Virus record (IMG/VR): IMGVR_UViG_3300042515_001753
Coordinates: 1-64,000 of that record
Reading direction: 5' to 3' (one strand)
Length of the DNA stretch: 64,000 nt
Source: a virus
In this document: in pieces, positions 1-64,000 of the stretch
How positions within the stretch are numbered: position 1 is the first letter of the stretch
Layout: each line of letters begins with the position of its first letter
Translations under genes and position numbers: made by a program
The notes under the pieces: model-generated
Told to the model about the DNA's origin: nothing
The model's database searches: none
Seen by the model: the letters and a program-made list of their open reading frames with translations, nothing else

Positions 1-3000
1 TATTGAATATAATCTGCTTATTAATACCAGCAACAGGACCAATTAATCCTTGAAGACCTTGTGTTCCTTGAATACCTTGAAGACCCTGAAGTCCTTGTGT
101 TCCTTGAGTACCTGTACCTCCTGTTCCTCCAGCAGTACCTTGAAGACCCTGAAGTCCTTGTGTTCCTTGAGTACCTGTACCTCCTGTTCCTCCAGCAGTA
201 CCTTGAAGACCCTGAAGTCCTTGTGAACCAACTGTACCTTGTGAACCTACTGTACCCTGAAGTCCCTGAAGACCTTGAGTTCCTTGTGAACCTACTATAC
301 CCTGAAGTCCCTGAAGACCTTGAGTTCCTTGTGAACCTACTATACCCTGAAGTCCCTGAAGACCTTGTGAACCAACTGTACCTTGTGAACCTACCGTACC
401 TTGAGTCCCCTGAAGACCTTGAAGACCTTGAGTTCCTTGTGAACCAACTGTACCTTGAGTCCCCTGAAGACCCTGACGACCTTGAAGACCTTGAGTTCCT
501 TGTGCTCCTTGAGTACCCTGAAGTCCTTGAGTACCCTGAAGTCCTTGAGTACCTTGAGTACCTTGAGTACCCTGGAGTCCTTGAATACCTTGAGTACCTT
601 GAGTTCCCTGGAGTCCTTGAGTACCTTGGAGTCCTTGAGTACCTTGAGTACCTTGAGTACCTTGAGTACCCTGGAGTCCTTGTGTACCTTGAGTACCTTG
701 AGTACCTTGAGTACCCTGGAGTCCTTGTGTACCTTGAGTACCTTGAGTACCTTGAGTACCCTGGAGTCCTTGAGTACCTTGAGTACCTTGAGTACCTTGT
801 TGACCTTGAGTTCCTTGAGTACCCTGGAGACCTTGAGTACCTTGAGTACCTTGAGTACCTTGTTCTCCCTGAAGACCTTGAGTACCTTGTGTTCCCTGCT
901 GACCTTGAAGACCTTGAGTACCCTGGAGACCCTGAGTACCTTGTATTCCCTGTAGGGCTGCATCCTGAATTGTTGATTTATAAATTTGGTCAGTTGCATT
1001 ATCATAAATTAAAATCAAATCATCAGAAGTTACACTACTTGTAGATATTTGACCTTTAATCGCTTGTTTTGTAACAATACCATCAAGGTATGGAGAAGTT
1101 ACAGTAGTATCAGTAACTTGCATTCCACCAGCAGCAAGTCTTACTCCATAAGGAACTTGAGTTGAACCAATACCTACACCATAATTAAATAACCAAGCAT
1201 CAGTTCCAAGTCCAGAATAAGTTCCAGACCTAACCCACATTATTTGCTTGTAACTTTCTGGAAGTGTATTAGCAGTACCAACTTGGAATGGAACTAATGG
1301 GATTCCTTCGGTAGATGCAATAGCAATACCACCGTGATTTGCGGTCGTATCAGTCGGTAAAGATATTGTTGTTAAACCCAGGACAATTTCTTTGTCCTGA
1401 ACTCTTAGTTCTGTTGCACTAATATAAACTGATGTACCACCAATTGTTAGATTATTTTGAACATTTAAATCATAGACATTTAATTGAGTCCCATCAAAAG
1501 TTAAATTATTAGAACCAGTTGGATTATTAGAACCATCTTTATAAACAACTTGGTTTGCAGAACCTGCTACTGGACCGGTTTGACCTTGAAGACCCTGGAG
1601 TCCTTGTGTACCTTGAGTACCTTGAGTACCTTGAAGACCCTGGAGACCCTGAGCACCCTGAGCACCCTGAGTACCTTGAGTACCTTGAGTACCTTGAAGA
1701 CCCTGAAGTCCTTGAAGTCCTTGAAGACCCTGAGTACCTTGAGTTCCTTGTGAACCTACTGTACCTTGTAGACCCTGAGTGCCTTGAGTCCCCTGAAGAC
1801 CCTGAGTACCTTGAGTACCTTGAGTACCTTGAGTACCTTGAGTACCCTGCTCACCCTGTAGTCCCTGAGTACCCTGGAGTCCTTGTGTACCTTGAGTACC
1901 TTGAAGACCCTGGAGACCCTGAGCACCCTGAGCACCCTGAGTACCTTGAGTTCCTTGTGAACCTACTGTACCTTGTAGACCCTGAGTGCCTTGAGTCCCC
2001 TGAAGACCCTGAAGACCTTGAGTACCTTGAGTACCTTGAGTACCCTGCTCACCCTGTAGTCCCTGAGTACCCTGGAGTCCTTGTGTACCTTGAGTACCTT
2101 GAGTACCTTGAAGACCCTGAGCACCTTGAGTACCCTGCTCACCCTGTAGTCCCTGAGTACCCTGGAGACCTTGTGTACCTTGAGTACCTTGAGTACCCTG
2201 AGTACCCTGAGTACCTTGAGTACCTTGAAGACCCTGAGTACCCTGAGTACCTTGAGTACCTTGAAGACCCTGAAGTCCTTGAAGACCTTGAGTACCTTGA
2301 AGACCTTGAGTACCTTGGAGACCTTGAGTACCTTGAAGTCCTTGAAGACCCTGAGTACCTTGAGTACCCTGAGTACCTTGAAGACCTTGTATTCCCTGAG
2401 TACCCTGAGTACCTTGAAGACCTTGTATTCCCTGAGTACCCTGAGTACCTTGAAGACCTTGAGTTCCCTGGAGTCCTTGCTCACCCTGGAGTCCTTGAGT
2501 TCCTTGCGTACCTTGAGTACCTTGCGTACCTTGAGTACCTTGCTCACCCTGGAGTCCTTGAGTACCTTGCTCACCCTGGAGTCCTTGAGTACCTTGAGTG
2601 CCTTGATGACCTTGAAGACCCTGAGTACCTTGAGTGCCTTGATGACCTTGAGTACCTTGTTCTCCTTGAAGACCCTGAAGTCCTTGAGTACCTTGTTCTC
2701 CTTGAAGACCTTGAGTACCTTGAAGACCTTGAGTACCTTGTTCCCCTTGAAGACCCTGAGTACCTTGAGTACCCTGAGTACCTTGAAGACCTTGTATTCC
2801 CTGAGTACCCTGAGTACCTTGAAGACCCTGAAGTCCTTGAAGACCTTGAGTACCTTGAAGACCTTGAGTACCTTGTTCTCCTTGAAGACCCTGAAGTCCT
2901 TGAGTACCTTGTTCTCCTTGAAGACCTTGAGTACCTTGAAGACCTTGAGTACCTTGAAGACCTTGAGTACCTTGTTCTCCTTGAAGACCCTGAAGACCTT

Positions 3001-4720
3001 GTATTCCCTGAGTACCCTGAGTACCTTGAAGACCTTGAGTACCTTGTTCTCCTTGAAGACCCTGAAGTCCTTGAAGACCCTGAAGTCCTTGAAGACCTTG
3101 AAGACCTTGAGTACCTTGTTCCCCTTGAAGACCCTGAAGTCCTTGAAGACCTTGAGTACCTTGAAGACCTTGAGTACCTTGAAGACCTTGAGTACCTTGT
3201 TCCCCTTGAAGACCCTGAAGTCCTTGAAGACCCTGAAGACCCTGAAGTCCTTGAGTACCTTGAAGACCTTGCAACGCAGCATTTTGAATTGTTGCCTTTC
3301 CTACAACTGTCCCACTTACATCATAAAGAGCAATAAAGTCTCCACTCTGCGGATCGGCAATTAAAGGAAGACCATTAATATCAAGATTTGATGCAGTTCC
3401 ATTAAAACGAGTCGCAGTTACTTCAGTATCAGTAATCTGAACATTACCAACTGCCAAACGAACTCCATAAGGAACTTGAGTTGAACCAATACCAACACCA
3501 TAATTAAATAACCAGGCATCAGTATTCAATCCGGCAAAAGCACCGGACTTGAACCACATTATTTTCTTATATGTGGCAGGTAATGTTTCAATACCAACAA
3601 TATTGAGACTTACAAGAGGAGTTCCTTCGGTAGATGCAATTGCAATACCACCGTGATTTGCCGTTGTATCTGTGGAAACATCATTACCCTGAGAATCGGT
3701 TGTAAATCCAAGAATAATGTCCGCATCACTAACTCTAAAGTTTTCAACAAGAATATAACCTGCTGTACCACCAACAGTAATATTTCCAGTTACATTAAGA
3801 TTATTATTAACCTGTAAATCATTTCCAATCGTTACATTTCCAGGTAAAGTTGGATTTGTTGAAATTGAAACAACAGGAGTTGAACTTTCTCCCGTTCCTC
3901 CTGATACATAAATCTGATTTGCCGCCCCAGAAATTGTCTGAATATAATCTCCAAATGTATCAGTTCCTAACCCAACACTATTTGGTTGAATAGTTGCTGC
4001 TAATGATACATTACCAGTTCCATCAAAACTAATTGGAGAAGCAACAACATCTCCAGTAATTTCAAAAGTTCTTGGAGTGACTAATTGAATTGCAGATGCG
4101 GCAATGCCTGTCAAGCTGCCTACAAATCCACCAAGAGATGTAGTTATACCTGTAATATAAGCGTCTCCAGAAATAGTAATCCCAGATTCGGTTGTTTCAA
4201 GTTTTACATTATTATTATAATAAAGTTGAGCACCACCATTAGGATTAAAAATTGCGCTTGTAACTGTGGCAAAAGGATCCGCAATTTGAATGTTGTTGCC
4301 TAAAATATAAAGAGTAGATCCAGAAATATCACGAATTATTGAACTATTACCATTAGAATAAATCTCTAAATCTGGATTATCACCAAAATATAATCTATCA
4401 TTAGATCTAAAATATGCATTATTTTCAAATGTTGTAATTCCAGAAATAATTAAATCCGAATTAATACCAACTCTACCACCAAAAGTAGAAACTCCCGTTA
4501 CATTTAAATTATCTGCAGTAAGATCATCAAAAAATACATCATCGGTTACATATAAATCACCAACAATATTTGTATCACCAATAACTTTAAGAGAATATTG
4601 TTCGGCATTTGTCGTTCCAATACCTACCTTTCCCGTTACCTGAATAACAGTCTTATCTTCACTATAGGATGATAAACCTACTTTGAGTTCTCTTTGCCTA
4701 CCGCTGACGTACTTATCCAT
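1..4720 (-). CDS. Collagen-repeat tail fibre-like protein (3' end beyond window)
   Basis: The frame is open from ATG at 4720 to the left edge (1573 codons seen, no stop). The N-terminal ~480 residues are beta-rich with typical phage fibre phrases (VGIGTT, LNVTGVSTFGG). Two long Gly-X-Y collagen stretches follow, built mainly from GTQ, GLQ and GEQ triplets: about 562 residues (3268-1583) and about 304 residues (about 950-38). They are separated by globular modules that are clear duplicates: DTTANHGGIAIASTEG and GIGSTQVPYGVRLA occur in both (near 3650/3480 and 1340/1150). A third module starts at the edge (GPVAG, like GPVAG at 1570). Collagen-like triplet repeats form trimeric rods in phage fibres. 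Role as a distal tail or host-contact fibre is inferred. Long open frames on the opposite strand here are repeat artefacts. Confidence 0.85.
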   Translation of the reverse strand, partial: MDKYVSGRQRELKVGLSSYSEDKTVIQVTGKVGIGTTNAEQYSLKVIGDTNIVGDLYVTDDVFFDDLTADNLNVTGVSTFGGRVGINSDLIISGITTFENNAYFRSNDRLYFGDNPDLEIYSNGNSSIIRDISGSTLYILGNNIQIADPFATVTSAIFNPNGGAQLYYNNNVKLETTESGITISGDAYITGITTSLGGFVGSLTGIAASAIQLVTPRTFEITGDVVASPISFDGTGNVSLAATIQPNSVGLGTDTFGDYIQTISGAANQIYVSGGTGESSTPVVSISTNPTLPGNVTIGNDLQVNNNLNVTGNITVGGTAGYILVENFRVSDADIILGFTTDSQGNDVSTDTTANHGGIAIASTEGTPLVSLNIVGIETLPATYKKIMWFKSGAFAGLNTDAWLFNYGVGIGSTQVPYGVRLAVGNVQITDTEVTATRFNGTASNLDINGLPLIADPQSGDFIALYDVSGTVVGKATIQNAALQGLQGTQGLQGLQGLQGLQGLQGEQGTQGLQGTQGLQGTQGLQGLQGLQGEQGTQGLQGLQGLQGLQGLQGLQGEQGTQGLQGTQGTQGIQGLQGLQGEQGTQGLQGTQGLQGTQGLQGEQGTQGLQGLQGEQGTQGLQGTQGLQGLQGLQGTQGTQGIQGLQGTQGTQGTQGLQGEQGTQGLQGTQGLQGEQGTQGLQGLQGEQGTQGHQGTQGTQGLQGHQGTQGTQGLQGEQGTQGLQGEQGTQGTQGTQGTQGTQGLQGEQGLQGTQGLQGTQGTQGIQGLQGTQGTQGIQGLQGTQGTQGTQGLQGLQGTQGLQGTQGLQGTQGLQGLQGLQGTQGTQGTQGLQGTQGTQGTQGTQGTQGTQGLQGTQGLQGEQGTQGAQGLQGTQGTQGTQGLQGTQGLQGEQGTQGTQGTQGLQGLQGTQGTQGLQGTVGSQGTQGTQGAQGAQGLQGLQGTQGTQGLQGTQGLQGEQGTQGTQGTQGTQGTQGLQGTQGTQGLQGTVGSQGTQGTQGLQGLQGLQGLQGTQGTQGTQGAQGAQGLQGLQGTQGTQGTQGLQGLQGQTGPVAGSANQVVYKDGSNNPTGSNNLTFDGTQLNVYDLNVQNNLTIGGTSVYISATELRVQDKEIVLGLTTISLPTDTTANHGGIAIASTEGIPLVPFQVGTANTLPESYKQIMWVRSGTYSGLGTDAWLFNYGVGIGSTQVPYGVRLAAGGMQVTDTTVTSPYLDGIVTKQAIKGQISTSSVTSDDLILIYDNATDQIYKSTIQDAALQGIQGTQGLQGTQGLQGQQGTQGTQGLQGEQGTQGTQGTQGLQGTQGTQGQQGTQGTQGTQGLQGTQGTQGTQGTQGLQGTQGTQGTQGTQGLQGTQGTQGTQGTQGLQGTQGLQGTQGTQGIQGLQGTQGTQGTQGLQGTQGLQGTQGAQGTQGLQGRQGLQGTQGTVGSQGTQGLQGLQGTQGTVGSQGTVGSQGLQGLQGIVGSQGTQGLQGLQGIVGSQGTQGLQGLQGTVGSQGTVGSQGLQGLQGTAGGTGGTGTQGTQGLQGLQGTAGGTGGTGTQGTQGLQGLQGIQGTQGLQGLIGPVAGINKQIIFN
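38..950 (-). repeat. Collagen-like Gly-X-Y coding repeat B
   Basis: About 304 residues of Gly-X-Y triplets in the same frame as repeat A. At 84-230 a block containing SGVGTGTQGTQ-type residues is directly repeated, and at 235-365 another block is repeated three times. Units are 9 bases, with longer 63-72 base blocks superimposed. Confidence 0.95.
1583..3268 (-). repeat. Collagen-like Gly-X-Y coding repeat A
   Basis: About 187 consecutive 9-base units encoding Gly-X-Y. The plus strand reads as recurring ACC-TTG-AGT and related units. X-Y is mainly TQ, LQ, EQ or IQ, with no proline-rich collagen bias. Larger blocks (for example 1596-1760 and 1873-2000) are near-identical, indicating recent block duplication within the repeat. 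Confidence 0.95.
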
Positions 4721-4723
4721 TTT

Positions 4724-5071
4724 TTAGTTAAGAGTTTCGAGAATACTGGATACAAACTTAATATCAGTATTATTACTTGCAGATAATTTTAAAACATCAC
4801 TAGATTCAAGAACCAACTTTCCGGATAATAAATTTGCACTATCACTTGAGGAGATTGGATATGATTTAAGAAGTTCGGTAGTCACCGCAATTCCTGTTCT
4901 CTTATTAGTTCTTTGATGAGATAAAGAAACTATTTGAGTATCTGACCCTACATTTGTTGCCTGTGCCAAAAGAACAACACCAGTATATCCAACGGGTGCA
5001 GTATAAATTCCAACCGTGTTTGTTGACCCAACAGAAGTAATTGTTTTAAATATATTAAGTGCTAGTGCCAT
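4724..5071 (-). CDS. Small virion-associated protein (115 aa), unknown
   Basis: A 115-residue protein beginning MALALNIFKTITSVG, rich in Ser/Thr/Val with alternating polar and hydrophobic residues suggesting an all-beta fold. No catalytic motif is seen. It sits three bases upstream of the collagen-fibre gene and three bases downstream of the 721-aa fibre protein, so the three genes form one late operon. Proteins of this type recur next to fibre genes in T4-like cyanophages and are usually taken as virion components or fibre adaptors; that role is inferred from position. Confidence 0.6.
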   Translation of the reverse strand: MALALNIFKTITSVGSTNTVGIYTAPVGYTGVVLLAQATNVGSDTQIVSLSHQRTNKRTGIAVTTELLKSYPISSSDSANLLSGKLVLESSDVLKLSASNNTDIKFVSSILETLN

Positions 5072-5074
5072 TCT

Positions 5075-7240
5075 TTAATCTCCTCCTAGTGCTAAAATAA
5101 ATGGTGTAAGGGTCGAAAACAAACTCTTAGAATAAAATGTACCAGAGATAGTACCAGTCTGTTGATTAATTACAACACCATCACCAATTCTAAAGTTCCC
5201 AGATTGGTCCGTACTTGTAAATACAACTAATCCTCCATTACGAGCATCAGTTTCATTTTCCTGAATTGGAACACCACCAGTTGTAGGAAGAGCAGTTGCA
5301 ATTTCAGTACCAGAACCAATATATTCTAATGAATGCCCAGATGCCAAAATACGACTCTGTTTAAAAAATGGCACCTGAGTTCCGATTCCAACTTCATAAG
5401 GAACATTATCATTTACCGTAACAGTACAAATACCGGCAGAAATTGGAGTAGAACTTAAGATTGAATAATAAGTTGGAACCATTACGGGAACCGCTATTGC
5501 TGTATTTATCCCAACTTCAGGACCGGTTAATGTAACTGTCGGAGTAGAAACATATCCCCTACCACTAGAAACCATATCAATTGCAACCACCGACCCATCT
5601 TTAACTTCCGCAACTGCTTGTGCAGTAACTCCAAAATTAGTTTCTGGATCAGATATAGTAATTTCGGGAGAAACAGAATATCCAGACCCACCAATACTTA
5701 CCAATATTTTTTCTACTGTATAGAAAAGTTCACCAAAATAAATCACCTGACCGTCAAAGGGTCTTATGACATTAATCTTTGCAGTTCCACCAGAGGCATA
5801 AGTATGGGAAAATGTAGAAACTCCAGTATAAACTGAGAATGATGTAGATGAAGCAATACTCACGACTTCAAAAATGTATCCATAATTTCCAGAAGGAAAA
5901 TTGGAAATAGTGCTAATTGATACAATACCATTATTCACATAATTATGAGTAATTGTAGAAGTCCCTACATTTACCACAAACTGATTAGATGCCGGTATTG
6001 ATATTACATTAAAAATATGATTAGAAGCTCCATTATTATCTCCCGGTGCTGGTGGAAAATATGCCGTAGATATACCACCACCAGAATTACAAGAAAATAC
6101 CAAATTAGACATCGTAACACTGATACCAACAGTAAAATTATGATTAGTAGATGTCGTTACGGTCAAAATACCAGTCGTATTAGTATAATTTGCAGTACTA
6201 ATATTATAATTAGTAACTGCATTTACCGAAGAACAGGTAAATTTCAATCCGGAAATTGAAACTCCCATTCCAACATTAAAATTATGTGGAGCATTTAAAG
6301 TAATTGTAGAGAGTCCTGTAGTATTATTATAAAGTGCGTTTGTAACATTTAAAGTTGGAGTATTTAAATTCAATACAAAAGTATCTGAATTTTCTGCCGC
6401 AGCACTTGTGACTATTCCCGTATATTTCAAGGGTCCAATACCATCCGCAACTAGTCCAAAATTACCAAAAGAGGAGTTTGAGTTTGTAAGGTCACATGCA
6501 GCACCAGACCCACAAAAAACTGCAACATCATCGCAAATAGTAAAGAGAGAAACTAACTGAGCATATCCCTCATTGGTCATCGATGCTCCAATACCACCCT
6601 GATTATATTGAGTATAGGAGTCAAGAACCATACTCTTAGTTGGTCCTATGGCATCATTTCCATCAATCTTTAATCCAATACTGTTTGGAATAAAGTTTGT
6701 ACAGTTCTGAATATAAGGTGATTGATTGAAGTATCCAATCTCTACTGGATTAAAGGCAAAAATTGCACCAGTATTTGCAGGTCCAACAAAGGACATTTCG
6801 GCAATATAATTTCCATTACTTACATAAAAAAGGTCTGCTTGATTTTGTGGAGTGACGGAGACCTCTCTTAAACTATCCCCAACAATACTAACTTGTTCGG
6901 GAATCTTAATTGGATTATTTTCTATATAACTTCCAGCACTAACCTTAATAACAGTTCCTGTTGTTGCTGCCTCAACTGCTCCTCGGATGGTTCGTTTTGC
7001 GTCTCCGAGTTTTTTTCCTGTATTTGTATCGCTTCCGTCTGTTGTGACATATAAAATATTTGTTACTGTTGCTCCGGCGCCGATGCGGATAATATCAGTT
7101 CCTATTCCAGTACGGTCCCTCCTTGCGGTTAATTCACCATCATAAGTGTTGTAGGCTAATTCTCCACTTAAGAGATTCTCTATTGTAGGTCTTTTACCTG
7201 GAACAGCAGACCTTCTAATCCTAATGGGGGTTCCGTCCAT
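5075..7240 (-). CDS. Tail fibre / beta-helix virion protein (721 aa)
   Basis: The start ATG at 7240 gives an N-terminus (MDGTPIRIRRSAVPGKRP, then LLSGELAYNTYDGEL) typical of T4-like cyanophage fibre or neck-fibre proteins. Residues ~85-130 (LYVTTDGSDTNTGKKLGDAKRTI) resemble the entry of right-handed parallel beta-helix proteins: a list-like DUF1565/pectate-lyase fold with GDSLREV and repeated short strands to ~290. Residues ~300-600 are Ser/Thr-rich beta repeats, with GGSGYSVSPEITIS and SSGRGYVSTPTVT as two copies of one motif. The C-terminus SGTFYSKSLFSTLTPF is conserved-looking. No transmembrane segment. Inferred role: receptor-contacting or baseplate fibre. Confidence 0.75.
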   Translation of the reverse strand: MDGTPIRIRRSAVPGKRPTIENLLSGELAYNTYDGELTARRDRTGIGTDIIRIGAGATVTNILYVTTDGSDTNTGKKLGDAKRTIRGAVEAATTGTVIKVSAGSYIENNPIKIPEQVSIVGDSLREVSVTPQNQADLFYVSNGNYIAEMSFVGPANTGAIFAFNPVEIGYFNQSPYIQNCTNFIPNSIGLKIDGNDAIGPTKSMVLDSYTQYNQGGIGASMTNEGYAQLVSLFTICDDVAVFCGSGAACDLTNSNSSFGNFGLVADGIGPLKYTGIVTSAAAENSDTFVLNLNTPTLNVTNALYNNTTGLSTITLNAPHNFNVGMGVSISGLKFTCSSVNAVTNYNISTANYTNTTGILTVTTSTNHNFTVGISVTMSNLVFSCNSGGGISTAYFPPAPGDNNGASNHIFNVISIPASNQFVVNVGTSTITHNYVNNGIVSISTISNFPSGNYGYIFEVVSIASSTSFSVYTGVSTFSHTYASGGTAKINVIRPFDGQVIYFGELFYTVEKILVSIGGSGYSVSPEITISDPETNFGVTAQAVAEVKDGSVVAIDMVSSGRGYVSTPTVTLTGPEVGINTAIAVPVMVPTYYSILSSTPISAGICTVTVNDNVPYEVGIGTQVPFFKQSRILASGHSLEYIGSGTEIATALPTTGGVPIQENETDARNGGLVVFTSTDQSGNFRIGDGVVINQQTGTISGTFYSKSLFSTLTPFILALGGD

Positions 7241-7292
7241 TTATAACATTCGGTATTTACCAAAATTAGACAGTATATACTGCCATTTGATT

Positions 7293-7300
7293 TATTTATA
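7293..7300 (-). promoter_or_regulatory. Late promoter TATAAATA
   Basis: An exact TATAAATA on the minus strand, 53 bases before the ATG of the 721-aa fibre gene. It matches the T4 gp55-type late promoter (consensus NATAAATA in cyanophages) and probably drives the three fibre genes to the left. Confidence 0.7.
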
Positions 7301-7305
7301 AAACC

Positions 7306-7677
7306 TCAAGAAGCATTATTTTTTCTTGGACGATAGGCATAAAGATTTGTGGGTAATGGAGGTTTCATCCATTCTTGTATTTTATCAAATCGTTCTTCAC
7401 TATAAAAATCTTGCTGAACATACCACAGTTTCCAGTGCTCGTGCCCCTTAGATTGATTACAGGAATGGCAAGAGCATACTACATTCGTAGTAGTATCTAA
7501 TCCACCTTTTGATTGAGGAACTATGTGGTCTATTGTAAGATTATCTTCGGACTCACAATAGGCACACTTATGATTCCAACTCTCTTTGATATCTTTTCTC
7601 CATATTCGTTTAGCATCCCCAGAACTTGCTGTACAAAGATTAAACAGATACTCTTTAGGCGAATGGAGAGGTCCCAT
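7306..7677 (-). CDS. HNH endonuclease (123 aa)
   Basis: A compact HNH protein. Cys pair CAYC near residue 38, the ββα core LTIDHIVPQSKGG near residues 47-59 with D-H as the metal/catalytic pair, the central N of TTTNVVC, then CHSCNQSKG as the second Cys pair and final helix. The two CxxC pairs make a structural zinc site, as in free-standing phage HNH nucleases. It stands alone between unknown genes and the late fibre operon. Whether it is a homing enzyme or a packaging-related nickase cannot be told from sequence. Confidence 0.85.
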   Translation of the reverse strand: MGPLHSPKEYLFNLCTASSGDAKRIWRKDIKESWNHKCAYCESEDNLTIDHIVPQSKGGLDTTTNVVCSCHSCNQSKGHEHWKLWYVQQDFYSEERFDKIQEWMKPPLPTNLYAYRPRKNNAS

Positions 7678-7768
7678 AAGTTACTGCGACTTATGATTAT
7701 TTAGAGTTATTGAGATGGTTTCTTTTAGACAAATCCAAATATAACTAAACTGTTCGGATAATGTTGTC

Positions 7769-7840
7769 TTATGATTCATTCTTCTTTATTTCTTCCAAAA
7801 TTATAACCCCAATAAATGATATACAAATCAAAGAAAACAT
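7769..7840 (-). CDS. Possible 23-aa membrane peptide
   Basis: Short frame starting MFSLICISFIGVIILEE and ending in charged residues (IKKNES): one hydrophobic span followed by a basic/acidic tail, the usual look of phage micro-membrane proteins. No Shine-Dalgarno sequence is visible. It fills part of an otherwise empty 180-base gap (7678-7861); nothing else is seen there. Confidence 0.3.
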   Translation of the reverse strand: MFSLICISFIGVIILEEIKKNES

Positions 7841-7861
7841 TAAACCAATTGATATTTTGCA

Positions 7862-8182
7862 TCATACCACAAAAGGTTTTTGTTGACCCTCGGGAAGTTT
7901 AATTTGTGGTAGTGATCTGTTAGGTCCATTTCCACCAGTTGAGATTGGACTTTCCCAAGAACTACCAACAGCACCTTGCACTACCTCATTCGTAGGAAGT
8001 GCTTTCGGCATTTCAATATCAATCACCTGACCCATCAGGAACTTATTTCTTAAGATTGACCGATTAGCAGGGTCAAAAGCAACCATTGCCAGTGCATCTT
8101 GTTCTTCACCACAGTCTAGGATTTTTCTACCAGTCTTAGTCTCAATGACGGAAAAATAATCTTCTGTATTATACTTTTTCAT
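7862..8182 (-). CDS. Hypothetical protein (106 aa)
   Basis: Not recognised. MKKYNTEDYFSVIETKTGRK at the N-terminus, then a mixed region, then a Gly/Pro/Ser-rich tail (STGGNGPNRSLPQIKLPEGQ) that looks disordered. The start overlaps the end of the upstream 77-aa gene by 14 bases, so the two are probably co-transcribed from the promoter at 8425-8453. Confidence 0.6.
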   Translation of the reverse strand: MKKYNTEDYFSVIETKTGRKILDCGEEQDALAMVAFDPANRSILRNKFLMGQVIDIEMPKALPTNEVVQGAVGSSWESPISTGGNGPNRSLPQIKLPEGQQKPFVV

Positions 8183-8402
8183 TATTTGGTTGCGAAGGAA
8201 TTACTGGATTACGATTGACATTCTTAATGACGATAAAAGCATCTTTTTGATAAGTAACAGTACCAAAAGGTTTAGACCACTTTGGATTTGCATCTGGATG
8301 AGTTGCAGTACCAGTTATGGCACAACCACCGACTTGTACTACAATCTCATCCGTTGGTTCCCATCCAAGTTCTGCGATGAGTTCGTTAATCCTTTCTATC
8401 AT
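8169..8402 (-). CDS. Hypothetical protein (77 aa)
   Basis: Not recognised. Starts MIERINELIAELGWEPTDEI, then VVQVGGCAITG and TVTYQKDAFIVIKNV, suggesting a small alpha-beta domain. It lies 23 bases downstream of the -10 box of a good sigma-70-like promoter and overlaps the 106-aa gene. Function unknown. Confidence 0.6.
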   Translation of the reverse strand: MIERINELIAELGWEPTDEIVVQVGGCAITGTATHPDANPKWSKPFGTVTYQKDAFIVIKNVNRNPVIPSQPNNEKV

Positions 8403-8424
8403 TTTGCTTTTGAGTTCTTTCAGT

Positions 8425-8453
8425 ATTATAGACCATTTTTATCGGTCTGTAAA
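8425..8453 (-). promoter_or_regulatory. Sigma70-like promoter TTTACA-17-TATAAT
   Basis: On the minus strand TTTACA (8448-8453), a 17-base spacer and TATAAT (8425-8430) stand just before the 77-aa gene. The spacing and near-consensus hexamers suggest an early promoter used by host polymerase. Confidence 0.6.
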
Positions 8454-8494
8454 GATTAGGCCAAGTATCTTGGATAATCTCTGCGAGGATATCA

Positions 8495-9199
8495 TCAATA
8501 CTTTTCCAAACAATATATGCCGTTCTTTTCAGTAATCGCAGAGCAAGTATCCACAAAATCACCACAACACATATAAGTGATTTTACCAAAGTTACGAATA
8601 TTTCCAGAATGTATATGCCCGCAAATTACACCAGAATATTTCTTATCTCTTTGGGCACAATAAGAAGCAATATCGGTCTCATATTGATTGATATAATTCT
8701 TTCCTCTTACAGTATTCTTGAGGAAATATACTAAAGAAAATCTAAAGAATCTTTCCAACCAAATACTTAAGGGTGTAATTAATTCATAACCTTTATTGAA
8801 CATTAATTGCTTCCAAGACCCAGAAGAGTACTCAGAATACTTATCTCCGTGAATACAAAGAAACTTATTTCCCTTTGAGTCCTTATGAATATACTCTTCT
8901 ACCATCTTAAAGTTCTTGTGTTCAAAGTCAGTATAACGACGAATCATTCCCTCGTGATTACCAAGAATATAAACAATCTCGGTTCCTTTCTTTGCGAGAT
9001 TGAGTATTTGATGAACGCATTCAGTATGTTCCTTTTTCCAAAGAGTATTATATTTTTCCATACAGTAGATGTCTATAATGTCACCTACCAGAACTAACTT
9101 TTTGGTTTTGAGTTCTTTCAGAAACTTAAGAAACTTTTCGGTATTACATCTTGGAGTTCCTAAATGCACATCTGAAACAAATACCGTATCGTAAGTCAT
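8495..9199 (-). CDS. Calcineurin-like metallophosphoesterase (LpxH-like, 234 aa)
   Basis: The metal-binding motifs of the calcineurin-like phosphoesterase family are all present: DVH (D10, H12), GD (D40), GNHE (N81, H82), IHGDKY near residue 115 and GHIH near residue 193. The arrangement resembles UDP-2,3-diacylglucosamine hydrolase (LpxH) and phage Ser/Thr phosphatase relatives. Substrate cannot be decided: nucleotide, lipid A precursor or protein phosphate are all possible. It follows a TATAAT box at 9225-9230 without a clear -35. Confidence 0.8.
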   Translation of the reverse strand: MTYDTVFVSDVHLGTPRCNTEKFLKFLKELKTKKLVLVGDIIDIYCMEKYNTLWKKEHTECVHQILNLAKKGTEIVYILGNHEGMIRRYTDFEHKNFKMVEEYIHKDSKGNKFLCIHGDKYSEYSSGSWKQLMFNKGYELITPLSIWLERFFRFSLVYFLKNTVRGKNYINQYETDIASYCAQRDKKYSGVICGHIHSGNIRNFGKITYMCCGDFVDTCSAITEKNGIYCLEKY

Positions 9200-9225
9200 A
9201 AAGAGTTATGGTTTTATCTTATGTA

Positions 9226-9291
9226 TTATAGCAGAGACATTATGAAAAGGAACACTCCGAATGCTATGAATGCTGCGAGGATTGTTAGCAT
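9226..9291 (-). CDS. Possible 21-aa membrane peptide
   Basis: A frame encoding MLTILAAFIAFGVFLFIMSL plus one residue, a single uninterrupted transmembrane-type helix. Its ATG overlaps the stop of the GIY-YIG gene by seven bases, which suggests translational coupling. Tiny membrane peptides like this are frequent in cyanophages; function unknown. Its stop lies inside the TATAAT preceding the phosphoesterase gene. Confidence 0.45.
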   Translation of the reverse strand: MLTILAAFIAFGVFLFIMSLL

Positions 9292-9905
9292 CTTTCTATA
9301 AATGAAATTACTTCTTGAACTGGTAAAGTATCTATAAAGTGTTCGGTCATTCCACGACCCATACTCATTTCATTTAGTGGTGCCTTATATGAAGAAAAAT
9401 GATTAAGAACTTTCCTTTCCAAGTTCCAAATATCTATGGACTTCCCAGACCATTCTCCAATCAGTTCTGCGGTTTCTTTTTTACGATATAACCAACCCTT
9501 ATAAGACCTACCGACTTTATACTTACCATTATGGAGTTTTATGAAATAGAGTTTGTCTGGATGCTCTGGGTCTTTACATACCCACCCGATTGATTGTGGA
9601 TATGGTTTTCCTTTTCTAGGACTAACTTTTCCAGTATTTGCTTTTTTGGTTGCTTCTATTGCTTTTTGAGAACAAGATTTTCCATAGTTTGGATTATTTT
9701 CTCCAGCATAACTTCTTCTTTTACTTATAACTCTTTCAGCAAAATCTGGTGCTTGTGCCGGATTTCCATAGTCATTACGAATACGAATTTTTACACCACA
9801 TTCCTTAAGAACTTTACTGACCTTATGATGAGAGATGTTAAGTTGTTTAGCAACATCTCTCATTTTCATACCAGAATTATATAAATCTATTATTTCATTT
9901 ACCAC
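9285..9905 (-). CDS. HTH-NUMOD3-GIY-YIG-like homing endonuclease (206 aa)
   Basis: Three parts. Residues 1-45 form a helix-turn-helix (EIIDLYNSGMKMRDVAKQLN, then ISHHKVSKVLKE). Residues ~65-105 are NUMOD3-like DNA-binding modules (AGENNPNYGKSCSQ, TGKVSPRKGKPYP). Residues ~115-175 (LYFIKLHNGKYKVGRSYKG, a later Arg-rich helix, then LERKVLNHF) fit the divergent GIY-YIG group seen in T5orf172/MUG113 proteins. It lies immediately downstream of psbA, which carries three group I introns without internal ORFs, so it is a good candidate for the enzyme mobilising one of them (compare F-CphI beside psbA in S-PM2). A late promoter, TATAAATA at 9929-9936, precedes it. Confidence 0.65.
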   Translation of the reverse strand: MVNEIIDLYNSGMKMRDVAKQLNISHHKVSKVLKECGVKIRIRNDYGNPAQAPDFAERVISKRRSYAGENNPNYGKSCSQKAIEATKKANTGKVSPRKGKPYPQSIGWVCKDPEHPDKLYFIKLHNGKYKVGRSYKGWLYRKKETAELIGEWSGKSIDIWNLERKVLNHFSSYKAPLNEMSMGRGMTEHFIDTLPVQEVISFIERC

Positions 9906-9928
9906 AACTTCTATACCAAAGTTATAAC

Positions 9929-9960
9929 TATTTATAAAAAAAGGAACTTCGAAGAGTTCC
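9929..9960 (-). terminator. psbA terminator fused to late promoter
   Basis: Minus strand: perfect hairpin GGAACTTCGAAGAGTTCC (9943-9960, nine-base arms apart from the turn) followed by a T tract (9937-9942) that runs directly into TATAAATA (9929-9936). The hairpin ends psbA transcription, and the late promoter starts the nuclease gene. Confidence 0.75.
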
Positions 9961-9963
9961 CTT

Positions 9964-9992
9964 ATTATACCATTATTTGGTTTTTATATCAA
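9964..9992 (-). promoter_or_regulatory. Sigma70-like promoter TTGATA-17-TATAAT overlapping psbA stop
   Basis: TTGATA at 9987-9992 and TATAAT at 9964-9969 with a 17-base spacer. The expected start point (~9957) falls inside the downstream terminator hairpin, so transcripts starting here would lack its 5' arm and escape termination. Confidence 0.4.
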
Positions 9993-11774
9993 CCGATTGA
10001 CGGTGCCGTTAAAGCAACTTCTTGAGTAGAAGCGGCAGCAAGGTCAAGTGGAAAATTGTGAGCATTCCGTTCATGCCGTTTTTGTTATCGTAAGAACTCT
10101 TTATTTCTTACTTCTTACTGTCGCCAGTAAGACCAGACTATCTCTTCATCCGTTCTGGATGCTGGGCATTCGTGGGTAGATTATTGTTGGAACTCACTAC
10201 CTAGTCGTTAGACCTGCCGAAGAACCTATGTCCTCTTCGGATTGGTACGGGATTGTCTACTTGAGAGTTTCCCCGTTTAACCCAGTTTCGTCAAGGAATA
10301 TTCCTATTCCAGGGTGACTACATTTAGGAAATCACTTCCATACCAAGACCAGCACGATTAAGAATGTCAGCCCAAGTAGGAATTACTCGGTTTTGACTAT
10401 CAACGATGGACTGGTTAAAATTAAAACCGTTGCACTAGACCCATAAGTTTTCCATCCTTATGGAGTGGACTATATCTTCATCCCAGTAGGATGTCGGACG
10501 CTTAAACCTGTTATTAAGGAAACTATATTCCTCAGGTAGTCTCTGAACCTTTCTTGAGTGTACTCAAGACTTGGCTGCTGATTGCCCTTTTATTTGGAGG
10601 GTTTCCAGCAATTCATCCGATGTTTGCCGTTAAATTGCTTTAACGGAACCCCAATTGAGGTTAAAAGCCATCGTAGAAACCCCGAGAGCAGTGAACCAAA
10701 TTCCAACAACAGGCCATGTAGCAAGAAAGAAATGAAGCGACCTAGAGTTATTAAACGAAGCATATTGAAAAATAAGGCGTCCAAAATAACCATGAGCGGC
10801 AACGATATTGTATGTCTCTTCTTCTTGTCCGAACTTGTAACCATAATTCTGTGATTCAGTTTCTGTAGTTTCACGAACGAGTGACGAAGTAACCAAAGAA
10901 CCGTGCATCGCAGAGAACAGTGAACCACCGAACACACCAGCAACTCCAAGCATGTGGAATGGGTGCATAAGGATGTTATGTTCTGCCTGGAATACAAGCA
11001 TATAGTTAAAAGTACCAGAGATGCCTAGTGGCATAGCGTCAGAGAAAGAACCTTGACCGAAGGGATAGACCAAGAATACGGCACTCGCAGCAGCAACAGG
11101 TGCTGAGTAAGCGACGCAAATCCAAGGACGCATACCTAGACGGTAAGAAAGTTCCCATTCACGACCCATATAAGCATAGATGCCGATGAGGAAGTGAAAT
11201 ACAACGAGTTGGAATGGACCCCCATTATAGCAATCGGGGGACTATATGTTTCCATATAGATTGGACTATATCTTCACCTTATTTCTATTTAAGGTGTTGG
11301 GCGCTAATCTGGTATTACTCAACACGCTTGTTGACCCCAGTAGTCTCTGAACCTTCCACAGAAGTATCGTCTGTGGCTTGGCTGCTGATTGCCTTGTCGT
11401 ATAAACGATTTAGGGTTCCAGCAATTCACCCAATTTATAGTGACCCTATTTTACTTAAGCCACTCATCAAGACTTGCAGCTTCCCAGATTGGGTAGAAAT
11501 GCAGTCCGATAGCATTAGAAGAAGGAACAACGGCACCAGAGATGATGTTGTTACCATACATTAGAGAACCCGCTACTGGTTCACGAATGCCGTCAATGTC
11601 CACTGGGGGAGCACCAACGAAAGCGATAATGAAGCAAACCGTTGCCGCAAGAAGGCAAGGCACCATCAATACACCAAACCACCCGACATAAAGACGATTA
11701 TTGGTAGATGTAATCCAGTCACAGAAATCGTTCCAAGTATTTGTGGAACGTTGTTGAGCAATTGTAGCAGTCAT
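9989..11774 (-). CDS. psbA: Photosystem II D1 protein, four exons
   Basis: Exons 11774-11458, 11230-10658, 10432-10331 and 10076-9989 total 1080 bases, a 359-residue D1. Numbering is exact: E130 (GREWELS) marks the high-light D1 form, and the Mn-cluster ligands H332, E333, H337, D342 and A344 fall in exon 4, leaving a 15-residue C-terminal extension normally cleaved by CtpA. The introns split the codons for L106, L297 and M331, each after the second base. D1 carries P680 and the plastoquinone and Mn sites; the phage copy keeps photosystem II working during infection. An unspliced transcript would give only a 107-residue product ending EWLK. Upstream: long structured leader and strong promoter. 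Confidence 0.97.
10077..10330 (-). mobile_element. Group I intron 3 in psbA (254 nt, no ORF)
   Basis: The 5' splice site follows U of codon M331 (GAAGTGAT^TTCC); P1 pairs GUGAU with GUCAC at 10315-10311, leaving the diagnostic U-G pair. The intron ends in G (10077). Core motifs: AACGACTAGG, then GAGATAGTC near 10140. These differ from introns 1 and 2 and resemble T4 td-type introns. The insertion is immediately before the H332-E333 manganese ligands. Confidence 0.85.
10433..10657 (-). mobile_element. Group I intron 2 in psbA (225 nt, no ORF)
   Basis: Exon 2 ends AACCT^, and the intron begins CAATTGGGGTT, giving P1 AACCU/GGGUU with the U-G pair at the splice site. The intron ends ...TAGTG^CAACGG. 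Core sequences GGCAATCAGCAGCCAAG, GGTTCAGAGACTACC and GATGAAGATATAGTCC are near-identical to those of intron 1. Confidence 0.9.
11231..11457 (-). mobile_element. Group I intron 1 in psbA (227 nt, no ORF)
   Basis: Exon 1 ends TGGCT^; the internal guide GGUCAC pairs with GUGGCU, leaving U-G at the site. The intron ends ...GATTG^CTATAATGG. The conserved GGCAATCAGCAGCCAAGCC, GGTTCAGAGACTACTGG and GGTGAAGATATAGTCC core elements are all present, as in intron 2. No ORF fits inside. Confidence 0.92.
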
Positions 11775-11796
11775 TTAAATAAAAAGGGTAAGTATG

Positions 11797-11910
11797 AGTT
11801 CGGGGGAACGAACTGGTTACATTATGTTCCACGACACCCTCCATCGTGGATATGAGGGATTCTTTACTTCTCGTGATCCCGGTTGGAGAAGACACGGTTC
11901 TTAATCCGTG
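11797..11910 (-). promoter_or_regulatory. Structured psbA 5' leader with pseudoknot
   Basis: The untranslated leader folds into four hairpins on the minus strand: 11910-11893 (CACGG/CCGTG), 11891-11867 (CTTCTC/GAGAAG), 11849-11829 (CCACGA/TCGTGG) and 11814-11797 (AGTTCG/CGAACT). CCCTC at 11858-11854 is complementary to GAGGG in the loop of the third hairpin (11841-11837), giving an H-type pseudoknot. PhotoRC RNA motifs are known upstream of psbA in marine cyanobacteria and cyanophages; this may be one, but I cannot confirm the match by eye. Confidence 0.55.
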
Positions 11911-11919
11911 TATGTATAT

Positions 11920-11948
11920 ATAATAACACTGTTAGGAAATCCTGTCAA
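11920..11948 (-). promoter_or_regulatory. psbA promoter TTGACA-17-TATTAT
   Basis: Perfect -35 TTGACA (11943-11948), 17-base spacer, -10 TATTAT (11920-11925). The predicted start near 11912 gives a leader of about 138 bases that contains the hairpins described above. Confidence 0.75.
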
Positions 11949-11993
11949 TAGGTCCAATTACCTAAGTGGCACAGCATAAATAAGAACCCTTTG

Positions 11994-12155
11994 TCAGCAG
12001 GAATATTCGTTGATTTTATCCAAAACCATATTCAAGTATTGGTCCGCAAGTGCTTTTGGGTCCGAAGTATATCCAATATGTTCAGTCTGAAGTTTCTGCT
12101 TCAACTTCAGAACCTGATACTTCATTTCTTCTTTAGTCAATTGTCCTCTGGGCAT
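11994..12155 (-). CDS. Conserved-looking small protein (53 aa), unknown
   Basis: The frame begins MPRGQLTKEEMKYQVLKLKQ and ends DKINEYSC. It is amphipathic and charged, probably one long helix plus a short C-terminal helix; heptad-like L/K spacing allows coiled coil or peptide-scaffold roles. It is between hli/psbA-module genes, preceded directly by a terminator hairpin and followed by the psbA promoter. No function can be assigned. Confidence 0.6.
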   Translation of the reverse strand: MPRGQLTKEEMKYQVLKLKQKLQTEHIGYTSDPKALADQYLNMVLDKINEYSC

Positions 12156-12191
12156 AAAAAATCCTTCTCTCCGTATTTAGAGAGAAGGATT
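12154..12191 (-). terminator. Rho-independent terminator before the 53-aa gene
   Basis: Minus strand AATCCTTCTCTC, an 8-base loop, GAGAGAAGGATT, then six T residues. It has perfect 12-base arms and ends the hli operon. The T tract abuts the ATG of the 53-aa gene. The loop contains CTAAATA, a weak late-promoter match that could restart transcription. Confidence 0.75.
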
Positions 12192-12198
12192 GATATAA

Positions 12199-12288
12199 TT
12201 ATTTTTTTAATGTGAGTTTCAATATATTAAGTGCTATTGCTGATATGAATACTCCGCAGAATATTGAGAGAATATCAGAAGTCACCAT
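12199..12288 (-). CDS. Small membrane protein (29 aa), unknown
   Basis: MVTSDILSIFCGVFISAIAL followed by NILKLTLKK: one membrane span with a positively charged end. The ATG overlaps the hli stop (ATGGTGA), a translational coupling arrangement. Possibly a small photosystem-associated or phage membrane peptide; not recognised. Confidence 0.5.
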   Translation of the reverse strand: MVTSDILSIFCGVFISAIALNILKLTLKK

Positions 12289-12401
12289 ACTCCCGGAAGA
12301 ATTTGACCGGTGGTAAGATAAGTGCCTACGGCAATTACAAAACCAAGCATGGCAAGTCTTCCGTTTAAAATTTCTGCCTCGGGGGTAAATCCAAATTTCA
12401 T
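12282..12401 (-). CDS. hli: High-light-inducible protein, short form (39 aa)
   Basis: Contains the chlorophyll-binding helix signature of Hli/Scp proteins: AEILNGRLAMLGFVIAVG (ExxNGRxAMxGF) at residues ~9-26, then TYLTTGQILPG. Hli proteins sit in the thylakoid membrane, bind chlorophyll and carotenoid, and dissipate excess light energy during photosystem II repair. A GGAG Shine-Dalgarno sequence lies 8 bases before the ATG. Co-transcribed with the second hli gene and the 28- and 29-aa membrane proteins. Confidence 0.9.
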   Translation of the reverse strand: MKFGFTPEAEILNGRLAMLGFVIAVGTYLTTGQILPGVW

Positions 12402-12412
12402 TTTGTTTCTCC

Positions 12413-12499
12413 TTAGTAAGTGTCGGAAAGTTGATTGATAGAGTGTGCAAGAAGCACAAGAAAAGAAATGCTCGTTACGGTAAAAATGAGTTCGTTCAT
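12413..12499 (-). CDS. Small membrane protein (28 aa), unknown
   Basis: MNELIFTVTSISFLVLLAHS then INQLSDTY: a single hydrophobic span. Its start overlaps the stop of the preceding hli gene by one base and it ends 12 bases before the next hli. Size and setting resemble small photosystem subunits (PsbN/PetN-sized proteins), but identity cannot be fixed. Confidence 0.5.
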   Translation of the reverse strand: MNELIFTVTSISFLVLLAHSINQLSDTY

Positions 12500-12708
12500 C
12501 AGATTACACCAAAGAAGAGGTTCCCTGTGAGTGCATAAGAAACAACTGCGGCAACAAATCCTAGCATTGCCCATCTTGAATTTGCCTTTTCTGCTCTTTC
12601 CGCATAAGTCTCAAGTGCATAACGCTCTGCATCAGTTGGAGACACATACATTTCAGGTTCCTTTGCGAACAGGTTTTGTTGCCCGTGCTCATTAGTCGTA
12701 ACGGTCAT
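12499..12708 (-). CDS. hli: High-light-inducible protein (69 aa)
   Basis: Residues ~37-69 carry the Hli helix (ERAEKANSRWAMLGFVAAVV then SYALTGNLFFGVI): E and N/R chlorophyll ligands plus AMLGF. The N-terminal half is hydrophilic (AERYALETYAE). Same photoprotective role as the shorter hli two genes downstream. First gene after a perfect consensus promoter, with a 5' leader of about 18 bases. Confidence 0.92.
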   Translation of the reverse strand: MTVTTNEHGQQNLFAKEPEMYVSPTDAERYALETYAERAEKANSRWAMLGFVAAVVSYALTGNLFFGVI

Positions 12709-12732
12709 CGTAGTTTCATTAAGAACTATGTC

Positions 12733-12761
12733 ATTATATATGCAGAGGAGGGCGTTGTCAA
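12733..12761 (-). promoter_or_regulatory. Consensus promoter TTGACA-17-TATAAT for hli operon
   Basis: Both hexamers are exact (12756-12761 and 12733-12738) and the spacer is 17 bases. This is among the best sigma-70 consensus matches in the window. Confidence 0.8.
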
Positions 12762-12781
12762 GTACCCAAAGTCAGAAGACC

Positions 12782-13573
12782 CTAACTTTGTGGCGGGGAT
12801 GGGTTTGTAATCCTACCAAGATATGGATCATAATTCATCAAGTCATCAATTTTCATATCATAACCCTGGCGTTCCCAAAAATGAAGAAGACCATCGTGAC
12901 TTTGACGATGAAAAACATCAATATGTTCTGGATGAATGGAAGAACCTAAAGCAATCTTATAAAGGAACAAAGGAATTGAAAAAGTATTACCAGAATTGTA
13001 AATCAAGTCATCAGCAACTGCTCTGGGCTTTACACCATTATCAAGTTTGTACTTATCTCCACGAACATGATGTCTTAGAATCTTTTCTGCATGATGTCGA
13101 GTAATCATATAAGCGGCAGTTGAAAAATCATTCACAAATCTCTTATGAAGTTTAACATGTAAATCACCGGTACAAATAATGGCAAGTTGAATTACATCAT
13201 AATCATAAGGAACTTTAGCAACAAAATCACTCCAAGTAAAGTTCCAGAATCTGACAAGTTGTAAATCTACATCATCTTCCATAATCACCGCATAGGGACT
13301 GTCAGAGGTCTCTATCCAGTGCTTGAGTGCCTTGAGATGAGAAGTTGTACATCCAATCTCACCAGAGGTCATATTGTCAGGATAGCGACCCTTAATGATG
13401 TCGCTCAGGTCATCTTCTCTTCCATCATAGGCAGAGATACGAGTATAGTTTTCTATCTCCCAGTACTTAAACTGCTCCTCCATATATTCCTTTCTTTCTG
13501 GTTGCCCATCAAGATTAAGATAATAAATAGGTCCAATATTCTTAAGTTTATATGCCGCTTTATTTTTGTCCAT
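12782..13573 (-). CDS. Glycosyltransferase family 25-like (263 aa)
   Basis: The opening (IGPIYYLNLDGQPERKEYM, residues 13-31) is the GT25/LPS-biosynthesis signature; SGEIGCTTSHLKALKHW follows, and AVIMEDDVDLQ (residues 95-105) supplies the acidic metal/donor-binding motif. C-terminal region HPEHIDVFHRQSH. GT25 enzymes transfer galactose or related sugars to lipo-oligosaccharide. It is the last gene of the polysaccharide cluster and ends 21 bases before the hli promoter. Confidence 0.8.
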   Translation of the reverse strand: MDKNKAAYKLKNIGPIYYLNLDGQPERKEYMEEQFKYWEIENYTRISAYDGREDDLSDIIKGRYPDNMTSGEIGCTTSHLKALKHWIETSDSPYAVIMEDDVDLQLVRFWNFTWSDFVAKVPYDYDVIQLAIICTGDLHVKLHKRFVNDFSTAAYMITRHHAEKILRHHVRGDKYKLDNGVKPRAVADDLIYNSGNTFSIPLFLYKIALGSSIHPEHIDVFHRQSHDGLLHFWERQGYDMKIDDLMNYDPYLGRITNPSPPQS

Positions 13574-13579
13574 CGTAAA

Positions 13580-14425
13580 TTAAATTTTATTTAAATTGTA
13601 AGATTGATATTTTTTCAAGTATTTTTGAGACTGATAATATCTCTCTAGTTGTTTTTGATTTAGACTTTGTAAGTAATCCCACAACTCATTATTTCTCCTA
13701 ATGTGTGGATTACCAAAGCCAGAATTATGACCTCTAAAATGTTCTAGATGATATACATATGAATAATCAATTCTCCCAACATTATAACCTAAAATTTTAA
13801 AACGTAAATATCTTTCTTTGTCTTCCGGAGACCAAGAAATAAAGTTCTCATTTTCCATTCCGGCATTAATATAGGATTTTCTCTTAAAGAATTGAACATG
13901 TCCAAACTCAGACCTATAAATATTTGATTTTTTTTCTAAAATTGAAAAATCAAAATCATTATTAATAAAATCACTTACAAGTTCATCAGTTGTAAAAATT
14001 TGATACTGATAGTCTCCAAACCCATACGGATAGACTAAATCATAATTTTTTTCTACGATTAATTTTACTGCTTCTATACATGCCTCTGGTTTCAATAAAG
14101 CATCACAATCATAATTAACCACAACATCAGTTTTTACTTGATCTAGCATTTCGTTTAGAATTTTCATTCTATGAAATTCTAAACTATCAGATTCTTCAAA
14201 CAAATATATAAGATTATTAATTTCATCTTCATCCAAAAATTCTTTAATTTGTTCTATAACATACTCTTGAACAAGAGGTTTAGAATCAACTTCTTTTAAG
14301 ATTACTTTGGTGTTAAAAGTTTTAAGAAGATAGCAAAGAACTGTAGTAATATTTCTAGTTCTATCACCAGAATCAATCCTAATAGGAATTATGAAAGTAC
14401 AATCTGATAAGTCTATTTTTTTCAT
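13580..14425 (-). CDS. Glycosyltransferase, GT2/GT27-like (281 aa)
   Basis: N-terminus CTFIIPIRIDSGDRTRNI is the GT-A nucleotide-sugar entry; VNYDCDALLKPEAC (~residues 106-119) holds a DxD motif (DCD); ENFISWSPEDKERYLRFKIL is the acceptor-side helix typical of the galactosyltransferase C-terminal domain (chondroitin-polymerase/GalNAc-T type). Overlaps the fucosyltransferase gene by 4 bases. Sugar specificity unknown. Confidence 0.75.
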   Translation of the reverse strand: MKKIDLSDCTFIIPIRIDSGDRTRNITTVLCYLLKTFNTKVILKEVDSKPLVQEYVIEQIKEFLDEDEINNLIYLFEESDSLEFHRMKILNEMLDQVKTDVVVNYDCDALLKPEACIEAVKLIVEKNYDLVYPYGFGDYQYQIFTTDELVSDFINNDFDFSILEKKSNIYRSEFGHVQFFKRKSYINAGMENENFISWSPEDKERYLRFKILGYNVGRIDYSYVYHLEHFRGHNSGFGNPHIRRNNELWDYLQSLNQKQLERYYQSQKYLKKYQSYNLNKI

Positions 14426-15204
14426 ATTTTAATCCACTCATCCAAATATAAATCTTGTGTTTGATTTTTAGAAGTATTACTATCTTCCCCAAACCACCGC
14501 AAAGGAGCAATCACTTTTTTAGATTTTGCTAACCATGCACCCCACCAAGAGAATGAAGAATTAGCAATAATATGATAATCGCACATACTCATCAAACACA
14601 AATCAATAAATCCATTATGAGATTCTGAAATAATAAATCGTTCCGATTCAAATAATTTTTGCGACTGACACCAACCAACATCATCGGAAAAAATTATTAC
14701 AGGAATATCAGAATCAAAGTGTTCTAGTGCTCGTTCATAATACGAAAGACTGCAAGGAGGGTGATTCGTAGAATTAGATACATAATCAGTTCGTCTTACA
14801 TGCAGAGCAATAATTTCATCAAACTTAAAATTAGATACACAGGGTTCTAAAATATAATTTTTAAATGTAAAATCTTCTCTGATACTATCTTCAATATGTT
14901 TGAAATATTTTTCACTCTGATAATATCCATGTAAATTTACATTATCTGGACAGTTATCAACATACTCTGGGTCATAGTGAAATTGTTTTTCGGGATAAAA
15001 ATCTGCAGGAATGAATCCAATATTCTTTACACTCTTCATCTCAAAAACATCAAAGAGTTTATTATCTTTCCATTTATCACCATAATCAGTTTTAGGAATA
15101 CAAAAATCATATCCTTTAGTTGCAGAAATACCTCTCAGTGAGGCATATTGAAACATTTGATTTGCCAGTCTACCATACTGACCAAGATAATTAAATCCAA
15201 TCAT
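14422..15204 (-). CDS. GT11 alpha-1,2-fucosyltransferase-like (260 aa)
   Basis: GT11 landmarks in order: GRLANQMFQYASLRG (residues 11-25), LHGYYQSEKYF, IALHVRRTDYV (HxRRxDY, GDP-fucose binding) near residue 128, VIIFSDDVGWCQ, and ANSSFSWWGAWLA near the C-terminus. This family moves fucose from GDP-L-fucose to a terminal sugar, normally galactose. The same cluster encodes both enzymes that make GDP-fucose (gmd and fcl at 28-30 kb), so donor synthesis and use are linked. Confidence 0.88.
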   Translation of the reverse strand: MIGFNYLGQYGRLANQMFQYASLRGISATKGYDFCIPKTDYGDKWKDNKLFDVFEMKSVKNIGFIPADFYPEKQFHYDPEYVDNCPDNVNLHGYYQSEKYFKHIEDSIREDFTFKNYILEPCVSNFKFDEIIALHVRRTDYVSNSTNHPPCSLSYYERALEHFDSDIPVIIFSDDVGWCQSQKLFESERFIISESHNGFIDLCLMSMCDYHIIANSSFSWWGAWLAKSKKVIAPLRWFGEDSNTSKNQTQDLYLDEWIKI

Positions 15205-15208
15205 GCTA

Positions 15209-15997
15209 CTAAGAATAAAGAATAGTTTTTTTGTCAGCAGGAGAATGAATCATCCTTGCAGAAAAATCAAACTCATTATCAGGATAATTTCCAGGTTTTG
15301 CAAAGGAAGGATGCAGTATGTGGAAATCATCATAATTTTCAATCCTATATCTATTTAAATGACTTTCATCATGTGCCGCTGCCATTACATTATTTTCCAA
15401 ATCTTTTTTGATTCTTTCATCAAGTTCATCAATTAATTTAAAAATTTCTGGAATTTTACCACCCCAAATACATCCTTGAAGATATACATCGTCCTTTTCC
15501 TCTTCTTCAGTTACACATGATAAGGATCTTGTATTTCTTTCAAAAGGTAAATATTGAAGAAATTTACTCCAGTTAGCACTAAAAGTCGGATGTTGTACTC
15601 CGAAAAATGGTTTTTCATCATTGAAAAAATCTTGATATGTAATTAACTGATCGCAACAATACATATCAGCATCAAAGTATACATACCAATCATAATCCTT
15701 TAATTGGCTTTCAATTTTTTTAATCTCTCCAAATCTTCTCAATCCACCGATACTATTATACATCAAATTATACCAATTATCTGAAGAATAATCTGATGTG
15801 GTAATTTCAATATTTTCAGATGATGGTATAATTTTAATATTGTCTGGAATGTCATCTCCAAGATCTCCATCTGTAAAAACAAAAAAATCTTTCTGACATT
15901 CTGGAACAAAATATTCCATCAGTGTCTCATAATACTTTGGAAAGAATTTAAGATAATTTCCCGTTCCAATAAAGTTTATTGCTATTTTTTTATTCAT
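15209..15997 (-). CDS. GT6-like glycosyltransferase (262 aa)
   Basis: I start at the inner ATG (15997, MNKKIAINFIGTG) because it directly follows the stop of the upstream gene; a longer frame to 16066 would overlap it. Motifs fit family GT6 (ABO/alpha-1,3-Gal(NAc) transferases): FFVFTDGD, DWYVYFDADMYC (DxD), FGVQHPTF, FERN, YLQGCIWGG, AAHDESHLNRY and FHILHPSF. Bacterial and phage GT6 proteins are known. Likely adds Gal or GalNAc next to a fucosylated sugar, as in blood-group-like structures. Confidence 0.8.
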   Translation of the reverse strand: MNKKIAINFIGTGNYLKFFPKYYETLMEYFVPECQKDFFVFTDGDLGDDIPDNIKIIPSSENIEITTSDYSSDNWYNLMYNSIGGLRRFGEIKKIESQLKDYDWYVYFDADMYCCDQLITYQDFFNDEKPFFGVQHPTFSANWSKFLQYLPFERNTRSLSCVTEEEEKDDVYLQGCIWGGKIPEIFKLIDELDERIKKDLENNVMAAAHDESHLNRYRIENYDDFHILHPSFAKPGNYPDNEFDFSARMIHSPADKKTILYS

Positions 15998-15998
15998 A

Positions 15999-16946
15999 TT
16001 AACTATTGGTAATGATTTTTTCAACTGAAGAAATATAATATTTTTGAAGTATCTCTTTCCAATCAAACTGCTTTGAATATTCTACAATTTCTTTTCTATT
16101 ATTTACAGCATATTTCCTATTCTCAATAATTTTATTCTCAACATACTCCAAATCGGAGATTTTGTTTTCGGGAATGATTGTAATAAATTCTTTATTAATA
16201 TCTAAATTTGCTCTCCCCCATTCACAAACAACCACACCAAGTCCAGCGGAAAGTGCCTCCATACAAACAAGTGGATGTGCTTCGCCATCGGAAAGTAAAA
16301 CAAGGTTTCCGTATTGAGTTAATTCATTATATAATGTATCTTTTCCCCACTCACCCAAATAATTTTTAGAAGTATCAAATCTAGAATCAGCAATATTTCC
16401 AGCATACCAAAGACTAGGAATTGTCTGAAACATAAACTGACGCTTCCTATAATCTACCTTTGCAAGATAGATTGAACGATCTGGATACTCTGGATTATCT
16501 ACATAATTAAATTTTCCTCTGTTTACTCCATTTGGTGTTAAGAACAACTTGTCTTCAGGCAGATTCAATAATACTTTATACATATTTTGAATTCCCTCAG
16601 ACAGACAGAATGTATTCGGTCTGAGTCGAGCAAAGTCATTAGCAATATTCACATATCCACCAAAGAGTTCAGGTCTTTCTAAGTAACCATAATGACTTGT
16701 AATTGCCTTTGGTTGTTGAATATGAGGATATAAAGTAATAAATTCATCATAATGAATGTGAACAAAATCAGATCCAAAAGAATTAACATCTTTTATAATC
16801 TGATTATAATCTTTAGTATTCACAATTTGAACTTGATGTCCTAGAGATTCTAAAGCAATTTTAGTGTCCCATATAAGAATTTCTACCGCACCCCAACCAA
16901 GAGGTGGAATAGGCATAATTCCAGGACCGATTAAAGATATTTTCAT
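15999..16946 (-). CDS. Glycosyltransferase family 4-like, GT-B fold (315 aa)
   Basis: N-terminal MKISLIGPGIMPIPPLGWGA is the GT4 first strand and Gly loop; FVHIHYDEF and FLTPNGVNRGKF mark the first domain; DGEAHPLVCMEALSAGLGVV near residue 225 is the E-x7-E donor-binding motif in the second domain. Retaining glycosyltransferase acting in the cytoplasm. Overlaps the downstream end of the epimerase gene by 4 bases. Confidence 0.85.
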   Translation of the reverse strand: MKISLIGPGIMPIPPLGWGAVEILIWDTKIALESLGHQVQIVNTKDYNQIIKDVNSFGSDFVHIHYDEFITLYPHIQQPKAITSHYGYLERPELFGGYVNIANDFARLRPNTFCLSEGIQNMYKVLLNLPEDKLFLTPNGVNRGKFNYVDNPEYPDRSIYLAKVDYRKRQFMFQTIPSLWYAGNIADSRFDTSKNYLGEWGKDTLYNELTQYGNLVLLSDGEAHPLVCMEALSAGLGVVVCEWGRANLDINKEFITIIPENKISDLEYVENKIIENRKYAVNNRKEIVEYSKQFDWKEILQKYYISSVEKIITNS

Positions 16947-17839
16947 AGATTCTTTTCAACCCATTCCTCTAATTTTACACTTGGATTCCAACCAAAAATT
17001 TTATTAATTTTTTTATTATTTGCAAGAGTAATTCTTGACTCTCCAGGTCTAGGTGCTAGATTAATAACATTATTCGAAATCATTCTTGCAATTTGATTAA
17101 TAGAATGATTTGTTCCGGTGCCGACATTATATACTTGCCCAAATGCTTCCCAATCTGGATTGGAAATAGCAGCCATCACATTTGCCTTCACAACATCACT
17201 AACATGAGTAAAGTCTCTCCGCTGATTACCATCACCAACGATAGTCAGAGGTTCTCCTGCTGCCCTCTGACGAAGAAAAATACCAATCACAGGAGCATAT
17301 TGTCCACGTAAAGGTTGACGCTCACCATAAACATTAAAGTATCTAAAGCAAACAGTGGGAAGACCATAAAGACTAGTATACATTTTGCATAGTTTTTCGC
17401 CATTTACTTTTGAAACTGAATAAGGATTTAAACAGTCATCAGGTTGTGTTTCAATATTTGGTGATTGATTCATTCCATATGCAGAAGAGGTTGAGGAGTA
17501 CATCAATCGCTTTACCCCTGCTTCTCTTGAGCACTGAAGAACTGTACATGTACCAACAGAGTTAATACTTACTGCTTGAATAGGATTTTCAATTGCAGGT
17601 TGAATACGTGCCTCTGCAGCAATATGGAAGACATAATCTACTCCATCGTATAGGGGGCGAGTGTTTTCATAATCACGAATGTCATACTTATAATTTTGCG
17701 CTTTATCATTCCAGTAAAACTGTTCATGAACATCCGAATATTCATTATCAATTACAACAACCTCGTGCCCCATTTCAAGAAGACAATCTACTAGATTTGA
17801 TCCGATAAATCCTGCGCCGCCAGTAACTAAACTTTTCAT
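16943..17839 (-). CDS. NAD-dependent sugar epimerase/dehydratase, GalE-like (298 aa)
   Basis: Start placed at ATG 17839 (MKSLVTGGAGFIGSN), which overlaps the upstream stop as ATGA. Rossmann motif GGAGFIGS, SSTSSAYG with catalytic Ser/Thr, YSVSKVNGE (YxxxK), RYFNVYGERQ and RRDFTHVSDV follow in the order of extended short-chain dehydrogenases. Closest in layout to UDP-glucose/GlcNAc 4-epimerases (WbpP/GalE). Exact substrate not determinable. Confidence 0.85.
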   Translation of the reverse strand: MKSLVTGGAGFIGSNLVDCLLEMGHEVVVIDNEYSDVHEQFYWNDKAQNYKYDIRDYENTRPLYDGVDYVFHIAAEARIQPAIENPIQAVSINSVGTCTVLQCSREAGVKRLMYSSTSSAYGMNQSPNIETQPDDCLNPYSVSKVNGEKLCKMYTSLYGLPTVCFRYFNVYGERQPLRGQYAPVIGIFLRQRAAGEPLTIVGDGNQRRDFTHVSDVVKANVMAAISNPDWEAFGQVYNVGTGTNHSINQIARMISNNVINLAPRPGESRITLANNKKINKIFGWNPSVKLEEWVEKNL

Positions 17840-18642
17840 ACCATTTCTTGAAATAAACAAAGATGATTTTTACCATTAACTCTATGAAACTTAGTAAAAA
17901 GATTCTCTTTTGTTTTACAGAGATATCCAATTGCTATTTGTTCATTATTTACATTTTTATTCTTAATCATATAATCCAAAACATGATCGATTTCATTGCT
18001 GATATTTTTAATAGCAATTTTATTTCCACCAAACATGCTTCCACAGATAAAAGACCGATTATCCCAAAAATAACTTTCGGATAATGTTTGAGAATTTACA
18101 AGATCAGGATAACATTCAGTATTATACTGGATTAAGAAGGTATTGTCAATTTGTTCTAATGCTTGAAGAGTATCTTCACTGGGGTAATCATTTTCAAGAT
18201 TGCAGTCATATAAAAATCGACTGGCACCTGCGTCTAACCAAAAGAAAAATTTAGAGTCAAAAGAATTAATCTCAGATGCTTTTTTCAACCACTTAAATTT
18301 AGAATATTGAATGACAGGATACATTGAGTAGTTGCACTCAACTCTATTTGTGTCTGCCATATTTTCTTTATAAAATTCAGAATCGATAACTTCTTGAATT
18401 GAATCTTTCAGATGAAAATATGGTATTTGTTCCAAAGGTTCAACAATAATTTCGGTCGGTAAATCTTGCCTGACTTCTTTAATAGTTTCAACCAAAGACT
18501 CTTCTGTAAAAATAATAAATGGACATTTTACACTTAATGTCTTTGAAAACCATTCTAGATAATCTTCCCAACTTCTATTATCATCTCTTTGTAGTTCTTG
18601 AACATTATATAAAGAAGTAACAATTACAAAATCAGTTTTCAT
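17836..18642 (-). CDS. HtrL/YibB-like protein, putative glycosyltransferase (268 aa)
   Basis: The start at 18642 (MKTDFVIVTSLYNV) is preferred; it overlaps the methyltransferase end by 11 bases. RDDNRSWEDYLEWFSKTL, FIIFTEESLVETI and FFWLDAGASRFL, then SFICGSMFGGNK, match the HtrL/WlaTC family pattern of O-antigen clusters (predicted GT-A glycosyltransferases). The assignment rests on these short motifs and context. Confidence 0.6.
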   Translation of the reverse strand: MKTDFVIVTSLYNVQELQRDDNRSWEDYLEWFSKTLSVKCPFIIFTEESLVETIKEVRQDLPTEIIVEPLEQIPYFHLKDSIQEVIDSEFYKENMADTNRVECNYSMYPVIQYSKFKWLKKASEINSFDSKFFFWLDAGASRFLYDCNLENDYPSEDTLQALEQIDNTFLIQYNTECYPDLVNSQTLSESYFWDNRSFICGSMFGGNKIAIKNISNEIDHVLDYMIKNKNVNNEQIAIGYLCKTKENLFTKFHRVNGKNHLCLFQEMV

Positions 18643-19204
18643 TTTTATAGAGGTAGATAATATCGTCATACTTATTTTTATTTGCTCTCAAATCAACAAT
18701 TTCAAAAGTATCAAGATATTCAGAAACTTTCCATCCTGGATTATCATCAACATCTTCAATAATATAATAACCACCTGGTTTAAGTTTTGATTTAAGAATA
18801 TTCCAAGTTTTTAATGTAAGATCCGGATTATGGGAAGCATCATCAATAATTAAATCAAATTGTGGGCAGTTTTCAAATGAACTTGGATCATCTTGAGACC
18901 CTTCTGGTAGAAAAATAAATCTTTCTTTCTCTTCTTCTGTAAGTTGGAGATTAGAATATTCTTTATCAAATCCATAGATTTTAGTTTTATCTGAAAAAAT
19001 ATCTCTCCACATTCTCAAACTATAACCAGAAGATACTCCTACCTCTAAAACACAAAGATCTTTATTGTCTTTAACTTTTTCGAAAACTTCCGGATAAAAA
19101 AGTTCATAAGAATGATCTGATCCCTTATCACTACAACCAGTCCAGGGGGTAGAACTATAATGTTGAATGATTTCTTTTGCTTTTTGTTTGAATGATTTTG
19201 CCAT
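18632..19204 (-). CDS. Class I SAM methyltransferase, sugar-type (190 aa)
   Basis: Motif I CVLEVGVSSGYSLRMW (residues ~50-65) binds AdoMet, then IYGFDKE, FDLIIDDASHNP and LKPGGYYIIEDV. The wording IDDASH and PGG-IED is that of the MycE/CmcI-type and rhamnosyl O-methyltransferase group. The C-terminal half of the 493-aa protein at 22161-23642 is a paralogue (VGIYHGSSIKSWRE, IIDDGKHE). Probably O-methylates a sugar of the phage-directed glycan. Confidence 0.75.
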   Translation of the reverse strand: MAKSFKQKAKEIIQHYSSTPWTGCSDKGSDHSYELFYPEVFEKVKDNKDLCVLEVGVSSGYSLRMWRDIFSDKTKIYGFDKEYSNLQLTEEEKERFIFLPEGSQDDPSSFENCPQFDLIIDDASHNPDLTLKTWNILKSKLKPGGYYIIEDVDDNPGWKVSEYLDTFEIVDLRANKNKYDDIIYLYKNEN

Positions 19205-19205
19205 T

Positions 19206-20084
19206 TTATTTCATATTTTTAAAATGTTCAAAGTTAACATGCTCAACCCAATTTGGCCACATATTAACTTGTAAAGGTTTGCAAGATTCGTAGTCAAAAT
19301 TATGAATATAAAATTTGGAATCAATTTTATATTTCTCATACCAATCTGTTGCTTGTTTATATATGATCGCTCCAAAGTCGCCCAATCCGATTTTTAAATT
19401 TTTCCTAGAGCAAACTTCTATGCAATAGTCTCTTACATGAATTACACCATTTTCATAAACACTTGGAATAAATTCATACCATCCAGATAAAAACTTTTCC
19501 ATAGATTCTGGGTTTCCCAAGAAAAACCAATCGCAAGGATTATTAGGAAACTCTCCGGCATACAAATGACCACCATTCATTGAACTTTGAAAATATATTG
19601 TATCTGACTCTAGAGTAACCTGGGATAATATATCTTTAATTGGTTTAGTTAAAATAACATCTGGTCTAGATTTAATAACGACATCGATATTATTATATTT
19701 TTTAGTTTGCAAAAATGCTTGATAGTTGGAATAAGTTTGACTTAGAAGACCATATAAAACTATTGGAGTAATGATTTTATAATGCTCTATACTTTCACCC
19801 TTCCAAACATCAAAATTAAATTTTTTAAAGAATGTAATATCAAAATCTTTATGCTTTTCAACACTACAATCAGTTACCTTATATCTTTCTATAAATTGTT
19901 TATCTAAATTTTCATCACCAAACCGATCAGTAAACCATAACTTATAAACTTTTTTATGATAAGATTTATCCCACCAAAGATGAGAGCAAACCTTATCATT
20001 TTCATCTATCTGATAATTGGAAAAATAACTAATATTTTCATCATAAAAAATAGGTTGTCCAGAAAATAAAAAAGCGCAATTCAT
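19206..20084 (-). CDS. SGQP-family protein, putative glycosyltransferase (292 aa)
   Basis: Begins MNCAFLFSGQPIFYDENISY; later NIDVVIKSRPDVILTKPI gives an R-x-D near residue 140. The protein at 24643-25386 has the same plan (LCLSGQPRN at the start, then FVITLRYDVSP), so the two are distant paralogues. The SGQPR opening and the (K/T)xRxDV motif recur in glycosyltransferase-like proteins of marine phage and algal-virus polysaccharide clusters. Activity is inferred from context only. Confidence 0.55.
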   Translation of the reverse strand: MNCAFLFSGQPIFYDENISYFSNYQIDENDKVCSHLWWDKSYHKKVYKLWFTDRFGDENLDKQFIERYKVTDCSVEKHKDFDITFFKKFNFDVWKGESIEHYKIITPIVLYGLLSQTYSNYQAFLQTKKYNNIDVVIKSRPDVILTKPIKDILSQVTLESDTIYFQSSMNGGHLYAGEFPNNPCDWFFLGNPESMEKFLSGWYEFIPSVYENGVIHVRDYCIEVCSRKNLKIGLGDFGAIIYKQATDWYEKYKIDSKFYIHNFDYESCKPLQVNMWPNWVEHVNFEHFKNMK

Positions 20085-20746
20085 TTTTCAAAAATAAAAT
20101 TTGCAACTTGTAGAGTATATTTCCCACAATGAATTGTAAAAGGATCTGGTTCAGAATAATCACAAGAACCTATCAGAGTTAAACCCGTCGATTCAATCAG
20201 TTTAACAACTAATTCCGGTTTAATAAACTCACCAAATTTATTTTCAACATCAACATCAGAAACAATAATAAATTTACCGCCAGGTTTGAGGACTCTATAA
20301 ACTTGTTCTGCAATATCTTTCCATCCCTGATTATTAATTTTATTAGTATGAGATCCATTAAAATGTGTTACAGCGCAAGAATCTACAAAATAATCTACTG
20401 AATTATTTTCCATATCCTTAACTTCGGCAAGAGCATCATTCAAAACCATCCGAACTAAACTTCCGGAAAATGAATGACTAACATCGCTAATATCAATTCC
20501 GGTTACATCATGACCCAATGAAGAGATGATGTGAGGTAGGGGAGAACTAGAACATCCAAGATCTACGACAGTTTTTTCAGTTTGATCTAGTTTTTCAAAA
20601 TAATCTGCGATTAAACACCACTTCATCAAAGCATCATCATTTTCCCAAGTAACATGGGGAAATTTTTGAAGATACCCATACTCTTTAACTTTACTTCTAC
20701 AAAACTCTAAATCAATTGCATTCAATAATTTACTATTAAAATTCAT
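20081..20746 (-). CDS. Class I SAM methyltransferase (221 aa)
   Basis: Start at 20746 (MNFNSKLLNAIDLEF), just after the upstream stop. TVVDLGCSSSPLPHIISSLG is motif I, VTGIDISDV motif II, YFVDSCAVTHF motif IV and VLKPGGKFIIVSDV motif post-III. A Methyltransf_11 type fold. Overlaps the SGQP gene by 4 bases. Substrate unknown, presumably a sugar intermediate of the cluster. Confidence 0.8.
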   Translation of the reverse strand: MNFNSKLLNAIDLEFCRSKVKEYGYLQKFPHVTWENDDALMKWCLIADYFEKLDQTEKTVVDLGCSSSPLPHIISSLGHDVTGIDISDVSHSFSGSLVRMVLNDALAEVKDMENNSVDYFVDSCAVTHFNGSHTNKINNQGWKDIAEQVYRVLKPGGKFIIVSDVDVENKFGEFIKPELVVKLIESTGLTLIGSCDYSEPDPFTIHCGKYTLQVANFIFEK

Positions 20747-20747
20747 T

Positions 20748-21431
20748 TCAAACAACCTCTTTCCACTGTGCTGAGTTTTCAATAACCTCCATATCAGTAA
20801 TCAATCCAACTCCAACAATATCTTCGTGATACTCTGAGGTAACATCAGTATATGTTGGAACATATAATTTAACCCCATTTAATGCTCCCATAACTTCTCC
20901 AGGTCCACAAATTTTTCCACCACAAACATCATACTTAGCATGTGAAACATATGGGTTTTGGAAGTCGTCAATAAAAATTGTATAATTTTTAAAATTAGTA
21001 GTTACAAAATTGACTTCATCAAACAAGGGCCAGGAATACATATGCTGTCCGTTTTCCATCCACTCCCCATGTGCATCGAACCAAAAAACGGTTTTCTTAT
21101 CTTTTAGATCTGGTTCTTTAGCAAAGACATAATGAAGAATTTCTGGTGATGGCATTTTTTGCATATCAACATTCTTAAAATCCTTTAAGATATCATAAGA
21201 CACCGAATATCTGTAGTCATCAATCTCACAGGTATATACCTTTTTGTCCGAAAAATTATCAGCAATAAAATAGGAACTTTCAGCATAAGCAGTTCCGGTT
21301 TCAATAAAAATATCCGAATCTTTCATACACTCATAAACAGTATCAATAATGTAAGTGTCTCCATGAAAGGGATTACCATGCTCCCAACCTGCGGGATCTT
21401 TACTAAAGTTGGCTATTTTGTATTTTGCCAT
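20748..21431 (-). CDS. FkbM-like/putative methyltransferase (227 aa)
   Basis: FIETGTAYAESSYFIADNF (residues ~42-60) is a Rossmann AdoMet loop of the type found in FkbM-like and TylF-like proteins, followed by KVYTCEIDD, TVFWFDAHGEWMENG and YTIFIDDFQNP. A cysteine-containing loop CGGKICGPGEVMG is distinctive. Its ATG lies inside the upstream gene (19-base overlap). Likely a sugar or aglycone methyltransferase, but catalytic activity is unproven. Confidence 0.6.
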   Translation of the reverse strand: MAKYKIANFSKDPAGWEHGNPFHGDTYIIDTVYECMKDSDIFIETGTAYAESSYFIADNFSDKKVYTCEIDDYRYSVSYDILKDFKNVDMQKMPSPEILHYVFAKEPDLKDKKTVFWFDAHGEWMENGQHMYSWPLFDEVNFVTTNFKNYTIFIDDFQNPYVSHAKYDVCGGKICGPGEVMGALNGVKLYVPTYTDVTSEYHEDIVGVGLITDMEVIENSAQWKEVV

Positions 21432-22159
21432 TTTCCTCCGTAATTAGTTGAATAAAGTTCTCTATGTTGATGCAATAATGGATGACCAGAGTTTTTCCAA
21501 TTTGGATTTCTGATACACTCGGTTTGGTCTGGATTATCTGTATAAGTATACCCAAATAAAGAAAAAAGAAAAGCGAGTAAGTAATCGTAACAAATCATTC
21601 TTGGATCTAATTCCAAACCACCAGAAAGTTTATCAAGATCATTCATCAACTTATCATACATCCCATAAAATGAAGATGTTTTCATGATACCGCCAGCGGG
21701 TCCCCAAGTTCCATTATTTTTACCTCCATTCATTATAACATATTTCTGAATGATTTTGGGCATTACATTCGCCGTTGGTCCAACAAGATCAGCATCAAAT
21801 GGATGCAACTCTCCTCTTACCAAAACATCTGGTTCCATCAAAACCATATATTCGGTTTTACAAAAGTCACATCCATTTTTTAGTCTTCTCAAAAACTCAA
21901 GTGAGATTCCCATAAAAAGGTCAATATCTCCAGAGTTTTCTCTAATATATTGATCTACATCTCTAGCAATACCAACTACCTCCATAGTTTCTTTTATAGT
22001 CTCAATATTTCCAAAATTTTCTTTTAGATAAGAAAAATCTAAACCATTATCAGAAACAAGGTAAATTGGATTTTCTGGGTAAAATTGTCTAAATTTTTCC
22101 AAAGAATACTCAATCGCCGCTTGTTCTTTGTAGCAGATATAAAATACACCTAAGTCCAT
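21413..22159 (-). CDS. Putative GT-A glycosyltransferase (248 aa)
   Basis: Opening MDLGVFYICYKEQAAIEYSL, then NPIYLVSDNGLDFSYL, EYMVLMEPDVLVRGEL (acidic EPDV in the DxD position, residues ~105-120), GPTANVMPK and GPAGGIMKTSSF. The layout resembles GT-A enzymes of phage and bacterial surface-polysaccharide clusters. Tightly packed with neighbours. Specificity unknown. Confidence 0.6.
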   Translation of the reverse strand: MDLGVFYICYKEQAAIEYSLEKFRQFYPENPIYLVSDNGLDFSYLKENFGNIETIKETMEVVGIARDVDQYIRENSGDIDLFMGISLEFLRRLKNGCDFCKTEYMVLMEPDVLVRGELHPFDADLVGPTANVMPKIIQKYVIMNGGKNNGTWGPAGGIMKTSSFYGMYDKLMNDLDKLSGGLELDPRMICYDYLLAFLFSLFGYTYTDNPDQTECIRNPNWKNSGHPLLHQHRELYSTNYGGKWQNTK

Positions 22160-22160
22160 A

Positions 22161-23642
22161 CTATTTAATTACTAAAAGAATGTTATTATCAATATGATTA
22201 TTTGAATTTGGAAGATTCATCAATTTAATATAATCTAAAGAATACTCATTTTTCAAGTTTAAAAGTATTGCTTTAAATGAATCATAAGTTGAAATGGTTA
22301 AATCTTCTACAATAAAAATGCCACCTGGTTTAAGTTTATAAATGGACTCTTTAAAAAAGTTTAGATTGGAAATAAATTCGTGCTTTCCATCATCAATAAT
22401 CACATCAAACTCAATATCATTAAGAGAATCATTTTTCCACATATTTTGAATTGACTGTGGATTATCTTGGTTACAATAAAAATATTCAACATCAAGATCT
22501 GAAATGGTTAAAAACGTTTCTTCATCAACATCTGCGGCATAAATTTTTGCCTTTGAGAAATATTCTCTCCAGCTCTTTATTGAAGACCCGTGATAAATTC
22601 CCACTTCAAAAAAGTTAATTTTTTCGTCTCTAAAATTCTTAAAAAAGTAATTATAAAGAGCAGAGTAATTATGCCAATTCGAGCACTTGTCTGATCCATG
22701 CTTCTCAAGGATACTGCAAAGGTCAGTTCTGTTTGCTAACTTATCTAAATCTAAAAATGAAAGAATTTCATTCTCAGCAATTTCAAGTGAAGTATTTTCC
22801 ATGTAGTTTAATAATTCAGTATTTTTTAATTCGCTAATACCAGTAAAATGGTAGTTATCATTATTTACACCACTCCAAAGGAATGGTCTATTTTCGTATC
22901 TTAACACCCGATATAAGAAAGAAAATCTTGGAAAAGTTCTAGGTAATTTTCCATCTAGTATATATCGGTACACCAAACAGTTCAAAACATCTTGATCGCC
23001 ACAAGACCATTGAAATTCTGGGTCTGGATTATGATTAGGACTCTTTGCGATTAAATCTTTATTCTTACATAAGTCAAGATACTCAGAAATAAATTGTCTT
23101 CCAAAATTATTATTTCTTACCAAGACTCTTGCAGCATTGATGAGATGTGAATTTTTCACTACTCGTTTTTCATCTTCACTGAAGAAATAATCTAATGTAT
23201 ATTCTTTGACAGATGACTTTACATAACAACCTTCCCTTTCCATCTGAAACCAAACATCACTTGAGTTCTCACTCAACATAGTTTCAGAAATGGATGTAAT
23301 GTTCTCCCAATCAGTTTGCCAATACTGTTCGTTCTTAATAAAATTACCATCGTGATATAAAAGTAAAGAACCCTCTGGAATGTTCTTTAATGTATAGTCA
23401 ATCAGAAATGGTTTAAAGTCAAAATAACCAAAATTATGAACGTGAGTGTTTTGGTCTAAAGGTTCATCATAACAATTACAAATGTCTTCACTATTAGGAA
23501 GAAGTTTTAAAGTTCGTTTTGTATGAACAAAAATATCTTCAAAAAATGGTGCTAAACGTTCTTTAATTTGGTTAGATGTTTCTAATAAAGAAAATCCCTC
23601 ATCATATGGTGGACCTTCGGAGCAAAAAGATAATAGATACAT
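22161..23642 (-). CDS. Two-domain glycosyltransferase-like/methyltransferase protein (493 aa)
   Basis: I take ATG 23642 (MYLLSFCSEGPPYDEGF); an upstream TTG would overlap the neighbour. Residues 1-~290 have YHDGNFIK and GDQDVLNCLVYRYI, a pattern of GT-A-like sugar transferases. Residues ~305-493 form a full class I methyltransferase (LEKHGSDKCSNWHNY, FFEVGIYHGSSIKSW, VIIDDGKHEF, LKPGGIFIVEDL), paralogous to the free-standing enzyme at 18632-19204. The fusion suggests that glycosyl transfer and O-methyl capping are coupled. Confidence 0.6.
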   Translation of the reverse strand: MYLLSFCSEGPPYDEGFSLLETSNQIKERLAPFFEDIFVHTKRTLKLLPNSEDICNCYDEPLDQNTHVHNFGYFDFKPFLIDYTLKNIPEGSLLLYHDGNFIKNEQYWQTDWENITSISETMLSENSSDVWFQMEREGCYVKSSVKEYTLDYFFSEDEKRVVKNSHLINAARVLVRNNNFGRQFISEYLDLCKNKDLIAKSPNHNPDPEFQWSCGDQDVLNCLVYRYILDGKLPRTFPRFSFLYRVLRYENRPFLWSGVNNDNYHFTGISELKNTELLNYMENTSLEIAENEILSFLDLDKLANRTDLCSILEKHGSDKCSNWHNYSALYNYFFKNFRDEKINFFEVGIYHGSSIKSWREYFSKAKIYAADVDEETFLTISDLDVEYFYCNQDNPQSIQNMWKNDSLNDIEFDVIIDDGKHEFISNLNFFKESIYKLKPGGIFIVEDLTISTYDSFKAILLNLKNEYSLDYIKLMNLPNSNNHIDNNILLVIK

Positions 23643-23647
23643 AATAA

Positions 23648-24646
23648 TCAATAATTAACTACTTCAATAAGTTCTTTAACTCTGCTTATATAAGTATGAT
23701 TTTCTTTAACAAAAAGCATTTGAGATTTAATTAAGTCATAGTTCTCTTTTTCTTTTTGAGCATCAAAGAATAATTGATATGTATCCTCATTATAAATGAT
23801 ATTACCATCAAAAAATTCATATACTGGTTTTGAATTAGTAACTCCCAGTTGACCATAACTAATGTTTTTGAAATTCCTACAAGGAATATAACCCCACTCT
23901 TTAAATGCTTTGTGTCTTACATCGGGCGCAAGATAAGATTTTTGAATTATTTTCCTCTGTTCTTCAAAAGATTGAGGACTAATCCAAGGGCAGTTATACT
24001 TAAATTCAATACCACCCTCTTCACAAGCCCGAATAAAAGGATTTAAATAAACTAAGTTATCATACTCGGGTGGTGCAGTTTTACAATCTTTTGGACCACC
24101 CTGCCCGCCGCCAATTGTTCCAGCAAAGAAGACATAATTTTCTTTGGGAATATACATATCTTCTAAATTTATTTCATCGGGCAATAAGTCAGTTGCCCAA
24201 GTTGTATAAAAATAATCATATTCCGAACCTTTCTCAAAATAACAACCAGAACCAATCTTTGCTGCTTTACTGCGGTCTAAAGAATAGTTGTAATTTTTAT
24301 CAACCCATTTATCAGCATTATATCTAACATCAATCAATCGTCCAACCTTACCAAGATAAGCGCCTGCTCCAGGATTACCTTCTACACGATTATCTTTGTT
24401 TCCAATATAATGAACTGCATAAGTAGAGTTGCTAAACAGTGGAATATTTGGATTTCCAATAACTGCCCACTGTTCAGTAAAAATCAAAGCATCATTGAAT
24501 ATTTGAGGATCAAAATTATCTGAACCATCAATCCAATAAGTTTCATATCCTAGTGCCTTAAAAGCATTATAATATCCGGAATGAATATATGAATGTGTAT
24601 GAGAATATAATTTATATCCCCACACAATAACTCTTTTATGTTTCAA
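23648..24646 (-). CDS. Putative glycosyltransferase (332 aa)
   Basis: Starts MKHKRVIVWGYKLYSHTHSY; then AFKALGYETYWIDGSDNFD, YVFFAGTIGGGQGG, and a C-terminal block KEWGYIPCRNFKNISYGQLG, VTNSKPVYEFF resembling the donor-binding domain of GT-B proteins. No clear E-x7-E motif. Neighbours overlap on both sides (4 bases each), so it is certainly part of the operon. Function inferred from context. Confidence 0.5.
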   Translation of the reverse strand: MKHKRVIVWGYKLYSHTHSYIHSGYYNAFKALGYETYWIDGSDNFDPQIFNDALIFTEQWAVIGNPNIPLFSNSTYAVHYIGNKDNRVEGNPGAGAYLGKVGRLIDVRYNADKWVDKNYNYSLDRSKAAKIGSGCYFEKGSEYDYFYTTWATDLLPDEINLEDMYIPKENYVFFAGTIGGGQGGPKDCKTAPPEYDNLVYLNPFIRACEEGGIEFKYNCPWISPQSFEEQRKIIQKSYLAPDVRHKAFKEWGYIPCRNFKNISYGQLGVTNSKPVYEFFDGNIIYNEDTYQLFFDAQKEKENYDLIKSQMLFVKENHTYISRVKELIEVVNY

Positions 24647-25386
24647 AATGATACCCCCAAATCTAATGACTTTGTTTTAATTTGATTATTTTTTAAATGA
24701 TTTCTAAGTAATAGTTCAACACACCAAATATTTTCTTCAGACATTACTTGATGATAAACTGGTTCAAAATGATAATATAGACTACTCCAAACATTCATAA
24801 TTTTAGGAGATCCCATTCCAAACCAATCACTAATCATACCTGAAGGTTGATTTAAATCTTGATAATATAAGATATCTGATTCAAATTTTGAATTTAAAAA
24901 ATCTATCTTAACAGAAGGGCTTACATCATATCTTAAAGTAATTACAAAATCATACTTTACATTATTTTCAATAGAATAATTTTCCCTAAGAAAATTGACC
25001 ACCATTTTACTATAGCATTGACTATGGCATCTATCAATAGTATACTTTTCAAAAAATTCTATTCCATTTGGATCATCCAACCCATAATCAAAACATTTTT
25101 TAATGTTTTCTTCTGTTACTTTAATATTTGAATTTTCCCAAAGTTTTGGTTTTTCAAAGTAAAAAGATTTTGGAGCATAGATATCTAAAAGTTTTTTATC
25201 CATATCAATGTCACAAGATCTACCCCAATGCCCTGGAGTTCTTTTGCCATAATCTAGATTATTAGGATCATACCAACAATGTAGAAAAACGTCTACATCA
25301 TTACCATCTATGAGAGTTTGTTTAATTCTTTGAGAAGTTTGTATGGCATTACGTGGTTGACCAGACAAACATAATGCAATTTTCAT
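24643..25386 (-). CDS. SGQP-family protein, putative glycosyltransferase (247 aa)
   Basis: MKIALCLSGQPRNAIQTSQR opens the protein; DVDVFLHCWYDPNN, YSKMVVNFLREN and FVITLRYDVSPSVK follow. Distant paralogue of the 292-aa protein at 19206-20084. The C-terminus SKLMs are absent and no DxD is obvious. Likely a sugar-transfer enzyme given the surroundings; specificity unknown. Confidence 0.55.
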   Translation of the reverse strand: MKIALCLSGQPRNAIQTSQRIKQTLIDGNDVDVFLHCWYDPNNLDYGKRTPGHWGRSCDIDMDKKLLDIYAPKSFYFEKPKLWENSNIKVTEENIKKCFDYGLDDPNGIEFFEKYTIDRCHSQCYSKMVVNFLRENYSIENNVKYDFVITLRYDVSPSVKIDFLNSKFESDILYYQDLNQPSGMISDWFGMGSPKIMNVWSSLYYHFEPVYHQVMSEENIWCVELLLRNHLKNNQIKTKSLDLGVSF

Positions 25387-26372
25387 AAGGAAATTTCTTT
25401 TACCACTTTTTTAATTAAAAATTCAATATTTGTATTAGGTTCCCATCCCAAAATTTGTTTTGCTTTTTGATAAGTTCCCTTAGAATATTTATTGGTTTCT
25501 TTTGCAACAATTTGCTTATCGAGTGAATAAAACCCATCGAATAGTTCTGGATAATTATCCCAAAGTTTTGATGCTTCTCTATAAATTGGTTTAATATTTG
25601 TGTTAAACACTTCACAGATATAACTTGCGATTTGATTTACAGAAACAAGTGTCCCCGTACAAACATTAAAGGTATCATCTGGTTTTTTCTCTAAACATAA
25701 ATCAATCAATTTGACAACATCATCAACATGAATATAATCTCTACTCTGTTCACCATTAGAATGTAGTATTGGAGAATTATTATTCATAATTTCCCTAACA
25801 ATATAGTTAATCAAAGGTGGGTGTTTTCTATGAATATCTTGTCTTGGACCAAATACATTAAAAAATCTGAGTGTAGTAACTGGCATACCATAATTTAATC
25901 GGTATGATTCGCAAACTTCCTCAGACATTTTTTTAGATAAAGAATACCAAAGTCTTGGATTTACTTTTAAATCTTCAGTAAAAACTTTTTCTTTATTATT
26001 CTCGTAAACTGCACTTGTACTTGCAAAAATTACATGGGGAACATTCCATTTCCTAGCACATTCAAGAATATTCATTGTGCCAGAAACATTTACATTAATA
26101 GTTTCAACTGCATTAGTTTCACAATCAGGAAGTGCGGTAATAGCGGCAAGATGAATAATACAATCATAATCATCTTTGATTAATTCATTTAGATTAGAAT
26201 TACAAATACTAAGATTATAAAATTTTCCAAAAGTTTCACCGTTAATGGTTAAATTTTCCAAATATCCATTTCTTAAATTATCAATAAATGTAAGTATGTG
26301 TCCTTTTTTATATAAGTAATATCCTAAAGTAGATCCTATTCCACCTGCCGCTCCTGTTAAAAGTATTTTCAT
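25383..26372 (-). CDS. NAD-dependent epimerase/dehydratase (329 aa)
   Basis: Extended short-chain dehydrogenase: GAAGGIGSTLGYYL (cofactor loop, residues 7-20), HLAAITALPDC, FASTSAVYENN, YSLSKKMSEEVC (YxxxK), RFFNVFGPRQD, QSRDYIHVDDVV. Similar to UDP-GlcNAc 4-epimerase and related nucleotide-sugar enzymes; distinct from the GalE-like protein at 16943. Overlaps both neighbours by 4 bases. Confidence 0.85.
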   Translation of the reverse strand: MKILLTGAAGGIGSTLGYYLYKKGHILTFIDNLRNGYLENLTINGETFGKFYNLSICNSNLNELIKDDYDCIIHLAAITALPDCETNAVETINVNVSGTMNILECARKWNVPHVIFASTSAVYENNKEKVFTEDLKVNPRLWYSLSKKMSEEVCESYRLNYGMPVTTLRFFNVFGPRQDIHRKHPPLINYIVREIMNNNSPILHSNGEQSRDYIHVDDVVKLIDLCLEKKPDDTFNVCTGTLVSVNQIASYICEVFNTNIKPIYREASKLWDNYPELFDGFYSLDKQIVAKETNKYSKGTYQKAKQILGWEPNTNIEFLIKKVVKEISL

Positions 26373-27427
26373 TTTAAGAACTCCTTTAAATTATCACTAT
26401 TTCTTGGTATATTAATTGCCTCGCAAGAAGGATATGGATTACTTTTTGCAAAATCATTAATGATCACTCTCTTACAATGAGGTAATCCCATAACTAGTTC
26501 ATCATATAAAATATTTTTTTCTTCTAATTCAGAGACCGTTATATCTTTCATATGTTTTGGTCTACTTGTTGTCAAAATTATTTTTACTTTACCTGATGCA
26601 TATAAAGAATTTAAATAATTAATATTGTCTTGAAGAGGATCGGCATTACCAATATAAGGTGGAAAATGTATAGAAGAGTTTGTTACCAAAGTTCCATCGA
26701 TATCAACAAATAAACACTTATATTGAGATTTATACTTGTTCCAAGATTCAAGCGTTCCCCAATCTTTAAAATTAAAAGTTTTAAGACCATAAAAAGTAGA
26801 ACCAGATAACATCATCTCAAATATAATATGGCTAATATAGCACTCACCTTCCATGTCTTTTAGTTTCTCATAGGTAACACAAAATTCTTTTGCATCAGAG
26901 AAAGCATATCCACCACTGGAAAAAGTAGAACTAATAACTTGTTTTTCTACAATATTAGTTACTATTTCATTAATATCAAGTTCAATATAACTTTTAGTTC
27001 TAGCATTAATATTATCCATATCATTTAAGTCAAAATATGCAATTTGGTTTTTTTCTTCTACCAATTCACATTCATAATATCCATCAGAATCTTTAATAAA
27101 AATGAATCCATCTAATGAATTTTTATTTAAAAAATTATAAACAGTCTCTGACTGAGATTTAGTTTGATTGGATAGTAGAATAATATTTGATTTTTTATTT
27201 AATTGAAGTTCTTCAAGTTCTTCAGTAAAACCTTTTATAAAATTATATTTGTCTTCATGTTCTTGAAGGCAAATAAAATATATACTTTCAAAAAAATCTA
27301 AATTTAATCCTAATATAGATTCCGTAACCATAAATCTATTAGTCATTGGATGTGTTAGCATCCATTTTGGTCTCATATTTGGGAAACGACTAGACCTTCC
27401 CGCCATAGGAATTATTAAAGTCCGCAT
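26369..27427 (-). CDS. Nucleotidyltransferase-HAD phosphatase fusion (352 aa)
   Basis: Residues 1-~230 are a nucleotidyltransferase of the sugar-phosphate or LicC type: IPMAGRSSRFPNMRPKWML (GxGxR-like loop plus K), FIFIKDSDGYYEC (metal-binding acidic motif). Residues ~236-352 form a HAD hydrolase: LFVDIDGTLV with catalytic D242/D244, ILTTSRPKHM (motif II), KRVIINDFAK (motif IV). Such fusions with a neighbouring kinase occur in capsule modification loci. Together they could make and trim an activated sugar or polyol phosphate; the substrate is unknown. Confidence 0.75.
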   Translation of the reverse strand: MRTLIIPMAGRSSRFPNMRPKWMLTHPMTNRFMVTESILGLNLDFFESIYFICLQEHEDKYNFIKGFTEELEELQLNKKSNIILLSNQTKSQSETVYNFLNKNSLDGFIFIKDSDGYYECELVEEKNQIAYFDLNDMDNINARTKSYIELDINEIVTNIVEKQVISSTFSSGGYAFSDAKEFCVTYEKLKDMEGECYISHIIFEMMLSGSTFYGLKTFNFKDWGTLESWNKYKSQYKCLFVDIDGTLVTNSSIHFPPYIGNADPLQDNINYLNSLYASGKVKIILTTSRPKHMKDITVSELEEKNILYDELVMGLPHCKRVIINDFAKSNPYPSCEAINIPRNSDNLKEFLK

Positions 27428-28217
27428 ATAACTTTGACGATTTTACCATTGTATCAAGTATACTTCTTTGATCAGAAAAAGTCAAGTAAGGTTCAATTCT
27501 CAAACTATTCATTGCTTCTAAAATATCAAATTCATCAGTATCAATAAATTTAGAGTATCTATAATAAAGTTGATTCCAGATATGTTTATAAATTTGCTCC
27601 AATCTATTTGACTGTATGTTTTGAGTTTTGATACCCCAGAGATGGTAAAGATCTTGTTTCAATTTGACAAGATCAGAAATAAAACTATCAACATAACAGT
27701 CAAGAAAATCAATAAAAAATAATCTATTTTTATGAAAAATAATATTATTAAAAGTTAAATCTCCATGACAAAAAGTTTTAGGAACATAAACATCTTGCTT
27801 ACCAATTAAAAGTTCAATGTATTCCAAATAATTCTTATAACAAGTTTTATTTTTTAAAAATTTAATTTTTTCATCAATATTTGGTTGAACATTAATCAAT
27901 CGATAGTTTGAAATAAGAGAATCAAAATATTCAAATAAAGTATCAATGACAAATTCTATGTCCTTAATAGAAGATGTAGAAAAAAATTTCACAAAAGATT
28001 TTCCAGGAATGTATTCCATATCAAAATACCCGTCCTGAATATTATGAACTTTGGGGGTATCTATATTCTTTAAAATTCGATGAGAAAATAAAACTTGTTT
28101 ATTAACTTGTAAAGAAAGTCTTGAGTTATAATTGATTGATGAAGAATATTTTCTAAGTACTCTGCTATCAATTAATTCAAGTTTACATCCAGATAATCCT
28201 ACAGAAAAATCTAACAT
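27390..28217 (-). CDS. Aminoglycoside/choline kinase-like phosphotransferase (275 aa)
   Basis: Kinase-like fold: FDMEYIPGKSF (hinge), TFCHGDLTFNNIIF (Brenner motif HGDxxxxN with catalytic Asp, residues ~150-160), LFFIDFLDCYVDS (metal-binding DFxD). Similar to APH/choline kinase (LicA) proteins. Its end overlaps the start of the nucleotidyltransferase-HAD gene by 38 bases. The pairing suggests phosphorylation followed by nucleotide activation, a LicA/LicC-like scheme for decorating the glycan. Confidence 0.7.
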   Translation of the reverse strand: MLDFSVGLSGCKLELIDSRVLRKYSSSINYNSRLSLQVNKQVLFSHRILKNIDTPKVHNIQDGYFDMEYIPGKSFVKFFSTSSIKDIEFVIDTLFEYFDSLISNYRLINVQPNIDEKIKFLKNKTCYKNYLEYIELLIGKQDVYVPKTFCHGDLTFNNIIFHKNRLFFIDFLDCYVDSFISDLVKLKQDLYHLWGIKTQNIQSNRLEQIYKHIWNQLYYRYSKFIDTDEFDILEAMNSLRIEPYLTFSDQRSILDTMVKSSKLYADFNNSYGGKV

Positions 28218-28260
28218 TGAGGATATTGATAAATTTTATGCTACTTTCATTAGAAATAAT

Positions 28261-29193
28261 TTAAATAATATTTTCCAAATACCACTTATAAGTTGATTGA
28301 ATACCTTCACGAAGACCAATTTTGGGATTCCAACCAAGTGCTTTAATTTTATCCACATTCAAAAGTTTTCTTGGTGTTCCATTTGGTTTTGTTGCATCCC
28401 AATTGATATGACGGTCATAACCAACAACATCAGAAATTGTTTCTGCCAGTTGTTTAATTGTCACATCCTCACCAGTCCCAACATTAATATGTTCTGGATT
28501 ATTATAATTTTTCATAGAAATATAACATGCTTCAGCCAAATCGTCAACATGAAGAAATTCTCTCATAGCAGAACCATCTCCCCATAGTTTCACTTCCCAA
28601 TGTTCGCTATGGTTAAGGGAATTATGAAACTTAGCAATCATCGCAGGAAGAACGTGCCCAGTCTCCCAATCAAAGTTATCATAAGGACCATAAAGATTTG
28701 TAGGCATTAAAGAAATTGCCTTAAACCCATATTGCTTATAATATGCTTGACACATTTTAACGCCAGCAATTTTTGCTATTGCATAAGCATCATTTGTAGG
28801 TTCTAGAGGGCTTGATAATAGTTGATCTTCAGTAATCGGTTGTTTAGCAAGTTTTGGATAAATGCAAGATGAACCAAGAAATAAAAGTTTCTTAACACCA
28901 AAATTATAAGATGAATTAATGATATTATTTTGTATCATTAAGTTATCATATATGAATTCTCCAGGATAATTGTAATTTGCCATAATACCACCAACTTTTG
29001 CAGCGGCAAGAAAAACATATTCAGGTTCTTCTGAGCAAAAATATCTTTCAGTTTCATCTTGATTTGTAAAATCTACATCGTCACGAGTTCCTTTGATGAT
29101 GTTAGTATATCCTTTACTTGCAAGATTTCTGACAATTGCAGATCCAACCATTCCGTTGGCACCTGCAACTAAAATTTTAGAATCACTGTCCAT
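28261..29193 (-). CDS. fcl: GDP-L-fucose synthase
   Basis: Start at 29193 ([17 protein letters not shown]) overlaps gmd by 11 bases. Motifs of GDP-4-keto-6-deoxymannose epimerase/reductase: [51 protein letters not shown] (YxxxK), [43 protein letters not shown]. It carries out the last two steps to GDP-L-fucose using NADPH. With gmd upstream the phage can make GDP-fucose from GDP-mannose, supplying the GT11 enzyme at 14.4 kb. Confidence 0.93.
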
Positions 29194-30184
29194 AAATGCA
29201 CATATCCTCAACTAATTGATTAAAAGAAATCTTAGGTTCCCAACCTAATTTTTTCTTTGCCTTAGAGGCATCCCCCAATAAAGTCTCTACTTCAGCAGGT
29301 CTAAAATATTTAGGATTGACTTTAATGACTGCTTTCTTAGTATTCCAATCATATCCCACCTCATCAAGACCTTCACCCATCCATTCAATCTTCATACCAA
29401 AGTAAGGTGCTGCTGCCTCAACGAACTCACGCACCGAGTACTGCTCTCCTGTGGCAATTACATAATCATCTGCCTCATCTTGCTTAAGCATTAACCACAT
29501 CGCCTCTACGAAGTCCTTAGCGTGTCCCCAGTCCCTCTTTGAGTTTAGATTCCCGAGATATAATATATCTTGTTCCCCAGTTGAAATGCGTGATAATCCT
29601 CTAGTGATTTTTCTTGTAACAAAAGTTTCTCCTCTTCTAGGGGATTCGTGATTGAAAAGAATTCCAGAAGATGCATGTAATCCGTAAGATTCTCTGTAGT
29701 TTTTGACGATCCAGTATCCATATAATTTTGCAACTCCATAAGGTGAACGAGGATAAAATGGTGTGGTTTCTTTCTGAGGTATCTCTTGAACTTTACCGAA
29801 CATCTCAGAAGTAGATGCCTGATAAATTCGGGTTTTATTCTCCATACCAAGAAGACGAACTGCCTCAAGAATACGAAGAGTGCCGAGACCATCAACCATA
29901 CCAGTATACTCAGGTATCTCAAAAGACACTTTTACATGACTCTGAGCACCCAGATTATATATTTCATCTGGTTGAACTTGCTGAATAACTCTTACAAGAT
30001 TTGTGGAGTCAGTCAAATCACCATAGTGCAATTTGATTTGATTGTAAATATGATCAATTCTTTGAGTATTGATTTGAGAAGCACGACGAATAATACCATG
30101 AACTTCATATCCTTTCTCTAGGAGAAGTTCGGCAAGATATGATCCGTCTTGACCTGAAATTCCCGAAATTAAAGCAACTTTCAT
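29183..30184 (-). CDS. gmd: GDP-mannose 4,6-dehydratase
   Basis: Clear Gmd family member: [69 protein letters not shown] (YxxxK), [17 protein letters not shown] (conserved [10 protein letters not shown]), [17 protein letters not shown]. Converts GDP-mannose to GDP-4-keto-6-deoxymannose. First gene of the large polysaccharide operon; its promoter (TTGCAT-17-TATAAT at 30205-30233) overlaps a terminator and lies downstream of a long structured leader. Confidence 0.95.
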
Positions 30185-30204
30185 ATAAGAACTACTTTTT
30201 TATT

Positions 30205-30233
30205 ATTATAGCAAAAAAGGAGAGTTTATGCAA
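30205..30233 (-). promoter_or_regulatory. Promoter TTGCAT-17-TATAAT for the glycan operon
   Basis: -35 TTGCAT (30228-30233) lies in the loop of the terminator hairpin 30219-30239, with a 17-base spacer to TATAAT (30205-30210). Start expected near 30198, about 14 bases before the gmd ATG. Confidence 0.6.
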
Positions 30234-30239
30234 CTCTCC
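30212..30239 (-). terminator. Terminator/attenuator before gmd
   Basis: Minus strand GGAGAG, 9-base loop, CTCTCC followed by TTTTTT. It would stop transcripts coming from the structured leader at 30242-30412, so it could act as an attenuator if the leader folds alternatively. Confidence 0.65.
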
Positions 30240-30241
30240 TT

Positions 30242-30412
30242 GTATAGCATGTAATAACCCTTTAATCAAGGGGGAGTTGCGCTTCTCCAGGTTGCTCGCC
30301 ACCAATTCTTTGACTGGAAATTGGAAACCAGACGGGAGTAACCTCCATCCGCACCAGTCGTCATTTATATCGCCCATACGACAAGGGCATTAAGGGGTCA
30401 TATTTGACTCCA
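30242..30412 (-). ncRNA. Structured leader RNA upstream of gmd (possible wcaG-type motif)
   Basis: A 170-base gene-free stretch rich in complementary segments on the minus strand: GCCC/GGGC around 30390-30374, CCAATT/AATTGG around 30328-30306, GGAG/CTCC pairs near 30350 and 30285. It ends at the terminator before gmd-fcl. The wcaG RNA motif of cyanophages is reported upstream of exopolysaccharide genes, so this is a candidate, not a verified match. A 61-codon frame (30192-30377) crosses it but shows no convincing protein character. Confidence 0.4.
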
Positions 30413-30484
30413 CCAGTACTTTTAGAGTCTCTCCGTGACTAAAGGGGGTTCATCACCGACCAGTACTTTTAGAGACTCTCCGTG
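30413..30484 (-). repeat. 25-base direct repeat pair
   Basis: 30413-30437 and 30460-30484 share 24 of 25 bases (plus strand CCAGTACTTTTAGAG, one mismatch, CTCTCCGTG). The right copy covers the last codons and stop of the 85-aa gene (TESL-stop); the left copy is non-coding. It looks like duplication of a gene end at an insertion boundary. Confidence 0.8.
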
Positions 30485-30726
30485 TCTTCATCATCGTCTC
30501 TTATATAACAAGGTACTCTATCAGGGTCCAACCATTTAGCATAATTAAAGTCTTCCATAGCAGTCAAGCACTGCATCTGATTATCAAACAGATAGATATC
30601 ATTCCATCGTTTGGTATAATAATCTTTTTTCTGAAGGCGATAATCGGGTTTGTTGTTAAGTTCAATAATACCCTTTTCTACAAACCGATATTCTTCTCGT
30701 TCCAAGAGAACTTTAGATTGAATCAT
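30469..30726 (-). CDS. Hypothetical protein (85 aa)
   Basis: Not recognised. Charged protein starting MIQSKVLLEREEYRFVEKG, with tyrosine- and aspartate-rich middle (KKDYYTKRWNDIYLFDNQMQ) and acidic end (RDDDEDTESL). Overlaps the 71-aa gene upstream by 4 bases (ATGA), so the two form an early operon from the promoter at 30962-30990. Confidence 0.65.
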   Translation of the reverse strand: MIQSKVLLEREEYRFVEKGIIELNNKPDYRLQKKDYYTKRWNDIYLFDNQMQCLTAMEDFNYAKWLDPDRVPCYIRDDDEDTESL

Positions 30727-30938
30727 TTTACTTCAACAGTTTCAAGGTCCTGAATAAGATAATCAATTAGAATGTCATAGTTATCCAAAGCATCCTCAGA
30801 GAACATTACACCTTCATTTTGATAATATCGACGAATTTTTTTGTAAAGTTTTGGACTCTTTACATCAAGATAAAAATCACCATTCGCGGCGGCACGAAGA
30901 GTACTAAGTTCTTTCTTGAATTTGATAGTCAGAGACAT
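30723..30938 (-). CDS. Hypothetical protein (71 aa)
   Basis: Not recognised. MSLTIKFKKELSTLRAAANG, then basic YKKIRRYYQNEG and an acidic C-terminus (YLIQDLETVEVK). Small alpha/beta protein, no motif. Follows a TTGACA-17-TATAAT promoter, indicating early expression. Confidence 0.65.
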   Translation of the reverse strand: MSLTIKFKKELSTLRAAANGDFYLDVKSPKLYKKIRRYYQNEGVMFSEDALDNYDILIDYLIQDLETVEVK

Positions 30939-30961
30939 CGCTTTGATTTGTTTACCTTGTT

Positions 30962-30990
30962 ATTATAGAGTGATTTGAGTTTTATGTCAA
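30962..30990 (-). promoter_or_regulatory. Consensus promoter TTGACA-17-TATAAT
   Basis: Exact hexamers at 30985-30990 and 30962-30967, 24 bases before the 71-aa gene. It lies immediately downstream of tRNA-Pro. Confidence 0.75.
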
Positions 30991-31014
30991 GTGTACCAGT
31001 CTCGGAACTGGCAA

Positions 31015-31088
31015 TCGGGCATAGAGGATTTGAACCTCTGACCTTTCCGGCCCAAGCGGAACGCGCTACCAAACTGCGCTAATGCCCG
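31015..31088 (-). tRNA. tRNA-Pro(TGG)
   Basis: Cloverleaf with acceptor CGGGCAT/ATGCCCG, anticodon loop CTTGGGC and T arm AGAGG-TTCAAAT-CCTCT. A second Pro(TGG) is at 36850. Confidence 0.93.
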
Positions 31089-31101
31089 TATTTCTTTATG
31101 T

Positions 31102-31130
31102 ATAATACCATGACTACCCCATCATGTCAA
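31102..31130 (-). promoter_or_regulatory. Promoter TTGACA-17-TATTAT for tRNA-Pro
   Basis: TTGACA at 31125-31130, TATTAT at 31102-31107, placed between tRNA-Ser and tRNA-Pro. Confidence 0.65.
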
Positions 31131-31132
31131 TA

Positions 31133-31215
31133 CGGAAAGAACAGGAATCGAACCTGCGAAGTTTTTACACCCAGCCGCTTTCAAGGCGGTGTCCTCGACC
31201 AACCGGACTCTTTCC
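31133..31215 (-). tRNA. tRNA-Ser(TGA)
   Basis: Class II tRNA with long variable arm; acceptor GGAAAGA/TCTTTCC, anticodon loop CTTGAAA on stem ACCGC/GCGGC, T arm GCAGG-TTCGATT-CCTGT. Confidence 0.93.
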
Positions 31216-31226
31216 AAAATAAGTCC

Positions 31227-31487
31227 TTAACGGACTTCAAAATCAAGTCGTCTTACTTTACGCTGACGCCTTGCTTCTTGAAAGGCAAGGTCTTCATTCG
31301 TAAGAACAGTAGACTTTTCTTTGATACTCATATAGTTTACCATAACGACCTTTGATAAGTCAAGTGCCGCAATATTTTCATTATTACGAATGGTTGCCAT
31401 ATTAGGACATCCACAAGTAATTGTTTTACCAGACTTCCCTTCAATCTCGCTTCCGCAAGGCTTACATCTAACTTTTAAGTTTTCCAT
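31227..31487 (-). CDS. Hypothetical zinc-ribbon-like protein (86 aa)
   Basis: N-terminal CKPC (residues 8-11) and TCGCPN (residues 25-30) could make a zinc ribbon; the rest (LDLSKVVMVNYMSIKEKS, then FQEARRQRKVRRLDFEV) is basic and helical. Such small zinc proteins are common in T4-like cyanophages. Ends 11 bases before tRNA-Ser. No function assigned. Confidence 0.6.
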   Translation of the reverse strand: MENLKVRCKPCGSEIEGKSGKTITCGCPNMATIRNNENIAALDLSKVVMVNYMSIKEKSTVLTNEDLAFQEARRQRKVRRLDFEVR

Positions 31488-31499
31488 CGCTATAATTAA

Positions 31500-31943
31500 T
31501 TATTCAGTAAATGATCTTAACATCCAAACTGCTTTTCCGTGAGATTCATTCAAATCGTCAACAAGATTAATAGTTCCTTTTGAGTTTTGTTTCTCTGCTT
31601 CATCGGACACCTCGGTAAGCATCTCAATAATTTTCTTATGGTCTCCCATCAATTGCTCAACCATAGTCTTGGCATCAATAGACTGTGTGCTATTTGACGC
31701 CTGCTCCACTCCAGAGACCTCTGTAATGCGTGTGAGGGTGCTTACAGGTTTCATACCCAGGAATCGCATATGCTCGGTGATACGGTCGATTTCCTCAAAC
31801 ATTTCCTCATATTGCCCACCAAACAAATCGTGATACTCCTTAAAATTGGGTCCAACAACATTCCAGTGATATATCCAAGTTTTATGAAATAAGACGAAAA
31901 GTGATGCCTGTGTATCACTCAATAGTTTGAATAGTTTTTCCAT
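31500..31943 (-). CDS. dps: Dps-like ferritin (147 aa)
   Basis: Dps ferroxidase signature spread over the first two helices: YHWNVVGPNFKEYHDLF (His ligands) and YEEMFEEIDRITEHMRFLG (Asp/Glu ligands), residues ~25-64, followed by the four-helix-bundle remainder. Dps forms 12-mers that oxidise and store iron using hydrogen peroxide and protect DNA. In a phage it may protect viral DNA from light-driven oxidative damage or bind iron. It sits alone between tRNA-Val and the zinc-ribbon gene. Confidence 0.88.
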   Translation of the reverse strand: MEKLFKLLSDTQASLFVLFHKTWIYHWNVVGPNFKEYHDLFGGQYEEMFEEIDRITEHMRFLGMKPVSTLTRITEVSGVEQASNSTQSIDAKTMVEQLMGDHKKIIEMLTEVSDEAEKQNSKGTINLVDDLNESHGKAVWMLRSFTE

Positions 31944-31971
31944 TACTCAAAGTAGTTTTGAGTATTTATAA

Positions 31972-32044
31972 TGAGCAATCGCAGATTCGAACTGCGGACT
32001 TTCTGAATGTAAATCAGACACTCTAACCGCTGAGTTAATCGCCC
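31972..32044 (-). tRNA. tRNA-Val(TAC)
   Basis: Acceptor GGGCGAT/ATTGCTC (with two G-U pairs), anticodon stem TCTGA/TCAGA with loop TTTACAT, T arm CGCAG-TTCGAAT-CTGCG. Confidence 0.92.
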
Positions 32045-32050
32045 CTAAAG

Positions 32051-32185
32051 TCAAGACTGATTCATCATATATTCTACCGTAGTTGCTATATCATTCATAG
32101 CATCACGGAGATTTTCTCTTTGACCAGATTCTTGTTTACGAATTGGACGAGAACTATCACACAGAGTCCACCTCCACTGATTCAT
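32051..32185 (-). CDS. Small hypothetical protein (44 aa)
   Basis: Begins MNQWRWTLCDSSRPIRKQES and ends DIATTVEYMMNQS, strongly helical in the second half. Its start lies inside the 3' end of the 80-aa gene (29-base overlap). No motif. Supported by its length, codon use and by filling the space to tRNA-Val exactly. Confidence 0.5.
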   Translation of the reverse strand: MNQWRWTLCDSSRPIRKQESGQRENLRDAMNDIATTVEYMMNQS

Positions 32186-32399
32186 TTCTGAGCAGAACCA
32201 TAGATTTATCTTCATTCTTATAGTGTTCTAACTTAATCCAATTTATAAGAGCATTTACTTCCATCATTTTTTGTTCATCTTGTTTAATGACGATATCAGA
32301 AGGAAGTTCTCCAAAGTTAATGATTAATGGAATTGCAGTTTTATAGTATTCTAATGCTTCTATAGCAAGTTTTCTATCACGTTGAGAAATAAGCGACAT
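32157..32399 (-). CDS. Hypothetical protein (80 aa)
   Basis: Start at 32399 (MSLISQRDRKLAIEALEYYK) is chosen because a full Shine-Dalgarno AGGAGGT stands 3 bases upstream; the longer frame to 32432 lacks one. Helical with INWIKLEHYKNEDK in the middle. Unknown function. Promoter TTGACG-17-TATAAT at 32421-32449. Confidence 0.65.
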   Translation of the reverse strand: MSLISQRDRKLAIEALEYYKTAIPLIINFGELPSDIVIKQDEQKMMEVNALINWIKLEHYKNEDKSMVLLRNESVEVDSV

Positions 32400-32420
32400 A
32401 GACCTCCTAACTCGTTTCTT

Positions 32421-32449
32421 ATTATACGACAAAAGGGAGGTTTCGTCAA
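32421..32449 (-). promoter_or_regulatory. Promoter TTGACG-17-TATAAT
   Basis: -35 at 32444-32449, -10 at 32421-32426; directly follows the end of pstS and drives the 80-aa gene. Confidence 0.7.
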
Positions 32450-32464
32450 CCCCCCATATCTATA

Positions 32465-33427
32465 TCAGTTACCGATACGCTTTACGGCAATTCTTGATTT
32501 GTTGAGAATGCTACCGGCAAGAGGAACATAACCCAGATCATCAGCAAGCATTTGTGCCTTAGAACTCAAAGCATAATTGAGTGCCTGTTGAATATCACCA
32601 GTCTTTGCACCATTTCCAGTCTTATAGGCAAGAATCCAAGTCAGAGTGGAGATAGGATATGCACCAGAGGCAGAAGGATTAGGATTTTCGCCAGCAAGAT
32701 TTGCATCCAGTTTGATAGAGTTTAGAGCAATAGCACCAGACTTAGCAGTAGGAAGAACAAACTGCCCTGCCTTATTTTGAACTGCTGCTGTCTGAAGTTT
32801 ATTTGCTTTCACAAATCCGGTATTCACATAACCAATAGAACCAGGAGTGGTCTTAACAGTACCAGAAACACCTTCATTTCCTTTACCACCAATACCAACA
32901 GGCCATTTTACTGACTTACCAACTCCAGGTTTCCAACCACCAAAAGCATCCAGAGAATTAGTAAATGCAAAAGTAGTTCCAGAACCATCAGAACGATGAA
33001 CCACAAGAATAGGTCCAGCAGCACATCCAAGTGCCTTCCAGTTCTTGATGGTTCCAGAAAACACATCTACAGTTTGCTTCTGAGTGAGTTTCAGAGTGCA
33101 TCCAGGTTTGTTATAAGCAACGGCAATAGTTCCACCCACCATAGGAATTTGAACCACGCCACGCTTAACTTTACTTGCCTCTTTTGACGAAATAGGTTCA
33201 TCAGTTGCACCAAAATCGACAGTTCCTGCGACATACTGACGGACACCAGAACCAGAACCAACTGACTGATAATTCACACGATTGCCAGTTTCAGAAGCAT
33301 AACCTTGGAACCAGCGTTGATAGATGGGTGCTGGAAAGGTGGCACCAGCACCATTCAAAGGAGGTCCAGCAAGAGCGGCAACAGGAGCAGCAACCAGACC
33401 AGCAACAATAAGATTTTTGAGTTTCAT
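32465..33427 (-). CDS. pstS: Phosphate ABC transporter substrate-binding protein
   Basis: Signal peptide of ~20 residues (MKLKNLIVAGLVAAPVAALA), then the PstS signatures GAGATFPAPIYQRWF, QSVGSGSGVRQYV, DFGATDEPIS, VVHRSDGSGTTFAFT and KGNEGVSGTVKTTPG, the residues that cage phosphate. The protein would be exported to the host periplasm and feed phosphate to the host PstCAB importer; the phage needs phosphate for DNA. pstS is a known cyanophage auxiliary gene under host PhoB control, and a Pho-box-like repeat stands upstream here. Confidence 0.95.
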   Translation of the reverse strand: MKLKNLIVAGLVAAPVAALAGPPLNGAGATFPAPIYQRWFQGYASETGNRVNYQSVGSGSGVRQYVAGTVDFGATDEPISSKEASKVKRGVVQIPMVGGTIAVAYNKPGCTLKLTQKQTVDVFSGTIKNWKALGCAAGPILVVHRSDGSGTTFAFTNSLDAFGGWKPGVGKSVKWPVGIGGKGNEGVSGTVKTTPGSIGYVNTGFVKANKLQTAAVQNKAGQFVLPTAKSGAIALNSIKLDANLAGENPNPSASGAYPISTLTWILAYKTGNGAKTGDIQQALNYALSSKAQMLADDLGYVPLAGSILNKSRIAVKRIGN

Positions 33428-33450
33428 AAAAAGTGAATAACTACAGAGTA

Positions 33451-33495
33451 ATTATAAGGTAAAGGAAAGATAAAATCAACTAAGATTTGGTTAAG
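33451..33495 (-). promoter_or_regulatory. Pho-box-like promoter of pstS
   Basis: Two 8-base direct repeats in 11-base register, CTTAACCA (33495-33488) and CTTAGTTG (33484-33477), stand 20 bases before a TATAAT (33456-33451); no normal -35 is present. The cyanobacterial Pho box is tandem CTTAACCT with 3-base spacing, so the first copy matches 7/8. Confidence 0.65.
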
Positions 33496-33497
33496 AC

Positions 33498-33525
33498 AAA
33501 AAAAAGCACCCAAAGAATGGGTGCT
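33498..33525 (-). terminator. Terminator of the porin gene
   Basis: AGCACCC, 7-base loop, GGGTGCT followed by TTTTTTT on the minus strand, between the porin stop and the pstS promoter. Confidence 0.8.
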
Positions 33526-33549
33526 TCTACTCATATTATGAGTTGTTTA

Positions 33550-35034
33550 TCAGAATGTGAACTTAGTCTGGACTACACCACCCCACTTGCTGGAATCTTG
33601 ATAACGCTGATTGTTATCAACATAGAACAGAGCAGGAGTAATGCTGATGTTATCGGTGACTTGGAACTTGTAGAAGATTTCAAGCAGAGTTGCATCATCT
33701 ACACCAGCGGTTTCGGCAGAAGGTGCTTGACCCAAAGCAATACCAGCAGAGTTACCCTTAGCAAAGACATCGCTCCACTGAAGACCAACCATCCAAGAAT
33801 TGGAATCAGTAGCATCACCCGAACCAGGAGTACCACTTACACCATTATATCCATAAGCAGCAGAAACGGAAGGAACCCAACCAGATTGTTGTGGTTGCCA
33901 ATAAGCATTAAGAGCAACACTATTGGATTCTTGACCAGCAGCAAGAGTACCATTAGCACTCAAGAGACCGTTGTAGGTGCGCGAACGAGTGCCTTCAGTA
34001 CCATAACGGTAACCTACGGCAACACCCCACTGAGGAGCACGATAACCAACTTGAGCAAGCAGGTTCAGAGCACCATCAGCATTGAATACACCAGTTTCGG
34101 AATCATCACCGTTCTGAGCAACATAGTTCAGACCAGCAACAAATCCACCTTGACCTTTCTTGGTAGGTTGTTTCCACTGAGCACCAAAACCAGCACCAGT
34201 TGCCTTGTTATAGACACCGGGAACACCAGAAACAGCAAAGAAGTCAAGAATTTCTGACTTATAAGCAGAAGGAATCCATGCCATCTCGGTATTACGAACC
34301 AGAGGACCAGCAGTTAGAGTTAGACTCTTACTTACAGGGAACTGGTAGTAAAGACGATCGATCTCTACAGTTCTATCGGTAGATTCTGCCTTATCAAGTT
34401 TGAACAAAGAAGAACTAGAACCAAAAGGATCGCTACTGAAGTTACCGGAACGAAGACGAGTACGGAGCAAGTCCTTACCAGTAAACGAGGTATCAAAGTT
34501 CAGACGCAGATCATAGTTGAATGCGGTGTTACCCACATCAGCACCTTTATTGGTTTCAAGACTAGGAACTCCACCAAGCATGAAATTGACTTCACCCTTG
34601 AGTTTAGTAGTGGTAGAGAATTGTGTTGCTTCCAAGTTTCCAACACGGTTCTCCAGACCATCTACACGACCCTTGAGTACTGCAAGTTCACTCTTGAATT
34701 CGTTCAGCAGTCGTTGAAGTTCATCTGTAGTTTCAGTCACACGATCCAAACAGGCATTCAGCAGTGCTGCTGCTTCAAAGCGAGTCATTGCCTGACCACC
34801 TTTGTATGTGCCGTTAGGATAACCAGCAACGCAACCATAACGGTCTACGAGGTTGGTAAGTGCCTGATATGCCCAATCAGTAGGTTGGACATCAGAGAAT
34901 TGAGTAACACTTGTAACCTGTGCTGCCGAAGCATACTTATTGACATCCTCAGTATTGAGTTCTGCAGCGATAGCAGCAGGAGCAACAAGACCCAGAGCAA
35001 CAGGGACGAGCATTAGTTTTTTAAGAAAATTCAT
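33550..35034 (-). CDS. Cyanobacterial-type SLH porin (494 aa)
   Basis: Signal peptide (MNFLKKLMLVPVALGLVAPA then AIAAE), an SLH domain (FSDVQPTDWAYQALTNLVDR to QAMTRFEAAALLNACLDR, residues ~45-95) that holds the porin to peptidoglycan, a short coiled coil (ELQRLLNEFKSELAVLKGRV), then a beta-barrel of the SomA/OprB type ending in aromatic F (GGVVQTKFTF). This is the architecture of major cyanobacterial outer-membrane porins, so it was probably captured from a host. Placed just upstream of pstS in transcription order, it may raise outer-membrane phosphate flux; that is inference. Confidence 0.88.
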   Translation of the reverse strand: MNFLKKLMLVPVALGLVAPAAIAAELNTEDVNKYASAAQVTSVTQFSDVQPTDWAYQALTNLVDRYGCVAGYPNGTYKGGQAMTRFEAAALLNACLDRVTETTDELQRLLNEFKSELAVLKGRVDGLENRVGNLEATQFSTTTKLKGEVNFMLGGVPSLETNKGADVGNTAFNYDLRLNFDTSFTGKDLLRTRLRSGNFSSDPFGSSSSLFKLDKAESTDRTVEIDRLYYQFPVSKSLTLTAGPLVRNTEMAWIPSAYKSEILDFFAVSGVPGVYNKATGAGFGAQWKQPTKKGQGGFVAGLNYVAQNGDDSETGVFNADGALNLLAQVGYRAPQWGVAVGYRYGTEGTRSRTYNGLLSANGTLAAGQESNSVALNAYWQPQQSGWVPSVSAAYGYNGVSGTPGSGDATDSNSWMVGLQWSDVFAKGNSAGIALGQAPSAETAGVDDATLLEIFYKFQVTDNISITPALFYVDNNQRYQDSSKWGGVVQTKFTF

Positions 35035-35093
35035 ATAGTTCGTTAAGAATTACAACTACGAAGTTTATTTAGACCCCCTGATATTTTAGGGGA

Positions 35094-35164
35094 AGCGGAT
35101 ACACGGATTTGAACCGAGGATAAAAGTTTGGAAAACTCTTGTGTTACCACTACACCATATCCGC
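35094..35164 (-). tRNA. tRNA-Gly(TCC)
   Basis: Acceptor GCGGATA/TATCCGC, anticodon loop TTTCCAA, T arm CTCGG-TTCAAAT-CCGTG (one mismatch). Confidence 0.92.
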
Positions 35165-35169
35165 AATGT

Positions 35170-35240
35170 TGAGAGTGGAAGGTTTCGCATCCTTCTACTG
35201 TATCCCTTGTCGGGGTGCCTTACTTTTGGCATCACTCTCA
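35170..35240 (-). ncRNA. 71-nt cloverleaf-like RNA element, not a standard tRNA
   Basis: Ends pair perfectly (TGAGAGTG/CACTCTCA). Inside are three short hairpins on the minus strand: TGCC/GGCA, CCC/GGG and GAAGG/CCTTC. The size and layout mimic a tRNA, but there is no T-loop consensus and no seven-base anticodon loop. It has its own promoter (35264-35292) and precedes tRNA-Gly. Confidence 0.45.
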
Positions 35241-35263
35241 GCGTACTTCCTTCACACCATGGA

Positions 35264-35292
35264 ATTATAAGACATAATGAGTATTATGTCAA
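35264..35292 (-). promoter_or_regulatory. Promoter TTGACA-17-TATAAT
   Basis: Exact hexamers at 35287-35292 and 35264-35269, immediately after tRNA-Thr. The transcript would start near 35257 and contain the 71-nt element, tRNA-Gly and the porin gene. Confidence 0.75.
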
Positions 35293-35362
35293 GCCCCATA
35301 ACAGAATTGAACTGTTCTCTGCAGTTTACAAAACTGCTGCATCACCACAATGCTTATAGGGC
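35292..35362 (-). tRNA. tRNA-Thr(TGT)
   Basis: Acceptor GCCCTAT/ATGGGGC, anticodon stem GCAGT/ACTGC with loop TTTGTAA, T arm AACAG-TTCAATT-CTGTT. Its 5' 37 bases overlap the end of the HNH gene. Confidence 0.9.
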
Positions 35363-35670
35363 GGATTGTGTAATTCTCTATGGCAGTTAGCACAAACAAG
35401 AATACACTTTTTTGCTTCTTCTCTTTGTTTTTCAAGAGAAAGAGTAGACCCAATTATACCACCTTCCTTTACGGTTGGGTCAAGATGGTGGAAATCTAAT
35501 GCGGCAATGCACTTATTATACCCACATATAGAGCAACAGTTTCCTGCTTCCTCTTTTAGAATAGCAACATTTTTCCTTCTGGTAGCGGATACACGCTCTG
35601 CGCTTTTCTTTGCCCAATCAGGATTTTTTGCTTTTCTTTCAGCATAAGTTCGTGTTTCTATTTTTGCCAT
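35326..35670 (-). CDS. HNH endonuclease (114 aa)
   Basis: Cysteine pair CCSICGYN (residues ~44-51), HNH core ALDFHHLDPTVKEGG (H-H at ~61-62), and CILVCANCHRELHN (second Cys pair, N and H of the motif) near the C-terminus. The N-terminus is basic (RTYAERKAKNPDWAKKSAER). The last 12 codons run into tRNA-Thr, so this gene and the tRNA share sequence. Inserted inside the tRNA array, typical for a free-standing homing nuclease. Confidence 0.85.
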   Translation of the reverse strand: MAKIETRTYAERKAKNPDWAKKSAERVSATRRKNVAILKEEAGNCCSICGYNKCIAALDFHHLDPTVKEGGIIGSTLSLEKQREEAKKCILVCANCHRELHNPPYKHCGDAAVL

Positions 35671-35706
35671 TATTATTGGTATAACTTTTATTATTTATAC
35701 CGATAA

Positions 35707-35779
35707 CTCCCCCACCTGGACTCGAACCAGGAACACTTTGATTAACAGTCAAATACTCTGCCAATTGAGCTATAGGGGA
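35707..35779 (-). tRNA. tRNA-Asn(GTT)
   Basis: Acceptor TCCCCTA/TGGGGGA, anticodon stem TTTGA/TCAAA with loop CTGTTAA, T arm CCTGG-TTCGAGT-CCAGG. Confidence 0.94.
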
Positions 35780-35904
35780 ATATTGGTAGGAGGGGGAGAA
35801 CAAAGTGACTACCTCATCCCTCTTGCACATCATCTAGACTTTTGGACAGACCAGAGAGAGGTGTTGCACTTCCTACATTTTGATAGAGGCGCCTATCAGT
35901 TTAT
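35780..35904 (-). other. Transcribed gene-free leader before tRNA-Asn
   Basis: About 120 bases without a gene between the promoter at 35905-35933 and tRNA-Asn. A small hairpin GATAGGCGCCTCTATC lies at its start (35897-35882); beyond that I see no clear fold or ORF. Confidence 0.4.
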
Positions 35905-35933
35905 ATAGTAACAAACTTTTGAAGGTTTGTCAA
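35905..35933 (-). promoter_or_regulatory. Promoter TTGACA-17-TACTAT
   Basis: TTGACA at 35928-35933, TACTAT at 35905-35910; directly abuts the 3' end of tRNA-Arg(ACG). Confidence 0.65.
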
Positions 35934-35934
35934 G

Positions 35935-36008
35935 CGTCCTTTGAGAGATTCGAACTCCCGACACATAGGTTCGTAGCCTACTGCTCTAATCCACTGAGCT
36001 AAAAGAAC
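35935..36008 (-). tRNA. tRNA-Arg(ACG)
   Basis: Acceptor GTTCTTT/AAAGGAC, anticodon loop CTACGAA, T arm GGGAG-TTCGAAT-CTCTC. Confidence 0.93.
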
Positions 36009-36012
36009 AAGG

Positions 36013-36084
36013 CGAAGGGTGAGGGATTTGAACCCCCATCGCAAGGTTTTGGAGACCTGCATCTTACCGTTAGACTAACCCAAC
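36013..36084 (-). tRNA. tRNA-Trp(CCA)
   Basis: Anticodon loop CTCCAAA and T arm GGGGG-TTCAAAT-CCCTC are clear. The acceptor GTTGGGT/ACCCTTC has two T-T mismatches, so the tRNA may be weak or need editing. Confidence 0.75.
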
Positions 36085-36106
36085 AAAATTTGGATATAAA
36101 ATCCAA

Positions 36107-36180
36107 TGCCCGATACAGGACTCGAACCTGTAAAACCTTGTTTCTAAGACAAGTATGTATTCCAATTCCATCAATCGGGC
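36107..36180 (-). tRNA. tRNA-Leu(TAG)
   Basis: Acceptor GCCCGAT/ATCGGGC, anticodon stem CTTGT/ACAAG with loop CTTAGAA, T arm ACAGG-TTCGAGT-CCTGT. It has an unusually short variable region for a leucine tRNA. Confidence 0.85.
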
Positions 36181-36183
36181 TGG

Positions 36184-36254
36184 CTGAGAAACTAGGACTC
36201 GAACCTAGATAAACGCCTTCAAAGGGCGGTGTCCTACCATTAGACGATTTCTCA
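36184..36254 (-). tRNA. tRNA-Gln(TTG)
   Basis: Acceptor TGAGAAA/TTTCTCA, anticodon loop CTTTGAA, T arm CTAGG-TTCGAGT-CCTAG. Confidence 0.94.
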
Positions 36255-36258
36255 TTGG

Positions 36259-36330
36259 GGTGTCGTGAGGGAATCGAACCCTCGTAGGGAGAATCACAAT
36301 CTCCAGTCTTAACCACTAGACTAACGACAC
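36259..36330 (-). tRNA. tRNA-His(GTG)
   Basis: Acceptor GTGTCGT/ACGACAC, discriminator C as usual for His, anticodon stem GGAGA/TCTCC with loop TTGTGAT. Confidence 0.93.
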
Positions 36331-36332
36331 AG

Positions 36333-36405
36333 TGGCTGTAGATGGATTCGAACCACCGACGACTTCCGTATGAAAGAAGCGTTCTACCAACTGAACTATA
36401 CAACC
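36333..36405 (-). tRNA. tRNA-Met(CAT)
   Basis: Acceptor GGTTGTA/TACAGCC, anticodon loop TTCATAC, T arm GGTGG-TTCGAAT-CCATC. Elongator Met or an Ile2 (modified CAT) tRNA cannot be separated by eye. Its 5' end touches the CCA of tRNA-Ser(GCT). Confidence 0.9.
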
Positions 36406-36491
36406 TGGTGGAAGATGTTGGATTCGAACCAACGGAGGTTTTATCCTCACGGTTTAGCAAACCGATGCATTAACCGCTCTGCCAATCTTCC
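36406..36491 (-). tRNA. tRNA-Ser(GCT), CCA encoded
   Basis: Class II tRNA: acceptor GGAAGAT/ATCTTCC, anticodon loop TTGCTAA, variable arm GAGGATAAAACCTC, T arm GTTGG-TTCGAAT-CCAAC, followed by encoded ACCA (discriminator plus CCA). Confidence 0.93.
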
Positions 36492-36495
36492 AAGT

Positions 36496-36585
36496 GGGGA
36501 GAAGGTGGAATCGAACCACCATTGCCAAAGGACGGAATCGAACCGTCTCTAACACCGTCGTGCTCACCATCCAAGGTGCTCTCCC
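36496..36585 (-). tRNA. Abnormal tRNA-like gene with two T-arm hairpins
   Basis: Acceptor GGGAGAG/TTCTCCC closes a 90-base element that contains GACGG-TTCGATT-CCGTC and GGTGG-TTCGATT-CCACC, both of T-arm form. No normal anticodon arm can be drawn; if the first hairpin served as anticodon arm it would read CGA (Ser). Probably a recombined or decayed tRNA. Confidence 0.5.
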
Positions 36586-36588
36586 AAG

Positions 36589-36695
36589 TTGATAAGGGCG
36601 CCTGATTTAAAGTGCGCTTGGGTCGTTTAACTAGGGGACTATTTCACCCTCCTCCCCCGTCACACTAATGTTTGGTGGGGGTGGACCCTTATCAA
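36589..36695. ncRNA. 107-bp element bounded by a 10-bp perfect inverted repeat
   Basis: TTGATAAGGG at the left end and CCCTTATCAA at the right end pair perfectly; inside are CCCCC/GGGGG and GCGC/GCGC complementary parts. It lies exactly between a tRNA-like gene and tRNA-Ile. No T-loop or ORF is seen. A structured RNA or a miniature mobile element are both possible. Confidence 0.45.
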
Positions 36696-36767
36696 TAGGA
36701 ATACCCAGATTTGAACTGGAATCTATCGGTTATCAACCGATTGCTCTAACCATTGAGCTATATTCCT
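36696..36767 (-). tRNA. tRNA-Ile(GAT)
   Basis: Acceptor AGGAATA/TATTCCT, anticodon stem TCGG/CCGA with loop TTGATAA, T arm TCCAG-TTCAAAT-CTGGG. Confidence 0.93.
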
Positions 36768-36771
36768 GAGG

Positions 36772-36845
36772 CGGGAACAATTGGATTTGAACCAATAACA
36801 CCTTGTTCTTCAAACAAGTGCTCTACCAATTGGAGCTATGTTCCC
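36772..36845 (-). tRNA. tRNA-Phe(GAA)
   Basis: Acceptor GGGAACA/TGTTCCC, anticodon stem CTTGT/ACAAG with loop TTGAAGA, T arm ATTGG-TTCAAAT-CCAAT. Confidence 0.94.
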
Positions 36846-36849
36846 AAGG

Positions 36850-36923
36850 TCTGAGAGGCAGGATTTGAACCTGCGACTTGAGCGTTCCAAACACCCAGCT
36901 CTACCAAACTGAGCTACTCCCAG
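36850..36923 (-). tRNA. tRNA-Pro(TGG), second copy
   Basis: Acceptor CTGGGAG/CTCTCAG, anticodon loop TTTGGAA, T arm GCAGG-TTCAAAT-CCTGC. Clearly different in sequence from the Pro(TGG) at 31015. Confidence 0.9.
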
Positions 36924-36926
36924 ATA

Positions 36927-36998
36927 CATTCCTAACGGGATTCGAACCCGTGTTACCTCCTTGAAAGGGAGGTGACCTAACCGCTAGTCGATAGGAAC
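36927..36998 (-). tRNA. tRNA-Glu(TTC)
   Basis: Acceptor GTTCCTA/TAGGAAT, anticodon stem CCTCC/GGAGG with loop CTTTCAA, T arm ACGGG-TTCGAAT-CCCGT. Confidence 0.93.
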
Positions 36999-37005
36999 TT
37001 GATTT

Positions 37006-37066
37006 GAAGGCAGGTGCGGTATCATCCCGAAGGCGTTCCCATGCTCCTTTTACTTTCCTTGCCTCC
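37006..37066 (-). other. Structured 61-nt spacer between tRNA-Asp and tRNA-Glu
   Basis: Minus strand GGAGGC at one end pairs with GCCTTC at the other (one G-U), with a weaker fold inside (GGGAACGCCTTCGGGATG). A third tRNA-array spacer closed by complementary ends; not recognised. Confidence 0.35.
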
Positions 37067-37068
37067 AA

Positions 37069-37140
37069 CGACCCTAACGAGATTCGAACTCGTGATTCTT
37101 CTTAGACAGAGAAGTATGATAACCACTTCATCATAGGGTC
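37069..37140 (-). tRNA. tRNA-Asp(GTC)
   Basis: Acceptor GACCCTA/TAGGGTC, anticodon stem CTTCT/AGAAG with loop CTGTCTA, T arm ACGAG-TTCGAAT-CTCGT. Confidence 0.93.
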
Positions 37141-37144
37141 AAGG

Positions 37145-37233
37145 TGGGAGAAGAGGGAATTGCACCCCCAACGGTTCTTATGTAACAGTTTTACAGACTG
37201 CCGCCACACATATCTAATAGTAGCCTTTCTCCC
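37145..37233 (-). tRNA. tRNA-Tyr(GTA)
   Basis: Class II tRNA, acceptor GGGAGAA/TTCTCCC, anticodon stem GCAGT/ACTGT with loop CTGTAAA, long variable arm, T loop TGCAATT (unusual G at the second position). Confidence 0.9.
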
Positions 37234-37236
37234 AAA

Positions 37237-37309
37237 TGGGTCGTAGAGGAGTTGAACCTCTCTCTACCGGTTAAAAGCCGGGTGCATAAAACCGATCTGC
37301 CAACGACCC
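37237..37309 (-). tRNA. tRNA-Lys(TTT)
   Basis: Acceptor GGGTCGT/ACGACCC, anticodon stem CCGG/CCGG with loop CTTTTAA, T arm AGAGG-TTCAACT-CCTCT. Confidence 0.93.
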
Positions 37310-37503
37310 AAATAATATGGATAAATATTCGGTTGTCTAGGTTCTGGTGGAGAGGCAATCCCTCAACCACTTGATTAGAATACCACCGTTTGGTCTCTGG
37401 GGGGAGATTGGTGGGCACTTAGGAAACTGGTACAGGCAACAAAAAAGGGGAGGAAACTTTTGGTTTCTCTCCCCCTTCTTATTTGCTTTTTATGGATTAC
37501 ATC
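37310..37503 (-). terminator. Terminator inside a 194-base gene-free gap
   Basis: At 37441-37480 the minus strand reads GGGGGAGAGAAACC, loop, GTTTCCTCCCC then TTTTTT, a strong terminator for the 33-aa gene transcript. The rest of the gap (37310-37440) is pyrimidine/purine blocky with possible pairing (CCACC/GGTGG) but nothing identifiable. Confidence 0.65.
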
Positions 37504-37605
37504 TTACATATGTCTTTCCATATCCGCAAACAGGGGAGAACCCTCAATATGCCAATAGCGGCAATCGAGATTACTAATCTGTTTTGTGGGCATCGGATAA
37601 GACAT
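37504..37605 (-). CDS. Possible small protein (33 aa)
   Basis: MSYPMPTKQISNLDCRYWHI ending FADMERHM. Supported by a late promoter TATAAATA (37627-37634), which also overlaps a TTGACT-17-TATAAA box, just upstream, and by a terminator just downstream. Not recognised; no membrane span. Confidence 0.45.
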   Translation of the reverse strand: MSYPMPTKQISNLDCRYWHIEGSPLFADMERHM

Positions 37606-37626
37606 TGTTTTCGACCTAAGTGTTTT

Positions 37627-37657
37627 TATTTATAAGACTTTTTTGTTAAAAAGTCAA
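37627..37657 (-). promoter_or_regulatory. Overlapping early and late promoters
   Basis: TTGACT (37652-37657), 17-base spacer, TATAAA (37629-37634), the latter embedded in TATAAATA (37627-37634). One site could serve both host and phage-modified polymerase. It lies between tRNA-Ala and the 33-aa frame. Confidence 0.55.
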
Positions 37658-37658
37658 G

Positions 37659-37732
37659 TGGAGAATATCGGACTCGAACCGATGACATCTTGCTTGCAAA
37701 GCAAGTGCTACTACCAACTGAGCTAATTCCCC
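37659..37732 (-). tRNA. tRNA-Ala(TGC)
   Basis: Acceptor GGGGAAT/ATTCTCC, anticodon stem CTTGC/GCAAG with loop TTTGCAA, T arm ATCGG-TTCGAGT-CCGAT. Confidence 0.93.
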
Positions 37733-37735
37733 AAG

Positions 37736-37809
37736 CGTCCCGAGCTGGATTCGAACCAGCGACCCACATCTTAGAAGGATGTTGCACTAATCCGCTGTGC
37801 TATCGGGAC
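37736..37809 (-). tRNA. tRNA-Arg(TCT)
   Basis: Acceptor GTCCCGA/TCGGGAC, anticodon stem ACATC/GATGT with loop CTTCTAA, T arm GCTGG-TTCGAAT-CCAGC. Confidence 0.94.
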
Positions 37810-37897
37810 ATAAGGAACCTCCCTGTTTGTGCTTCTATGAGAGGCATGGGAGGTGTGGGATTTATAAGAAGTTTGGACCTCCTCCACCCGTGAACCT

Positions 37898-37926
37898 ACT
37901 ATAAGGCATCAGGGTACTAAAGTCAA
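37898..37926 (-). promoter_or_regulatory. Promoter TTGACT-17-TATAGT before the tRNA array
   Basis: -35 at 37921-37926, -10 at 37898-37903. The transcript would begin with an ~80-base leader holding a CCTCCC/GGGAGG stem (37850-37817) before tRNA-Arg(TCT). Confidence 0.6.
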
Positions 37927-38111
37927 CCCTTTGCTTCCTTACGGGCGTTCTTCTCTTCGGTAATCTCGCCTCTACGGGTCTTGACGAGTTTGGCAACTTC
38001 CTGAAGTGCCTTACGGGCACGAGTACCGGCGGCACTATTACCAGCAGTGAACTTTTCGTCTTCTACTTTCCACGCTTCAATAGCAGTCAGTAGTTCTTGT
38101 GATACAGACAT
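37923..38111 (-). CDS. Small basic helical protein, histone-like (62 aa)
   Basis: Start at 38111 (MSVSQELLTAIEAWKVEDEK), supported by GGAG upstream; the longer frame is rejected. The C-terminal half is Lys/Arg/Ala-rich (GTRARKALQEVAKLVKTRRG, then EKNARKEAKG), as in histone-H1-like/Hc1 and cyanophage nucleoid-like proteins. Binding to DNA is plausible but unproven. Confidence 0.65.
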   Translation of the reverse strand: MSVSQELLTAIEAWKVEDEKFTAGNSAAGTRARKALQEVAKLVKTRRGEITEEKNARKEAKG

Positions 38112-38148
38112 AATAATCTCCAAAATAAAATAGGATATGTTTATATAG

Positions 38149-38556
38149 CTAGTTTTTGGGGCAATCAGGCATCCAGGGAGCACATAAACGCATTTCTCCG
38201 CCGAGTGACTTACATTCTTCGGTATAACACACGGATTCATCAACAGGTTTTTCTGAAAATATTGGAGCAGGAACTTCTACTGGTTTCTCTCCAGATTGTT
38301 TCCAATAATCATCAATTGCTCTATCCACATCCCGTCCAATTCTTCTTTTGAGTTTTTCATCATCTTTGATAATAAACTCATTTAGTATAGTTTGTGGAAA
38401 ATATTTTCTTTGTATCTCATCCAGTAAATCCCAAAGTTGATTGCTGGGAATACTAGAGCACTGTGAAAGTATTGCAATCACAGAAGATAGTACGACTCCT
38501 ATAATTGCATATTGTTTAATATCAGGTTTCTTCTTACCAAAATTGAAATTAAACAT
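38149..38556 (-). CDS. Hypothetical membrane-anchored protein (135 aa)
   Basis: Basic N-terminus (MFNFNFGKKKPDIKQ), one membrane span with a lipobox-like end (IIGVVLSSVIAILSQCSS), then a helical charged periplasmic part and a four-cysteine C-terminus (CYTEECKSLGG, RLCAPWMPDC). Located next to lytic enzymes; a spanin-like role is possible but only from context. Terminator and AATAAATA late promoter lie immediately upstream. Confidence 0.55.
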   Translation of the reverse strand: MFNFNFGKKKPDIKQYAIIGVVLSSVIAILSQCSSIPSNQLWDLLDEIQRKYFPQTILNEFIIKDDEKLKRRIGRDVDRAIDDYWKQSGEKPVEVPAPIFSEKPVDESVCYTEECKSLGGEMRLCAPWMPDCPKN

Positions 38557-38592
38557 AAAAAAAGAGGAGTATAGAACTCCTCAGTATTTATT
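38557..38592 (-). terminator. Terminator of lysozyme gene with overlapping late promoter
   Basis: GAGGAG, loop, CTCCTC then TTTTTTT (38582-38557). AATAAATA at 38592-38585 stands just upstream, so its start point would fall inside the hairpin. Confidence 0.65.
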
Positions 38593-38610
38593 GTGGACTT
38601 ATGATTTTTA

Positions 38611-39255
38611 TCATACTTCAGTAAGAACCATCTTATTAGCATAACCATAAGCAAAGTCAGTTCGGGCACCGTGATGACCCCAACGAATCCACTTTCTAGC
38701 AAGTCTCATATAATCAGTAATGGACTTACCAGGGGTTTTCATTTGGTTCTCAATCATCTTCCAATCACCTTCGTGTAACATATACTGCAATTGAGTATCA
38801 AGAGTGGAAGGGTCTCCACCAATACGGGCAGCAAACTTACCAAGTCCATAGTATCTTGGAGCATTTGTCCATTGGAGTATTCCTACCCCACCGCTCCTAC
38901 ACTGGTGATAAGGCACTCTAGCACCACCCTCACATATGTTAGGAGTGAAGGTAGATTCTTGTTTAATATTGCCCATAATGGTTGCTAGGGCGTTTTTGTC
39001 AGTGATTCCTCGTTTCTGTAAGAATTCCAGAGTACGGGACTCATTAGTATTACATCCTTTACAAACTAATCGTTTTACCTTAGGTTTTTCGGGAACAACC
39101 TCTTTGGTCTCTGTCTCTTGAGTTGGCGCTTCAGGAACAATTGAAAATGGTTGTACTACTGAAGATGTTGCCATACTCGGTGTTGGCAGTGTTGCCGCTG
39201 ATGTTGCAACCGCACCCAAAATCGCTACGGTTACATTTGTTAGGTTTTTAAGCAT
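38611..39255 (-). CDS. Exported phage tail-lysozyme-like protein (214 aa)
   Basis: Signal-like N-terminus (MLKNLTNVTVAILGAVATSA), Pro/Glu linker to ~60, then the Phage_lysozyme2 (tail lysozyme) domain: NALATIMGNIKQESTFTPN (catalytic Glu in QES), EGGARVPYHQCRSGGVGILQ, QWTNAPRYYGL, ending KWIRWGHHGARTDFAYGYA. Cysteine pair CKGC in the linker. Degrades host peptidoglycan either at entry or lysis. Signal sequence suggests export during lysis. Confidence 0.8.
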   Translation of the reverse strand: MLKNLTNVTVAILGAVATSAATLPTPSMATSSVVQPFSIVPEAPTQETETKEVVPEKPKVKRLVCKGCNTNESRTLEFLQKRGITDKNALATIMGNIKQESTFTPNICEGGARVPYHQCRSGGVGILQWTNAPRYYGLGKFAARIGGDPSTLDTQLQYMLHEGDWKMIENQMKTPGKSITDYMRLARKWIRWGHHGARTDFAYGYANKMVLTEV

Positions 39256-39387
39256 TTAGTTTAATAGAATTCGGCATCCGTATAGAAGAGGGGTACACCC
39301 AACTCTCGGAGGGCATCTTCCACGGCTCTAAGTGTCACGTCACAGACTCATTATGACAAAACCCACCTTTTGAGTGGGTTCCTTTGC

Positions 39388-39416
39388 ATTATATGAGATT
39401 ATTTAGGTTTTGTCAA
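39388..39416 (-). promoter_or_regulatory. Consensus promoter TTGACA-17-TATAAT followed by a hairpin
   Basis: Exact hexamers at 39411-39416 and 39388-39393. Right after the start point lies a hairpin AACCCACTCAAAAGGTGGGTT (39378-39358) with TTTTG, so the RNA may be attenuated before the lysozyme gene 130 bases further on. Confidence 0.65.
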
Positions 39417-39494
39417 GTGTGCCAGTTTGAGAAGTGGTTAGGGGTGAATAAGTCTCCCAAGAATCTAAATACTTCAAACTACTTTTCACATTTT

Positions 39495-39689
39495 ATGCCA
39501 CGGGAGTGGAATACACCTCATAGAGAAGACTGGAACGCACCGATACATAATATGCTTAAAGCAATAGATAATCACACTCACGAGTACTTCAAGAGTGGTG
39601 ATGAATGGCATCTAAATAAGGCACAAGAACTCAGAAAATATGTTGCTGAGTTGAAGGAATGGATACACCAAACCGAAGGACGATTATGA
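39495..39689 (+). CDS. Hypothetical protein (64 aa), plus-strand island
   Basis: Start at 39495 (MPREWNTPHREDWNAPIHNM) chosen over an upstream in-frame ATG at 39384 that sits in the minus-strand promoter region. Helical, Trp-rich (EWHLNKAQELRKYVAELKEW). CTAAATA about 30 bases upstream is a weak late-promoter match. First gene of a four-gene plus-strand operon overlapping the next gene as ATGA. Confidence 0.6.
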   Translation: MPREWNTPHREDWNAPIHNMLKAIDNHTHEYFKSGDEWHLNKAQELRKYVAELKEWIHQTEGRL

Positions 39690-39979
39690 AATTCAAATAT
39701 CCAACACTTGATAATATAGTTCCTGTGATGGTTGCATTTGTAGCAGCAGCAATTGTTGGAATGACTTTCACAAATTATGTAATATGTAATTTCAAGGTAA
39801 TGACTAGTTTACATTATCTGTATCTTGTAAAGGCATTTGATAAAAGTGGAGCAAAACCTCCAAGTAAATGTGACGATAATACATCAGAATCAATTCAAGT
39901 TTTGATGTCTCTTCTAGCAACTATTATTGCTTTGAAGGCAAACTTAAATAAAAAACCCGAAGAAAAAGAAAATGACTGA
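39686..39979 (+). CDS. Two-span membrane protein, holin-like (97 aa)
   Basis: Two predicted membrane helices (IVPVMVAFVAAAIVGMTF near 11-28, and IQVLMSLLATIIALKANL near 75-92), a loop with two cysteines, and a charged tail (NKKPEEKEND). Size and topology match class II holins and the gene lies among lytic enzymes, but the family is not recognised. Overlaps genes on both sides. Confidence 0.55.
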   Translation: MKFKYPTLDNIVPVMVAFVAAAIVGMTFTNYVICNFKVMTSLHYLYLVKAFDKSGAKPPSKCDDNTSESIQVLMSLLATIIALKANLNKKPEEKEND

Positions 39980-40082
39980 CCCAGTATGGAGTGTAAATAT
40001 ACTATTAGGTATTGGACTTGCCGGTGCTGCTTATATCATATACTATATACTTAAATTAGCATACGAAGAAGATAATGTATAA
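39972..40082 (+). CDS. Small membrane protein (36 aa)
   Basis: MTDPVWSVNILLGIGLAGAA then YIIYYILKLAYEEDNV: one membrane span with acidic tail. Overlaps both neighbours (8 bases each), so it is translated as part of the operon. Could be an accessory lysis or holin-regulating peptide. Confidence 0.55.
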   Translation: MTDPVWSVNILLGIGLAGAAYIIYYILKLAYEEDNV

Positions 40083-40416
40083 CTATAGAATCAAGAAGAT
40101 AGAAAGAATTGTTGATGGAGACACATTAGATGTTTCAATAGATTTGGGATTCAATCTTACAACTGTTCAAAGAGTTCGTCTCAAAGGTATTAATGCAGCA
40201 GAAACAAGAACCAAAGACCTTAAAGAAAAGGCAGAAGGTCTTGCGACAAAAGCGTGGTTAGAAAAAGAACTGTCCCGAGAAGGTGAATGGGTAATTGAAA
40301 CTTTCAAAGAAGATAAGTATGGAAGAATACTCGGCACTCTTTATTTTGTTGGAGACCCAGTTACGGTGAATGAGAGAATGATAAATGAAGGAATAGCAAA
40401 ACCTTTTATGGTGTAG
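40075..40416 (+). CDS. Thermonuclease-like (SNase-fold) nuclease (113 aa)
   Basis: Staphylococcal-nuclease homologue motifs: IVDGDTLDVSIDL (Ca-binding Asp), VQRVRLKGINAAET (catalytic Arg and Asp/Glu region), WLEKELSREGEWVIETF, KEDKYGRILGTLYF, NERMINEGIAKPF. Cleaves DNA and RNA. No signal peptide. Common in cyanophages, perhaps for host DNA breakdown. It is convergent with the GH24 lysozyme gene, overlapping by 11 bases. Confidence 0.85.
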   Translation: MYNYRIKKIERIVDGDTLDVSIDLGFNLTTVQRVRLKGINAAETRTKDLKEKAEGLATKAWLEKELSREGEWVIETFKEDKYGRILGTLYFVGDPVTVNERMINEGIAKPFMV

Positions 40417-41023
40417 ACCAAAGTTTTCCTTCTGCTTTTCTCCTTCTTAATAATCCTGCTTCAACATTAGTTCCAGGATTACGATAGAGTTTAAGTGCTT
40501 CCGGAACTTTATCCCATTCCTTATTCTTTAGGACTCTTGTAATAGTATTGAAGTCAGGATTACCATAAAAATCTGCACCGAGATTATAAGCAAAGCAAAG
40601 TAGAGCCCCTTTTTGACTGTCATTCATTTCACTCCAGTAAGGTATTTTTTGGAGAGCAGGAATAAACTCACGACGCAGTTGATAGTAGAACAAATCATCT
40701 GCTTCTTCTTGAGTGATTTTGTTTCCAATCATAAATCGGGTTCCATCCTTTCTACGAGTGCTTCCCCAACCTATCGTAATGGGCAAACCACCTGTAAGAG
40801 GATCGTAATATGCTTTAAGATGACATTTCTCAAATTCCTTAATAAGTTCTACACCTTCAATAGGCAATCCATCAAGTGTTGGTTCTATCTTTTGATTTCT
40901 ATAAATCCTAGCAAACTCATCCAAGATTTCTTTGTGAACTGATGCCTGAAGAAATGCCCAGGCACGATTTTGATGCTCCAGGTCTTTATGGTTCTCTACG
41001 GCATCTATGAATTTGATAGTCAT
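40406..41023 (-). CDS. GH24 lysozyme/endolysin (205 aa)
   Basis: Residues ~57-205 are a T4-lysozyme-type GH24 domain: ELIKEFEKCHLKAYYDPLTG with catalytic Glu65 and Asp74, ITIGWGSTR (Thr), then ITQEEADDLFYYQL and RRRKAEGKLWS at the end. About 55 N-terminal residues (helical, NHKDLEHQNRAWAFLQASVH) have no recognised fold. No signal peptide, so release would need a holin. Overlaps the C39-like gene by 4 bases. Confidence 0.88.
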   Translation of the reverse strand: MTIKFIDAVENHKDLEHQNRAWAFLQASVHKEILDEFARIYRNQKIEPTLDGLPIEGVELIKEFEKCHLKAYYDPLTGGLPITIGWGSTRRKDGTRFMIGNKITQEEADDLFYYQLRREFIPALQKIPYWSEMNDSQKGALLCFAYNLGADFYGNPDFNTITRVLKNKEWDKVPEALKLYRNPGTNVEAGLLRRRKAEGKLWSTP

Positions 41024-41718
41024 TTAAAGATTCTTCCCCAACCAGTTTTATCCTTACCGTTCTCTAACCATCTATACTTTAGAACTTCAACAGGATAAAC
41101 GGCACCTTTACCTTTATTTACGGGTGTAGTATAACCCGACATCAAATCCCCATATGGGTCATTACAGATATAAGATTTTCCATCAGGACTTTTTCCTATT
41201 ACACACAGCATGTGCCCACCAGTAGGAGAAGATAGAGTACCACGGTGGAGTATGCCAATAACAACGGGTCTCCCAGCAGATAACTCACGATCAAGATCAG
41301 CAAAAGAAAGATTGTAACTAAAGCGTGACTTAATTCCATAAGAATCAAGAACTTTGGTCTGAACCGTGTGATCAGTTGAGTCACCGATTGCAAACACTTT
41401 CTGAACATAGGCATCATCGCCCTTTGCTCCCTTTAAAGTACCTGGCTTAAAATACTCAAGGCACATAGCACAGGAAGAACTATTGCAAGTACGATTAGCG
41501 TCTCTATAATTATCTGTCTGAGGATAATATGGAACATTCAAAATTCCAGGAATGACTGCTTCTATTTTTGTTCTAAAGATTTTGACCCAGTTAGCAGTAT
41601 CCTCTATCAGGTCCGGACACTTACTTGCAAGATTCACTTCAAGTTGCTCTACTGCCGCAACATGTTTTGGGTTCTTTGGGTCATAATGTAGAAAAAAGTT
41701 GTGAAGGTCTATTCTCAT
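41020..41718 (-). CDS. C39-like cysteine peptidase (232 aa)
   Basis: Peptidase_C39_2 pattern: NVPYYPQTDNYRDANRTCNS with catalytic Cys78, RPVVIGILHRGTLSSPTGGH (catalytic His in GGHMLCVIG), SYICNDPYGDLM (Asp). The C-terminus VLKYRWLENGKDKTG is typical of bacteriocin/cell-wall-directed members. The first 60 residues are helical. Probably cleaves peptide cross-links of peptidoglycan alongside the adjacent lysozyme. Confidence 0.75.
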   Translation of the reverse strand: MRIDLHNFFLHYDPKNPKHVAAVEQLEVNLASKCPDLIEDTANWVKIFRTKIEAVIPGILNVPYYPQTDNYRDANRTCNSSSCAMCLEYFKPGTLKGAKGDDAYVQKVFAIGDSTDHTVQTKVLDSYGIKSRFSYNLSFADLDRELSAGRPVVIGILHRGTLSSPTGGHMLCVIGKSPDGKSYICNDPYGDLMSGYTTPVNKGKGAVYPVEVLKYRWLENGKDKTGWGRIFK

Positions 41719-41903
41719 TATTCGTCTCCTAAGTATTCAAGTGAAAAAACATCGTGTTCAGAAATATCGGGGTCCATCCATTCTCTAAACTCTGCCTGAA
41801 TTGCCTGAGCATCTTCAGTACCTTTATTCTCACATAATGTATGTATGCGATCAACTGCCCAATCATGTGATGTTCTTAGAGTCTGCTCTAGTAGTGTCAT
41901 CAT
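41718..41903 (-). CDS. Hypothetical protein (61 aa)
   Basis: MMTLLEQTLRTSHDWAVDRI followed by acidic EFREWMDPDISEHDVFSLEY. Small helical protein, not recognised. Start overlaps the end of the GIY-YIG gene by 41 bases; stop overlaps the peptidase start by one base. Confidence 0.55.
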   Translation of the reverse strand: MMTLLEQTLRTSHDWAVDRIHTLCENKGTEDAQAIQAEFREWMDPDISEHDVFSLEYLGDE

Positions 41904-42318
41904 AATAATCTTTCCGAAAATAACGATTTAGAATATTAGAATTATAGTACGCTGGAACCCCAGAGTCAAGTGATTCGGTCAGTACATTATTTAGAAAAAG
42001 TTGTCTTGTTTCCTCAAAGTTACACTTACCTTTGGTCTTATGAAGACTTATAATTTCTCTACTGAACAACTCTTTGCCATACTGAATTATATCTTCTTTC
42101 AGTTCGGGGCAAGAACCATAATAATTTTTCCAATCAGATTCTGACTTTACTTTTCTCTTCTTTCCTTTTGGTGTTCTGAACTGCCAAAGGTACTTGCGTC
42201 CAATATAATTTCTACCGGTGGTCTTACAGGATATGAGATATACGAATCCAAAATAATCTTCTATATGAGTTGACTCAAAAATCTCCCCATTATATCTCCA
42301 AGGATTCTCATAGCTCAT
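41863..42318 (-). CDS. SegE-like GIY-YIG endonuclease (151 aa)
   Basis: GFVYLISCKTTGRNYIGRK (residues ~24-42) is a GIY-YIG core (Y and Y-I-G), with KYLWQFRTPKGKKRKVKSES and WKNYYGSCPELKEDI as in T4 SegE and its relatives, and Glu-containing CNFEETRQLFLNNVL as the metal-binding helix. Free-standing homing endonuclease family of T4-like phages. Late promoter GATAAATA at 42340-42347. Confidence 0.8.
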   Translation of the reverse strand: MSYENPWRYNGEIFESTHIEDYFGFVYLISCKTTGRNYIGRKYLWQFRTPKGKKRKVKSESDWKNYYGSCPELKEDIIQYGKELFSREIISLHKTKGKCNFEETRQLFLNNVLTESLDSGVPAYYNSNILNRYFRKDYYDDTTRADSKNIT

Positions 42319-42339
42319 TTAGTAGTCTTATAGAGCTAT

Positions 42340-42347
42340 TATTTATC
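42340..42347 (-). promoter_or_regulatory. Late promoter GATAAATA
   Basis: NATAAATA match, 22 bases before the SegE-like gene. Confidence 0.55.
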
Positions 42348-42366
42348 CTTCAACGGAGACAAACCT

Positions 42367-42404
42367 AGTCTACATAAAAAAAGGAGACTTGTCAAGCCTC
42401 CTTT
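42367..42404 (-). terminator. Terminator with an embedded -35 box
   Basis: Minus strand AAAGGAGG, loop, CTCCTTT then TTTTTT (42404-42376). The loop contains TTGACA (42395-42390), 17 bases before TAGACT (42372-42367), a possible promoter for the SegE-like operon. Confidence 0.6.
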
Positions 42405-42425
42405 AAGTTATGTTAGGATTTTAGA

Positions 42426-42824
42426 TTATAAACCTAACATTTTTTTCAGTTGTTCTCTTTTTGAATCTTCACGCTTATTGCGTTCTCCAAATAAATCGTC
42501 TCTACGACTTTTTAGACGACCTCCCATTCTTTTTGCCTTTTCTTCTCTTTCGCCTCTTGGAAGTTTATTCAATCCTTTACTTCTACCTTGATGTTGATTA
42601 TCAAGAACATTTTGTGCCTTATAAGTCGTCTTTACACCTTTATCAATTTGCTTATCAGATTGGTCTGCCGCTGCCTCAACAATAGTTCCAATAGCTTCGG
42701 CATCCATCTCCATCATTACATAATGTGCCTCTTCTACGGTCTCTACGTGCCCCTGTGAGAGGAGATACTCAAGCACAAGGTCATAGGCATCACACTCGTA
42801 AGAGTCGGTAGTAAATGTTTTCAT
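42426..42824 (-). CDS. Hypothetical basic/acidic helical protein (132 aa)
   Basis: The N-terminal ~45 residues (AYDLVLEYLLSQGHVETVEE, AHYVMMEMDAEAI) match the C-terminal part of the neighbouring 370-aa protein (DTFDTVLEHLVAEGYADTNE, AALVIMANMSEEW): a shared helical module. The rest is highly charged (RGEREEKAKRMGGRLKSRRD, KREQLKKMLGL). Such proteins accompany head and scaffold genes in T4-like cyanophages; function unknown. Late promoter TATAAATA at 42843-42850. Confidence 0.65.
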   Translation of the reverse strand: MKTFTTDSYECDAYDLVLEYLLSQGHVETVEEAHYVMMEMDAEAIGTIVEAAADQSDKQIDKGVKTTYKAQNVLDNQHQGRSKGLNKLPRGEREEKAKRMGGRLKSRRDDLFGERNKREDSKREQLKKMLGL

Positions 42825-42842
42825 TTTTTTTACTTTTTTAGT

Positions 42843-42874
42843 TATTTATAAAAAAACCCCTCCGGGTGGAGAGG
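42843..42874 (-). terminator. Terminator running into late promoter
   Basis: Hairpin CCTCTCC-ACCC-GGAGGGG then TTTTTT, continuing as TATAAATA (42850-42843) before the 132-aa gene. Confidence 0.7.
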
Positions 42875-42899
42875 TCTTGTGATTACTTGAAAAATAATA

Positions 42900-44012
42900 T
42901 CAACCTTCTTTTTTTGGCATTTTGGCGCCAGAAGTGTGCCTTTCAGTGCCTGCAGAATCTCTATAGGTTTCTCTTTCTCTTCTTGGTGTTACATAACCTA
43001 CGCCGGGAACAGCACCAGTCTTTCCAGCATCTCTGGCAGCATTTCTTTCTGCTGCTCTTTTTGCTGCTCTTTGACGATTTTTATCGTAATTATCACCCTC
43101 ATCTAAAATACTCTGTCTCCACTCTTCACTCATATTTGCCATAATGACCAGAGCCGCTTCATTTGTATCAGCATAACCTTCGGCAACTAGGTGCTCAAGC
43201 ACAGTATCAAAAGTATCATACTCCATTTCCATATTCAGGCGCTGCTGTCTAGGAGTTGGTTTTGCAGCAGGAGTAGGCGATGTTTTTGCAACAGCAGGAG
43301 TTGGACTAAATGCAGCAGGTTTTGATGCTGCTGCTACAGTATTACTTAGTGTATTACTTGGAGCAACTTTAGGGGCACCGGCAGACTTTGCTGCCTGAAG
43401 TGCTTTCTCTGGAGATGCTCCAGATGCTCTTGCTGCTTGTGCTGCCTTCAATTCGGAGGAAGTTGGAGTTCTTCTCTCAAATGAAGTTTTACCTAACATA
43501 CCAGTTGCTGGTTTTGCCGGTGCTGTGGGTTTTGTGGGTGCTACTTTAGCGCCAGCGGGTGCTGGTGTAGCAGGTCTAGCGGCAGCGGGTGCTGCTGGTT
43601 TTGTGGCAGCGGGTGCTGGTGCTGCTGGTTTTGCGCCAGCGGGTGCTGGTGCTGCTGCTGGTTTTGCGGCAGGAGCAGGAGTAGTAGCGGGTCGTACTGA
43701 ACCAGGAGAAGAACCACTACCTCTCCTACCACCACTACCAGACCCACCAGCACTACCTGCGCCAGGAGTTGTTGGTAATGTAAAAACTGAAGAATTTTGT
43801 CCCGTGGTTCTTGCTCGACCTTGCTCTTCAAGATAAGACTCATACATCTCTTCCCAAGTATAATCACTCAGGTCATAACCCTCTTCAATAAGGCCATTTA
43901 CCCAAGTCTCAACTTCTTCCCAAACCTGCTCTTCGGTGAGTTCTTGAGGGGCATATACATTATTATATGCCTCCATCAAACCATATGCATCAGTACCAGT
44001 AAGTCTAGACAT
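42900..44012 (-). CDS. Ala/Pro-rich structural-type protein (370 aa)
   Basis: Ordered N-terminus (residues 1-65: ELTEEQVWEEVETWVNGLIE, WEEMYESYLEEQG), a long low-complexity linker (~66-265) of Gly/Ser then repeated PAPA/AAKPAA units, then the helical module shared with the 132-aa protein and a basic tail ending HTSGAKMPKKEG. Typical of phage virion-associated or scaffold proteins with flexible linker. Between two terminator/late-promoter units, hence a monocistronic late gene. Confidence 0.65.
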   Translation of the reverse strand: MSRLTGTDAYGLMEAYNNVYAPQELTEEQVWEEVETWVNGLIEEGYDLSDYTWEEMYESYLEEQGRARTTGQNSSVFTLPTTPGAGSAGGSGSGGRRGSGSSPGSVRPATTPAPAAKPAAAPAPAGAKPAAPAPAATKPAAPAAARPATPAPAGAKVAPTKPTAPAKPATGMLGKTSFERRTPTSSELKAAQAARASGASPEKALQAAKSAGAPKVAPSNTLSNTVAAASKPAAFSPTPAVAKTSPTPAAKPTPRQQRLNMEMEYDTFDTVLEHLVAEGYADTNEAALVIMANMSEEWRQSILDEGDNYDKNRQRAAKRAAERNAARDAGKTGAVPGVGYVTPRRERETYRDSAGTERHTSGAKMPKKEG

Positions 44013-44038
44013 CTTTTCTTATAAGTTCTTTATAGTTT

Positions 44039-44071
44039 TATTTATAAAAAAAGAGAGCCTCAAGGACTCTC
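44039..44071 (-). terminator. Terminator running into late promoter
   Basis: GAGAGTCCTTGAGGCTCTC then TTTTTTT, continuing as TATAAATA (44046-44039). It overlaps the stop of the 53-aa gene and starts the Ala/Pro-rich gene. Confidence 0.7.
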
Positions 44072-44221
44072 ATTAGTTTTATTATTCAACCAAATATAAG
44101 AATAGTCGTGGTCTCCAAAAAGCACATCATCATATTCGGCAGCATCCTTATAACATTTTATAATTTCTTCTTCACACCACTCATCGTAATTTCCATCACT
44201 ATTGAGTATTTTTGGTGTCAC
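44060..44221 (-). CDS. Small acidic protein (53 aa), GTG start
   Basis: Starts with GTG overlapping the nrdB stop (GTGA), encoding VTPKILNSDGNYDEWCEEEI, KCYKDAAEYDDVLFGDHDYS, YIWLNNKTNESP. Acidic and aromatic, not recognised. Coupling to nrdB suggests a role in nucleotide metabolism, but glutaredoxin-like CxxC is absent. Confidence 0.6.
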   Translation of the reverse strand: MTPKILNSDGNYDEWCEEEIIKCYKDAAEYDDVLFGDHDYSYIWLNNKTNESP

Positions 44222-45399
44222 AACTTGAATCCGGAGAAAGTGTCGGGTTTTACATCAGACTTAATACCTCCAACCAAATATGAAGTTATCTCTGATTCTT
44301 GTGGTGCTATTTGTACTTCTCTTGAATTCAACCAGTGTGAGGTCCAAGGAAGAGGATTATTCTTCGCAGGAATATCATAAAGTGGGCGAAGACCAATTGC
44401 CTTCATTCTGCGGTTGGCAGTCCATTCAACATACTGGCAAAGAAGTTTATCATTCAGTCCGATCATAGAACCATCCTTGAACAAATATTCTGCCCAGAGT
44501 TTTTCTTGATTGACTGCATTCTCAAAAGTCTTATAGACCCACTGCTCTTCTTCCTGTGAGATTTTCTTCATATCTGGGTCATCACCTTCCTTCCACTTGT
44601 TGAGGATGTTCTGGGTAATGACTAGGTGCTGACTCTCATCACGGGCAATTAGACCGATGATTTTTGCACTTCCTTCCATAAGTTTGAGTTCGCCAAATGC
44701 AAAACTGCAAGCGAAACTGACGTAAAAGCGAATACCTTCAAGAATATTAACGTTTGCAACTGCTCTGAAAAGTTTTCGTTTGAGTTCATATCTTTCTGCC
44801 TGTGCGTAGGGAACTGATTCTTGGGCATGTTTCCAAAGTTCAGAAGTTCCATAATGATGGGCACTATTGATGAAATCATTATATGCTTCGGTGACACTCA
44901 CGGCACGTTCTAGGATTCTTTCATCACGAAGAATTGTATCAAAGACATCCGCAGGGTCCGAATAAACATTCTTAATGATATAGGTATATGAGCGACTATG
45001 AATCATCTCCATAAACTCCCAGACCTTCATACACGCTTCCAGTTCAGGAAGAGAGCAGTAGGGAGCAAATGCCATACCAGGACCTCTTCCCTGAACCGAA
45101 TCAAGCATAATCTGATATTTCAGATTACTCGTAAAAATATGTTTTTGTTCCTGGCGTAATGTTTGATAATCACCACGATCTTTTTGTAAGGAGATTTCTT
45201 CGGGTCTCCAAAAGTATCCAAGTTGTTGTTGAGTTAATTTATCAAAGATTGGATACTTGTAAGAATCATAACGCTGAATGCCCAGAGGTGCTCCAAAAAA
45301 CATCGGTTGCTTTTTAGTATCTACCTCCTGAGAGTTAAAAACTGTCATTTGATTGACCACATTTTTCTCCTCTAGTTTTGTTTTAAAGTTAAAATCCAT
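44218..45399 (-). CDS. nrdB: Ribonucleotide reductase beta subunit
   Basis: Class I small subunit: YFWRPEEISLQKDRGDY near residue 65, ELEACMKVWEFMEMIHSRSY (Glu and His iron ligands), NILEGIRFYVSFACSFAFGE, IARDESQHLVITQNIL (second E-x2-H) and C-terminal TSYLVGGIKSD tail. Holds the di-metal centre and radical that start reduction of ribonucleotides by NrdA. Lies 45 bases downstream of nrdA. Confidence 0.95.
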   Translation of the reverse strand: MDFNFKTKLEEKNVVNQMTVFNSQEVDTKKQPMFFGAPLGIQRYDSYKYPIFDKLTQQQLGYFWRPEEISLQKDRGDYQTLRQEQKHIFTSNLKYQIMLDSVQGRGPGMAFAPYCSLPELEACMKVWEFMEMIHSRSYTYIIKNVYSDPADVFDTILRDERILERAVSVTEAYNDFINSAHHYGTSELWKHAQESVPYAQAERYELKRKLFRAVANVNILEGIRFYVSFACSFAFGELKLMEGSAKIIGLIARDESQHLVITQNILNKWKEGDDPDMKKISQEEEQWVYKTFENAVNQEKLWAEYLFKDGSMIGLNDKLLCQYVEWTANRRMKAIGLRPLYDIPAKNNPLPWTSHWLNSREVQIAPQESEITSYLVGGIKSDVKPDTFSGFKL

Positions 45400-45444
45400 A
45401 ATTTTTTTTCTCCAAATTAACTCACACTTTTATATTTACTCAGG

Positions 45445-47745
45445 TCAGATTTTGCAACTTTCACAGTCGTCTTCATCAGAACTCATAATATCATACAGGA
45501 GGGATTGAAGTTCTTCTTTAGATTCTTCAACCACTTCATCAGTCTTAATATCATAAGTATTCTGATAATAACTTGTTTTCCAACCTAGTTTATAAGTTGT
45601 AAGAAGGTCTTGTGCCATTACCGACACAGGTACTTCATTATTGGGATAATTTTCTGGATTATACGACCAGTTTCCAGAAATTGCCTGATCAAAGAACTTT
45701 TGCATAACAGCAACAATATTGATATAACCAGTATTGCTAGGCATATCCCAAAGAAGCGTATAGTTGTTCTTAAGAGTTTGATACTGGGGGACAATCTGCT
45801 TGAGAGGTCCTTTCTTTGATTTCTTAATGGACAAGTATCCCCGAGGTGGTTCAATTCCATTTGTTGCATTTGACACAACGGAACTGCTCTCCGAAGGCAT
45901 TTGTGCCGACAGTGTTGAGTTCCGTACTCCATATTGCTTAACTTGTTCCCTAAGACTATCCCAATCATACTTTAAGTTATTCGGAACAATTTCATCAACA
46001 TCCTTCTTGTATGTATCAATCGGTAGAATACCCTGACCATACTTAGTACGATGAGAATACTCACAGGCACCTTTTTCTTTCGCAAGATTTACGGTTGCCT
46101 TAATCAGATAATATTGGAATGCCTCACTCAAGTCGTGTACTAGTTTCCAGGCACCAGGGTCTCCATAGTTTTCTCCATTCTTGGCAAGATAGTGTGCCAG
46201 ACCAATATAACCTATCCCAAGTGATCGGCGCCTCTTGGTGAAGTTCTCTGCTGCCTTTACGGGGTAATTTTGATAGTCAATAATCTCATCCAAAGCACGA
46301 ACAGAAAGATCGCAAAGTTCTTTCATATCATCAAAGTGCTTTAATTTTCCAACATTTATCGCAGATAGAATACAAGTTGCGACTTCTCCATTCTCATCAT
46401 CAATATGCTGTATTGGAGTCGTGGGTTCGGTGATCTCCATACAAAGGTTACTCATATTAACCTTATCCAGATAAGAACTATGAGAGTTGCAGTGGTCAAT
46501 ATTCATAATGTAAATACGACCGGTCTCTGCTCTTTCCTTCAGAAGATCCAGAAAAAGTTCTTGTGCTCCAATAGTTTTTCTTGGAATAGACTCATCTTGC
46601 TCCGCATTTACATATATCTCATCGAATGAATCTGTACCAAAAGCATCATACAATCCGGGAACTGAGTGTGGGGAGAAAAGTGTGATCTCCTGATTCTTGA
46701 TGAATCTTTCATAGAACAGTTTGGATATTTGAATTCCATAATCCAATTTACGAACACGATTATCTTCAGTTCCTTTGTTATTTTTGAGAACTAGAATGTC
46801 TTCTATTTCTTGGTGCCAGATAGGAAAGAAAACTGTAGCAGAACCACCTCTGATGCCGTTCTGAGTGCAGCATCGGACAGTTGCCTCAAACTTCTTAAGG
46901 AAGGGCACCACGCCTGTGTGTTGTACCTCTCCGCCTCTGATTTTGCTGTTGATGCCACGTATTCTACCAGCGTTAATGCCGATACCAGCCCTTTGTGAGA
47001 CATATTTACCAATAGCCACATCGCTGCTAAAGATGCTATCGAGGGTGTCATCAACATCAACGAGAACACAAGATGCAAATTGACGAAGTGGAGTTCTGAC
47101 TCCTGCCATAATCGGCGTTGGGATGTTGATTTTGTGTTTGCTGATTGCGTCATAATATTTTTTAACGTAATCCAAACGAGTTTCCTTTGGATATTTAGAG
47201 AAGATGGTAGCAGCAATCATCAGGTACATAAACTGAGGAGTCTCATAAAGAGCACCGGAACTTCTGTCCTGAACCAGATACTTATCAACCACCTGACGGA
47301 GACCCGCATAGGTGAAGAGATAATCACGCTCATGTACAATAAAGGACTGAAGTTTCTCAAACTCTTCATCACTATAAAGACTCAGAATCTCGGCATCATA
47401 GACACCCTTATCAACACAATTATGAACGTGTTCAATCAGAGTAGGGCACTCGTGCATACGACCGAATAACTGCTTGCGGAGAGCGAACAGAAGCAGGCGA
47501 GCGGCAACAAACTGATAGTTAGGGTGGTCTAGGTCAATCAAGTCGCTTGCAGAGCGAATTAGAATCTCCTGAACCTCCGATGTGGTAATGCCATCATAAA
47601 ACTGAATACCGGACTGCATTTCAACTTGAGATGCCGATACTCCTGCTAAGTCCTTACACGCTTCTTCTACCATTAGGTGAAGTTTGTTTAAGTCAAGACC
47701 CTCAATCGATCCGTTTCTTTTAATAACCTTTGTTCCGTTGCTCAT
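45445..47745 (-). CDS. nrdA: Ribonucleotide reductase alpha subunit
   Basis: Start at 47745 (MSNGTKVIKRNG) because it overlaps the primase stop as ATGA. N-terminal ATP-cone (LDLNKLHLMVEEACKDLAG), then RQFASCVLVDVDDTLDSIF, SQRAGIGINAGRIRG, active-site loop MSNLCMEITEPTTPIQ, MPSESSSVVSNATNGIEPPR, and C-terminal CESCKI redox pair. Catalytic subunit that makes dNDPs for phage DNA synthesis, working with NrdB. Confidence 0.96.
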   Translation of the reverse strand: MSNGTKVIKRNGSIEGLDLNKLHLMVEEACKDLAGVSASQVEMQSGIQFYDGITTSEVQEILIRSASDLIDLDHPNYQFVAARLLLFALRKQLFGRMHECPTLIEHVHNCVDKGVYDAEILSLYSDEEFEKLQSFIVHERDYLFTYAGLRQVVDKYLVQDRSSGALYETPQFMYLMIAATIFSKYPKETRLDYVKKYYDAISKHKINIPTPIMAGVRTPLRQFASCVLVDVDDTLDSIFSSDVAIGKYVSQRAGIGINAGRIRGINSKIRGGEVQHTGVVPFLKKFEATVRCCTQNGIRGGSATVFFPIWHQEIEDILVLKNNKGTEDNRVRKLDYGIQISKLFYERFIKNQEITLFSPHSVPGLYDAFGTDSFDEIYVNAEQDESIPRKTIGAQELFLDLLKERAETGRIYIMNIDHCNSHSSYLDKVNMSNLCMEITEPTTPIQHIDDENGEVATCILSAINVGKLKHFDDMKELCDLSVRALDEIIDYQNYPVKAAENFTKRRRSLGIGYIGLAHYLAKNGENYGDPGAWKLVHDLSEAFQYYLIKATVNLAKEKGACEYSHRTKYGQGILPIDTYKKDVDEIVPNNLKYDWDSLREQVKQYGVRNSTLSAQMPSESSSVVSNATNGIEPPRGYLSIKKSKKGPLKQIVPQYQTLKNNYTLLWDMPSNTGYINIVAVMQKFFDQAISGNWSYNPENYPNNEVPVSVMAQDLLTTYKLGWKTSYYQNTYDIKTDEVVEESKEELQSLLYDIMSSDEDDCESCKI

Positions 47746-48713
47746 ACTTTCTTCCATTCGTTAAACTTTACTTTTGCTTCTAAACCTGTTCGTGTATTCA
47801 ATTTTAACACATCCATAACCGAAAGTCCAGCAAGCACCATATCATTAATGTCCTTTTGCTGAATAGATTTTGACCAAATCACAACCTTACTTCCACTCTC
47901 AATAATCTTATTCATACGATTACAGATTTCTCGATTTCGTGGTTCATTATCAAAGACATAAACAACATCCTTAAAATTGCAGGATGATACATCAACATCG
48001 GCACCACACATAGCGATTCCATTCTCTACAAACTCAGAGTCAAATGGTCCTTCGACAATATAAACCGTCTCATTTGCATTTACCTTATTGAGTCCATAAA
48101 GTTTGGGAATCGAATCATCCAAGATGACGGTAATGTATTTAACACTATTCGGTCCTAGTGCTCTTCCTTGAAATCCGAAGACTTCTCCTTCCCTAGTGTA
48201 TAGTGGTATGACTATACGACTCTCATCCTTTACAATCCTACTAAATGTAGGTTTTTGAGTATTCACCCACTCCTGAAACTTGTCAGCAAAATAAAACTTT
48301 TCCGGATTGAGTTTTCTTTTTTCCAAGTATTCTTTAGCAATTTGATTGGACGATGCTTTAGGAAGATTTAGTTTCTTTTGGAAGACTGGTTTTGAGAACT
48401 CAAACTTTGGTTCTTCAACCACAAAGTTCTTACCAGTATGACCTTCCTTAAATTTCTCAAGTGTATATTGTTTGTGAAGAGTTGGGTCCAGTTCTTTGAG
48501 GAAGTTATTAAATGATAAACTTGACCCACAGTTATGGCACTTAAAGTTTGTATTAGTCTTTACGGCATACAAATATCCCCTTGTCTTACTTTTATTCTTT
48601 TGAGAATCTCCACAAAGAGGGCAGCGAAAATTGTAGAGGTTTGATTTAACTCTTTTAAATTTCTGAAGGCGTGACGAAACTAATCCAATATACTTGGAAT
48701 CAATCAAATCCAT
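47742..48713 (-). CDS. 61: DNA primase gp61
   Basis: Zinc finger CPLCG ... CHNCG (residues ~30-65) reads the template; the TOPRIM fold begins at ETVYIVEGPFDSEFV (Glu in VEGPFD) with VYVFDNEPRNREI as the D-x-D part. T4 gp61 makes RNA primers for lagging-strand synthesis and associates with the gp41 helicase, which in this genome is split. Followed by nrdA with overlap. Confidence 0.93.
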   Translation of the reverse strand: MDLIDSKYIGLVSSRLQKFKRVKSNLYNFRCPLCGDSQKNKSKTRGYLYAVKTNTNFKCHNCGSSLSFNNFLKELDPTLHKQYTLEKFKEGHTGKNFVVEEPKFEFSKPVFQKKLNLPKASSNQIAKEYLEKRKLNPEKFYFADKFQEWVNTQKPTFSRIVKDESRIVIPLYTREGEVFGFQGRALGPNSVKYITVILDDSIPKLYGLNKVNANETVYIVEGPFDSEFVENGIAMCGADVDVSSCNFKDVVYVFDNEPRNREICNRMNKIIESGSKVVIWSKSIQQKDINDMVLAGLSVMDVLKLNTRTGLEAKVKFNEWKKV

Positions 48714-48724
48714 TATAAAGGGTA

Positions 48725-49168
48725 CTATTTTGCTTTTTCTATTCTAATCTTTTCTGCGTCTGGTGTCAAGACATCCACAACCATACTTGACTGAGAAAAC
48801 GCAAAAGAAACTATTACTAAAGCACCCGCAACTAACCAACGAAACTTTGTTACGTCATCAACCTTTTTATCTACAGATTCTATACGATTATCTATCTTTT
48901 TTTCTAATGATTCAAACCTTTCGATTACTCTACCGTGCTCTTCTGTATTTTTATCTTCCATCACCCGAATTCGACTAAAAATTACCTCATCAGTCTTATT
49001 AGTATTATCCAACTTTTCTTCATGGACTGCTAACATCTTCGATATGCTTTGACTAGTCTGTCCCATTATCTGAATGGCTTCATCTATCTTTTTCATCATA
49101 ACCTCATAGGAAGTAAGACGTTCTTCGAGAACCGCTATTTTTGTTTCGTTAGATGATTTGGTAAACAT
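48725..49168 (-). CDS. Coiled-coil membrane-anchored protein (147 aa)
   Basis: Start at 49168 (MFTKSSNETKIAVLEERLTS); the upstream frame has an atypical hydrophobic leader. Long coiled coil with heptad Leu/Ile (residues ~10-100), then one membrane span (WLVAGALVIVSFAFSQSSMV). Resembles small membrane coiled-coil proteins of phages. Preceded by AATAAATA late promoter at 49230-49237. Function unknown. Confidence 0.6.
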   Translation of the reverse strand: MFTKSSNETKIAVLEERLTSYEVMMKKIDEAIQIMGQTSQSISKMLAVHEEKLDNTNKTDEVIFSRIRVMEDKNTEEHGRVIERFESLEKKIDNRIESVDKKVDDVTKFRWLVAGALVIVSFAFSQSSMVVDVLTPDAEKIRIEKAK

Positions 49169-49229
49169 TTTTTTTGTTGGTGGGTATATGGTTCTACAAA
49201 ACAAAAAAATCAAGTAGTGGTCTTGCTAT

Positions 49230-49237
49230 TATTTATT
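49230..49237 (-). promoter_or_regulatory. Late promoter AATAAATA
   Basis: Matches NATAAATA; 62 bases before the coiled-coil gene and within the end of the 70-aa gene. Confidence 0.5.
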
Positions 49238-49445
49238 TGGGTTTTCTTCTTTGCATTCTGGCAAGATTTTTGAAGAATGGGTTCCAATTCCTTCTCTTTC
49301 CTTTTCTCAAATCTACTGGAGGATTATCACCTGCTTCTACTGTACCGGCAATCTTTCCACCAGCAAGACTATTAGTAGGGGCAGCACCACCCTCACCCTC
49401 CTCTTTGAGATTATGAATAATATCAATAATCTTGTTTATATCCAT
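49233..49445 (-). CDS. Small virion-type protein (70 aa)
   Basis: Start at 49445 (MDINKIIDIIHNLKEEGEGG), sharing one base with the upstream stop. Middle APTNSLAGGKIAG, VEAGDNPPVDLRKGKRRNWN, basic C-terminus ARMQRRKPK. A short conserved-looking protein that travels with the next upstream gene in cyanophage structural modules. No enzymatic motif. Confidence 0.6.
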   Translation of the reverse strand: MDINKIIDIIHNLKEEGEGGAAPTNSLAGGKIAGTVEAGDNPPVDLRKGKRRNWNPFFKNLARMQRRKPK

Positions 49446-49816
49446 TAGATTTTTTGTAGTTGAGATAGGCACTCAGAATCTTCAACAATTTCGTGTATCT
49501 GAGTTTTGGGATATTCCGGTAAACGATTTAAGAACAGTAAAAAACTTTTAATAGACGGCCACAGTTCCTTTTCTAAGTTATAGAATAATAAAGGAACTGC
49601 GGCATCATTAAAAACATTAAAGAGAATAATGAGATGATTTAAGATGAGATGAGTTTTTAATTCTCCGGTATTTTTATATCTTTTTAATAATCTTTTTACA
49701 TATCTTATTCTTTTCAAATCAGACTCAAAGTCCTCCATCGTGACTGATTGAGGATTTTCATAATACTTAATGGCAAATAATATATAATTATTCTCATTCA
49801 ACTCATCAAATCTCAT
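49445..49816 (-). CDS. Conserved cyanophage helical protein (123 aa)
   Basis: MRFDELNENNYILFAIKYYE, MEDFESDLKRIRYVKRLLKR, LILNHLIILFNVFNDAAVPL: an all-helical protein of a family widespread in T4-like cyanophages (DUF7207-like by recollection, not checked). Unknown role. Operon with the 70-aa and Ig-domain proteins. Confidence 0.6.
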   Translation of the reverse strand: MRFDELNENNYILFAIKYYENPQSVTMEDFESDLKRIRYVKRLLKRYKNTGELKTHLILNHLIILFNVFNDAAVPLLFYNLEKELWPSIKSFLLFLNRLPEYPKTQIHEIVEDSECLSQLQKI

Positions 49817-49822
49817 AGGTTA

Positions 49823-50695
49823 TTATGCGTAATCAAGAGTTGCTGCGTTAGAAGTTGCTGTTGCTCCACCAGTTGAAGTAACCACGGTACGATACTGGTA
49901 TCCATCAGGAATATTAGCACCGACAGTTGTTGAACCAATTCCGACTGTTGCCGTAGTTACATTACTGTAAATTCCACCGTTGGCAAGGTTAGTAAATCCT
50001 GCACCAACATAAGAAGCATACTGCCACTGGAATGTGAGAGGTGCTGTTGGGGTTGCACTTGCTACAACACTAAATGATTGTGCCGCAGTTGTAGAAACTC
50101 CACTCAGACTTACTGGTTGAGTAGTAATTGTAATGTAACGGTCTGGGAATACGGCATCATCAAGAGCATCACCTGTTGCACCATAAGTTGCGGGTACATT
50201 AGAACTAATACCAGACATAGCTACGAGAACTTCTGATTTGACTCTTAAGTATCCGTGCTGGTCAATGTAAGTGTGAATCCCAACCCAACCGGCGTGTGCT
50301 ACTTTATACTTAGAACCAGTTGCGGCGTTGGCAGCAGCTTCGTATTCATCTACACCATAAACTGCATTGGTTAAACCAGTAGAAGTGGTTTGAATACCTG
50401 CGTAATTTGAATCTTCTAATGTATAAACTGGTTTTTGCGTTAAAGTATATCCAACTCCAGAAATTGCTGCTCCACTCAGATATTGAGTTGTTGCAATTGA
50501 AACAACTAGATCCGAAGTAATTCCGGAAATTACTGCCTGCCCGTATGTACCTCCTACACCAATAACAATTGTAGTTCCAGTTGAAATACCAGCAGCGGTA
50601 AATGAAGTACCAGCTCCAGTAATAGTTTCAGTAGAGTAGTTTACTGAAACTGTACCGGGAGAAAATAAATTGTCTGCCTTGCCCCAAAGAGCCAT
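49823..50695 (-). CDS. Virion protein with Ig-like domain (290 aa)
   Basis: MALWGKADNLFSPGTVSVNY opening typical of a T4-like cyanophage virion family; residues ~20-85 a small beta domain; GIHTYIDQHGYLRVKSEVLV around 140; C-terminal ~105 residues form an Ig-like fold (TITTQPVSLSGVSTTAAQSF, FQWQYASYVGAGFTNLANGG). Ig-like domains decorate capsids or tails and may bind carbohydrates. Late promoter TATAAATA at 50727-50734. Confidence 0.72.
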   Translation of the reverse strand: MALWGKADNLFSPGTVSVNYSTETITGAGTSFTAAGISTGTTIVIGVGGTYGQAVISGITSDLVVSIATTQYLSGAAISGVGYTLTQKPVYTLEDSNYAGIQTTSTGLTNAVYGVDEYEAAANAATGSKYKVAHAGWVGIHTYIDQHGYLRVKSEVLVAMSGISSNVPATYGATGDALDDAVFPDRYITITTQPVSLSGVSTTAAQSFSVVASATPTAPLTFQWQYASYVGAGFTNLANGGIYSNVTTATVGIGSTTVGANIPDGYQYRTVVTSTGGATATSNAATLDYA

Positions 50696-50726
50696 GTTTC
50701 TTACCTATAAAATTCTTTTCTGATAA

Positions 50727-50762
50727 TATTTATAAAAAAAGGAGACCTTGGTTTTGGTCTCC
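50727..50762 (-). terminator. Terminator running into late promoter
   Basis: Perfect GGAGACC/GGTCTCC hairpin, TTTTTTT tract, then TATAAATA (50734-50727) before the Ig-domain gene. Confidence 0.75.
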
Positions 50763-50783
50763 TTATTATTAACTTAGTTTAAT

Positions 50784-50969
50784 TCAGGGAGTAGGGTCTA
50801 CTGCACCTTTTTTCTTAAGATGTGTTTGAATTTGAAGAATTACAAAAGAAACAATTCCATTTGCTTTTAGTTGTGGAATTGAACCAAGTAATTCGGAAAC
50901 AACTAGAAGAATAGTTGCTACTGTCGCTTCATTTGCAACAATCCATGCCCAGATAAGTCCAGTGGTCAT
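50784..50969 (-). CDS. Small membrane protein (61 aa)
   Basis: MTTGLIWAWIVANEATVATI, LLVVSELLGSIPQLKANGIV: one or two membrane segments and a basic tail (HLKKKGAVDPTP). Late promoter CATAAATA at 50997-51004, terminator immediately downstream. Could be a holin-type or virion membrane protein; not recognised. Confidence 0.55.
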   Translation of the reverse strand: MTTGLIWAWIVANEATVATILLVVSELLGSIPQLKANGIVSFVILQIQTHLKKKGAVDPTP

Positions 50970-50996
50970 AATTACCTCGTGTGAAGAGTTCTGTTT

Positions 50997-51004
50997 TATT
51001 TATG
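50997..51004 (-). promoter_or_regulatory. Late promoter CATAAATA
   Basis: 28 bases upstream of the 61-aa membrane protein gene. Confidence 0.55.
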
Positions 51005-51006
51005 AA

Positions 51007-52485
51007 CTAGGTTCCTCTAGTATCCATTCTAAAGTCTGCTGCTGCTTTTCTAGCATTACGGCGTAGTGCTGCTTTACGTTCTAAAGGACTAAGAACACCC
51101 TTTTTTCTAGCCTCCTCACTAGGAGAGGGTGGTTTTTCTCCACTCTTTGGTTCTTGCCTTGAACCACCATACTTCAGGGGTGGTTTATTTCTTTCTTTAA
51201 CTCTAGGGTCGCCACCTTTTTGAGTTGGTCTACCAGTCTTTGTATTAATACCGGTTTCTCTTTCGGAACGATTCAGCTCATCAATCTGCTCACCTTCTGG
51301 TTCATAAGACATCTTAAGACCCATCAATCCAAGTTTAGTTCTTAATCTATCCCTCACAGTTTTCATAGAACGGGGGTCTTCCTCTTCACCATTCTTTTTT
51401 TTCTTATCATCAGAACCACATTCCATTTCTTCCTTTACTTTTTCTGGAAGACCTTTGTGCTTGGTTGATGCAAACTTCTTTGCTTCTTTTTTGGTAATTT
51501 CTTTTGCAGCTTGGGCAACTTCAGGACTTGCGGCAGGTTTTCCTTTTTTGGCAGCATAAACCATACCCATAAAACGCTGTTGTGCCTGACTAACTGCCTT
51601 TTCGGCAATCAGTTCACCCTCAAGTTCATTATGTGCCATTAGTCCCTTACCTTGTTCGGGAGCAACAACTACTTTATTCTTAACTTTTCCTTTTTTATAA
51701 TCAATTTTTGTGGTATTAGAATCTTCGGTTTCTGCTTCGTGAATGAACTCTTCTTTACGAGTTGCGATAGCATTTCCAATCGCACCACGCCTCTTCATTA
51801 GGTACTTATCGGACTTATCCTTATCTCCATCATTATCAACATCACCATCTTCTTGACCTACGGGGTCTAATCCTTTACCTGCCGCAACTCTTGCCGTTTG
51901 AGAACCCTTCTTTCTCTCACCCTCATAAGGTTCGCCATACTGAGTCATCTCAACGGATTCAATATTTGGATTCGCACGAAGTTGATTAATTTTCTCACGG
52001 GTTGCCATTCTCACATAAGACCTTTTAGTATTCTTATCGGTTACTCTTACCTTATACTTTCTGTGCTCTGCCGAATCCAATTCTTCAACATAGGTTAGAG
52101 AAATTGGTTCTTGTTCTTGCTCGGTTCCTTCAACAAAAACCTTAAAGAGTGCCTTCGCAAGAGAATCTGATGCGGCACTCTTAAATGCAGGATTAAAATC
52201 TTCTGCCTTCATACTACTACCTTCTTTGCCGAATAGTTTTGCCTTGACCATCTTTCTTTCCTCACCTCCCATACTGCTATTTTGCATATATTGAGAAAAT
52301 GCCTGAGGAAGTGGAATATCTTCTCTTCTTGCTCTATAACGAATATCATATACTGCCTGCTTTGCCTTTTTCTCAGGAGACTTTCCAGAATCTTCTTTTT
52401 TATCGTTCTTGTCAGTAGGACCAGAACCGGCAGCAGCAGGAGCAAATTTTCTTGCTGGCAATTCTTCGGCAATATGATTTTTCAT
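51007..52485 (-). CDS. Large basic structural/scaffold-type protein (492 aa)
   Basis: Highly charged (Lys/Glu-rich). Landmarks: EF-hand-like calcium loop DVDNDGDKDKSDKYLMKRRG (~220-240, dockerin-like D-x-D-x-D), a DUF3008-like segment SQAQQRFMGMVYAAKKGKPA with EVAQAAKEITKKEAKKFAST (~305-345), and a basic C-terminus ERKAALRRNARKAAADFRMD. Found with head and scaffold genes of T4-like cyanophages; enzymatic role unlikely. Late promoter TATAAATA at 52520-52527, inside the upstream gene's end. Confidence 0.65.
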   Translation of the reverse strand: MKNHIAEELPARKFAPAAAGSGPTDKNDKKEDSGKSPEKKAKQAVYDIRYRARREDIPLPQAFSQYMQNSSMGGEERKMVKAKLFGKEGSSMKAEDFNPAFKSAASDSLAKALFKVFVEGTEQEQEPISLTYVEELDSAEHRKYKVRVTDKNTKRSYVRMATREKINQLRANPNIESVEMTQYGEPYEGERKKGSQTARVAAGKGLDPVGQEDGDVDNDGDKDKSDKYLMKRRGAIGNAIATRKEEFIHEAETEDSNTTKIDYKKGKVKNKVVVAPEQGKGLMAHNELEGELIAEKAVSQAQQRFMGMVYAAKKGKPAASPEVAQAAKEITKKEAKKFASTKHKGLPEKVKEEMECGSDDKKKKNGEEEDPRSMKTVRDRLRTKLGLMGLKMSYEPEGEQIDELNRSERETGINTKTGRPTQKGGDPRVKERNKPPLKYGGSRQEPKSGEKPPSPSEEARKKGVLSPLERKAALRRNARKAAADFRMDTRGT

Positions 52486-52505
52486 ATTAAGACTTTACTA
52501 CTTTA

Positions 52506-53825
52506 CTATTTTCTATACTTATTTATAAACTCCCTGATATTGGATACCTTATAACCACGATAGGGTTTTGCTCCGTATTGTAGATTTGTTTCGGGTGCCT
52601 CGGGAGTCATATCCGCAACATACTTATAGAATCCAGATGTTCCAACTAAAGTATTTGGTTTTCCAGGTTCTCTCATCTTTCTATTCATCGTAACTTCGGT
52701 ATATTTCTTTGTTTCCATTACATCCTTAATCCAGGACTTAAACATCATACCAGATTCGGTTACACAAATCAGATAGTTAGTACCACGACGCAGGATTCTT
52801 CCAACAAGTCCGGTATTCAGATTCTCAACTAGTTGACCGATTTGGAAGATTTTTTCTGAAATATAATTCTCACGAAGAGTCTGGTAATCAAACTTAGGAG
52901 CAATTTCCCAGAGGTTCCAACTTTCATTAATACCCATAGATGCTCTTACGGAATCAAATAATTCCTGTGCCGATTTACGCTTCATCTCTGGCGGAAGACC
53001 TTCTCTAAACTTACGAAAATCTCCTTCGGCAGCGGCAAGTCTCATTCTGGAAGCCGACATTCCCTCAACACCTTTGGCATCGGGGTCTCTATCACCGGCA
53101 GAAACTACTTCAATATTATCAAAGGCATACAGTTGCCCGTTATAATTACCAGAAAGTTTCTCAAACTCCTTTACACGGTCAGAACCACCCACAATTCTAA
53201 CATTCGTATATCCATCATTATGTGCCTTCTTAAGAACATCAAAGATAGTTTTATTTGCGGCATCATTCACAATTCTTTCACTATGAGCAGGAAACATCTG
53301 TCTCATATATGAAATCTTTGTATCAGGGTCCAGCGGATTCTTTTTCTTATCCTGACTTCTGGATGGATAGATTAGATAGTCTCCACCATCTGCCTGTGAT
53401 GAAGCAGCGGCAACATCCATCAATTGCTGGTGTCCGACCGTAGGGGGATTAAAACGACCAAAAGCAATCGTAAGAGTTCCCTTGGTCTTAGGAACTGGTG
53501 GTGGCGTTGCCACCGGTTGTTGAGGTTCCTGTGCTACTGGTTGCTGCTCTGGTGCTGGTTCTTGCTGCTGCTGTGGTGGTTGTTGAGCATTTGGGTCATT
53601 ATAACTTGGAGAAGGAACATCCTTTTCGTGTGGAGTTTGATTTGGGTCCTTTCCTACTCTCTGTCTCTTATTATAGAACTTTAACTTTCCACCTTCTGTT
53701 TTGGCAACAAACTCATTAGTTCTTCTATCATACCAACCACCGTGCCCGTCACCCTGCAATCCAACACGCTGAGCTTGGTCTGCTGCAGAAGTTGCTTCTG
53801 ATATGAACTGAAAGAAACTTTTCAT
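52506..53825 (-). CDS. Nucleotidyltransferase-domain virion-type protein (439 aa)
   Basis: Residues 1-115 are a Pro/Gln-rich linker after a conserved start (MKSFFQFISEATSAADQ). Residues ~118-290 form an HIGH-type nucleotidyltransferase: TIAFGRFNPPTVGHQQLMDV (T/HxGH), NPLDPDTKISYMRQMFP, VRIVGGSDRVKEFEKL, EGMSASRMRLAAAEGDFRKF (ISxTxxR-like), as in NMN or phosphopantetheine adenylyltransferases. The C-terminal domain YISEKIFQIGQLVENLNTGL looks structural. The enzyme core appears intact; whether it acts in NAD metabolism or is a captured scaffold is open. Confidence 0.75.
   Translation of the reverse strand: MKSFFQFISEATSAADQAQRVGLQGDGHGGWYDRRTNEFVAKTEGGKLKFYNKRQRVGKDPNQTPHEKDVPSPSYNDPNAQQPPQQQQEPAPEQQPVAQEPQQPVATPPPVPKTKGTLTIAFGRFNPPTVGHQQLMDVAAASSQADGGDYLIYPSRSQDKKKNPLDPDTKISYMRQMFPAHSERIVNDAANKTIFDVLKKAHNDGYTNVRIVGGSDRVKEFEKLSGNYNGQLYAFDNIEVVSAGDRDPDAKGVEGMSASRMRLAAAEGDFRKFREGLPPEMKRKSAQELFDSVRASMGINESWNLWEIAPKFDYQTLRENYISEKIFQIGQLVENLNTGLVGRILRRGTNYLICVTESGMMFKSWIKDVMETKKYTEVTMNRKMREPGKPNTLVGTSGFYKYVADMTPEAPETNLQYGAKPYRGYKVSNIREFINKYRK
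52520..52527 (-). promoter_or_regulatory. Late promoter TATAAATA
   Basis: Exact match inside the last codons of the nucleotidyltransferase gene, 35 bases before the 492-aa gene. Confidence 0.6.
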
Positions 53826-54073
53826 TACTTACTTAATTTTTTCTTACGAATATTCGCCATTATTGCTTCTTTATTAGCAACAATATAGTTTAATCCATTT
53901 TTTCTAATCTTAATATATTTATTCTTTAACAATTCTGATTTATTTAATTTAATTTCATTATCAAGAGTAAAGTAAAAATACTTTATAAAATCATTCATTA
54001 CATCTTTTGGTAATGATTTTTTAGTGGTGAAGATATCAATAATATTATTAAGAAATGCTTGGAGGTCTTTCAT
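53825..54073 (-). CDS. Hypothetical protein (82 aa)
   Basis: Lys/Asn/Ile-rich helical protein (MKDLQAFLNNIIDIFTTKKS, FIKYFYFTLDNEIKLNKSEL). AT-rich compared with neighbours. Overlaps the 377-aa gene as ATGA and shares one base with the next gene. Unknown. Confidence 0.6.
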   Translation of the reverse strand: MKDLQAFLNNIIDIFTTKKSLPKDVMNDFIKYFYFTLDNEIKLNKSELLKNKYIKIRKNGLNYIVANKEAIMANIRKKKLSK

Positions 54074-55203
54074 ATTAGAAACATTCCTGGTTGTGCTTCA
54101 AGGTAATTTCTTGGATAAAATCTATATGATTTTCCCATAGAAGCATTTGAACTTGCTACTTCCATTTTATATCTAATTTGAATAATTAAATTACTATTAC
54201 CAGAAAGTCTAGTTCCATCCGGTTTTGAAAGATAAATCTCTATTTTGGGGTCTCCAGATGCATTCATTCTAGCACTATATCTACTGTTTGCAAGTATATC
54301 TCTAAACTCTCTATTGGCAACTCTGGTCTTTACTTGACCTGTGCTTGTAAATTTAACTAGTTCGGTATTTACATTTCTAGATAGTCCAAAAATAATATAA
54401 TCAGCAAATTTAACTTTAGTATCCGTAGATTCTACAGTATCTAATCCTTCATTTAATTTTTCAGTTGCATATGCATAAACAAGTCTTGCCGCTTTTTTTA
54501 ACTGTTCTCCACCACCAGTAGACTTTGCCGATTCCCTTGATGGATACTTTTTAGTGTATACTTCAATATCAAAAAAATTATCAATAAATTTCTGATATTT
54601 TTCTTGAATTGGAGATACATCTAAACCCATCTCACCAAAAATACTTAAAAACTTATCAAATCCTTGTCCCGATACTTGATGGAATTGTTCCCCACCAGAA
54701 ACCTTTAAAGAATAGTCAATATTTCTAAACCTTTTATCAGGATTGGTGGGGGAATTAACTTCTACGTTAACATCTGCTTTAGTTCCTTTTTGGTCTAATG
54801 TTCCTGCAGCAGATATTCTAATATTATCTTCTCTTTCATTAATTGATAGTCCCCTTGCTTGAGCATTCAATCTACTATGAGAATTAACAAATGATACTGC
54901 ACCGGATCTTAAATCTGAAACTTTATTCCAATTTGCTCTAACTGATAAAAAATCTTGAGCCTTTCTAGGAACAGATACTGTTACTGAAACCGTATCAATT
55001 ACAGCACTCCCAACATCATTAACTTGTTTAGCATACCCACGCTTCATCATTTCAGTCAATATAATATCAACATCAGATGTATTTACAGTTGGTAATGTTT
55101 TTGAAGTCTTTAGTTTTGCTCTTTTTACAAACCGAGCAGCAACTGCGGCAGCAAAAAATACCTCAAATAAATCACCTCTATTTGCTGGAATAGATTCTGC
55201 CAT
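54070..55203 (-). CDS. Hypothetical protein (377 aa)
   Basis: Not recognised. MAESIPANRGDLFEVFFAAA, VAARFVKRAKLKT at the N-terminus; central KADVNVEVNSPTNPDKRFRN, IDYSLKVSGGEQFHQVSGQG; C-terminal EIYLSKPDGTRLSGNSNLII and YRFYPRNYLEAQPGMFLI. The G-D-L-F-E start, then a D-V-N-V-E-V strand, is reminiscent of PD-(D/E)XK-type folds, but this is weak. CTAAATA upstream as possible late promoter. Confidence 0.6.
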   Translation of the reverse strand: MAESIPANRGDLFEVFFAAAVAARFVKRAKLKTSKTLPTVNTSDVDIILTEMMKRGYAKQVNDVGSAVIDTVSVTVSVPRKAQDFLSVRANWNKVSDLRSGAVSFVNSHSRLNAQARGLSINEREDNIRISAAGTLDQKGTKADVNVEVNSPTNPDKRFRNIDYSLKVSGGEQFHQVSGQGFDKFLSIFGEMGLDVSPIQEKYQKFIDNFFDIEVYTKKYPSRESAKSTGGGEQLKKAARLVYAYATEKLNEGLDTVESTDTKVKFADYIIFGLSRNVNTELVKFTSTGQVKTRVANREFRDILANSRYSARMNASGDPKIEIYLSKPDGTRLSGNSNLIIQIRYKMEVASSNASMGKSYRFYPRNYLEAQPGMFLI

Positions 55204-55244
55204 AAGTATTTTATTTTTATTTAGTGCTTAAGACTACCGAAGGG

Positions 55245-55424
55245 TCATTCACCAACTACAGCACCAATCTTTTCATCAAGGTCTAAAATCACGGCACGAA
55301 TGTCAGAAATACGAGGAGGAACAGAAAGTTCATCATAGGTATAACCTTTTTGATTCTCAAAAAGAATTTGACGAACGGCAGCGGCAGTCCGAACATCCAT
55401 CTTAACAGATACTGTTTTAGTCAT
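55245..55424 (-). CDS. Hypothetical protein (59 aa)
   Basis: MTKTVSVKMDVRTAAAVRQI, LFENQKGYTYDELSVPPRIS, then an amphipathic helix LDLDEKIGAVVGE. Start shares a base with the MazG gene stop. Ribbon-helix-helix-like start is possible. Unknown. Confidence 0.6.
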   Translation of the reverse strand: MTKTVSVKMDVRTAAAVRQILFENQKGYTYDELSVPPRISDIRAVILDLDEKIGAVVGE

Positions 55425-55834
55425 CAAATGTCTCCATCTTCACGATTTTCACTATAGTATGCGTCAAAAAATCCGTCTGGATAACGCTTCATCAGTTTAT
55501 CAATATTAGTCTGAATTACTTCATCAAAAGAGACATCAAGAGCAATACACGCTTGTGCCACATACCACATCGTATCACCCAGTTCCTTAATCAAGTGAGT
55601 ACGGGTCTCATCATTCCAAGACTTACCTTGAAAGACCATTTTCTTGACTATTTCTAAAAACTCACCACCCTCGGCATTAATTCCCACAGAGGCAGTCAGA
55701 AGACGCTCAATATTAGCACCTTTCTCATCCAACTGAACCATACGGTCAGAAAGAGCAAGGAAATCTTTGGATGCATCAGAAGTTACGGCATCTACGAAGT
55801 TCTGATACTTATTAAAATCAACTCGTTGTGTCAT
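55424..55834 (-). CDS. mazG: MazG-like nucleotide pyrophosphohydrolase (136 aa)
   Basis: MazG motif ExxE...ExxD: GINAEGGEFLEIVKKMVFQG (residues ~50-69) and THLIKELGDTMWYVAQACIA (~78-97), all four metal ligands present. Hydrolyses NTPs, in cyanophages suggested to act on (d)GTP/(p)ppGpp-linked pools and to help reprogramme host metabolism. Overlaps gp41 C-part gene by 4 bases. Confidence 0.88.
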   Translation of the reverse strand: MTQRVDFNKYQNFVDAVTSDASKDFLALSDRMVQLDEKGANIERLLTASVGINAEGGEFLEIVKKMVFQGKSWNDETRTHLIKELGDTMWYVAQACIALDVSFDEVIQTNIDKLMKRYPDGFFDAYYSENREDGDI

Positions 55835-57003
55835 GAAAATTTAAATCCCTCAAATGATTTTTTTGGTTTATTTTCTTCATTATTATACTCCTCTTCTTTA
55901 CCGCTGTCAAGTATGTCGTTTTGTGCGGACTGTTCTACATCATAAAGTCTCATTTTGGCACGGTCAATTCCAACAACGAAACGCTTAAAGATTGTTGGGT
56001 CATTATATCTGTTTTTAAGTTGCTTCACCATAATCTGCCCTAGACCTTCTAATTCCTCGGTACTAATCAGAGCAAACATAAGGTCGGCAGTAGCAGGAAG
56101 ACCGAACGATTCAGAAGTATCGGTCAATTCTACATCGGAAGAACCAAAACCGCTCCTAGTCGTCTGTGTCGCACTCATAATAGGAACATTAAACTCTACT
56201 GCCAAACCACGAAGTTCTTCGGCAATAGACTTAACCAAAGTATAAGAATTGATATTACTACCACTCTTAAATCGTGAGGAGGAGCAAATATTCAAATAGT
56301 CAATAAAGATAATATCAGGTCTAAATGATTTCTTCAGAGCAAGTTCATTCAGAAGTGCCTTGAAGTGCCCGGAGTGTGCCGAAGCAGTAGGATATTCTTT
56401 GATTACCAAAGAACCCCGAGTCTTCTTGGAAATACCATTTACTTTATTCTCAAATGCTGAGCGTGGTAAATCAATCAGTTGTTGAATTGGAACATTAAGA
56501 AGATTCGCATCAATTCTTTCGGCAATTCTTTCTTCTGCCATTTCAAGAGTAATATAAAGAACATTTCTATTCTGTAGTAAGGCAGAACTGGCAACGTGAC
56601 ACATAAAGAGAGATTTTCCAACTCCAGTATTGTGAGAGGAAACTCCATTAGTGTAATATCTATGATTTGGATGATTTACATTAATATCTACAATAGGTAT
56701 TTGTTTATTGTTTTTATAAACCCGACCAATTTTAATACCCTCGTTAGTAATCAATTTGTATATTAAGTTAGATTGTTCCATTTCTTTAGCGGAAATCCAA
56801 CCTTCAGTAGTTTCAAACAAATGGGACTCATTACAACTAACTTTATTACCCCCCATCATAAGCAATTCATATTCTTCATACATCCCCTTATTAATAAAAA
56901 AATTAACAGGAACATATCCATCGGGAGAATCAACCTCCACTTCATATCCATTATCAAGTAATGTTTTGATTTCAGCAATCGATGTTTCTTTTTCAATCCA
57001 CAT
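55831..57003 (-). CDS. 41: gp41 helicase C-terminal part with C-intein (390 aa)
   Basis: Residues 1-125 are a C-terminal split-intein piece: a block-B-like NKVSCNESHLFETTEGWISA and block F/G VDINVNHPNHRYYTNGV ending SSHN, the penultimate His and terminal Asn needed for splicing. Residue 126 (Thr, +1) starts the helicase: TGVGKSLFMCHVASSALLQN (rest of Walker A), IIFIDYLNICSS (Walker B), SATQTTRSGFGSSDVELTD, GIDRAKMRLYDVE. Trans-splicing with the 57688-58320 product would give a 459-residue DnaB-type replicative helicase, close to T4 gp41 (475). Confidence 0.93.
   Translation of the reverse strand: MWIEKETSIAEIKTLLDNGYEVEVDSPDGYVPVNFFINKGMYEEYELLMMGGNKVSCNESHLFETTEGWISAKEMEQSNLIYKLITNEGIKIGRVYKNNKQIPIVDINVNHPNHRYYTNGVSSHNTGVGKSLFMCHVASSALLQNRNVLYITLEMAEERIAERIDANLLNVPIQQLIDLPRSAFENKVNGISKKTRGSLVIKEYPTASAHSGHFKALLNELALKKSFRPDIIFIDYLNICSSSRFKSGSNINSYTLVKSIAEELRGLAVEFNVPIMSATQTTRSGFGSSDVELTDTSESFGLPATADLMFALISTEELEGLGQIMVKQLKNRYNDPTIFKRFVVGIDRAKMRLYDVEQSAQNDILDSGKEEEYNNEENKPKKSFEGFKFS
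56629..57003 (-). other. C-terminal half of atypical split intein (125 codons)
   Basis: Starts at its own ATG (57003). It carries blocks B, F and G, so almost all of the intein fold is on this side, and the N half is only 16 residues. The intein splits the helicase Walker A motif (AG^TGVGKS). Confidence 0.9.
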
Positions 57004-57007
57004 TTTG

Positions 57008-57015
57008 TATAAATA
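57008..57015 (+). promoter_or_regulatory. Late promoter TATAAATA (plus strand)
   Basis: Exact match 21 bases before the antisense HNH gene; the only plus-strand exact match I noticed directly ahead of a gene. Confidence 0.6.
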
Positions 57016-57035
57016 CCATTAGCAGGGACAGGGAA

Positions 57036-57704
57036 ATGTTTAATCAAATCTATTCTAACTTATGTGAAGGCAATAAGTCAAGAAAAGAAAACTATAAAAA
57101 ATATTCTGGGTTACACGAACATCATATTATTCCCAAACATATGGGGGGAAGTGATGAAGATTTTAATCTAACATATTTAAATGTTAGAGAACATATATTG
57201 GCACATTATTTGTTGTGGAAGATATATAAAAATCCAAATGATTTAAGGTCTATGAAAATGTTGGGAGCAAACTTATCTCCACAATATAGAAAAATAACAG
57301 GAGAATTTTGTCGTGACAATAATATTGGTATTTTTTCCATTCCATCAAATGAAAGAAAAAAATGGACAATAAAAGGAATAGAAAGTCAAAAACAAGATTA
57401 CTTAACAAATCAAACAAAAAATTTTTACTATTGGAGCACCGAAGAGGGAAGAAAAGAAAGGGCATCTCTTGGAGGAAAGAAGATGGGGTCAAAAGAATTT
57501 AGTTATTGGGCATCTAATGAAGGAAGAAAAACACGATCATCATTAGGGGGAAAGGCGCATAAAGGAAAAAAGGTAATGCATTTGCCCGGAACAAAGGGAT
57601 GGAAAAGAATATCACCAGAAGAAGTTGATATAAAACTAAATGAAGGTTGGAAGTTTGGAACTGGAGAACCAGCACCAAACTCCAAAATCAAGAAATCTTC
57701 CTAA
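57036..57704 (+). CDS. HNH homing endonuclease between gp41 halves (222 aa)
   Basis: Start at 57036 (MFNQIYSNLCEGNKSRKENY), after AGGGA. HNH core HEHHIIPKHMGGSDEDFNLT and LNVREHILAHYLLWKIYKNP (residues ~30-70). The middle (TEEGRKERASLGGKKMGSKE, ASNEGRKTRSSLGGKAHKGK) holds two copies of a DNA-binding module. It fills the entire gap between the two gp41 pieces in reverse orientation, overlapping the N-piece end by 17 bases. Presumed to cut intein-free gp41 alleles. Paralogue of the HNH protein at 59933-60721 (REH.IAH.LL.KIY). Confidence 0.88.
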   Translation: MFNQIYSNLCEGNKSRKENYKKYSGLHEHHIIPKHMGGSDEDFNLTYLNVREHILAHYLLWKIYKNPNDLRSMKMLGANLSPQYRKITGEFCRDNNIGIFSIPSNERKKWTIKGIESQKQDYLTNQTKNFYYWSTEEGRKERASLGGKKMGSKEFSYWASNEGRKTRSSLGGKAHKGKKVMHLPGTKGWKRISPEEVDIKLNEGWKFGTGEPAPNSKIKKSS

Positions 57705-58320
57705 ATCTAATTTTAACTATAGTTTCTGGATGAACGCAACCGGCAAGAGCAATATTCAGAGTCTTATTAGGTAATCCACCTTTTGTGATTTTGTTGAAAT
57801 ATTCTAGGTCAAATTCAATCTTATCTTCTTTACGATGATAAAACTCATATCGTTCCTCATAATTCTGAAGATAATCGTGACCTATATTATTATCAAAAGA
57901 TACTGCCAAGGCATCGGAAAGAATACTGGGAATGGCATCTCTACCTTTTTTATCATCCTTACCATCGGCAATATGAATGGACTCCATGAGTGCCAAGTAA
58001 ATAGCACGGTCACGGCACCACTTTTCGGTAGTATCCAGTATCCACTGCTTATCCACAGGACTATCATTAAGTTTAGAAAGTAATTCTACTATTTCCTTAT
58101 TTTCAGATTCTGTCAAATCTCTACGATTATCAATCTCAATATTGAGTGCTTCTATTGTAATTGAAGAACCATACTTAACGATGAACTCAACAATTTCCTC
58201 AAAAACTATCTTTTCTACTCTTTGCTCATAGTACTCCGGTTGAATAAAAGGAATAACCTTTCTGGCATAGTCTTCATTAAATACTAAGTTTCTAAGGATT
58301 GTAAGTTCAAGTCGTTCCAT
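57688..58320 (-). CDS. 41: gp41 helicase N-terminal part with N-intein (210 aa)
   Basis: Residues 1-194 match the N-terminal half of a DnaB-like helicase (RLELTILRNLVFNEDYARKV, hinge NYEERYEFYHRKEDKIEFDL, YFNKITKGGLPNKTLNIALA G). Residues 195-210 are CVHPETIVKIRFRKIS, then stop: a 16-residue N-intein beginning with the nucleophilic Cys. The protein ends there, so without trans-splicing it lacks the P-loop lysine and cannot act as an ATPase. Ends tail-to-tail with the HNH gene. Confidence 0.92.
   Translation of the reverse strand: MERLELTILRNLVFNEDYARKVIPFIQPEYYEQRVEKIVFEEIVEFIVKYGSSITIEALNIEIDNRRDLTESENKEIVELLSKLNDSPVDKQWILDTTEKWCRDRAIYLALMESIHIADGKDDKKGRDAIPSILSDALAVSFDNNIGHDYLQNYEERYEFYHRKEDKIEFDLEYFNKITKGGLPNKTLNIALAGCVHPETIVKIRFRKIS
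57691..57738 (-). other. N-terminal half of atypical split intein (16 codons)
   Basis: CVHPETIVKIRFRKIS: only intein block A is present (Cys1, then a beta strand). This split position matches the atypically split inteins described from metagenomes (VidaL/AceL type, very short N part). Confidence 0.88.
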
Positions 58321-58328
58321 TATTTTAA

Positions 58329-58874
58329 TTAAAGATTTCGTTTATGATGCGGAACATCGAATACAAAAGTAATTCTAATGTTGTCGCCAATATTAACTGC
58401 CTTATGGGGTAGTTTATTATTGAACCAAAATAGTGTTCCCGGTTCAATAGTTGTAGTTTCATCCCCAACAGTATACTCGTATTTTCCCTGAATGGAAAGG
58501 TGATATCTATCCTTCGTAAGATAATAAGTTCCTTCGTCAATATGAGAACCCACAATTTCACCGACTGGAAGTGCCAAGAATCCACAACGACGGAGTTTCT
58601 TAAAATACTTTCCCAAGTAATTAAGAATCTCCGTATGTTTTTCATATGCCGGGGTTTTAATACATATTTCAGTATTCCCGACATATTGGTTCTCTTTTTC
58701 AACTCCACCCATTATAAGTTGCAACACATCCACAGTAACAGTATATTCTGTGGGGTCTAGTTGTTCGGAGTCTTCAATATTTTTTTGAGAACCCCAGTCT
58801 TCAGGATATTGCTTAAGTTGTTCTAATATTTTAGAAACATTTACATTAGTTTTTATTATACGAATATTTTTCAT
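58329..58874 (-). CDS. 2OG-Fe(II)/Asp-hydroxylase-like oxygenase (181 aa)
   Basis: A cupin-type dioxygenase: VGSHIDEGTYYLTKDRYHLS gives H-x-D (iron), YHLSIQGKYEYTVG the strand that binds 2-oxoglutarate, and TLFWFNNKLPHKAVNIGDNI the distal His, then RITFVFDVPHH. This arrangement is that of aspartyl/asparaginyl beta-hydroxylase-like proteins, frequent in cyanophages. Target unknown. Overlaps uvsX by 4 bases. Confidence 0.8.
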   Translation of the reverse strand: MKNIRIIKTNVNVSKILEQLKQYPEDWGSQKNIEDSEQLDPTEYTVTVDVLQLIMGGVEKENQYVGNTEICIKTPAYEKHTEILNYLGKYFKKLRRCGFLALPVGEIVGSHIDEGTYYLTKDRYHLSIQGKYEYTVGDETTTIEPGTLFWFNNKLPHKAVNIGDNIRITFVFDVPHHKRNL

Positions 58875-59899
58875 ACACCATAACTAAACTCACCCTTGGC
58901 AATCACATCAAGTTTTTCCATTACTTCTGGTGTAAAATATTTTTCGGTATTTTTTAAGATTTCTTTGGCATAAAGTTTCTTACCATCAATCTCATAACGA
59001 CCTGCTACATTCTTCCAGAGTCCACCAATCTCACCAAGTTCAAGAAGACCGTAGTAACGATCAAGACCGCGCTCATCATAATACAGACGGATTTCAACAT
59101 CTTGATTCTCCTTACTTAAACGTGATTTGTGAGTCTTTGCCCTGATAATGTTTCCAATTACTTCCGTTCCATCTTTTTCTTTTGACTTAGAAAGATAGAT
59201 AATTGTAGACGCTGCATATTGCAATCCAGAACCACCAGACATTTGTTTACCACCATAAAGAGACATCGACTCATAGGTGTGATTTGTCACTAGCATAGGA
59301 ATCTTTGCCTGTCCCAATTTGAGAGTCAGCATACGGAAGGCACCTTTGATAAGTTGTGCCTTCGTCATATCACGAGTATCCTTCTCTGCCAGAGCATCAT
59401 TAATTTCTTTGTTGGTAGAAAGCATTCCCAGAGAATCTAATACAAAGATACAAGGGTTTCTTTCATCCTCTTTTTTCTTTAGGTAAATATCAACTGCCTT
59501 GAGTGTTTTGGTACGAAACTCTTCTACCGTAACTACATTGACAACCACCAGACGACTTGTGTCAACTCCCCTACTTTCCAGAAGGGATTTTGTGATTGCT
59601 GCTTCAGTATCAAAATACAGACAATATCCAGTAGGATTATTATCAAGGAAATTTTTAACGACGGCAAGACTGAAGAAAGTTTTTCCAGTAGAAGTTTCAC
59701 CAGCGATTGCAGTAATCTTATTCCCAGATACACCACCAAATATACTGCCGGATACAAGAGCATTAAAAATGTACGAACCCGTATCCACATAAGTTTCAGT
59801 TTCATCAATATCCGAAGCGAGTTGAGTGTATTCTCCACCAATCTCCTTCACTATGTCACGCAAAAAATTTAATCCAGAATCTGCCATTTTTCTACCCAT
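58871..59899 (-). CDS. uvsX: UvsX RecA-like recombinase
   Basis: Walker A GETSTGKT (residues 67-74), YCLYFDTEAAITKSLLESRG, Walker B CIFVLDSLGML, MTKAQLIKGAFRMLTLKLGQ, loop-2 region TYESMSLYGGKQMSGGSGLQ. 342 residues, normal UvsX length, no intein. Forms filaments on single-stranded DNA for strand exchange and recombination-dependent replication. An internal ATG at 59887 is an alternative start. Strong promoter TTGACT-17-TATAAT just upstream. Confidence 0.95.
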   Translation of the reverse strand: MGRKMADSGLNFLRDIVKEIGGEYTQLASDIDETETYVDTGSYIFNALVSGSIFGGVSGNKITAIAGETSTGKTFFSLAVVKNFLDNNPTGYCLYFDTEAAITKSLLESRGVDTSRLVVVNVVTVEEFRTKTLKAVDIYLKKKEDERNPCIFVLDSLGMLSTNKEINDALAEKDTRDMTKAQLIKGAFRMLTLKLGQAKIPMLVTNHTYESMSLYGGKQMSGGSGLQYAASTIIYLSKSKEKDGTEVIGNIIRAKTHKSRLSKENQDVEIRLYYDERGLDRYYGLLELGEIGGLWKNVAGRYEIDGKKLYAKEILKNTEKYFTPEVMEKLDVIAKGEFSYGV

Positions 59900-59907
59900 T
59901 TTTAATG

Positions 59908-59936
59908 ATTATACTACAAAAACCACTTCAAGTCAA
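59908..59936 (-). promoter_or_regulatory. Promoter TTGACT-17-TATAAT for uvsX
   Basis: -35 at 59931-59936 overlaps the end of the HNH gene; -10 at 59908-59913; nine bases to the first ATG. Confidence 0.65.
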
Positions 59937-60721
59937 CTTTGTTGAGGAACAGCACGATAACCTTTATGTGATTTCGTATTCCTTTTATAATTAAGAAGAT
60001 TCCAAGTAGTTCCAACATCTAAATTATTTTCTTTACAAAATTTAGTAATATTTTTCCCACAAATAATTTCACCCTGAGGATTTATAATTGAAAATTCTTT
60101 ACTTTTCTTCTCCACTATTTTATTTACAATTTCAATATCTCGTTTCTTTCCATAAAGATAATGCTTTTCCCCACTTCTTGCTTCACTCCATTTTTTCTTG
60201 GTTTCTTCTGTGTGAATTCTGCCTTTATTTGCTTCACTTATTTTTAACTTAGATTCTTCACTATGAATTTTTCCTTTCCAAGAATCTAATAATTTATTTC
60301 TATGTTCTTGAGTTAAGGGTATTCCATATTTTGGATGATTTTCTCCACTTTTAGATATACTCATTTTATTTCTAGTTTCCTCAGTCATAACATATGGTTT
60401 TTTACCTTTCTTTGATTCGGACATTCTAATTCTTGCGATTCCATAAAGATGAGAATTATAATATCTACCTTTTGATTTCATTAAAATATGAGCGTGAATC
60501 ATTTTAGTAGTTTTTTTATCCTTAATTCCACACCTCTTAATATAAATCTTTTCCAATAAAGCGTGAGCGATATAATGTTCCCTTGATGTTAGAACTACAA
60601 TCCTTTTATTATTTCCAAAGATACTTTTTGGAAATGTATGATGCTTTTCTGTATAACCTTCAGGTGGAGTTCTGTTCTCTACTTTCCTGATAAGATTGCA
60701 ATAATGCTTTAGATAGTTCAT
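59933..60721 (-). CDS. HNH-NUMOD3 homing endonuclease (262 aa)
   Basis: HNH core near the N-terminus (EGYTEKHHTFPKSIFGNNKR, TSREHYIAHALLEKIY), then repeated NUMOD3-like helices (residues ~100-190: MSESKKGKKPY, SGENHPKYGIPLTQEHRNK, ISEANKGRIHTEETKKKWSE) and a C-terminal NUMOD1-like segment (IINPQGEIICGKNITKFCKE). Located between gp43 and uvsX without interrupting either, so a free-standing element. Core paralogous to the HNH protein at 57036. Confidence 0.85.
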   Translation of the reverse strand: MNYLKHYCNLIRKVENRTPPEGYTEKHHTFPKSIFGNNKRIVVLTSREHYIAHALLEKIYIKRCGIKDKKTTKMIHAHILMKSKGRYYNSHLYGIARIRMSESKKGKKPYVMTEETRNKMSISKSGENHPKYGIPLTQEHRNKLLDSWKGKIHSEESKLKISEANKGRIHTEETKKKWSEARSGEKHYLYGKKRDIEIVNKIVEKKSKEFSIINPQGEIICGKNITKFCKENNLDVGTTWNLLNYKRNTKSHKGYRAVPQQS

Positions 60722-60731
60722 TTATATTCTA

Positions 60732-60806
60732 TTGAGAGTGCATTACTATTTATAATAGAAAAGGTGCCCTGAAGCACCTAATCTTCCTGTGAAATTGCAC
60801 TCTCAA
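60732..60806. repeat. 11-bp inverted repeat around terminator/late promoter
   Basis: TTGAGAGTGCA (60732-60742) and TGCACTCTCAA (60796-60806) are perfect complements and enclose hairpin GGTGCTTCAGGGCACC (60763-60778) and TATAAATA (60747-60754), just upstream of the HNH gene. May mark the inserted segment. Confidence 0.6.
60747..60778 (-). terminator. gp43 terminator running into late promoter
   Basis: GGTGC/GCACC hairpin, TTTTCTAT tract, then TATAAATA (60754-60747) before the HNH-NUMOD3 gene. Confidence 0.65.
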
Positions 60807-60815
60807 CAGGTGTAG

Positions 60816-60953
60816 TTATTTATCTTCCTGTTTTTGTTTATTGAGATAATTCATTTTATAAGACCAAAGTTTTTGATAAAGAGCAGTATCTCCACCAATC
60901 CTCATAGCACTAATAATAGTATTCAGTTCTTTTTCGTTAATAGGTAAATTCAT
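60816..60953 (-). CDS. Small hypothetical protein (45 aa)
   Basis: MNLPINEKELNTIISAMRIG, DTALYQKLWSYKMNYLNKQK. Start shares one base with the gp43 stop, so it is translated as its operon partner. Similar small proteins are found after polymerase genes of T4-like cyanophages. Unknown. Confidence 0.6.
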   Translation of the reverse strand: MNLPINEKELNTIISAMRIGGDTALYQKLWSYKMNYLNKQKQEDK

Positions 60954-63454
60954 CAGGTAAAAAATGAATCAAGATTTGTTGTATGTTCGGTTTTCCATCC
61001 AATCGAATCCAAAATAGACTTGAGTGGGTCTAAGAAACTCTTCTCAAATTGTAGTTCATAATCAATATATTTGTCAAGTCCCAATTCCTTTGGAAATTCG
61101 GAGATGAAGGAAATAACATTCTCTTGTATAATATTGGGTTTTTTTAAGAAAATATACTTAACTTTCTCACCATTATTAATAAGTGAATATTTGTTAGTAA
61201 GTTTTTTCTCTTTTATATAATGATTGAAGAGAAGTGCTCCACGAACATGAATTGGAGTTTTGGATGCGTAAATATTTGATGATGAATAATATTTACGGAC
61301 ATCAGATGCCGTTCGGGGAAAAGCAATTTGCTCTGGTGGAAGAGATTTAAATTCTTGGAGGCACTCATCAATAAATCGAATCACCTCATCTTCAGTTCCA
61401 CTCATCATAATCTTCAGACCATCTTTAATCATCTTGCGGCAAGGTGCCGGAGTTGAAGACTTGACTGCCTCAATACCCATCATCTTCAATTTAGGTTCGG
61501 TGTATCGCACACCTTCACTATCCCAAACATTCAGAATGTAACGCTTCTTGGCAGTCCAAATTCCACGGTCGGCAATATTCTCCCGTTTCATTTGCATCTT
61601 TTGATCGTATGCGTTTACATAGTCCGCCAGTTCTTGGTAGCAACCTTCAATATACTTTTCAAGTTCCACCTTACAGATCTTATCAAGGAACGAAACAACG
61701 CTTTCAGTAGTTTTCTCTCTTCCCTGGTATACAGTTTCAACCAAAGGACCCATATTGAGATAAATGGAGTCAGTATCAGAAGCAATAACATAATCAACAC
61801 TCTTAGTTTTAAGAACTTTGTTTAGATAAGAGTTCATCTTCTCTTCAATCCAACGAATGGCAACCTGACCCGAAAGAGTAATTGCCTCAGCATTTGCTAG
61901 TTTGAAATAACGGAAATACTGATTCCCAATAGCACCATAAGCAGAGTTAAGAGAAATCTTTTTTGCCATTTGGATGTTATTACATCTTGCAATTTCTTTC
62001 TCAAGTTCTTTTGATTTTTTCTTCTCATACTGTTTTTTTGCCTCAATCATCTTCTCCTTATATACAACACGATCATTATACATTTTCTCCATTAGTTCTG
62101 GAAGAAAACCACGAATGTCCTTACGGTACATAGCACCATTAGGGCAAACTGCATAATCCTTATACATATCAAAAGTAAGTTCCTGATTGAGAATTTTATC
62201 CACGGTTACACTAGGATGCCTTTCTTCAACAAGTGTTTCGGGACTTACATTAAATTGCATAATCAAATGTGGATAAAGACTGTTTAAGTCAAAATTAACC
62301 ACCCAATCATACTTTCCAGGAATTGGTTCTTTTACATAAGCTCCAGCATACTTGGAATCTTTATCAGTTTTTTCTTTCGGAGGAATTACAATATTCCTCT
62401 GCTTAAGATAATTATAGATAATCGTATCCCACATTCTTACCTGAGAAAACACATCCTCATAGTTTACCTTACCATCATATGCCATAGTCAAGGCAAGTTC
62501 AATCAGTTTCATCTTGTCTTCCAAACGGTCAACAAGTTCTACGTCAACGATGTTGTATTCTACAAACTTCTGCCAACCTTTAGTATAGAAGTCCTTAAAA
62601 GTATCAAACTCAGAGTGATCCAGTTTTTTCTGATTGAGTTCTACGCTGGCAATATGATCTAGACGATAAGATTCCTGCGCTTTATAAGTGAATTTCTTAT
62701 AAAGTTTAATGTAATCTAATTGACTAATACCACCAATATCATAGGAAATGTGCTTTCTTCCAGATATGTAAACTTCATCCTCAGTCACAAGACCCCAGGG
62801 TGACATACGCTTCATCAATTTCTCACCCAAAACTCTATCCAGGCGACGAACGAGATAGGGAATATCATAAAGTTCACTGTTCCAACCAGTAATAACCTCT
62901 GGAGTATTATCCTCAATCATCCACCAGTGAATAAAATCATTTAATAGACTATACTCATCAGAGAATCCTCGGTAAGAAACATTTGATTGATTATTATCAA
63001 ACTTACCCAATCCCCAAGTACGAATTTGTTTCGTATTATAGTCTTGAAGTGTAATGAGTAGTACTTCTTCTGCCGCATTTTCCACATCAGGAAATCCATT
63101 TTCGGATGCAACCTCAATGTCAATTGTGGTAAGTTTAATTTTACTAATATCAAACTTAATTTCATTTTCCGGATATTTGTCCGAAATATATTGATAGATG
63201 TACTTGTCGTTTCCGTAAATTTTAAAGTTTTGTACATCAGTATACTTCTTAATAAACTCTCTACAATCCCTTACAGAACCAGGTTGAATAGGTTCTACAT
63301 ATTCTCCCTGAAGTGTCGTATATTTGGTTGTTTTTTTAGACGGAACAAAAAGAGTAGGAGAGAACTTCTCACGGGTCATAAAATGTCTACCATTTTCATA
63401 ACCACGAACCAAGAAGTGGTCCCCAACCATTTGCACGTTTGTATAAAAATTCAT
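60953..63454 (-). CDS. 43: DNA polymerase gp43, family B (833 aa)
   Basis: 3'-5' exonuclease motifs TTIDIEVASENG (D112, E114) and WNSELYDIPYLVRR, then polymerase motif A NFDLNSLYPHLIMQFN, motif B KKISLNSAYGAIGNQYFRYF and motif C VIASDTDSIYLN (both catalytic Asp). 833 residues, typical for cyanophage gp43, shorter than T4's 898. No intein in motif A/B/C, the usual insertion sites. Replicates the phage genome with clamp gp45 (outside the window). Confidence 0.97.
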   Translation of the reverse strand: MNFYTNVQMVGDHFLVRGYENGRHFMTREKFSPTLFVPSKKTTKYTTLQGEYVEPIQPGSVRDCREFIKKYTDVQNFKIYGNDKYIYQYISDKYPENEIKFDISKIKLTTIDIEVASENGFPDVENAAEEVLLITLQDYNTKQIRTWGLGKFDNNQSNVSYRGFSDEYSLLNDFIHWWMIEDNTPEVITGWNSELYDIPYLVRRLDRVLGEKLMKRMSPWGLVTEDEVYISGRKHISYDIGGISQLDYIKLYKKFTYKAQESYRLDHIASVELNQKKLDHSEFDTFKDFYTKGWQKFVEYNIVDVELVDRLEDKMKLIELALTMAYDGKVNYEDVFSQVRMWDTIIYNYLKQRNIVIPPKEKTDKDSKYAGAYVKEPIPGKYDWVVNFDLNSLYPHLIMQFNVSPETLVEERHPSVTVDKILNQELTFDMYKDYAVCPNGAMYRKDIRGFLPELMEKMYNDRVVYKEKMIEAKKQYEKKKSKELEKEIARCNNIQMAKKISLNSAYGAIGNQYFRYFKLANAEAITLSGQVAIRWIEEKMNSYLNKVLKTKSVDYVIASDTDSIYLNMGPLVETVYQGREKTTESVVSFLDKICKVELEKYIEGCYQELADYVNAYDQKMQMKRENIADRGIWTAKKRYILNVWDSEGVRYTEPKLKMMGIEAVKSSTPAPCRKMIKDGLKIMMSGTEDEVIRFIDECLQEFKSLPPEQIAFPRTASDVRKYYSSSNIYASKTPIHVRGALLFNHYIKEKKLTNKYSLINNGEKVKYIFLKKPNIIQENVISFISEFPKELGLDKYIDYELQFEKSFLDPLKSILDSIGWKTEHTTNLDSFFT

Positions 63455-63708
63455 CAGGCAGTTAATTCAAGATACTTGTTAACGATTTCGGGAGTTGGTT
63501 CTGCGATTGTGAGAATACTATCAGAATGAATCATTAATTCGGTCTGATTAGTAACCTCGGGCCAGGGTTTCATATCATCCACACTAAAAAATTCATATGG
63601 ATTAATTAACTTACAATCAGGTTCACCAAGTTCGGATCCAATCTCAACAATTTCGGTAATTAAGATAGTATCAACCTTCAAGAGAAGACACTTCACATTC
63701 CTTTCCAT
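63454..63708 (-). CDS. Conserved small protein (84 aa), paralogue of next gene
   Basis: MERNVKCLLLKVDTILITEI, INPYEFFSVDDMKPWPEVTN, then ILTIAEPTPEIVNKYLELTA. The plan (short K-V-x-L-L strand, NPYEF or NPHKM, then TIxEPxxEI) is the same as in the neighbouring protein at the right edge, so they are tandem duplicates. Shares one base with gp43 start. Function unknown. Confidence 0.6.
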   Translation of the reverse strand: MERNVKCLLLKVDTILITEIVEIGSELGEPDCKLINPYEFFSVDDMKPWPEVTNQTELMIHSDSILTIAEPTPEIVNKYLELTA

Positions 63709-64000
63709 TTACTTTTTCCTCATACATTTGTTTGATAGCCTCTACTGGTTCAACAATTGTCACAACCCAATCTAGACGAACTGGAATCTCATTATCACTT
63801 GTAAAGAGAATCCAGGAAGAAAATGTTACACTAACTGTACCATCTTCTGGTTCTATTGGTTCTTCTGTTAAGAAGATTGAATTGCTGATCTTCATTTTAT
63901 GCGGATTCGTGAACAAATATCCACATACTTTATCTTCAGAAATCAACTCCTTAATATCGGCAATTACTGATTCTCCAGATTTTAATAGAGCAATTTTTAC
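63671..64000 (-). CDS. Conserved small protein (5' end beyond window)
   Basis: The frame is open to the right edge: VKIALLKSGESVIADIKELI, TNPHKMKISNSIFLTEEP, then IPVRLDWVVTIVEPVEAIKQ and MYEEKVNGKECEVSSLEG. At least 109 residues; the start lies just outside. Beta-rich N-terminal part like Sm-fold or SH3-like small phage proteins (guess). Paralogue of the 84-aa gene, which it overlaps by 38 bases. Confidence 0.6.
   Translation of the reverse strand, partial: VKIALLKSGESVIADIKELISEDKVCGYLFTNPHKMKISNSIFLTEEPIEPEDGTVSVTFSSWILFTSDNEIPVRLDWVVTIVEPVEAIKQMYEEKVNGKECEVSSLEG

Follow-up and report, generated by a model that had tools for sequence, protein, structure and literature searches.

The window analysed here makes up the first 64,000 bases of a virus record that is 233,886 bases long. 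The virus carries psbA, 20 clustered tRNA genes and T4-type genes, and its nearest isolate is S-SRM01 (81% over a small part); it is therefore a T4-like cyanophage, probably from freshwater. A minus-strand frame (2-4720) is free of stop codons over 1,573 codons up to the window edge, where the record ends as well. The sequence-only reading of this DNA had described the frame as a collagen-repeat fibre of at least 1573 codons, in which two rods of about 562 and 304 residues alternate with duplicated globular modules. This description was confirmed: the rods were each within two residues of the sizes proposed, and the two modules of the inter-rod type were related in sequence (Table 1). The recent block duplications also suggested there were detected as tandem repeats of 63 bp (2.4 copies, 100%) and 45 bp (2.9 copies, 98%).

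Table 1. Coordinates in the window of the fibre gene, its parts and its upstream neighbours
Feature	Position	Strand	Remark
5' part of collagen-rod fibre gene (1,573 codons)	2..4720	-	cut at record base 1; four more rods and S74 C-terminus beyond
Conserved N-terminal motif MxKYxSxRQxxLKxGxSSYxE...VGIGTT, aa 1-40	4601..4720	-	proposed virion-docking segment
N-terminal globular part, aa 41-484; final portion is the first TANHGGIA-type module	3269..4600	-	
Collagen rod 1, aa 485-1048, 564 residues, Gly-X-Gln dominated	1577..3268	-	
Inter-rod module 2, 209 aa, 55% identity to first module	950..1576	-	
Collagen rod 2, aa 1258-1560, 303 residues	41..949	-	
Third module, first 13 aa	2..40	-	rest in contig L014
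Cut copy of 149-bp exact repeat (gene positions 4615-4763; recurs at 6073)	1..106	-	
115-aa jelly-roll, virion-type protein (phrog_1276)	4724..5071	-	adjoins fibre gene, upstream, in every relative found
721-aa tail-fibre protein (phrog_17885)	5075..7240	-	upstream in 49/54 relatives
HNH endonuclease gene, synteny anchor	7306..7677	-	same neighbour in P-SSM2, S-SKS1 and S-SRM01

A search of IMG/VR with the second module as query gave two metagenome contigs with 100% identity across the 11,588 bp that were compared. Of these, L014 carried the frame to 3,127 codons, continuing the third module that had been noticed at the window edge and adding further modules and rods. The record stops inside a 149-bp exact repeat that occurs twice in the gene, and contig L011 terminates exactly where this repeat ends; the repeat is therefore the probable reason for the assembly break at the window edge. 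The final 127 bases of L014 match without a difference the 127 bases with which, in gene sense, the far end of the record begins; they occur there once, and an exact overlap of this length would be what neighbouring contigs share in a k=127 assembly graph. The joined gene is 10,008 bp long, a multiple of three with one terminal stop. Since this last junction lies within repeats, where extra tandem units could be missing, the encoded 3,335 aa are to be taken as a lower bound. No stop codon followed soon past the edge; the frame ran on to a normal fibre C-terminus, and the fibre is about twice the length visible in the window. It follows from the joined reading that about 4.5 kb are absent from the record and that both record ends belong to one gene, which fits the expectation for a circularly permuted T4-like genome. 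Direct closure of the record ends without L014 was rejected, as it would jump from the start of a module to the middle of a rod.

The complete protein contains six rods (564, 303, 159, 189, 294 and 129 residues; 1,638 in total) separated by five internal modules (209, 327, 153, 211 and 161 residues), with an N-terminal part of 484 residues and a C-terminal part of about 152 residues. Glycine occupies the first position in all 546 rod triplets, the X position is usually taken by Thr or Leu, and 477 triplets have Gln in Y; charges are few, and neither Pro nor Lys occurs at all. The Pfam Collagen model (PF01391) scored 445.2 bits over 11 stretches (cut-off 27.2), identifying the rods as collagen-like sequence. 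By analogy with phage collagens of E. coli (PMC3368898), the rods would form trimeric triple helices, and with the value of about 0.29 nm per residue used in that study, a fully triple-helical state would give the rods alone a span of roughly 470 nm. Conservation is strong in the first 40 residues, with 17 invariant columns among ten relatives. At the C-terminus, which lies at the other end of the record and is in frame via L014, we detected a Peptidase_S74 domain (PF13884, 55.3 bits, cut-off 22). Its Ser-Lys dyad (SDERLK; L009:9136-9885) has the two residues five apart, the spacing of S911/K916 in endoNF (PMC8326128). A structure model of the module generated with AF2 was poor (pLDDT 62); Foldseek searches with it returned nothing below E 0.001, the weak top matches being trimeric phage stalks that we do not count as evidence, and the module had no sequence relative in the PDB.

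The longest exact repeats in rods 1 and 2 were 97 and 90 bp, respectively. Shuffling of 9-bp units gave a mean longest repeat of 45 bp for rod 1 and 36 bp for rod 2, and the observed values were reached in 0/500 shuffles. A first-order Markov null that kept unit neighbours reached them in 31/500 (rod 1) and 22/500 (rod 2) cases, and part of the repeat length is therefore explained by local order alone.

A scan with the conserved N-terminal segment yielded 54 frames starting with the motif. The 115-aa gene lay directly upstream in all 54, the phrog_17885 fibre gene preceded it in 49, and Gly-X-Y rods were present in 39. The gene is thus the third in a conserved fibre/jelly-roll/fibre cassette, in which both upstream genes are adjacent and the third gene carries the motif. 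A beta-sandwich like those of cyanophage virion proteins is predicted with confidence for the 115-aa protein (pLDDT 89.5). Best PHROG matches of the fibre were all to tail families, and some weaker ones are filed under head and packaging. P-SSM2, S-SKS1 and B23 share the three-gene layout and a related N-terminus in the absence of collagen, and for this reason the fibre slot seems, from gene order and sequence, to be old and the rods to have been added to it. In S-SRM01, both upstream genes and a module-bearing gene nearby are present, and collagen and the N-terminal motif are absent. Among full-length relatives, the closest (L015-L019) have a different C-terminus, in which the S74 motif is lacking. 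When 84,980 genomes were scanned by pattern for a bacterial donor of the rods, only five stretches on four contigs came up, three of them MAG contigs, and no donor was identified.

The record of the window virus holds a second cassette of the same order (fibre, phrog_1276, collagen fibre; L010 4287-11890, minus strand; record 196286-203889), which ends in a 1,332-aa collagen fibre; in its first fibre (976 aa), LDVDxATTLNxT occurs as a short tandem repeat. A 276-aa glycine-rich protein (L009 7153-7983, minus strand; record 231152-231982) is encoded two genes downstream of where the fibre ends; it is reminiscent of gp38-type tip adhesins and had no PDB or family match. Genes for a 2OG-Fe(II) oxygenase and a GT25-type protein are found just downstream of the fibre. 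We rejected these as collagen-modifying enzymes because the rods offer no Pro or Lys to hydroxylate; such a role is also disfavoured by the presence of similar genes in phages with a collagen-free fibre and by the occurrence of the enzyme genes in only a minority of relatives, as judged from the fetched flanks. Glycosylation of Thr in Gly-Thr-Gln was considered as a candidate idea only.

Several features elsewhere in the window were recorded. Three group I introns (Rfam matches at 11242-11479, 10441-10667 and 10114-10366) appear to interrupt the psbA gene (9992-11774, minus strand), with exon matches at the protein level at 11067-10654, 10431-10330 and 10114-9992. The first part of a DnaB/gp41-type helicase frame (55831-57003, minus strand) resembles the C-terminal segment of an intein (HRYYTNGVSSHN before TGVGKS), and the helicase may therefore carry an intein. 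By eye, an SLH-porin-like, host-type outer-membrane gene adjoins a pstS-type phosphate-binding gene (33550-35034 and 32465-33427, minus strand). An abiF RNA family match (37817-37853, minus strand; 44.8 bits, gathering 37) adjoins the tRNA cluster, and a wcaG RNA match (30288-30390, minus strand) adjoins a run of sugar-nucleotide and glycosyltransferase-like genes.

We then compared rod lengths among relatives. In contig sets from different metagenomes, aligned modules showed 0-2 substitutions, and rods differed by 9, 45, 54, 72, 81, 90, 126 or 162 bp, each a multiple of nine. As a control for the flanks, L154, L156 and L155 were identical over 10,000 bp on the upstream side and over 2.6-5.7 kb on the downstream side, and their fibre genes differed by 9 and 162 bp; L015-L018, also with identical flanks, differed in the gene by 54 and 90 bp. 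Between near-identical genomes, almost only the rods, and not the modules or flanks, change length, so that the reach of the fibre seems to outpace the surrounding sequence in its rate of change. The rapid change in fibre length anticipated by the sequence-only reading is supported by these relatives, which are identical over kilobases yet unlike in rod length. Length variation was seen in the relatives only; in the window's own virus, rods 1 and 2 were base-identical in three separate assemblies.

Could the rods be products of short-read assembly, with true lengths that are different and with collapses accounting for the differences between relatives? Exact repeats of 125-227 bp, a size close to or beyond the usual k-mers, do coincide with some of the differences, a 149-bp repeat is where the window record was broken, and events in exact repeats of 96-227 bp could be collapse errors. 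We gave little weight to L025, which has a 255-bp difference at a point without homology and may be chimeric, and to L024, with its gap-like indels upstream. However, exact homology at five length-change events is 17, 35, 53, 65 and 74 bp, short enough to be resolved by 150-bp reads, and collapse at these events is therefore unlikely. The agreement of three assemblies on rods 1 and 2, within which no exact repeat exceeds 97 bp, and the ten kb of identical flank in L154/L155/L156 also argue against an artefact, and we regard it as an improbable account of the rods.

Taking the observed frame, domains, cassette and length variation together, we think it likely that the gene encodes a host-adhesion fibre of a T4-like freshwater cyanophage, with trimeric rods as spacers, an end folded by S74 and a reach that changes through repeats. 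Placement on the virion and a role in binding are inferred, and relatives are the basis for proposing docking, trimerisation and binding. The N-terminus would dock on the baseplate or tail, and the chain would trimerise so that modules and rods make up a long trimeric shaft. The S74 domain would fold the C-terminus as a trimer, set the register for zipping of the triple helix and then cut itself off. Modules may serve as trimeric knots, hinges or contacts, and the rods would be spacers keeping the tip up to about 470 nm off the particle. Duplication or deletion of DNA repeats would alter the rods by whole Gly-X-Y triplets and leave the docking and tip domains untouched, so that reach could vary with frame and folding kept. 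Set against this reading are the rods free of Pro and Lys, unlike the collagens of E. coli phages, the poor module model, the last junction lying in repeats, and the lack of the S74 motif in L015-L019.

The fibre might instead be real and sit elsewhere than on the tail, as a whisker of the head or neck or as a decoration, where it would slow diffusion or hold on to mucilage and would not bind the infection receptor. The resemblance of the small jelly-roll protein to virion and cement-type proteins, and the weaker PHROG matches under head and packaging, would suit such a structure, but the best matches are tail families, the syntenic genes of P-SSM2 and S-SKS1 are annotated as tail fibre or baseplate wedge, and S74 ends typically belong to tail spikes and fibres; we consider a location off the tail unlikely. 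The composition of the 546 triplets, without Pro or Lys and with few charges, could also mean that the Gly-X-Gln stretches form polyproline-II bundles or flexible, disordered tethers. A glycine period of three that is kept up over 564 residues and the gain or loss of whole triplets speak for a triple helix, however. Hydroxyproline is also dispensable in bacterial and viral collagens, where Gln or Thr is preferred in Y. Bundles or tethers are thus left with little probability.

The rods of the fibre may act as a length dial: repeat slippage or recombination would generate standing variation in reach inside a single phage population at a far higher rate than point mutation, with docking and tip domains unchanged, as a phage counterpart of repeat-based phase variation. 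We put this forward tentatively, as a possibility that falls short of an even chance. A fibre of roughly 470 nm, if so long, would be more than twice the length of its particle, taking the scale from the relative S-SRM01 with its 85-nm head and 100-nm tail (PMC8557907). It would be free of proline and hydroxyproline and encoded by a DNA repeat whose length visibly differs from one sister genome to the next. This makes it testable whether phages tune the reach of a fibre and not its tip alone, and offers very long natural proline-free collagen sequences for study.

Collagen fibres are already annotated in freshwater cyanophages, and the window fibre is an extreme variant of these; what is new is its scale, the six-rod layout and the evidence for rod-only change between sister genomes. 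We found no description of a cyanophage fibre of this architecture in the open literature, subscription journals lying outside that search. The gene has the largest total of rod residues among the fetched loci; one relative, L262, has a viral frame of about 1,445 aa in which the only Gly-X-Y rod is 1,224 residues long. The freshwater T4-like cyanophages S-CRM01 (HQ615693) and DSL-LC02 (OR032571) likewise have Gly-X-Y genes, whose products are annotated as collagen or tail fibre and often have Gln in Y. These proteins are shorter, however (237-874 aa), with a longest merged Gly-X-Y stretch of about 270-393 residues that is partly irregular, and the six-rod architecture is absent in the genes examined. 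PSSM2_295 of P-SSM2 (1,170 aa) and SWZG_00010 of S-SKS1 (1,727 aa) occupy the same slot (psbA ... HNH, phrog_17885 fibre, small jelly-roll gene, then fibre) and have a related N-terminus but, unlike the window fibre, no collagen rod at all.

Collagen fibres of E. coli prophages have been characterised biochemically: AUC, CD and EM showed trimers with triple helices, and length differences in multiples of three among Col sequences have already been noted (PMC3368898). The collagen-like side tail fibres EPclA and EPclB from O157:H7 prophages resemble the window fibre in having collagen rods between globular trimerising domains and Col lengths that vary by multiples of three. In contrast, their rods are of about 111 residues and rich in Pro and charge, to which the stability of E. 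coli phage collagens has been attributed, and they have a coiled coil, one or two rods only and other capping domains. With the Peptidase_S74 tail spikes and fibres, the window fibre shares a C-terminal PF13884 domain and a Ser-Lys dyad at the right spacing; characterised S74 domains sit below beta-helical stalks, whereas that of the window fibre follows a short stretch after a collagen rod.

What the first reader, a model, noticed from the sequence alone, without database searches (positions are those of the whole stretch)
55831..58320. Replicative helicase gp41 fractured by an atypical split intein, with an antisense HNH gene in the break
The helicase is encoded by two separate genes that stop and start exactly inside the Walker A loop (ALAG^TGVGKS). 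The first ends with a 16-residue N-intein (CVHPETIVKIRFRKIS), the second begins with a 125-residue C-intein ending in SSHN. A 222-aa HNH nuclease lies between them on the opposite strand with its own TATAAATA promoter. Fractured genes with split inteins and free-standing nucleases were described from marine metagenomes, and very short N-inteins (VidaL/AceL type) are also known; here both features occur together in an essential gene of a phage genome. The phage must perform protein trans-splicing to replicate.
Basis: partly seen in the sequence, partly recalled or inferred. Interest (0 to 1): 0.95.

Follow-up and report, generated by a model that had tools for sequence, protein, structure and literature searches.

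The report
Split-intein helicase gene housing a nuclease
A cyanobacterial virus carries its DNA-unwinding enzyme as two separate genes whose protein products must be stitched together by a split intein, with a homing-nuclease gene sitting backwards in the gap; the arrangement is of a known kind, but relatives show the element still jumping between viruses, losing its nuclease and even re-fusing.

Summary
In a 234-kb virus record related to the freshwater cyanophage S-SRM01 (Kyanoviridae), replicative helicase gp41 is two genes broken inside Walker A (ALAG|TGVGKS). The first ends in a 16-aa N-intein, the second begins with a 125-aa C-intein, and a 222-aa HNH gene with its own late promoter lies antisense between them. 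No other gp41 was found in the record. The intein is a homologue of VidaL (model TM 0.88; same split point). I found 82 distinct loci in IMG/VR. All keep SHN and Thr+1, and all 71 readable split N-inteins begin with Cys1. Intein and HNH travel together and not with the helicase: intein DNA 98.9% identical where exteins are 79%, presence/absence changed at least 18 times, and the +1 codon is carried along. Relatives include HNH-less, HNH-decayed, sense-HNH and re-fused forms, and helicases in three pieces with a second, gp41-1-type split intein. So this is a homing atypically split intein with a dedicated HNH nuclease. Splicing, cutting and promoter use are inferred, not shown.

The parts
57688..58320 (-). 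gp41 N-half gene (210 aa, stop included)
   Evidence: PHROG 19 DnaB-like helicase positions 161-361, E 5.6e-42
57739..58320 (-). N-extein, 194 aa, ends ...NIALAG (first part of Walker A)
57691..57738 (-). N-intein, 16 aa, CVHPETIVKIRFRKIS
   Evidence: 71 readable split relatives have 14-23 aa, median 16, all starting with Cys
57036..57704 (+). HNH endonuclease gene, 222 aa, antisense to gp41; its 3' end overlaps the 3' end of the N-half gene by 17 nt
   Evidence: PHROG 655 homing endonuclease E 6.8e-15; Pfam HNH sub-threshold, E 0.012; invariant H27/H29/H30/N44/H53/H57; dN/dS 0.13
57008..57015 (+). TATAAATA, T4-type late promoter of the HNH gene
   Evidence: fixed place in nearly all intact-HNH loci of the close group, mutated where HNH is broken in L050, L070, L071, absent in the close HNH-less loci
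57052..57081 (-). Candidate sigma-70-type promoter of the C-half (TTGACT-18-TAGAAT), inside HNH codons 6-16 on the opposite strand
   Evidence: inference, moderate support
55831..57003 (-). gp41 C-half gene (390 aa, stop included)
   Evidence: PHROG 19 positions 362-598, E 1.2e-81; Pfam DnaB_C E 3.7e-16
56629..57003 (-). C-intein, 125 aa, ends ...NGVSSHN
   Evidence: VidaL homology E 2.3e-11 alone, 5e-16 with the family profile; model of a contiguous relative, TM 0.88 to 6vgv
55834..56628 (-). C-extein, 265 aa, begins TGVGKSLF (rest of Walker A)

Best explanation
A mobile, atypically split (VidaL-type) class 1 intein in the Walker A loop of a cyanophage gp41 helicase. The two halves are translated separately. 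The 16-aa N-intein and the 125-aa C-intein associate, Cys1 and Thr+1 carry out the acyl shifts, Asn125 cyclises, and the two exteins are joined into one 459-aa helicase. The HNH protein, made late from its own TATAAATA promoter, is most likely the homing endonuclease that cuts uninterrupted gp41 alleles of co-infecting phages at or near this site, so that repair copies N-intein, HNH and C-intein together into the cut allele. Shown by sequence: architecture, conservation of catalytic residues, selection on HNH and intein, co-travel of intein and HNH against the helicase background, repeated gain and loss. Inferred: actual splicing, actual cutting and the cut site, and that a promoter hidden in the HNH gene serves the C-half.
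For: Exact anatomy; VidaL homologue by sequence and model; SHN and Thr+1 in all 82 loci, Cys1 in all 71 split loci read, N-intein 14-23 aa. HNH: all 73 IMG/VR relatives found lie at the gp41 break, none elsewhere; dN/dS 0.13, no internal stop in 64 full copies. Mobility: window vs L002/L003 exteins about 79% but C-intein 98.9% DNA identity, with identity stepping at the intein border; extein and intein trees reject each other's groupings (AU p 4e-54 and 6e-14); third-position identity exteins 52.5, C-intein 76.8, HNH 76.7, intein-HNH correlation 0.79 against about 0.2 with exteins; nearest uninterrupted allele 96-97% identical with a gap-free empty site; at least 18 presence/absence changes and +1 codon ACT in 45/51 interrupted vs 10/82 uninterrupted, 9-11 of 13 independent pairs in favour and 0-1 against. 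In L070/L071 the sequence just upstream of the C-half is unrelated to the N-half, and no N-half lies in the 16-kb contigs, so the halves do not need to be neighbours.
Against: No splicing, nuclease or transcription experiment was possible. The HNH model has no significant PDB fold match (best E 0.3, HNH domain of Cas8-HNH) and Pfam HNH is below its cut-off. Intein and HNH are not always linked: L002/L003 share the intein at 98.9% but have a different HNH, and L006 has it at 95% with no HNH, so they can move or be replaced separately. The uninterrupted alleles were collected by similarity to one phage (S-SRM01), which may exaggerate the codon contrast.
Confidence: 0.86

Rival explanations
1. 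The HNH is a parasite of the intein: it homes into HNH-less intein genes (split or contiguous) and does not move the intein itself into intein-less helicase genes.
For: Intein and HNH are sometimes decoupled (L002/L003: same intein, other HNH; L006: no HNH). HNH-less split and contiguous inteins exist as possible targets. Sense and antisense HNHs occupy the same gap, as if invaded more than once.
Against: Intein and HNH divergences correlate at 0.79 across 435 pairs and both are far less diverged than the exteins; inteins jump into uninterrupted backgrounds many times; most interrupted loci carry an HNH.
Confidence: 0.2
2. The two halves work as a two-subunit helicase without splicing, as in the gene-in-pieces NrdA of phage Aeh1.
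For: A nuclease-split enzyme that works unspliced is known: NAR Genom Bioinform 2023 (PMC10448857) mentions a nucleotide reductase split by an HEG; that this is Aeh1 NrdA is own knowledge. No splicing data exist here.
Against: The break lies inside Walker A, the catalytic intein residues are kept in all loci, the intein evolves under constraint (dN/dS 0.26), and contiguous inteins at the same site (L063-L068, L180) would disrupt the helicase unless they splice.
Confidence: 0.04
3. RNA-level repair (group I intron or trans-spliced RNA) or a dead, decaying gene.
For: Cyanophages do carry group I introns (own knowledge).
Against: No Rfam family matches 55000-61000; the gap holds an antisense gene under selection; the halves carry intein ends with conserved catalytic residues; exteins are under strong purifying selection (dN/dS 0.09-0.13).
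Confidence: 0.02
4. Assembly artefact.
For: All data are metagenomic contigs.
Against: Identical locus in three further contigs of other samples (L004, L005, L007) and 82 distinct loci with the same break.
Confidence: 0.005

Closest known systems
VidaL split intein (PDB 6vgv/6vgw)
   Same: 16-aa N-intein, same split point after beta-strand 2, homologous over the whole C-intein (E 5e-16), model TM 0.88, rmsd 1.5 A, ends HN. Its natural locus is also a fractured gene broken in Walker A.
   Different: About 30% identity; VidaL sits in UvsX (GESG|...HN|SGKS, +1 Ser); the endonuclease in L158 is a 373-aa sense ORF that I read as Vsr/EDxHD-like by eye (only weak, sub-cut-off hits), and L160 has none.
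Fractured genes with split inteins and free-standing endonucleases (Dassa et al. 2009, NAR 37:2560; text not held, known by title in PMC7090010 and PMC13014065 and from memory)
   Same: Conserved phage DNA enzyme broken by a split intein with an endonuclease gene in the gap.
   Different: Loci used from that work (gp41-1, gp41-8, NrdJ-1, IMPDH-1) are split canonically; here the split is atypical, at another gp41 site, with an antisense HNH.
gp41-1 split intein (PDB 6qaz, 6riz)
   Same: Split intein in cyanophage gp41; Hint fold.
   Different: Other insertion site (SGY|SSS), canonical split of about 88 + 37 aa; absent from the window but present as a second break in several relatives.
AceL-TerL / GOS-TerL and PolB16 OarG atypically split inteins (PMC13014065, PMC10189870)
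   Same: Short N-intein (15-37 aa).
   Different: Other hosts genes; TerL ones split after the first helix; PolB16 uses Ser1.
Aeh1 NrdA gene in pieces (own knowledge) and collaborative homing F-CphI/psbA (title cited in PMC10448857)
   Same: Endonuclease gene inside or beside an essential phage gene.
   Different: No split intein involved.

Membership tests
Class 1 intein (Hint fold) | Cys/Ser1, block B His, C-terminal His-Asn, Ser/Thr/Cys +1 | tested here: met
   Cys1 in 71/71 split loci read; N58/H61, H124/N125 invariant in the alignment; SHN and Thr+1 in 82/82
Class 1 intein (Hint fold) | Horseshoe Hint fold | tested here: met
   Model of contiguous relative L063, pLDDT 94, 48 PDB matches at E<=0.001, inteins or intein-like domains
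Class 1 intein (Hint fold) | Protein splicing activity | not testable with these tools
   needs expression
VidaL-type atypically split intein | Natural split right after beta-strand 2, N-intein about 16 aa | tested here: met
   N-intein 16 aa; strand 7-13 then split at 16 in the model; alignment to VidaL begins right after its N-intein; definition from PMC13014065
Fractured gene (Dassa 2009) | Conserved enzyme broken by split intein with free-standing endonuclease gene in between | tested here: met
HNH homing endonuclease | HNH beta-beta-alpha motif and similarity to phage homing endonucleases | tested here: met
   PHROG 655 E 6.8e-15; invariant His/Asn; Pfam HNH only E 0.012, below cut-off; fold match not significant
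HNH homing endonuclease | Cuts the uninterrupted allele and spreads the element | tested here: inconclusive
   Spread is shown indirectly; cutting not testable
gp41-1 family split intein | Insertion at SGY|SSS and canonical split | tested here: not met
   Window gp41 is uninterrupted at SGF-GSS
Group I intron | Intron RNA structure | tested here: not met
   No Rfam match in 55000-61000

The most novel reading that the evidence does not exclude
The nuclease gene and the broken helicase are bound by shared control DNA: the first codons of the antisense HNH gene carry, on the other strand, the early promoter of the helicase C-half, while the HNH itself is fired late. Deleting the nuclease then costs the phage its helicase unless the halves re-couple or re-fuse. 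Repeated invasions of this kind have built helicases in three pieces that need two unrelated split inteins to work.
Probability: 0.45. Interest if true: 0.75.

Novelty: new member of a known kind. Interest (0 to 1): 0.6.

Why it matters
It gives what I have not seen described for atypically split inteins: a natural series from uninterrupted gene through split intein with nuclease, nuclease stub and nuclease-free split to re-fused contiguous intein, in one gene of one virus family, with signs of recent horizontal movement. That makes the open question of how and why inteins become split directly testable. It also supplies about 80 new natural ultra-short-N split inteins of use in protein ligation, some of them working next to a second, different split intein in the same protein.

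Tried and rejected
Assembly artefact (rejected: independent contigs). RNA intron (no Rfam hit). Second intact gp41 in the record (none). Other intein families in the record by Pfam Intein_splicing (none at E<=1; the model also misses this intein at its cut-off, so this is weak). The intein in isolated phages: only distant relatives in INPHARED (best 29-31%, UvsX and TerL). HNH fold search: nothing significant. Dassa 2009, Aranko 2014 and the VidaL papers are not held as text. Chance promoter: consensus scan alone is not significant (13 found, 10 expected), so only conservation was used. N-half of L070/L071: not in the 16-kb contigs, so its place is unknown.

Full report
WHAT IS THERE. The window belongs to a 233,886-base virus record. 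The replication genes match cyanomyoviruses best, S-SRM01 first (79.6% DNA identity over polymerase and UvsX). On the minus strand run DNA polymerase, a NUMOD3/HNH-type ORF, UvsX, a small gene, the gp41 N-half, the gp41 C-half and a gene at the place of the MazG-like pyrophosphatase of S-SRM01. S-SRM01 has the same order with gp41 as one 459-codon gene. In the window gp41 stops after ALAG plus 16 residues and restarts with 125 residues ending SSHN before TGVGKS. The exteins joined align end to end with two intact gp41 proteins.

THE INTEIN. The C-intein alone finds VidaL in the PDB (E 2.3e-11, from the residue after VidaL's own N-intein to its end), and a family profile gives 5e-16. The model of a naturally contiguous relative (L063, 142 aa) has pLDDT 94 and VidaL is the best PDB fold match (TM 0.88, rmsd 1.5 A). 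The 16-residue piece ends right after the second strand, the site that PMC13014065 gives for VidaL.

RELATIVES. Scans of IMG/VR gave 82 distinct gp41 loci with this intein: 56 with a full antisense HNH, 4 with a different, shorter antisense HNH, 5 with a sense HNH, 7 split with no HNH, 4 with only a stub of the HNH (one or two of these may be cut by contig ends), 4 contiguous (two lineages) and 2 unread. N-inteins of split loci are 14-23 aa, all begin with Cys; all C-inteins end SHN and are followed by Thr. The contiguous L180 still has a Met at the old start of the C-half, and L063-L068 sit inside the HNH-bearing part of the helicase tree, so at least these two look like re-fusions.

THE NUCLEASE. 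PHROG 655 homing endonuclease (E 6.8e-15), dN/dS 0.13, no stop in 64 full copies. Every one of 73 relatives found lies at the gp41 break. TATAAATA stands at the same place before nearly every intact copy of the close group and is damaged where the HNH is broken in L050, L070 and L071; it is absent in the close HNH-less loci. L047 is one exception with an intact HNH and a changed box, and the stub L057 keeps the box. In the window TATAAATA also precedes other genes, the second HNH-type gene among them.

HOMING. The window's intein is 98.9% identical in DNA to that of L002/L003, whose exteins differ by 21%, and identity steps at the intein border. The extein tree rejects the intein's grouping (AU p 4e-54) and the intein tree rejects the extein sisters (p 6e-14). 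Over 435 pairs of loci, third-position identity is 52.5% for exteins but about 77% for intein and HNH; intein and HNH divergence correlate at 0.79, either with exteins at about 0.2. An uninterrupted gp41 (L287) is 96-97% identical to the window's exteins and shows a gap-free empty site. On a tree of 119 alleles, presence changes at least 18 times, and the first codon after the intein is ACT in 45 of 51 interrupted but 10 of 82 uninterrupted alleles; in independent pairs 9-11 agree and 0-1 disagree (median p 0.004). The codon contrast runs several codons into the C-extein and hardly into the N-extein, as if repair tracts run mainly that way (inference).

A SHARED PROMOTER? Codons 6-16 of the HNH gene read on the other strand contain TTGACT-18-TAGAAT, 48 nt before the C-half start. 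Four of four degenerate third bases in it are invariant in 40 sequences (chance about 0.004), all four HNH stubs keep it, the four loci with another HNH have TTTACA-17-TATGAT at the same distance, and contiguous or HNH-less loci have nothing comparable. The more distant antisense-HNH loci do not have it. This is a hypothesis with moderate support.

THREE PIECES. Eight of 72 loci with enough sequence have a second break in the C-extein. Seven are at SGY|S, where gp41-1 sits; L047's piece is gp41-1-like at E 1e-51, with a GIY-YIG-type gene (PHROG 5123 E 6e-11) in that gap and the third gp41 piece after it. So L047 carries both split inteins and both nuclease genes. The window lacks this second break.

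COMPARISON AND NOVELTY. Fractured genes and atypically split inteins are both published (PMC13014065, PMC7090010; Dassa 2009 itself could not be read). VidaL's own locus, found here in IMG/VR, is a fractured UvsX with a sense nuclease in L158 and none in L160. The window is therefore a new member of a known kind; the comparative series, the mobility evidence and the three-piece genes are what add interest. My paper library lacks most subscription journals, so prior reports of this helicase family cannot be excluded; I recall a Lake Vida T4-like-helicase intein in the literature but could not check it.

Noticed in passing
L047:634-4317, L027, L057, L081, L132, L179; also L023, L065, L180: gp41 broken a second time at the gp41-1 site by another split intein, with a GIY-YIG-type gene in the gap of L047, L027 and L057: helicase in three pieces with two unrelated split inteins (in L065 and L180 the first intein is contiguous).
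   Followed up: partly
L162 (C-extein about residue 173): A further intein-like N-part in gp41 at ...TDTSE|C..., a third insertion site.
   Followed up: no
L158-L161: Natural home of the VidaL intein: UvsX broken in Walker A; L158 has a 373-aa sense ORF in the gap, L160 has none. L160:3-1016 looks like the C-part of a split-intein TerL in the same phage.
   Followed up: partly
window 59933-60721 (-): Second homing-type endonuclease gene (NUMOD3, PHROG 655) between DNA polymerase and UvsX, with TATAAATA at 60747-60754.
   Followed up: no
L286, L287, L295, L296: Uninterrupted gp41 alleles with a recoded Walker A patch (NICLAGTG[TA]GKS) in otherwise matching sequence; possible nuclease-resistant site.
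   Followed up: partly
L070, L071: gp41 C-half preceded by genes unrelated to the N-half, which is not found in the 16-kb contigs; an HNH stub of about 20 codons with the candidate promoter is kept.
   Followed up: partly
L026, L039, L050, L057 gaps: An extra gene-like stretch (MDAQE...NLQEAY type) lies in the widened gap between HNH and N-half in several loci (read in L050 and L057, inferred from gap length in the others).
   Followed up: no
window 55910-55882 (-): A perfect TTGACA-17-TATAAT inside the end of the gp41 C-half, pointing at the next gene.
   Followed up: no
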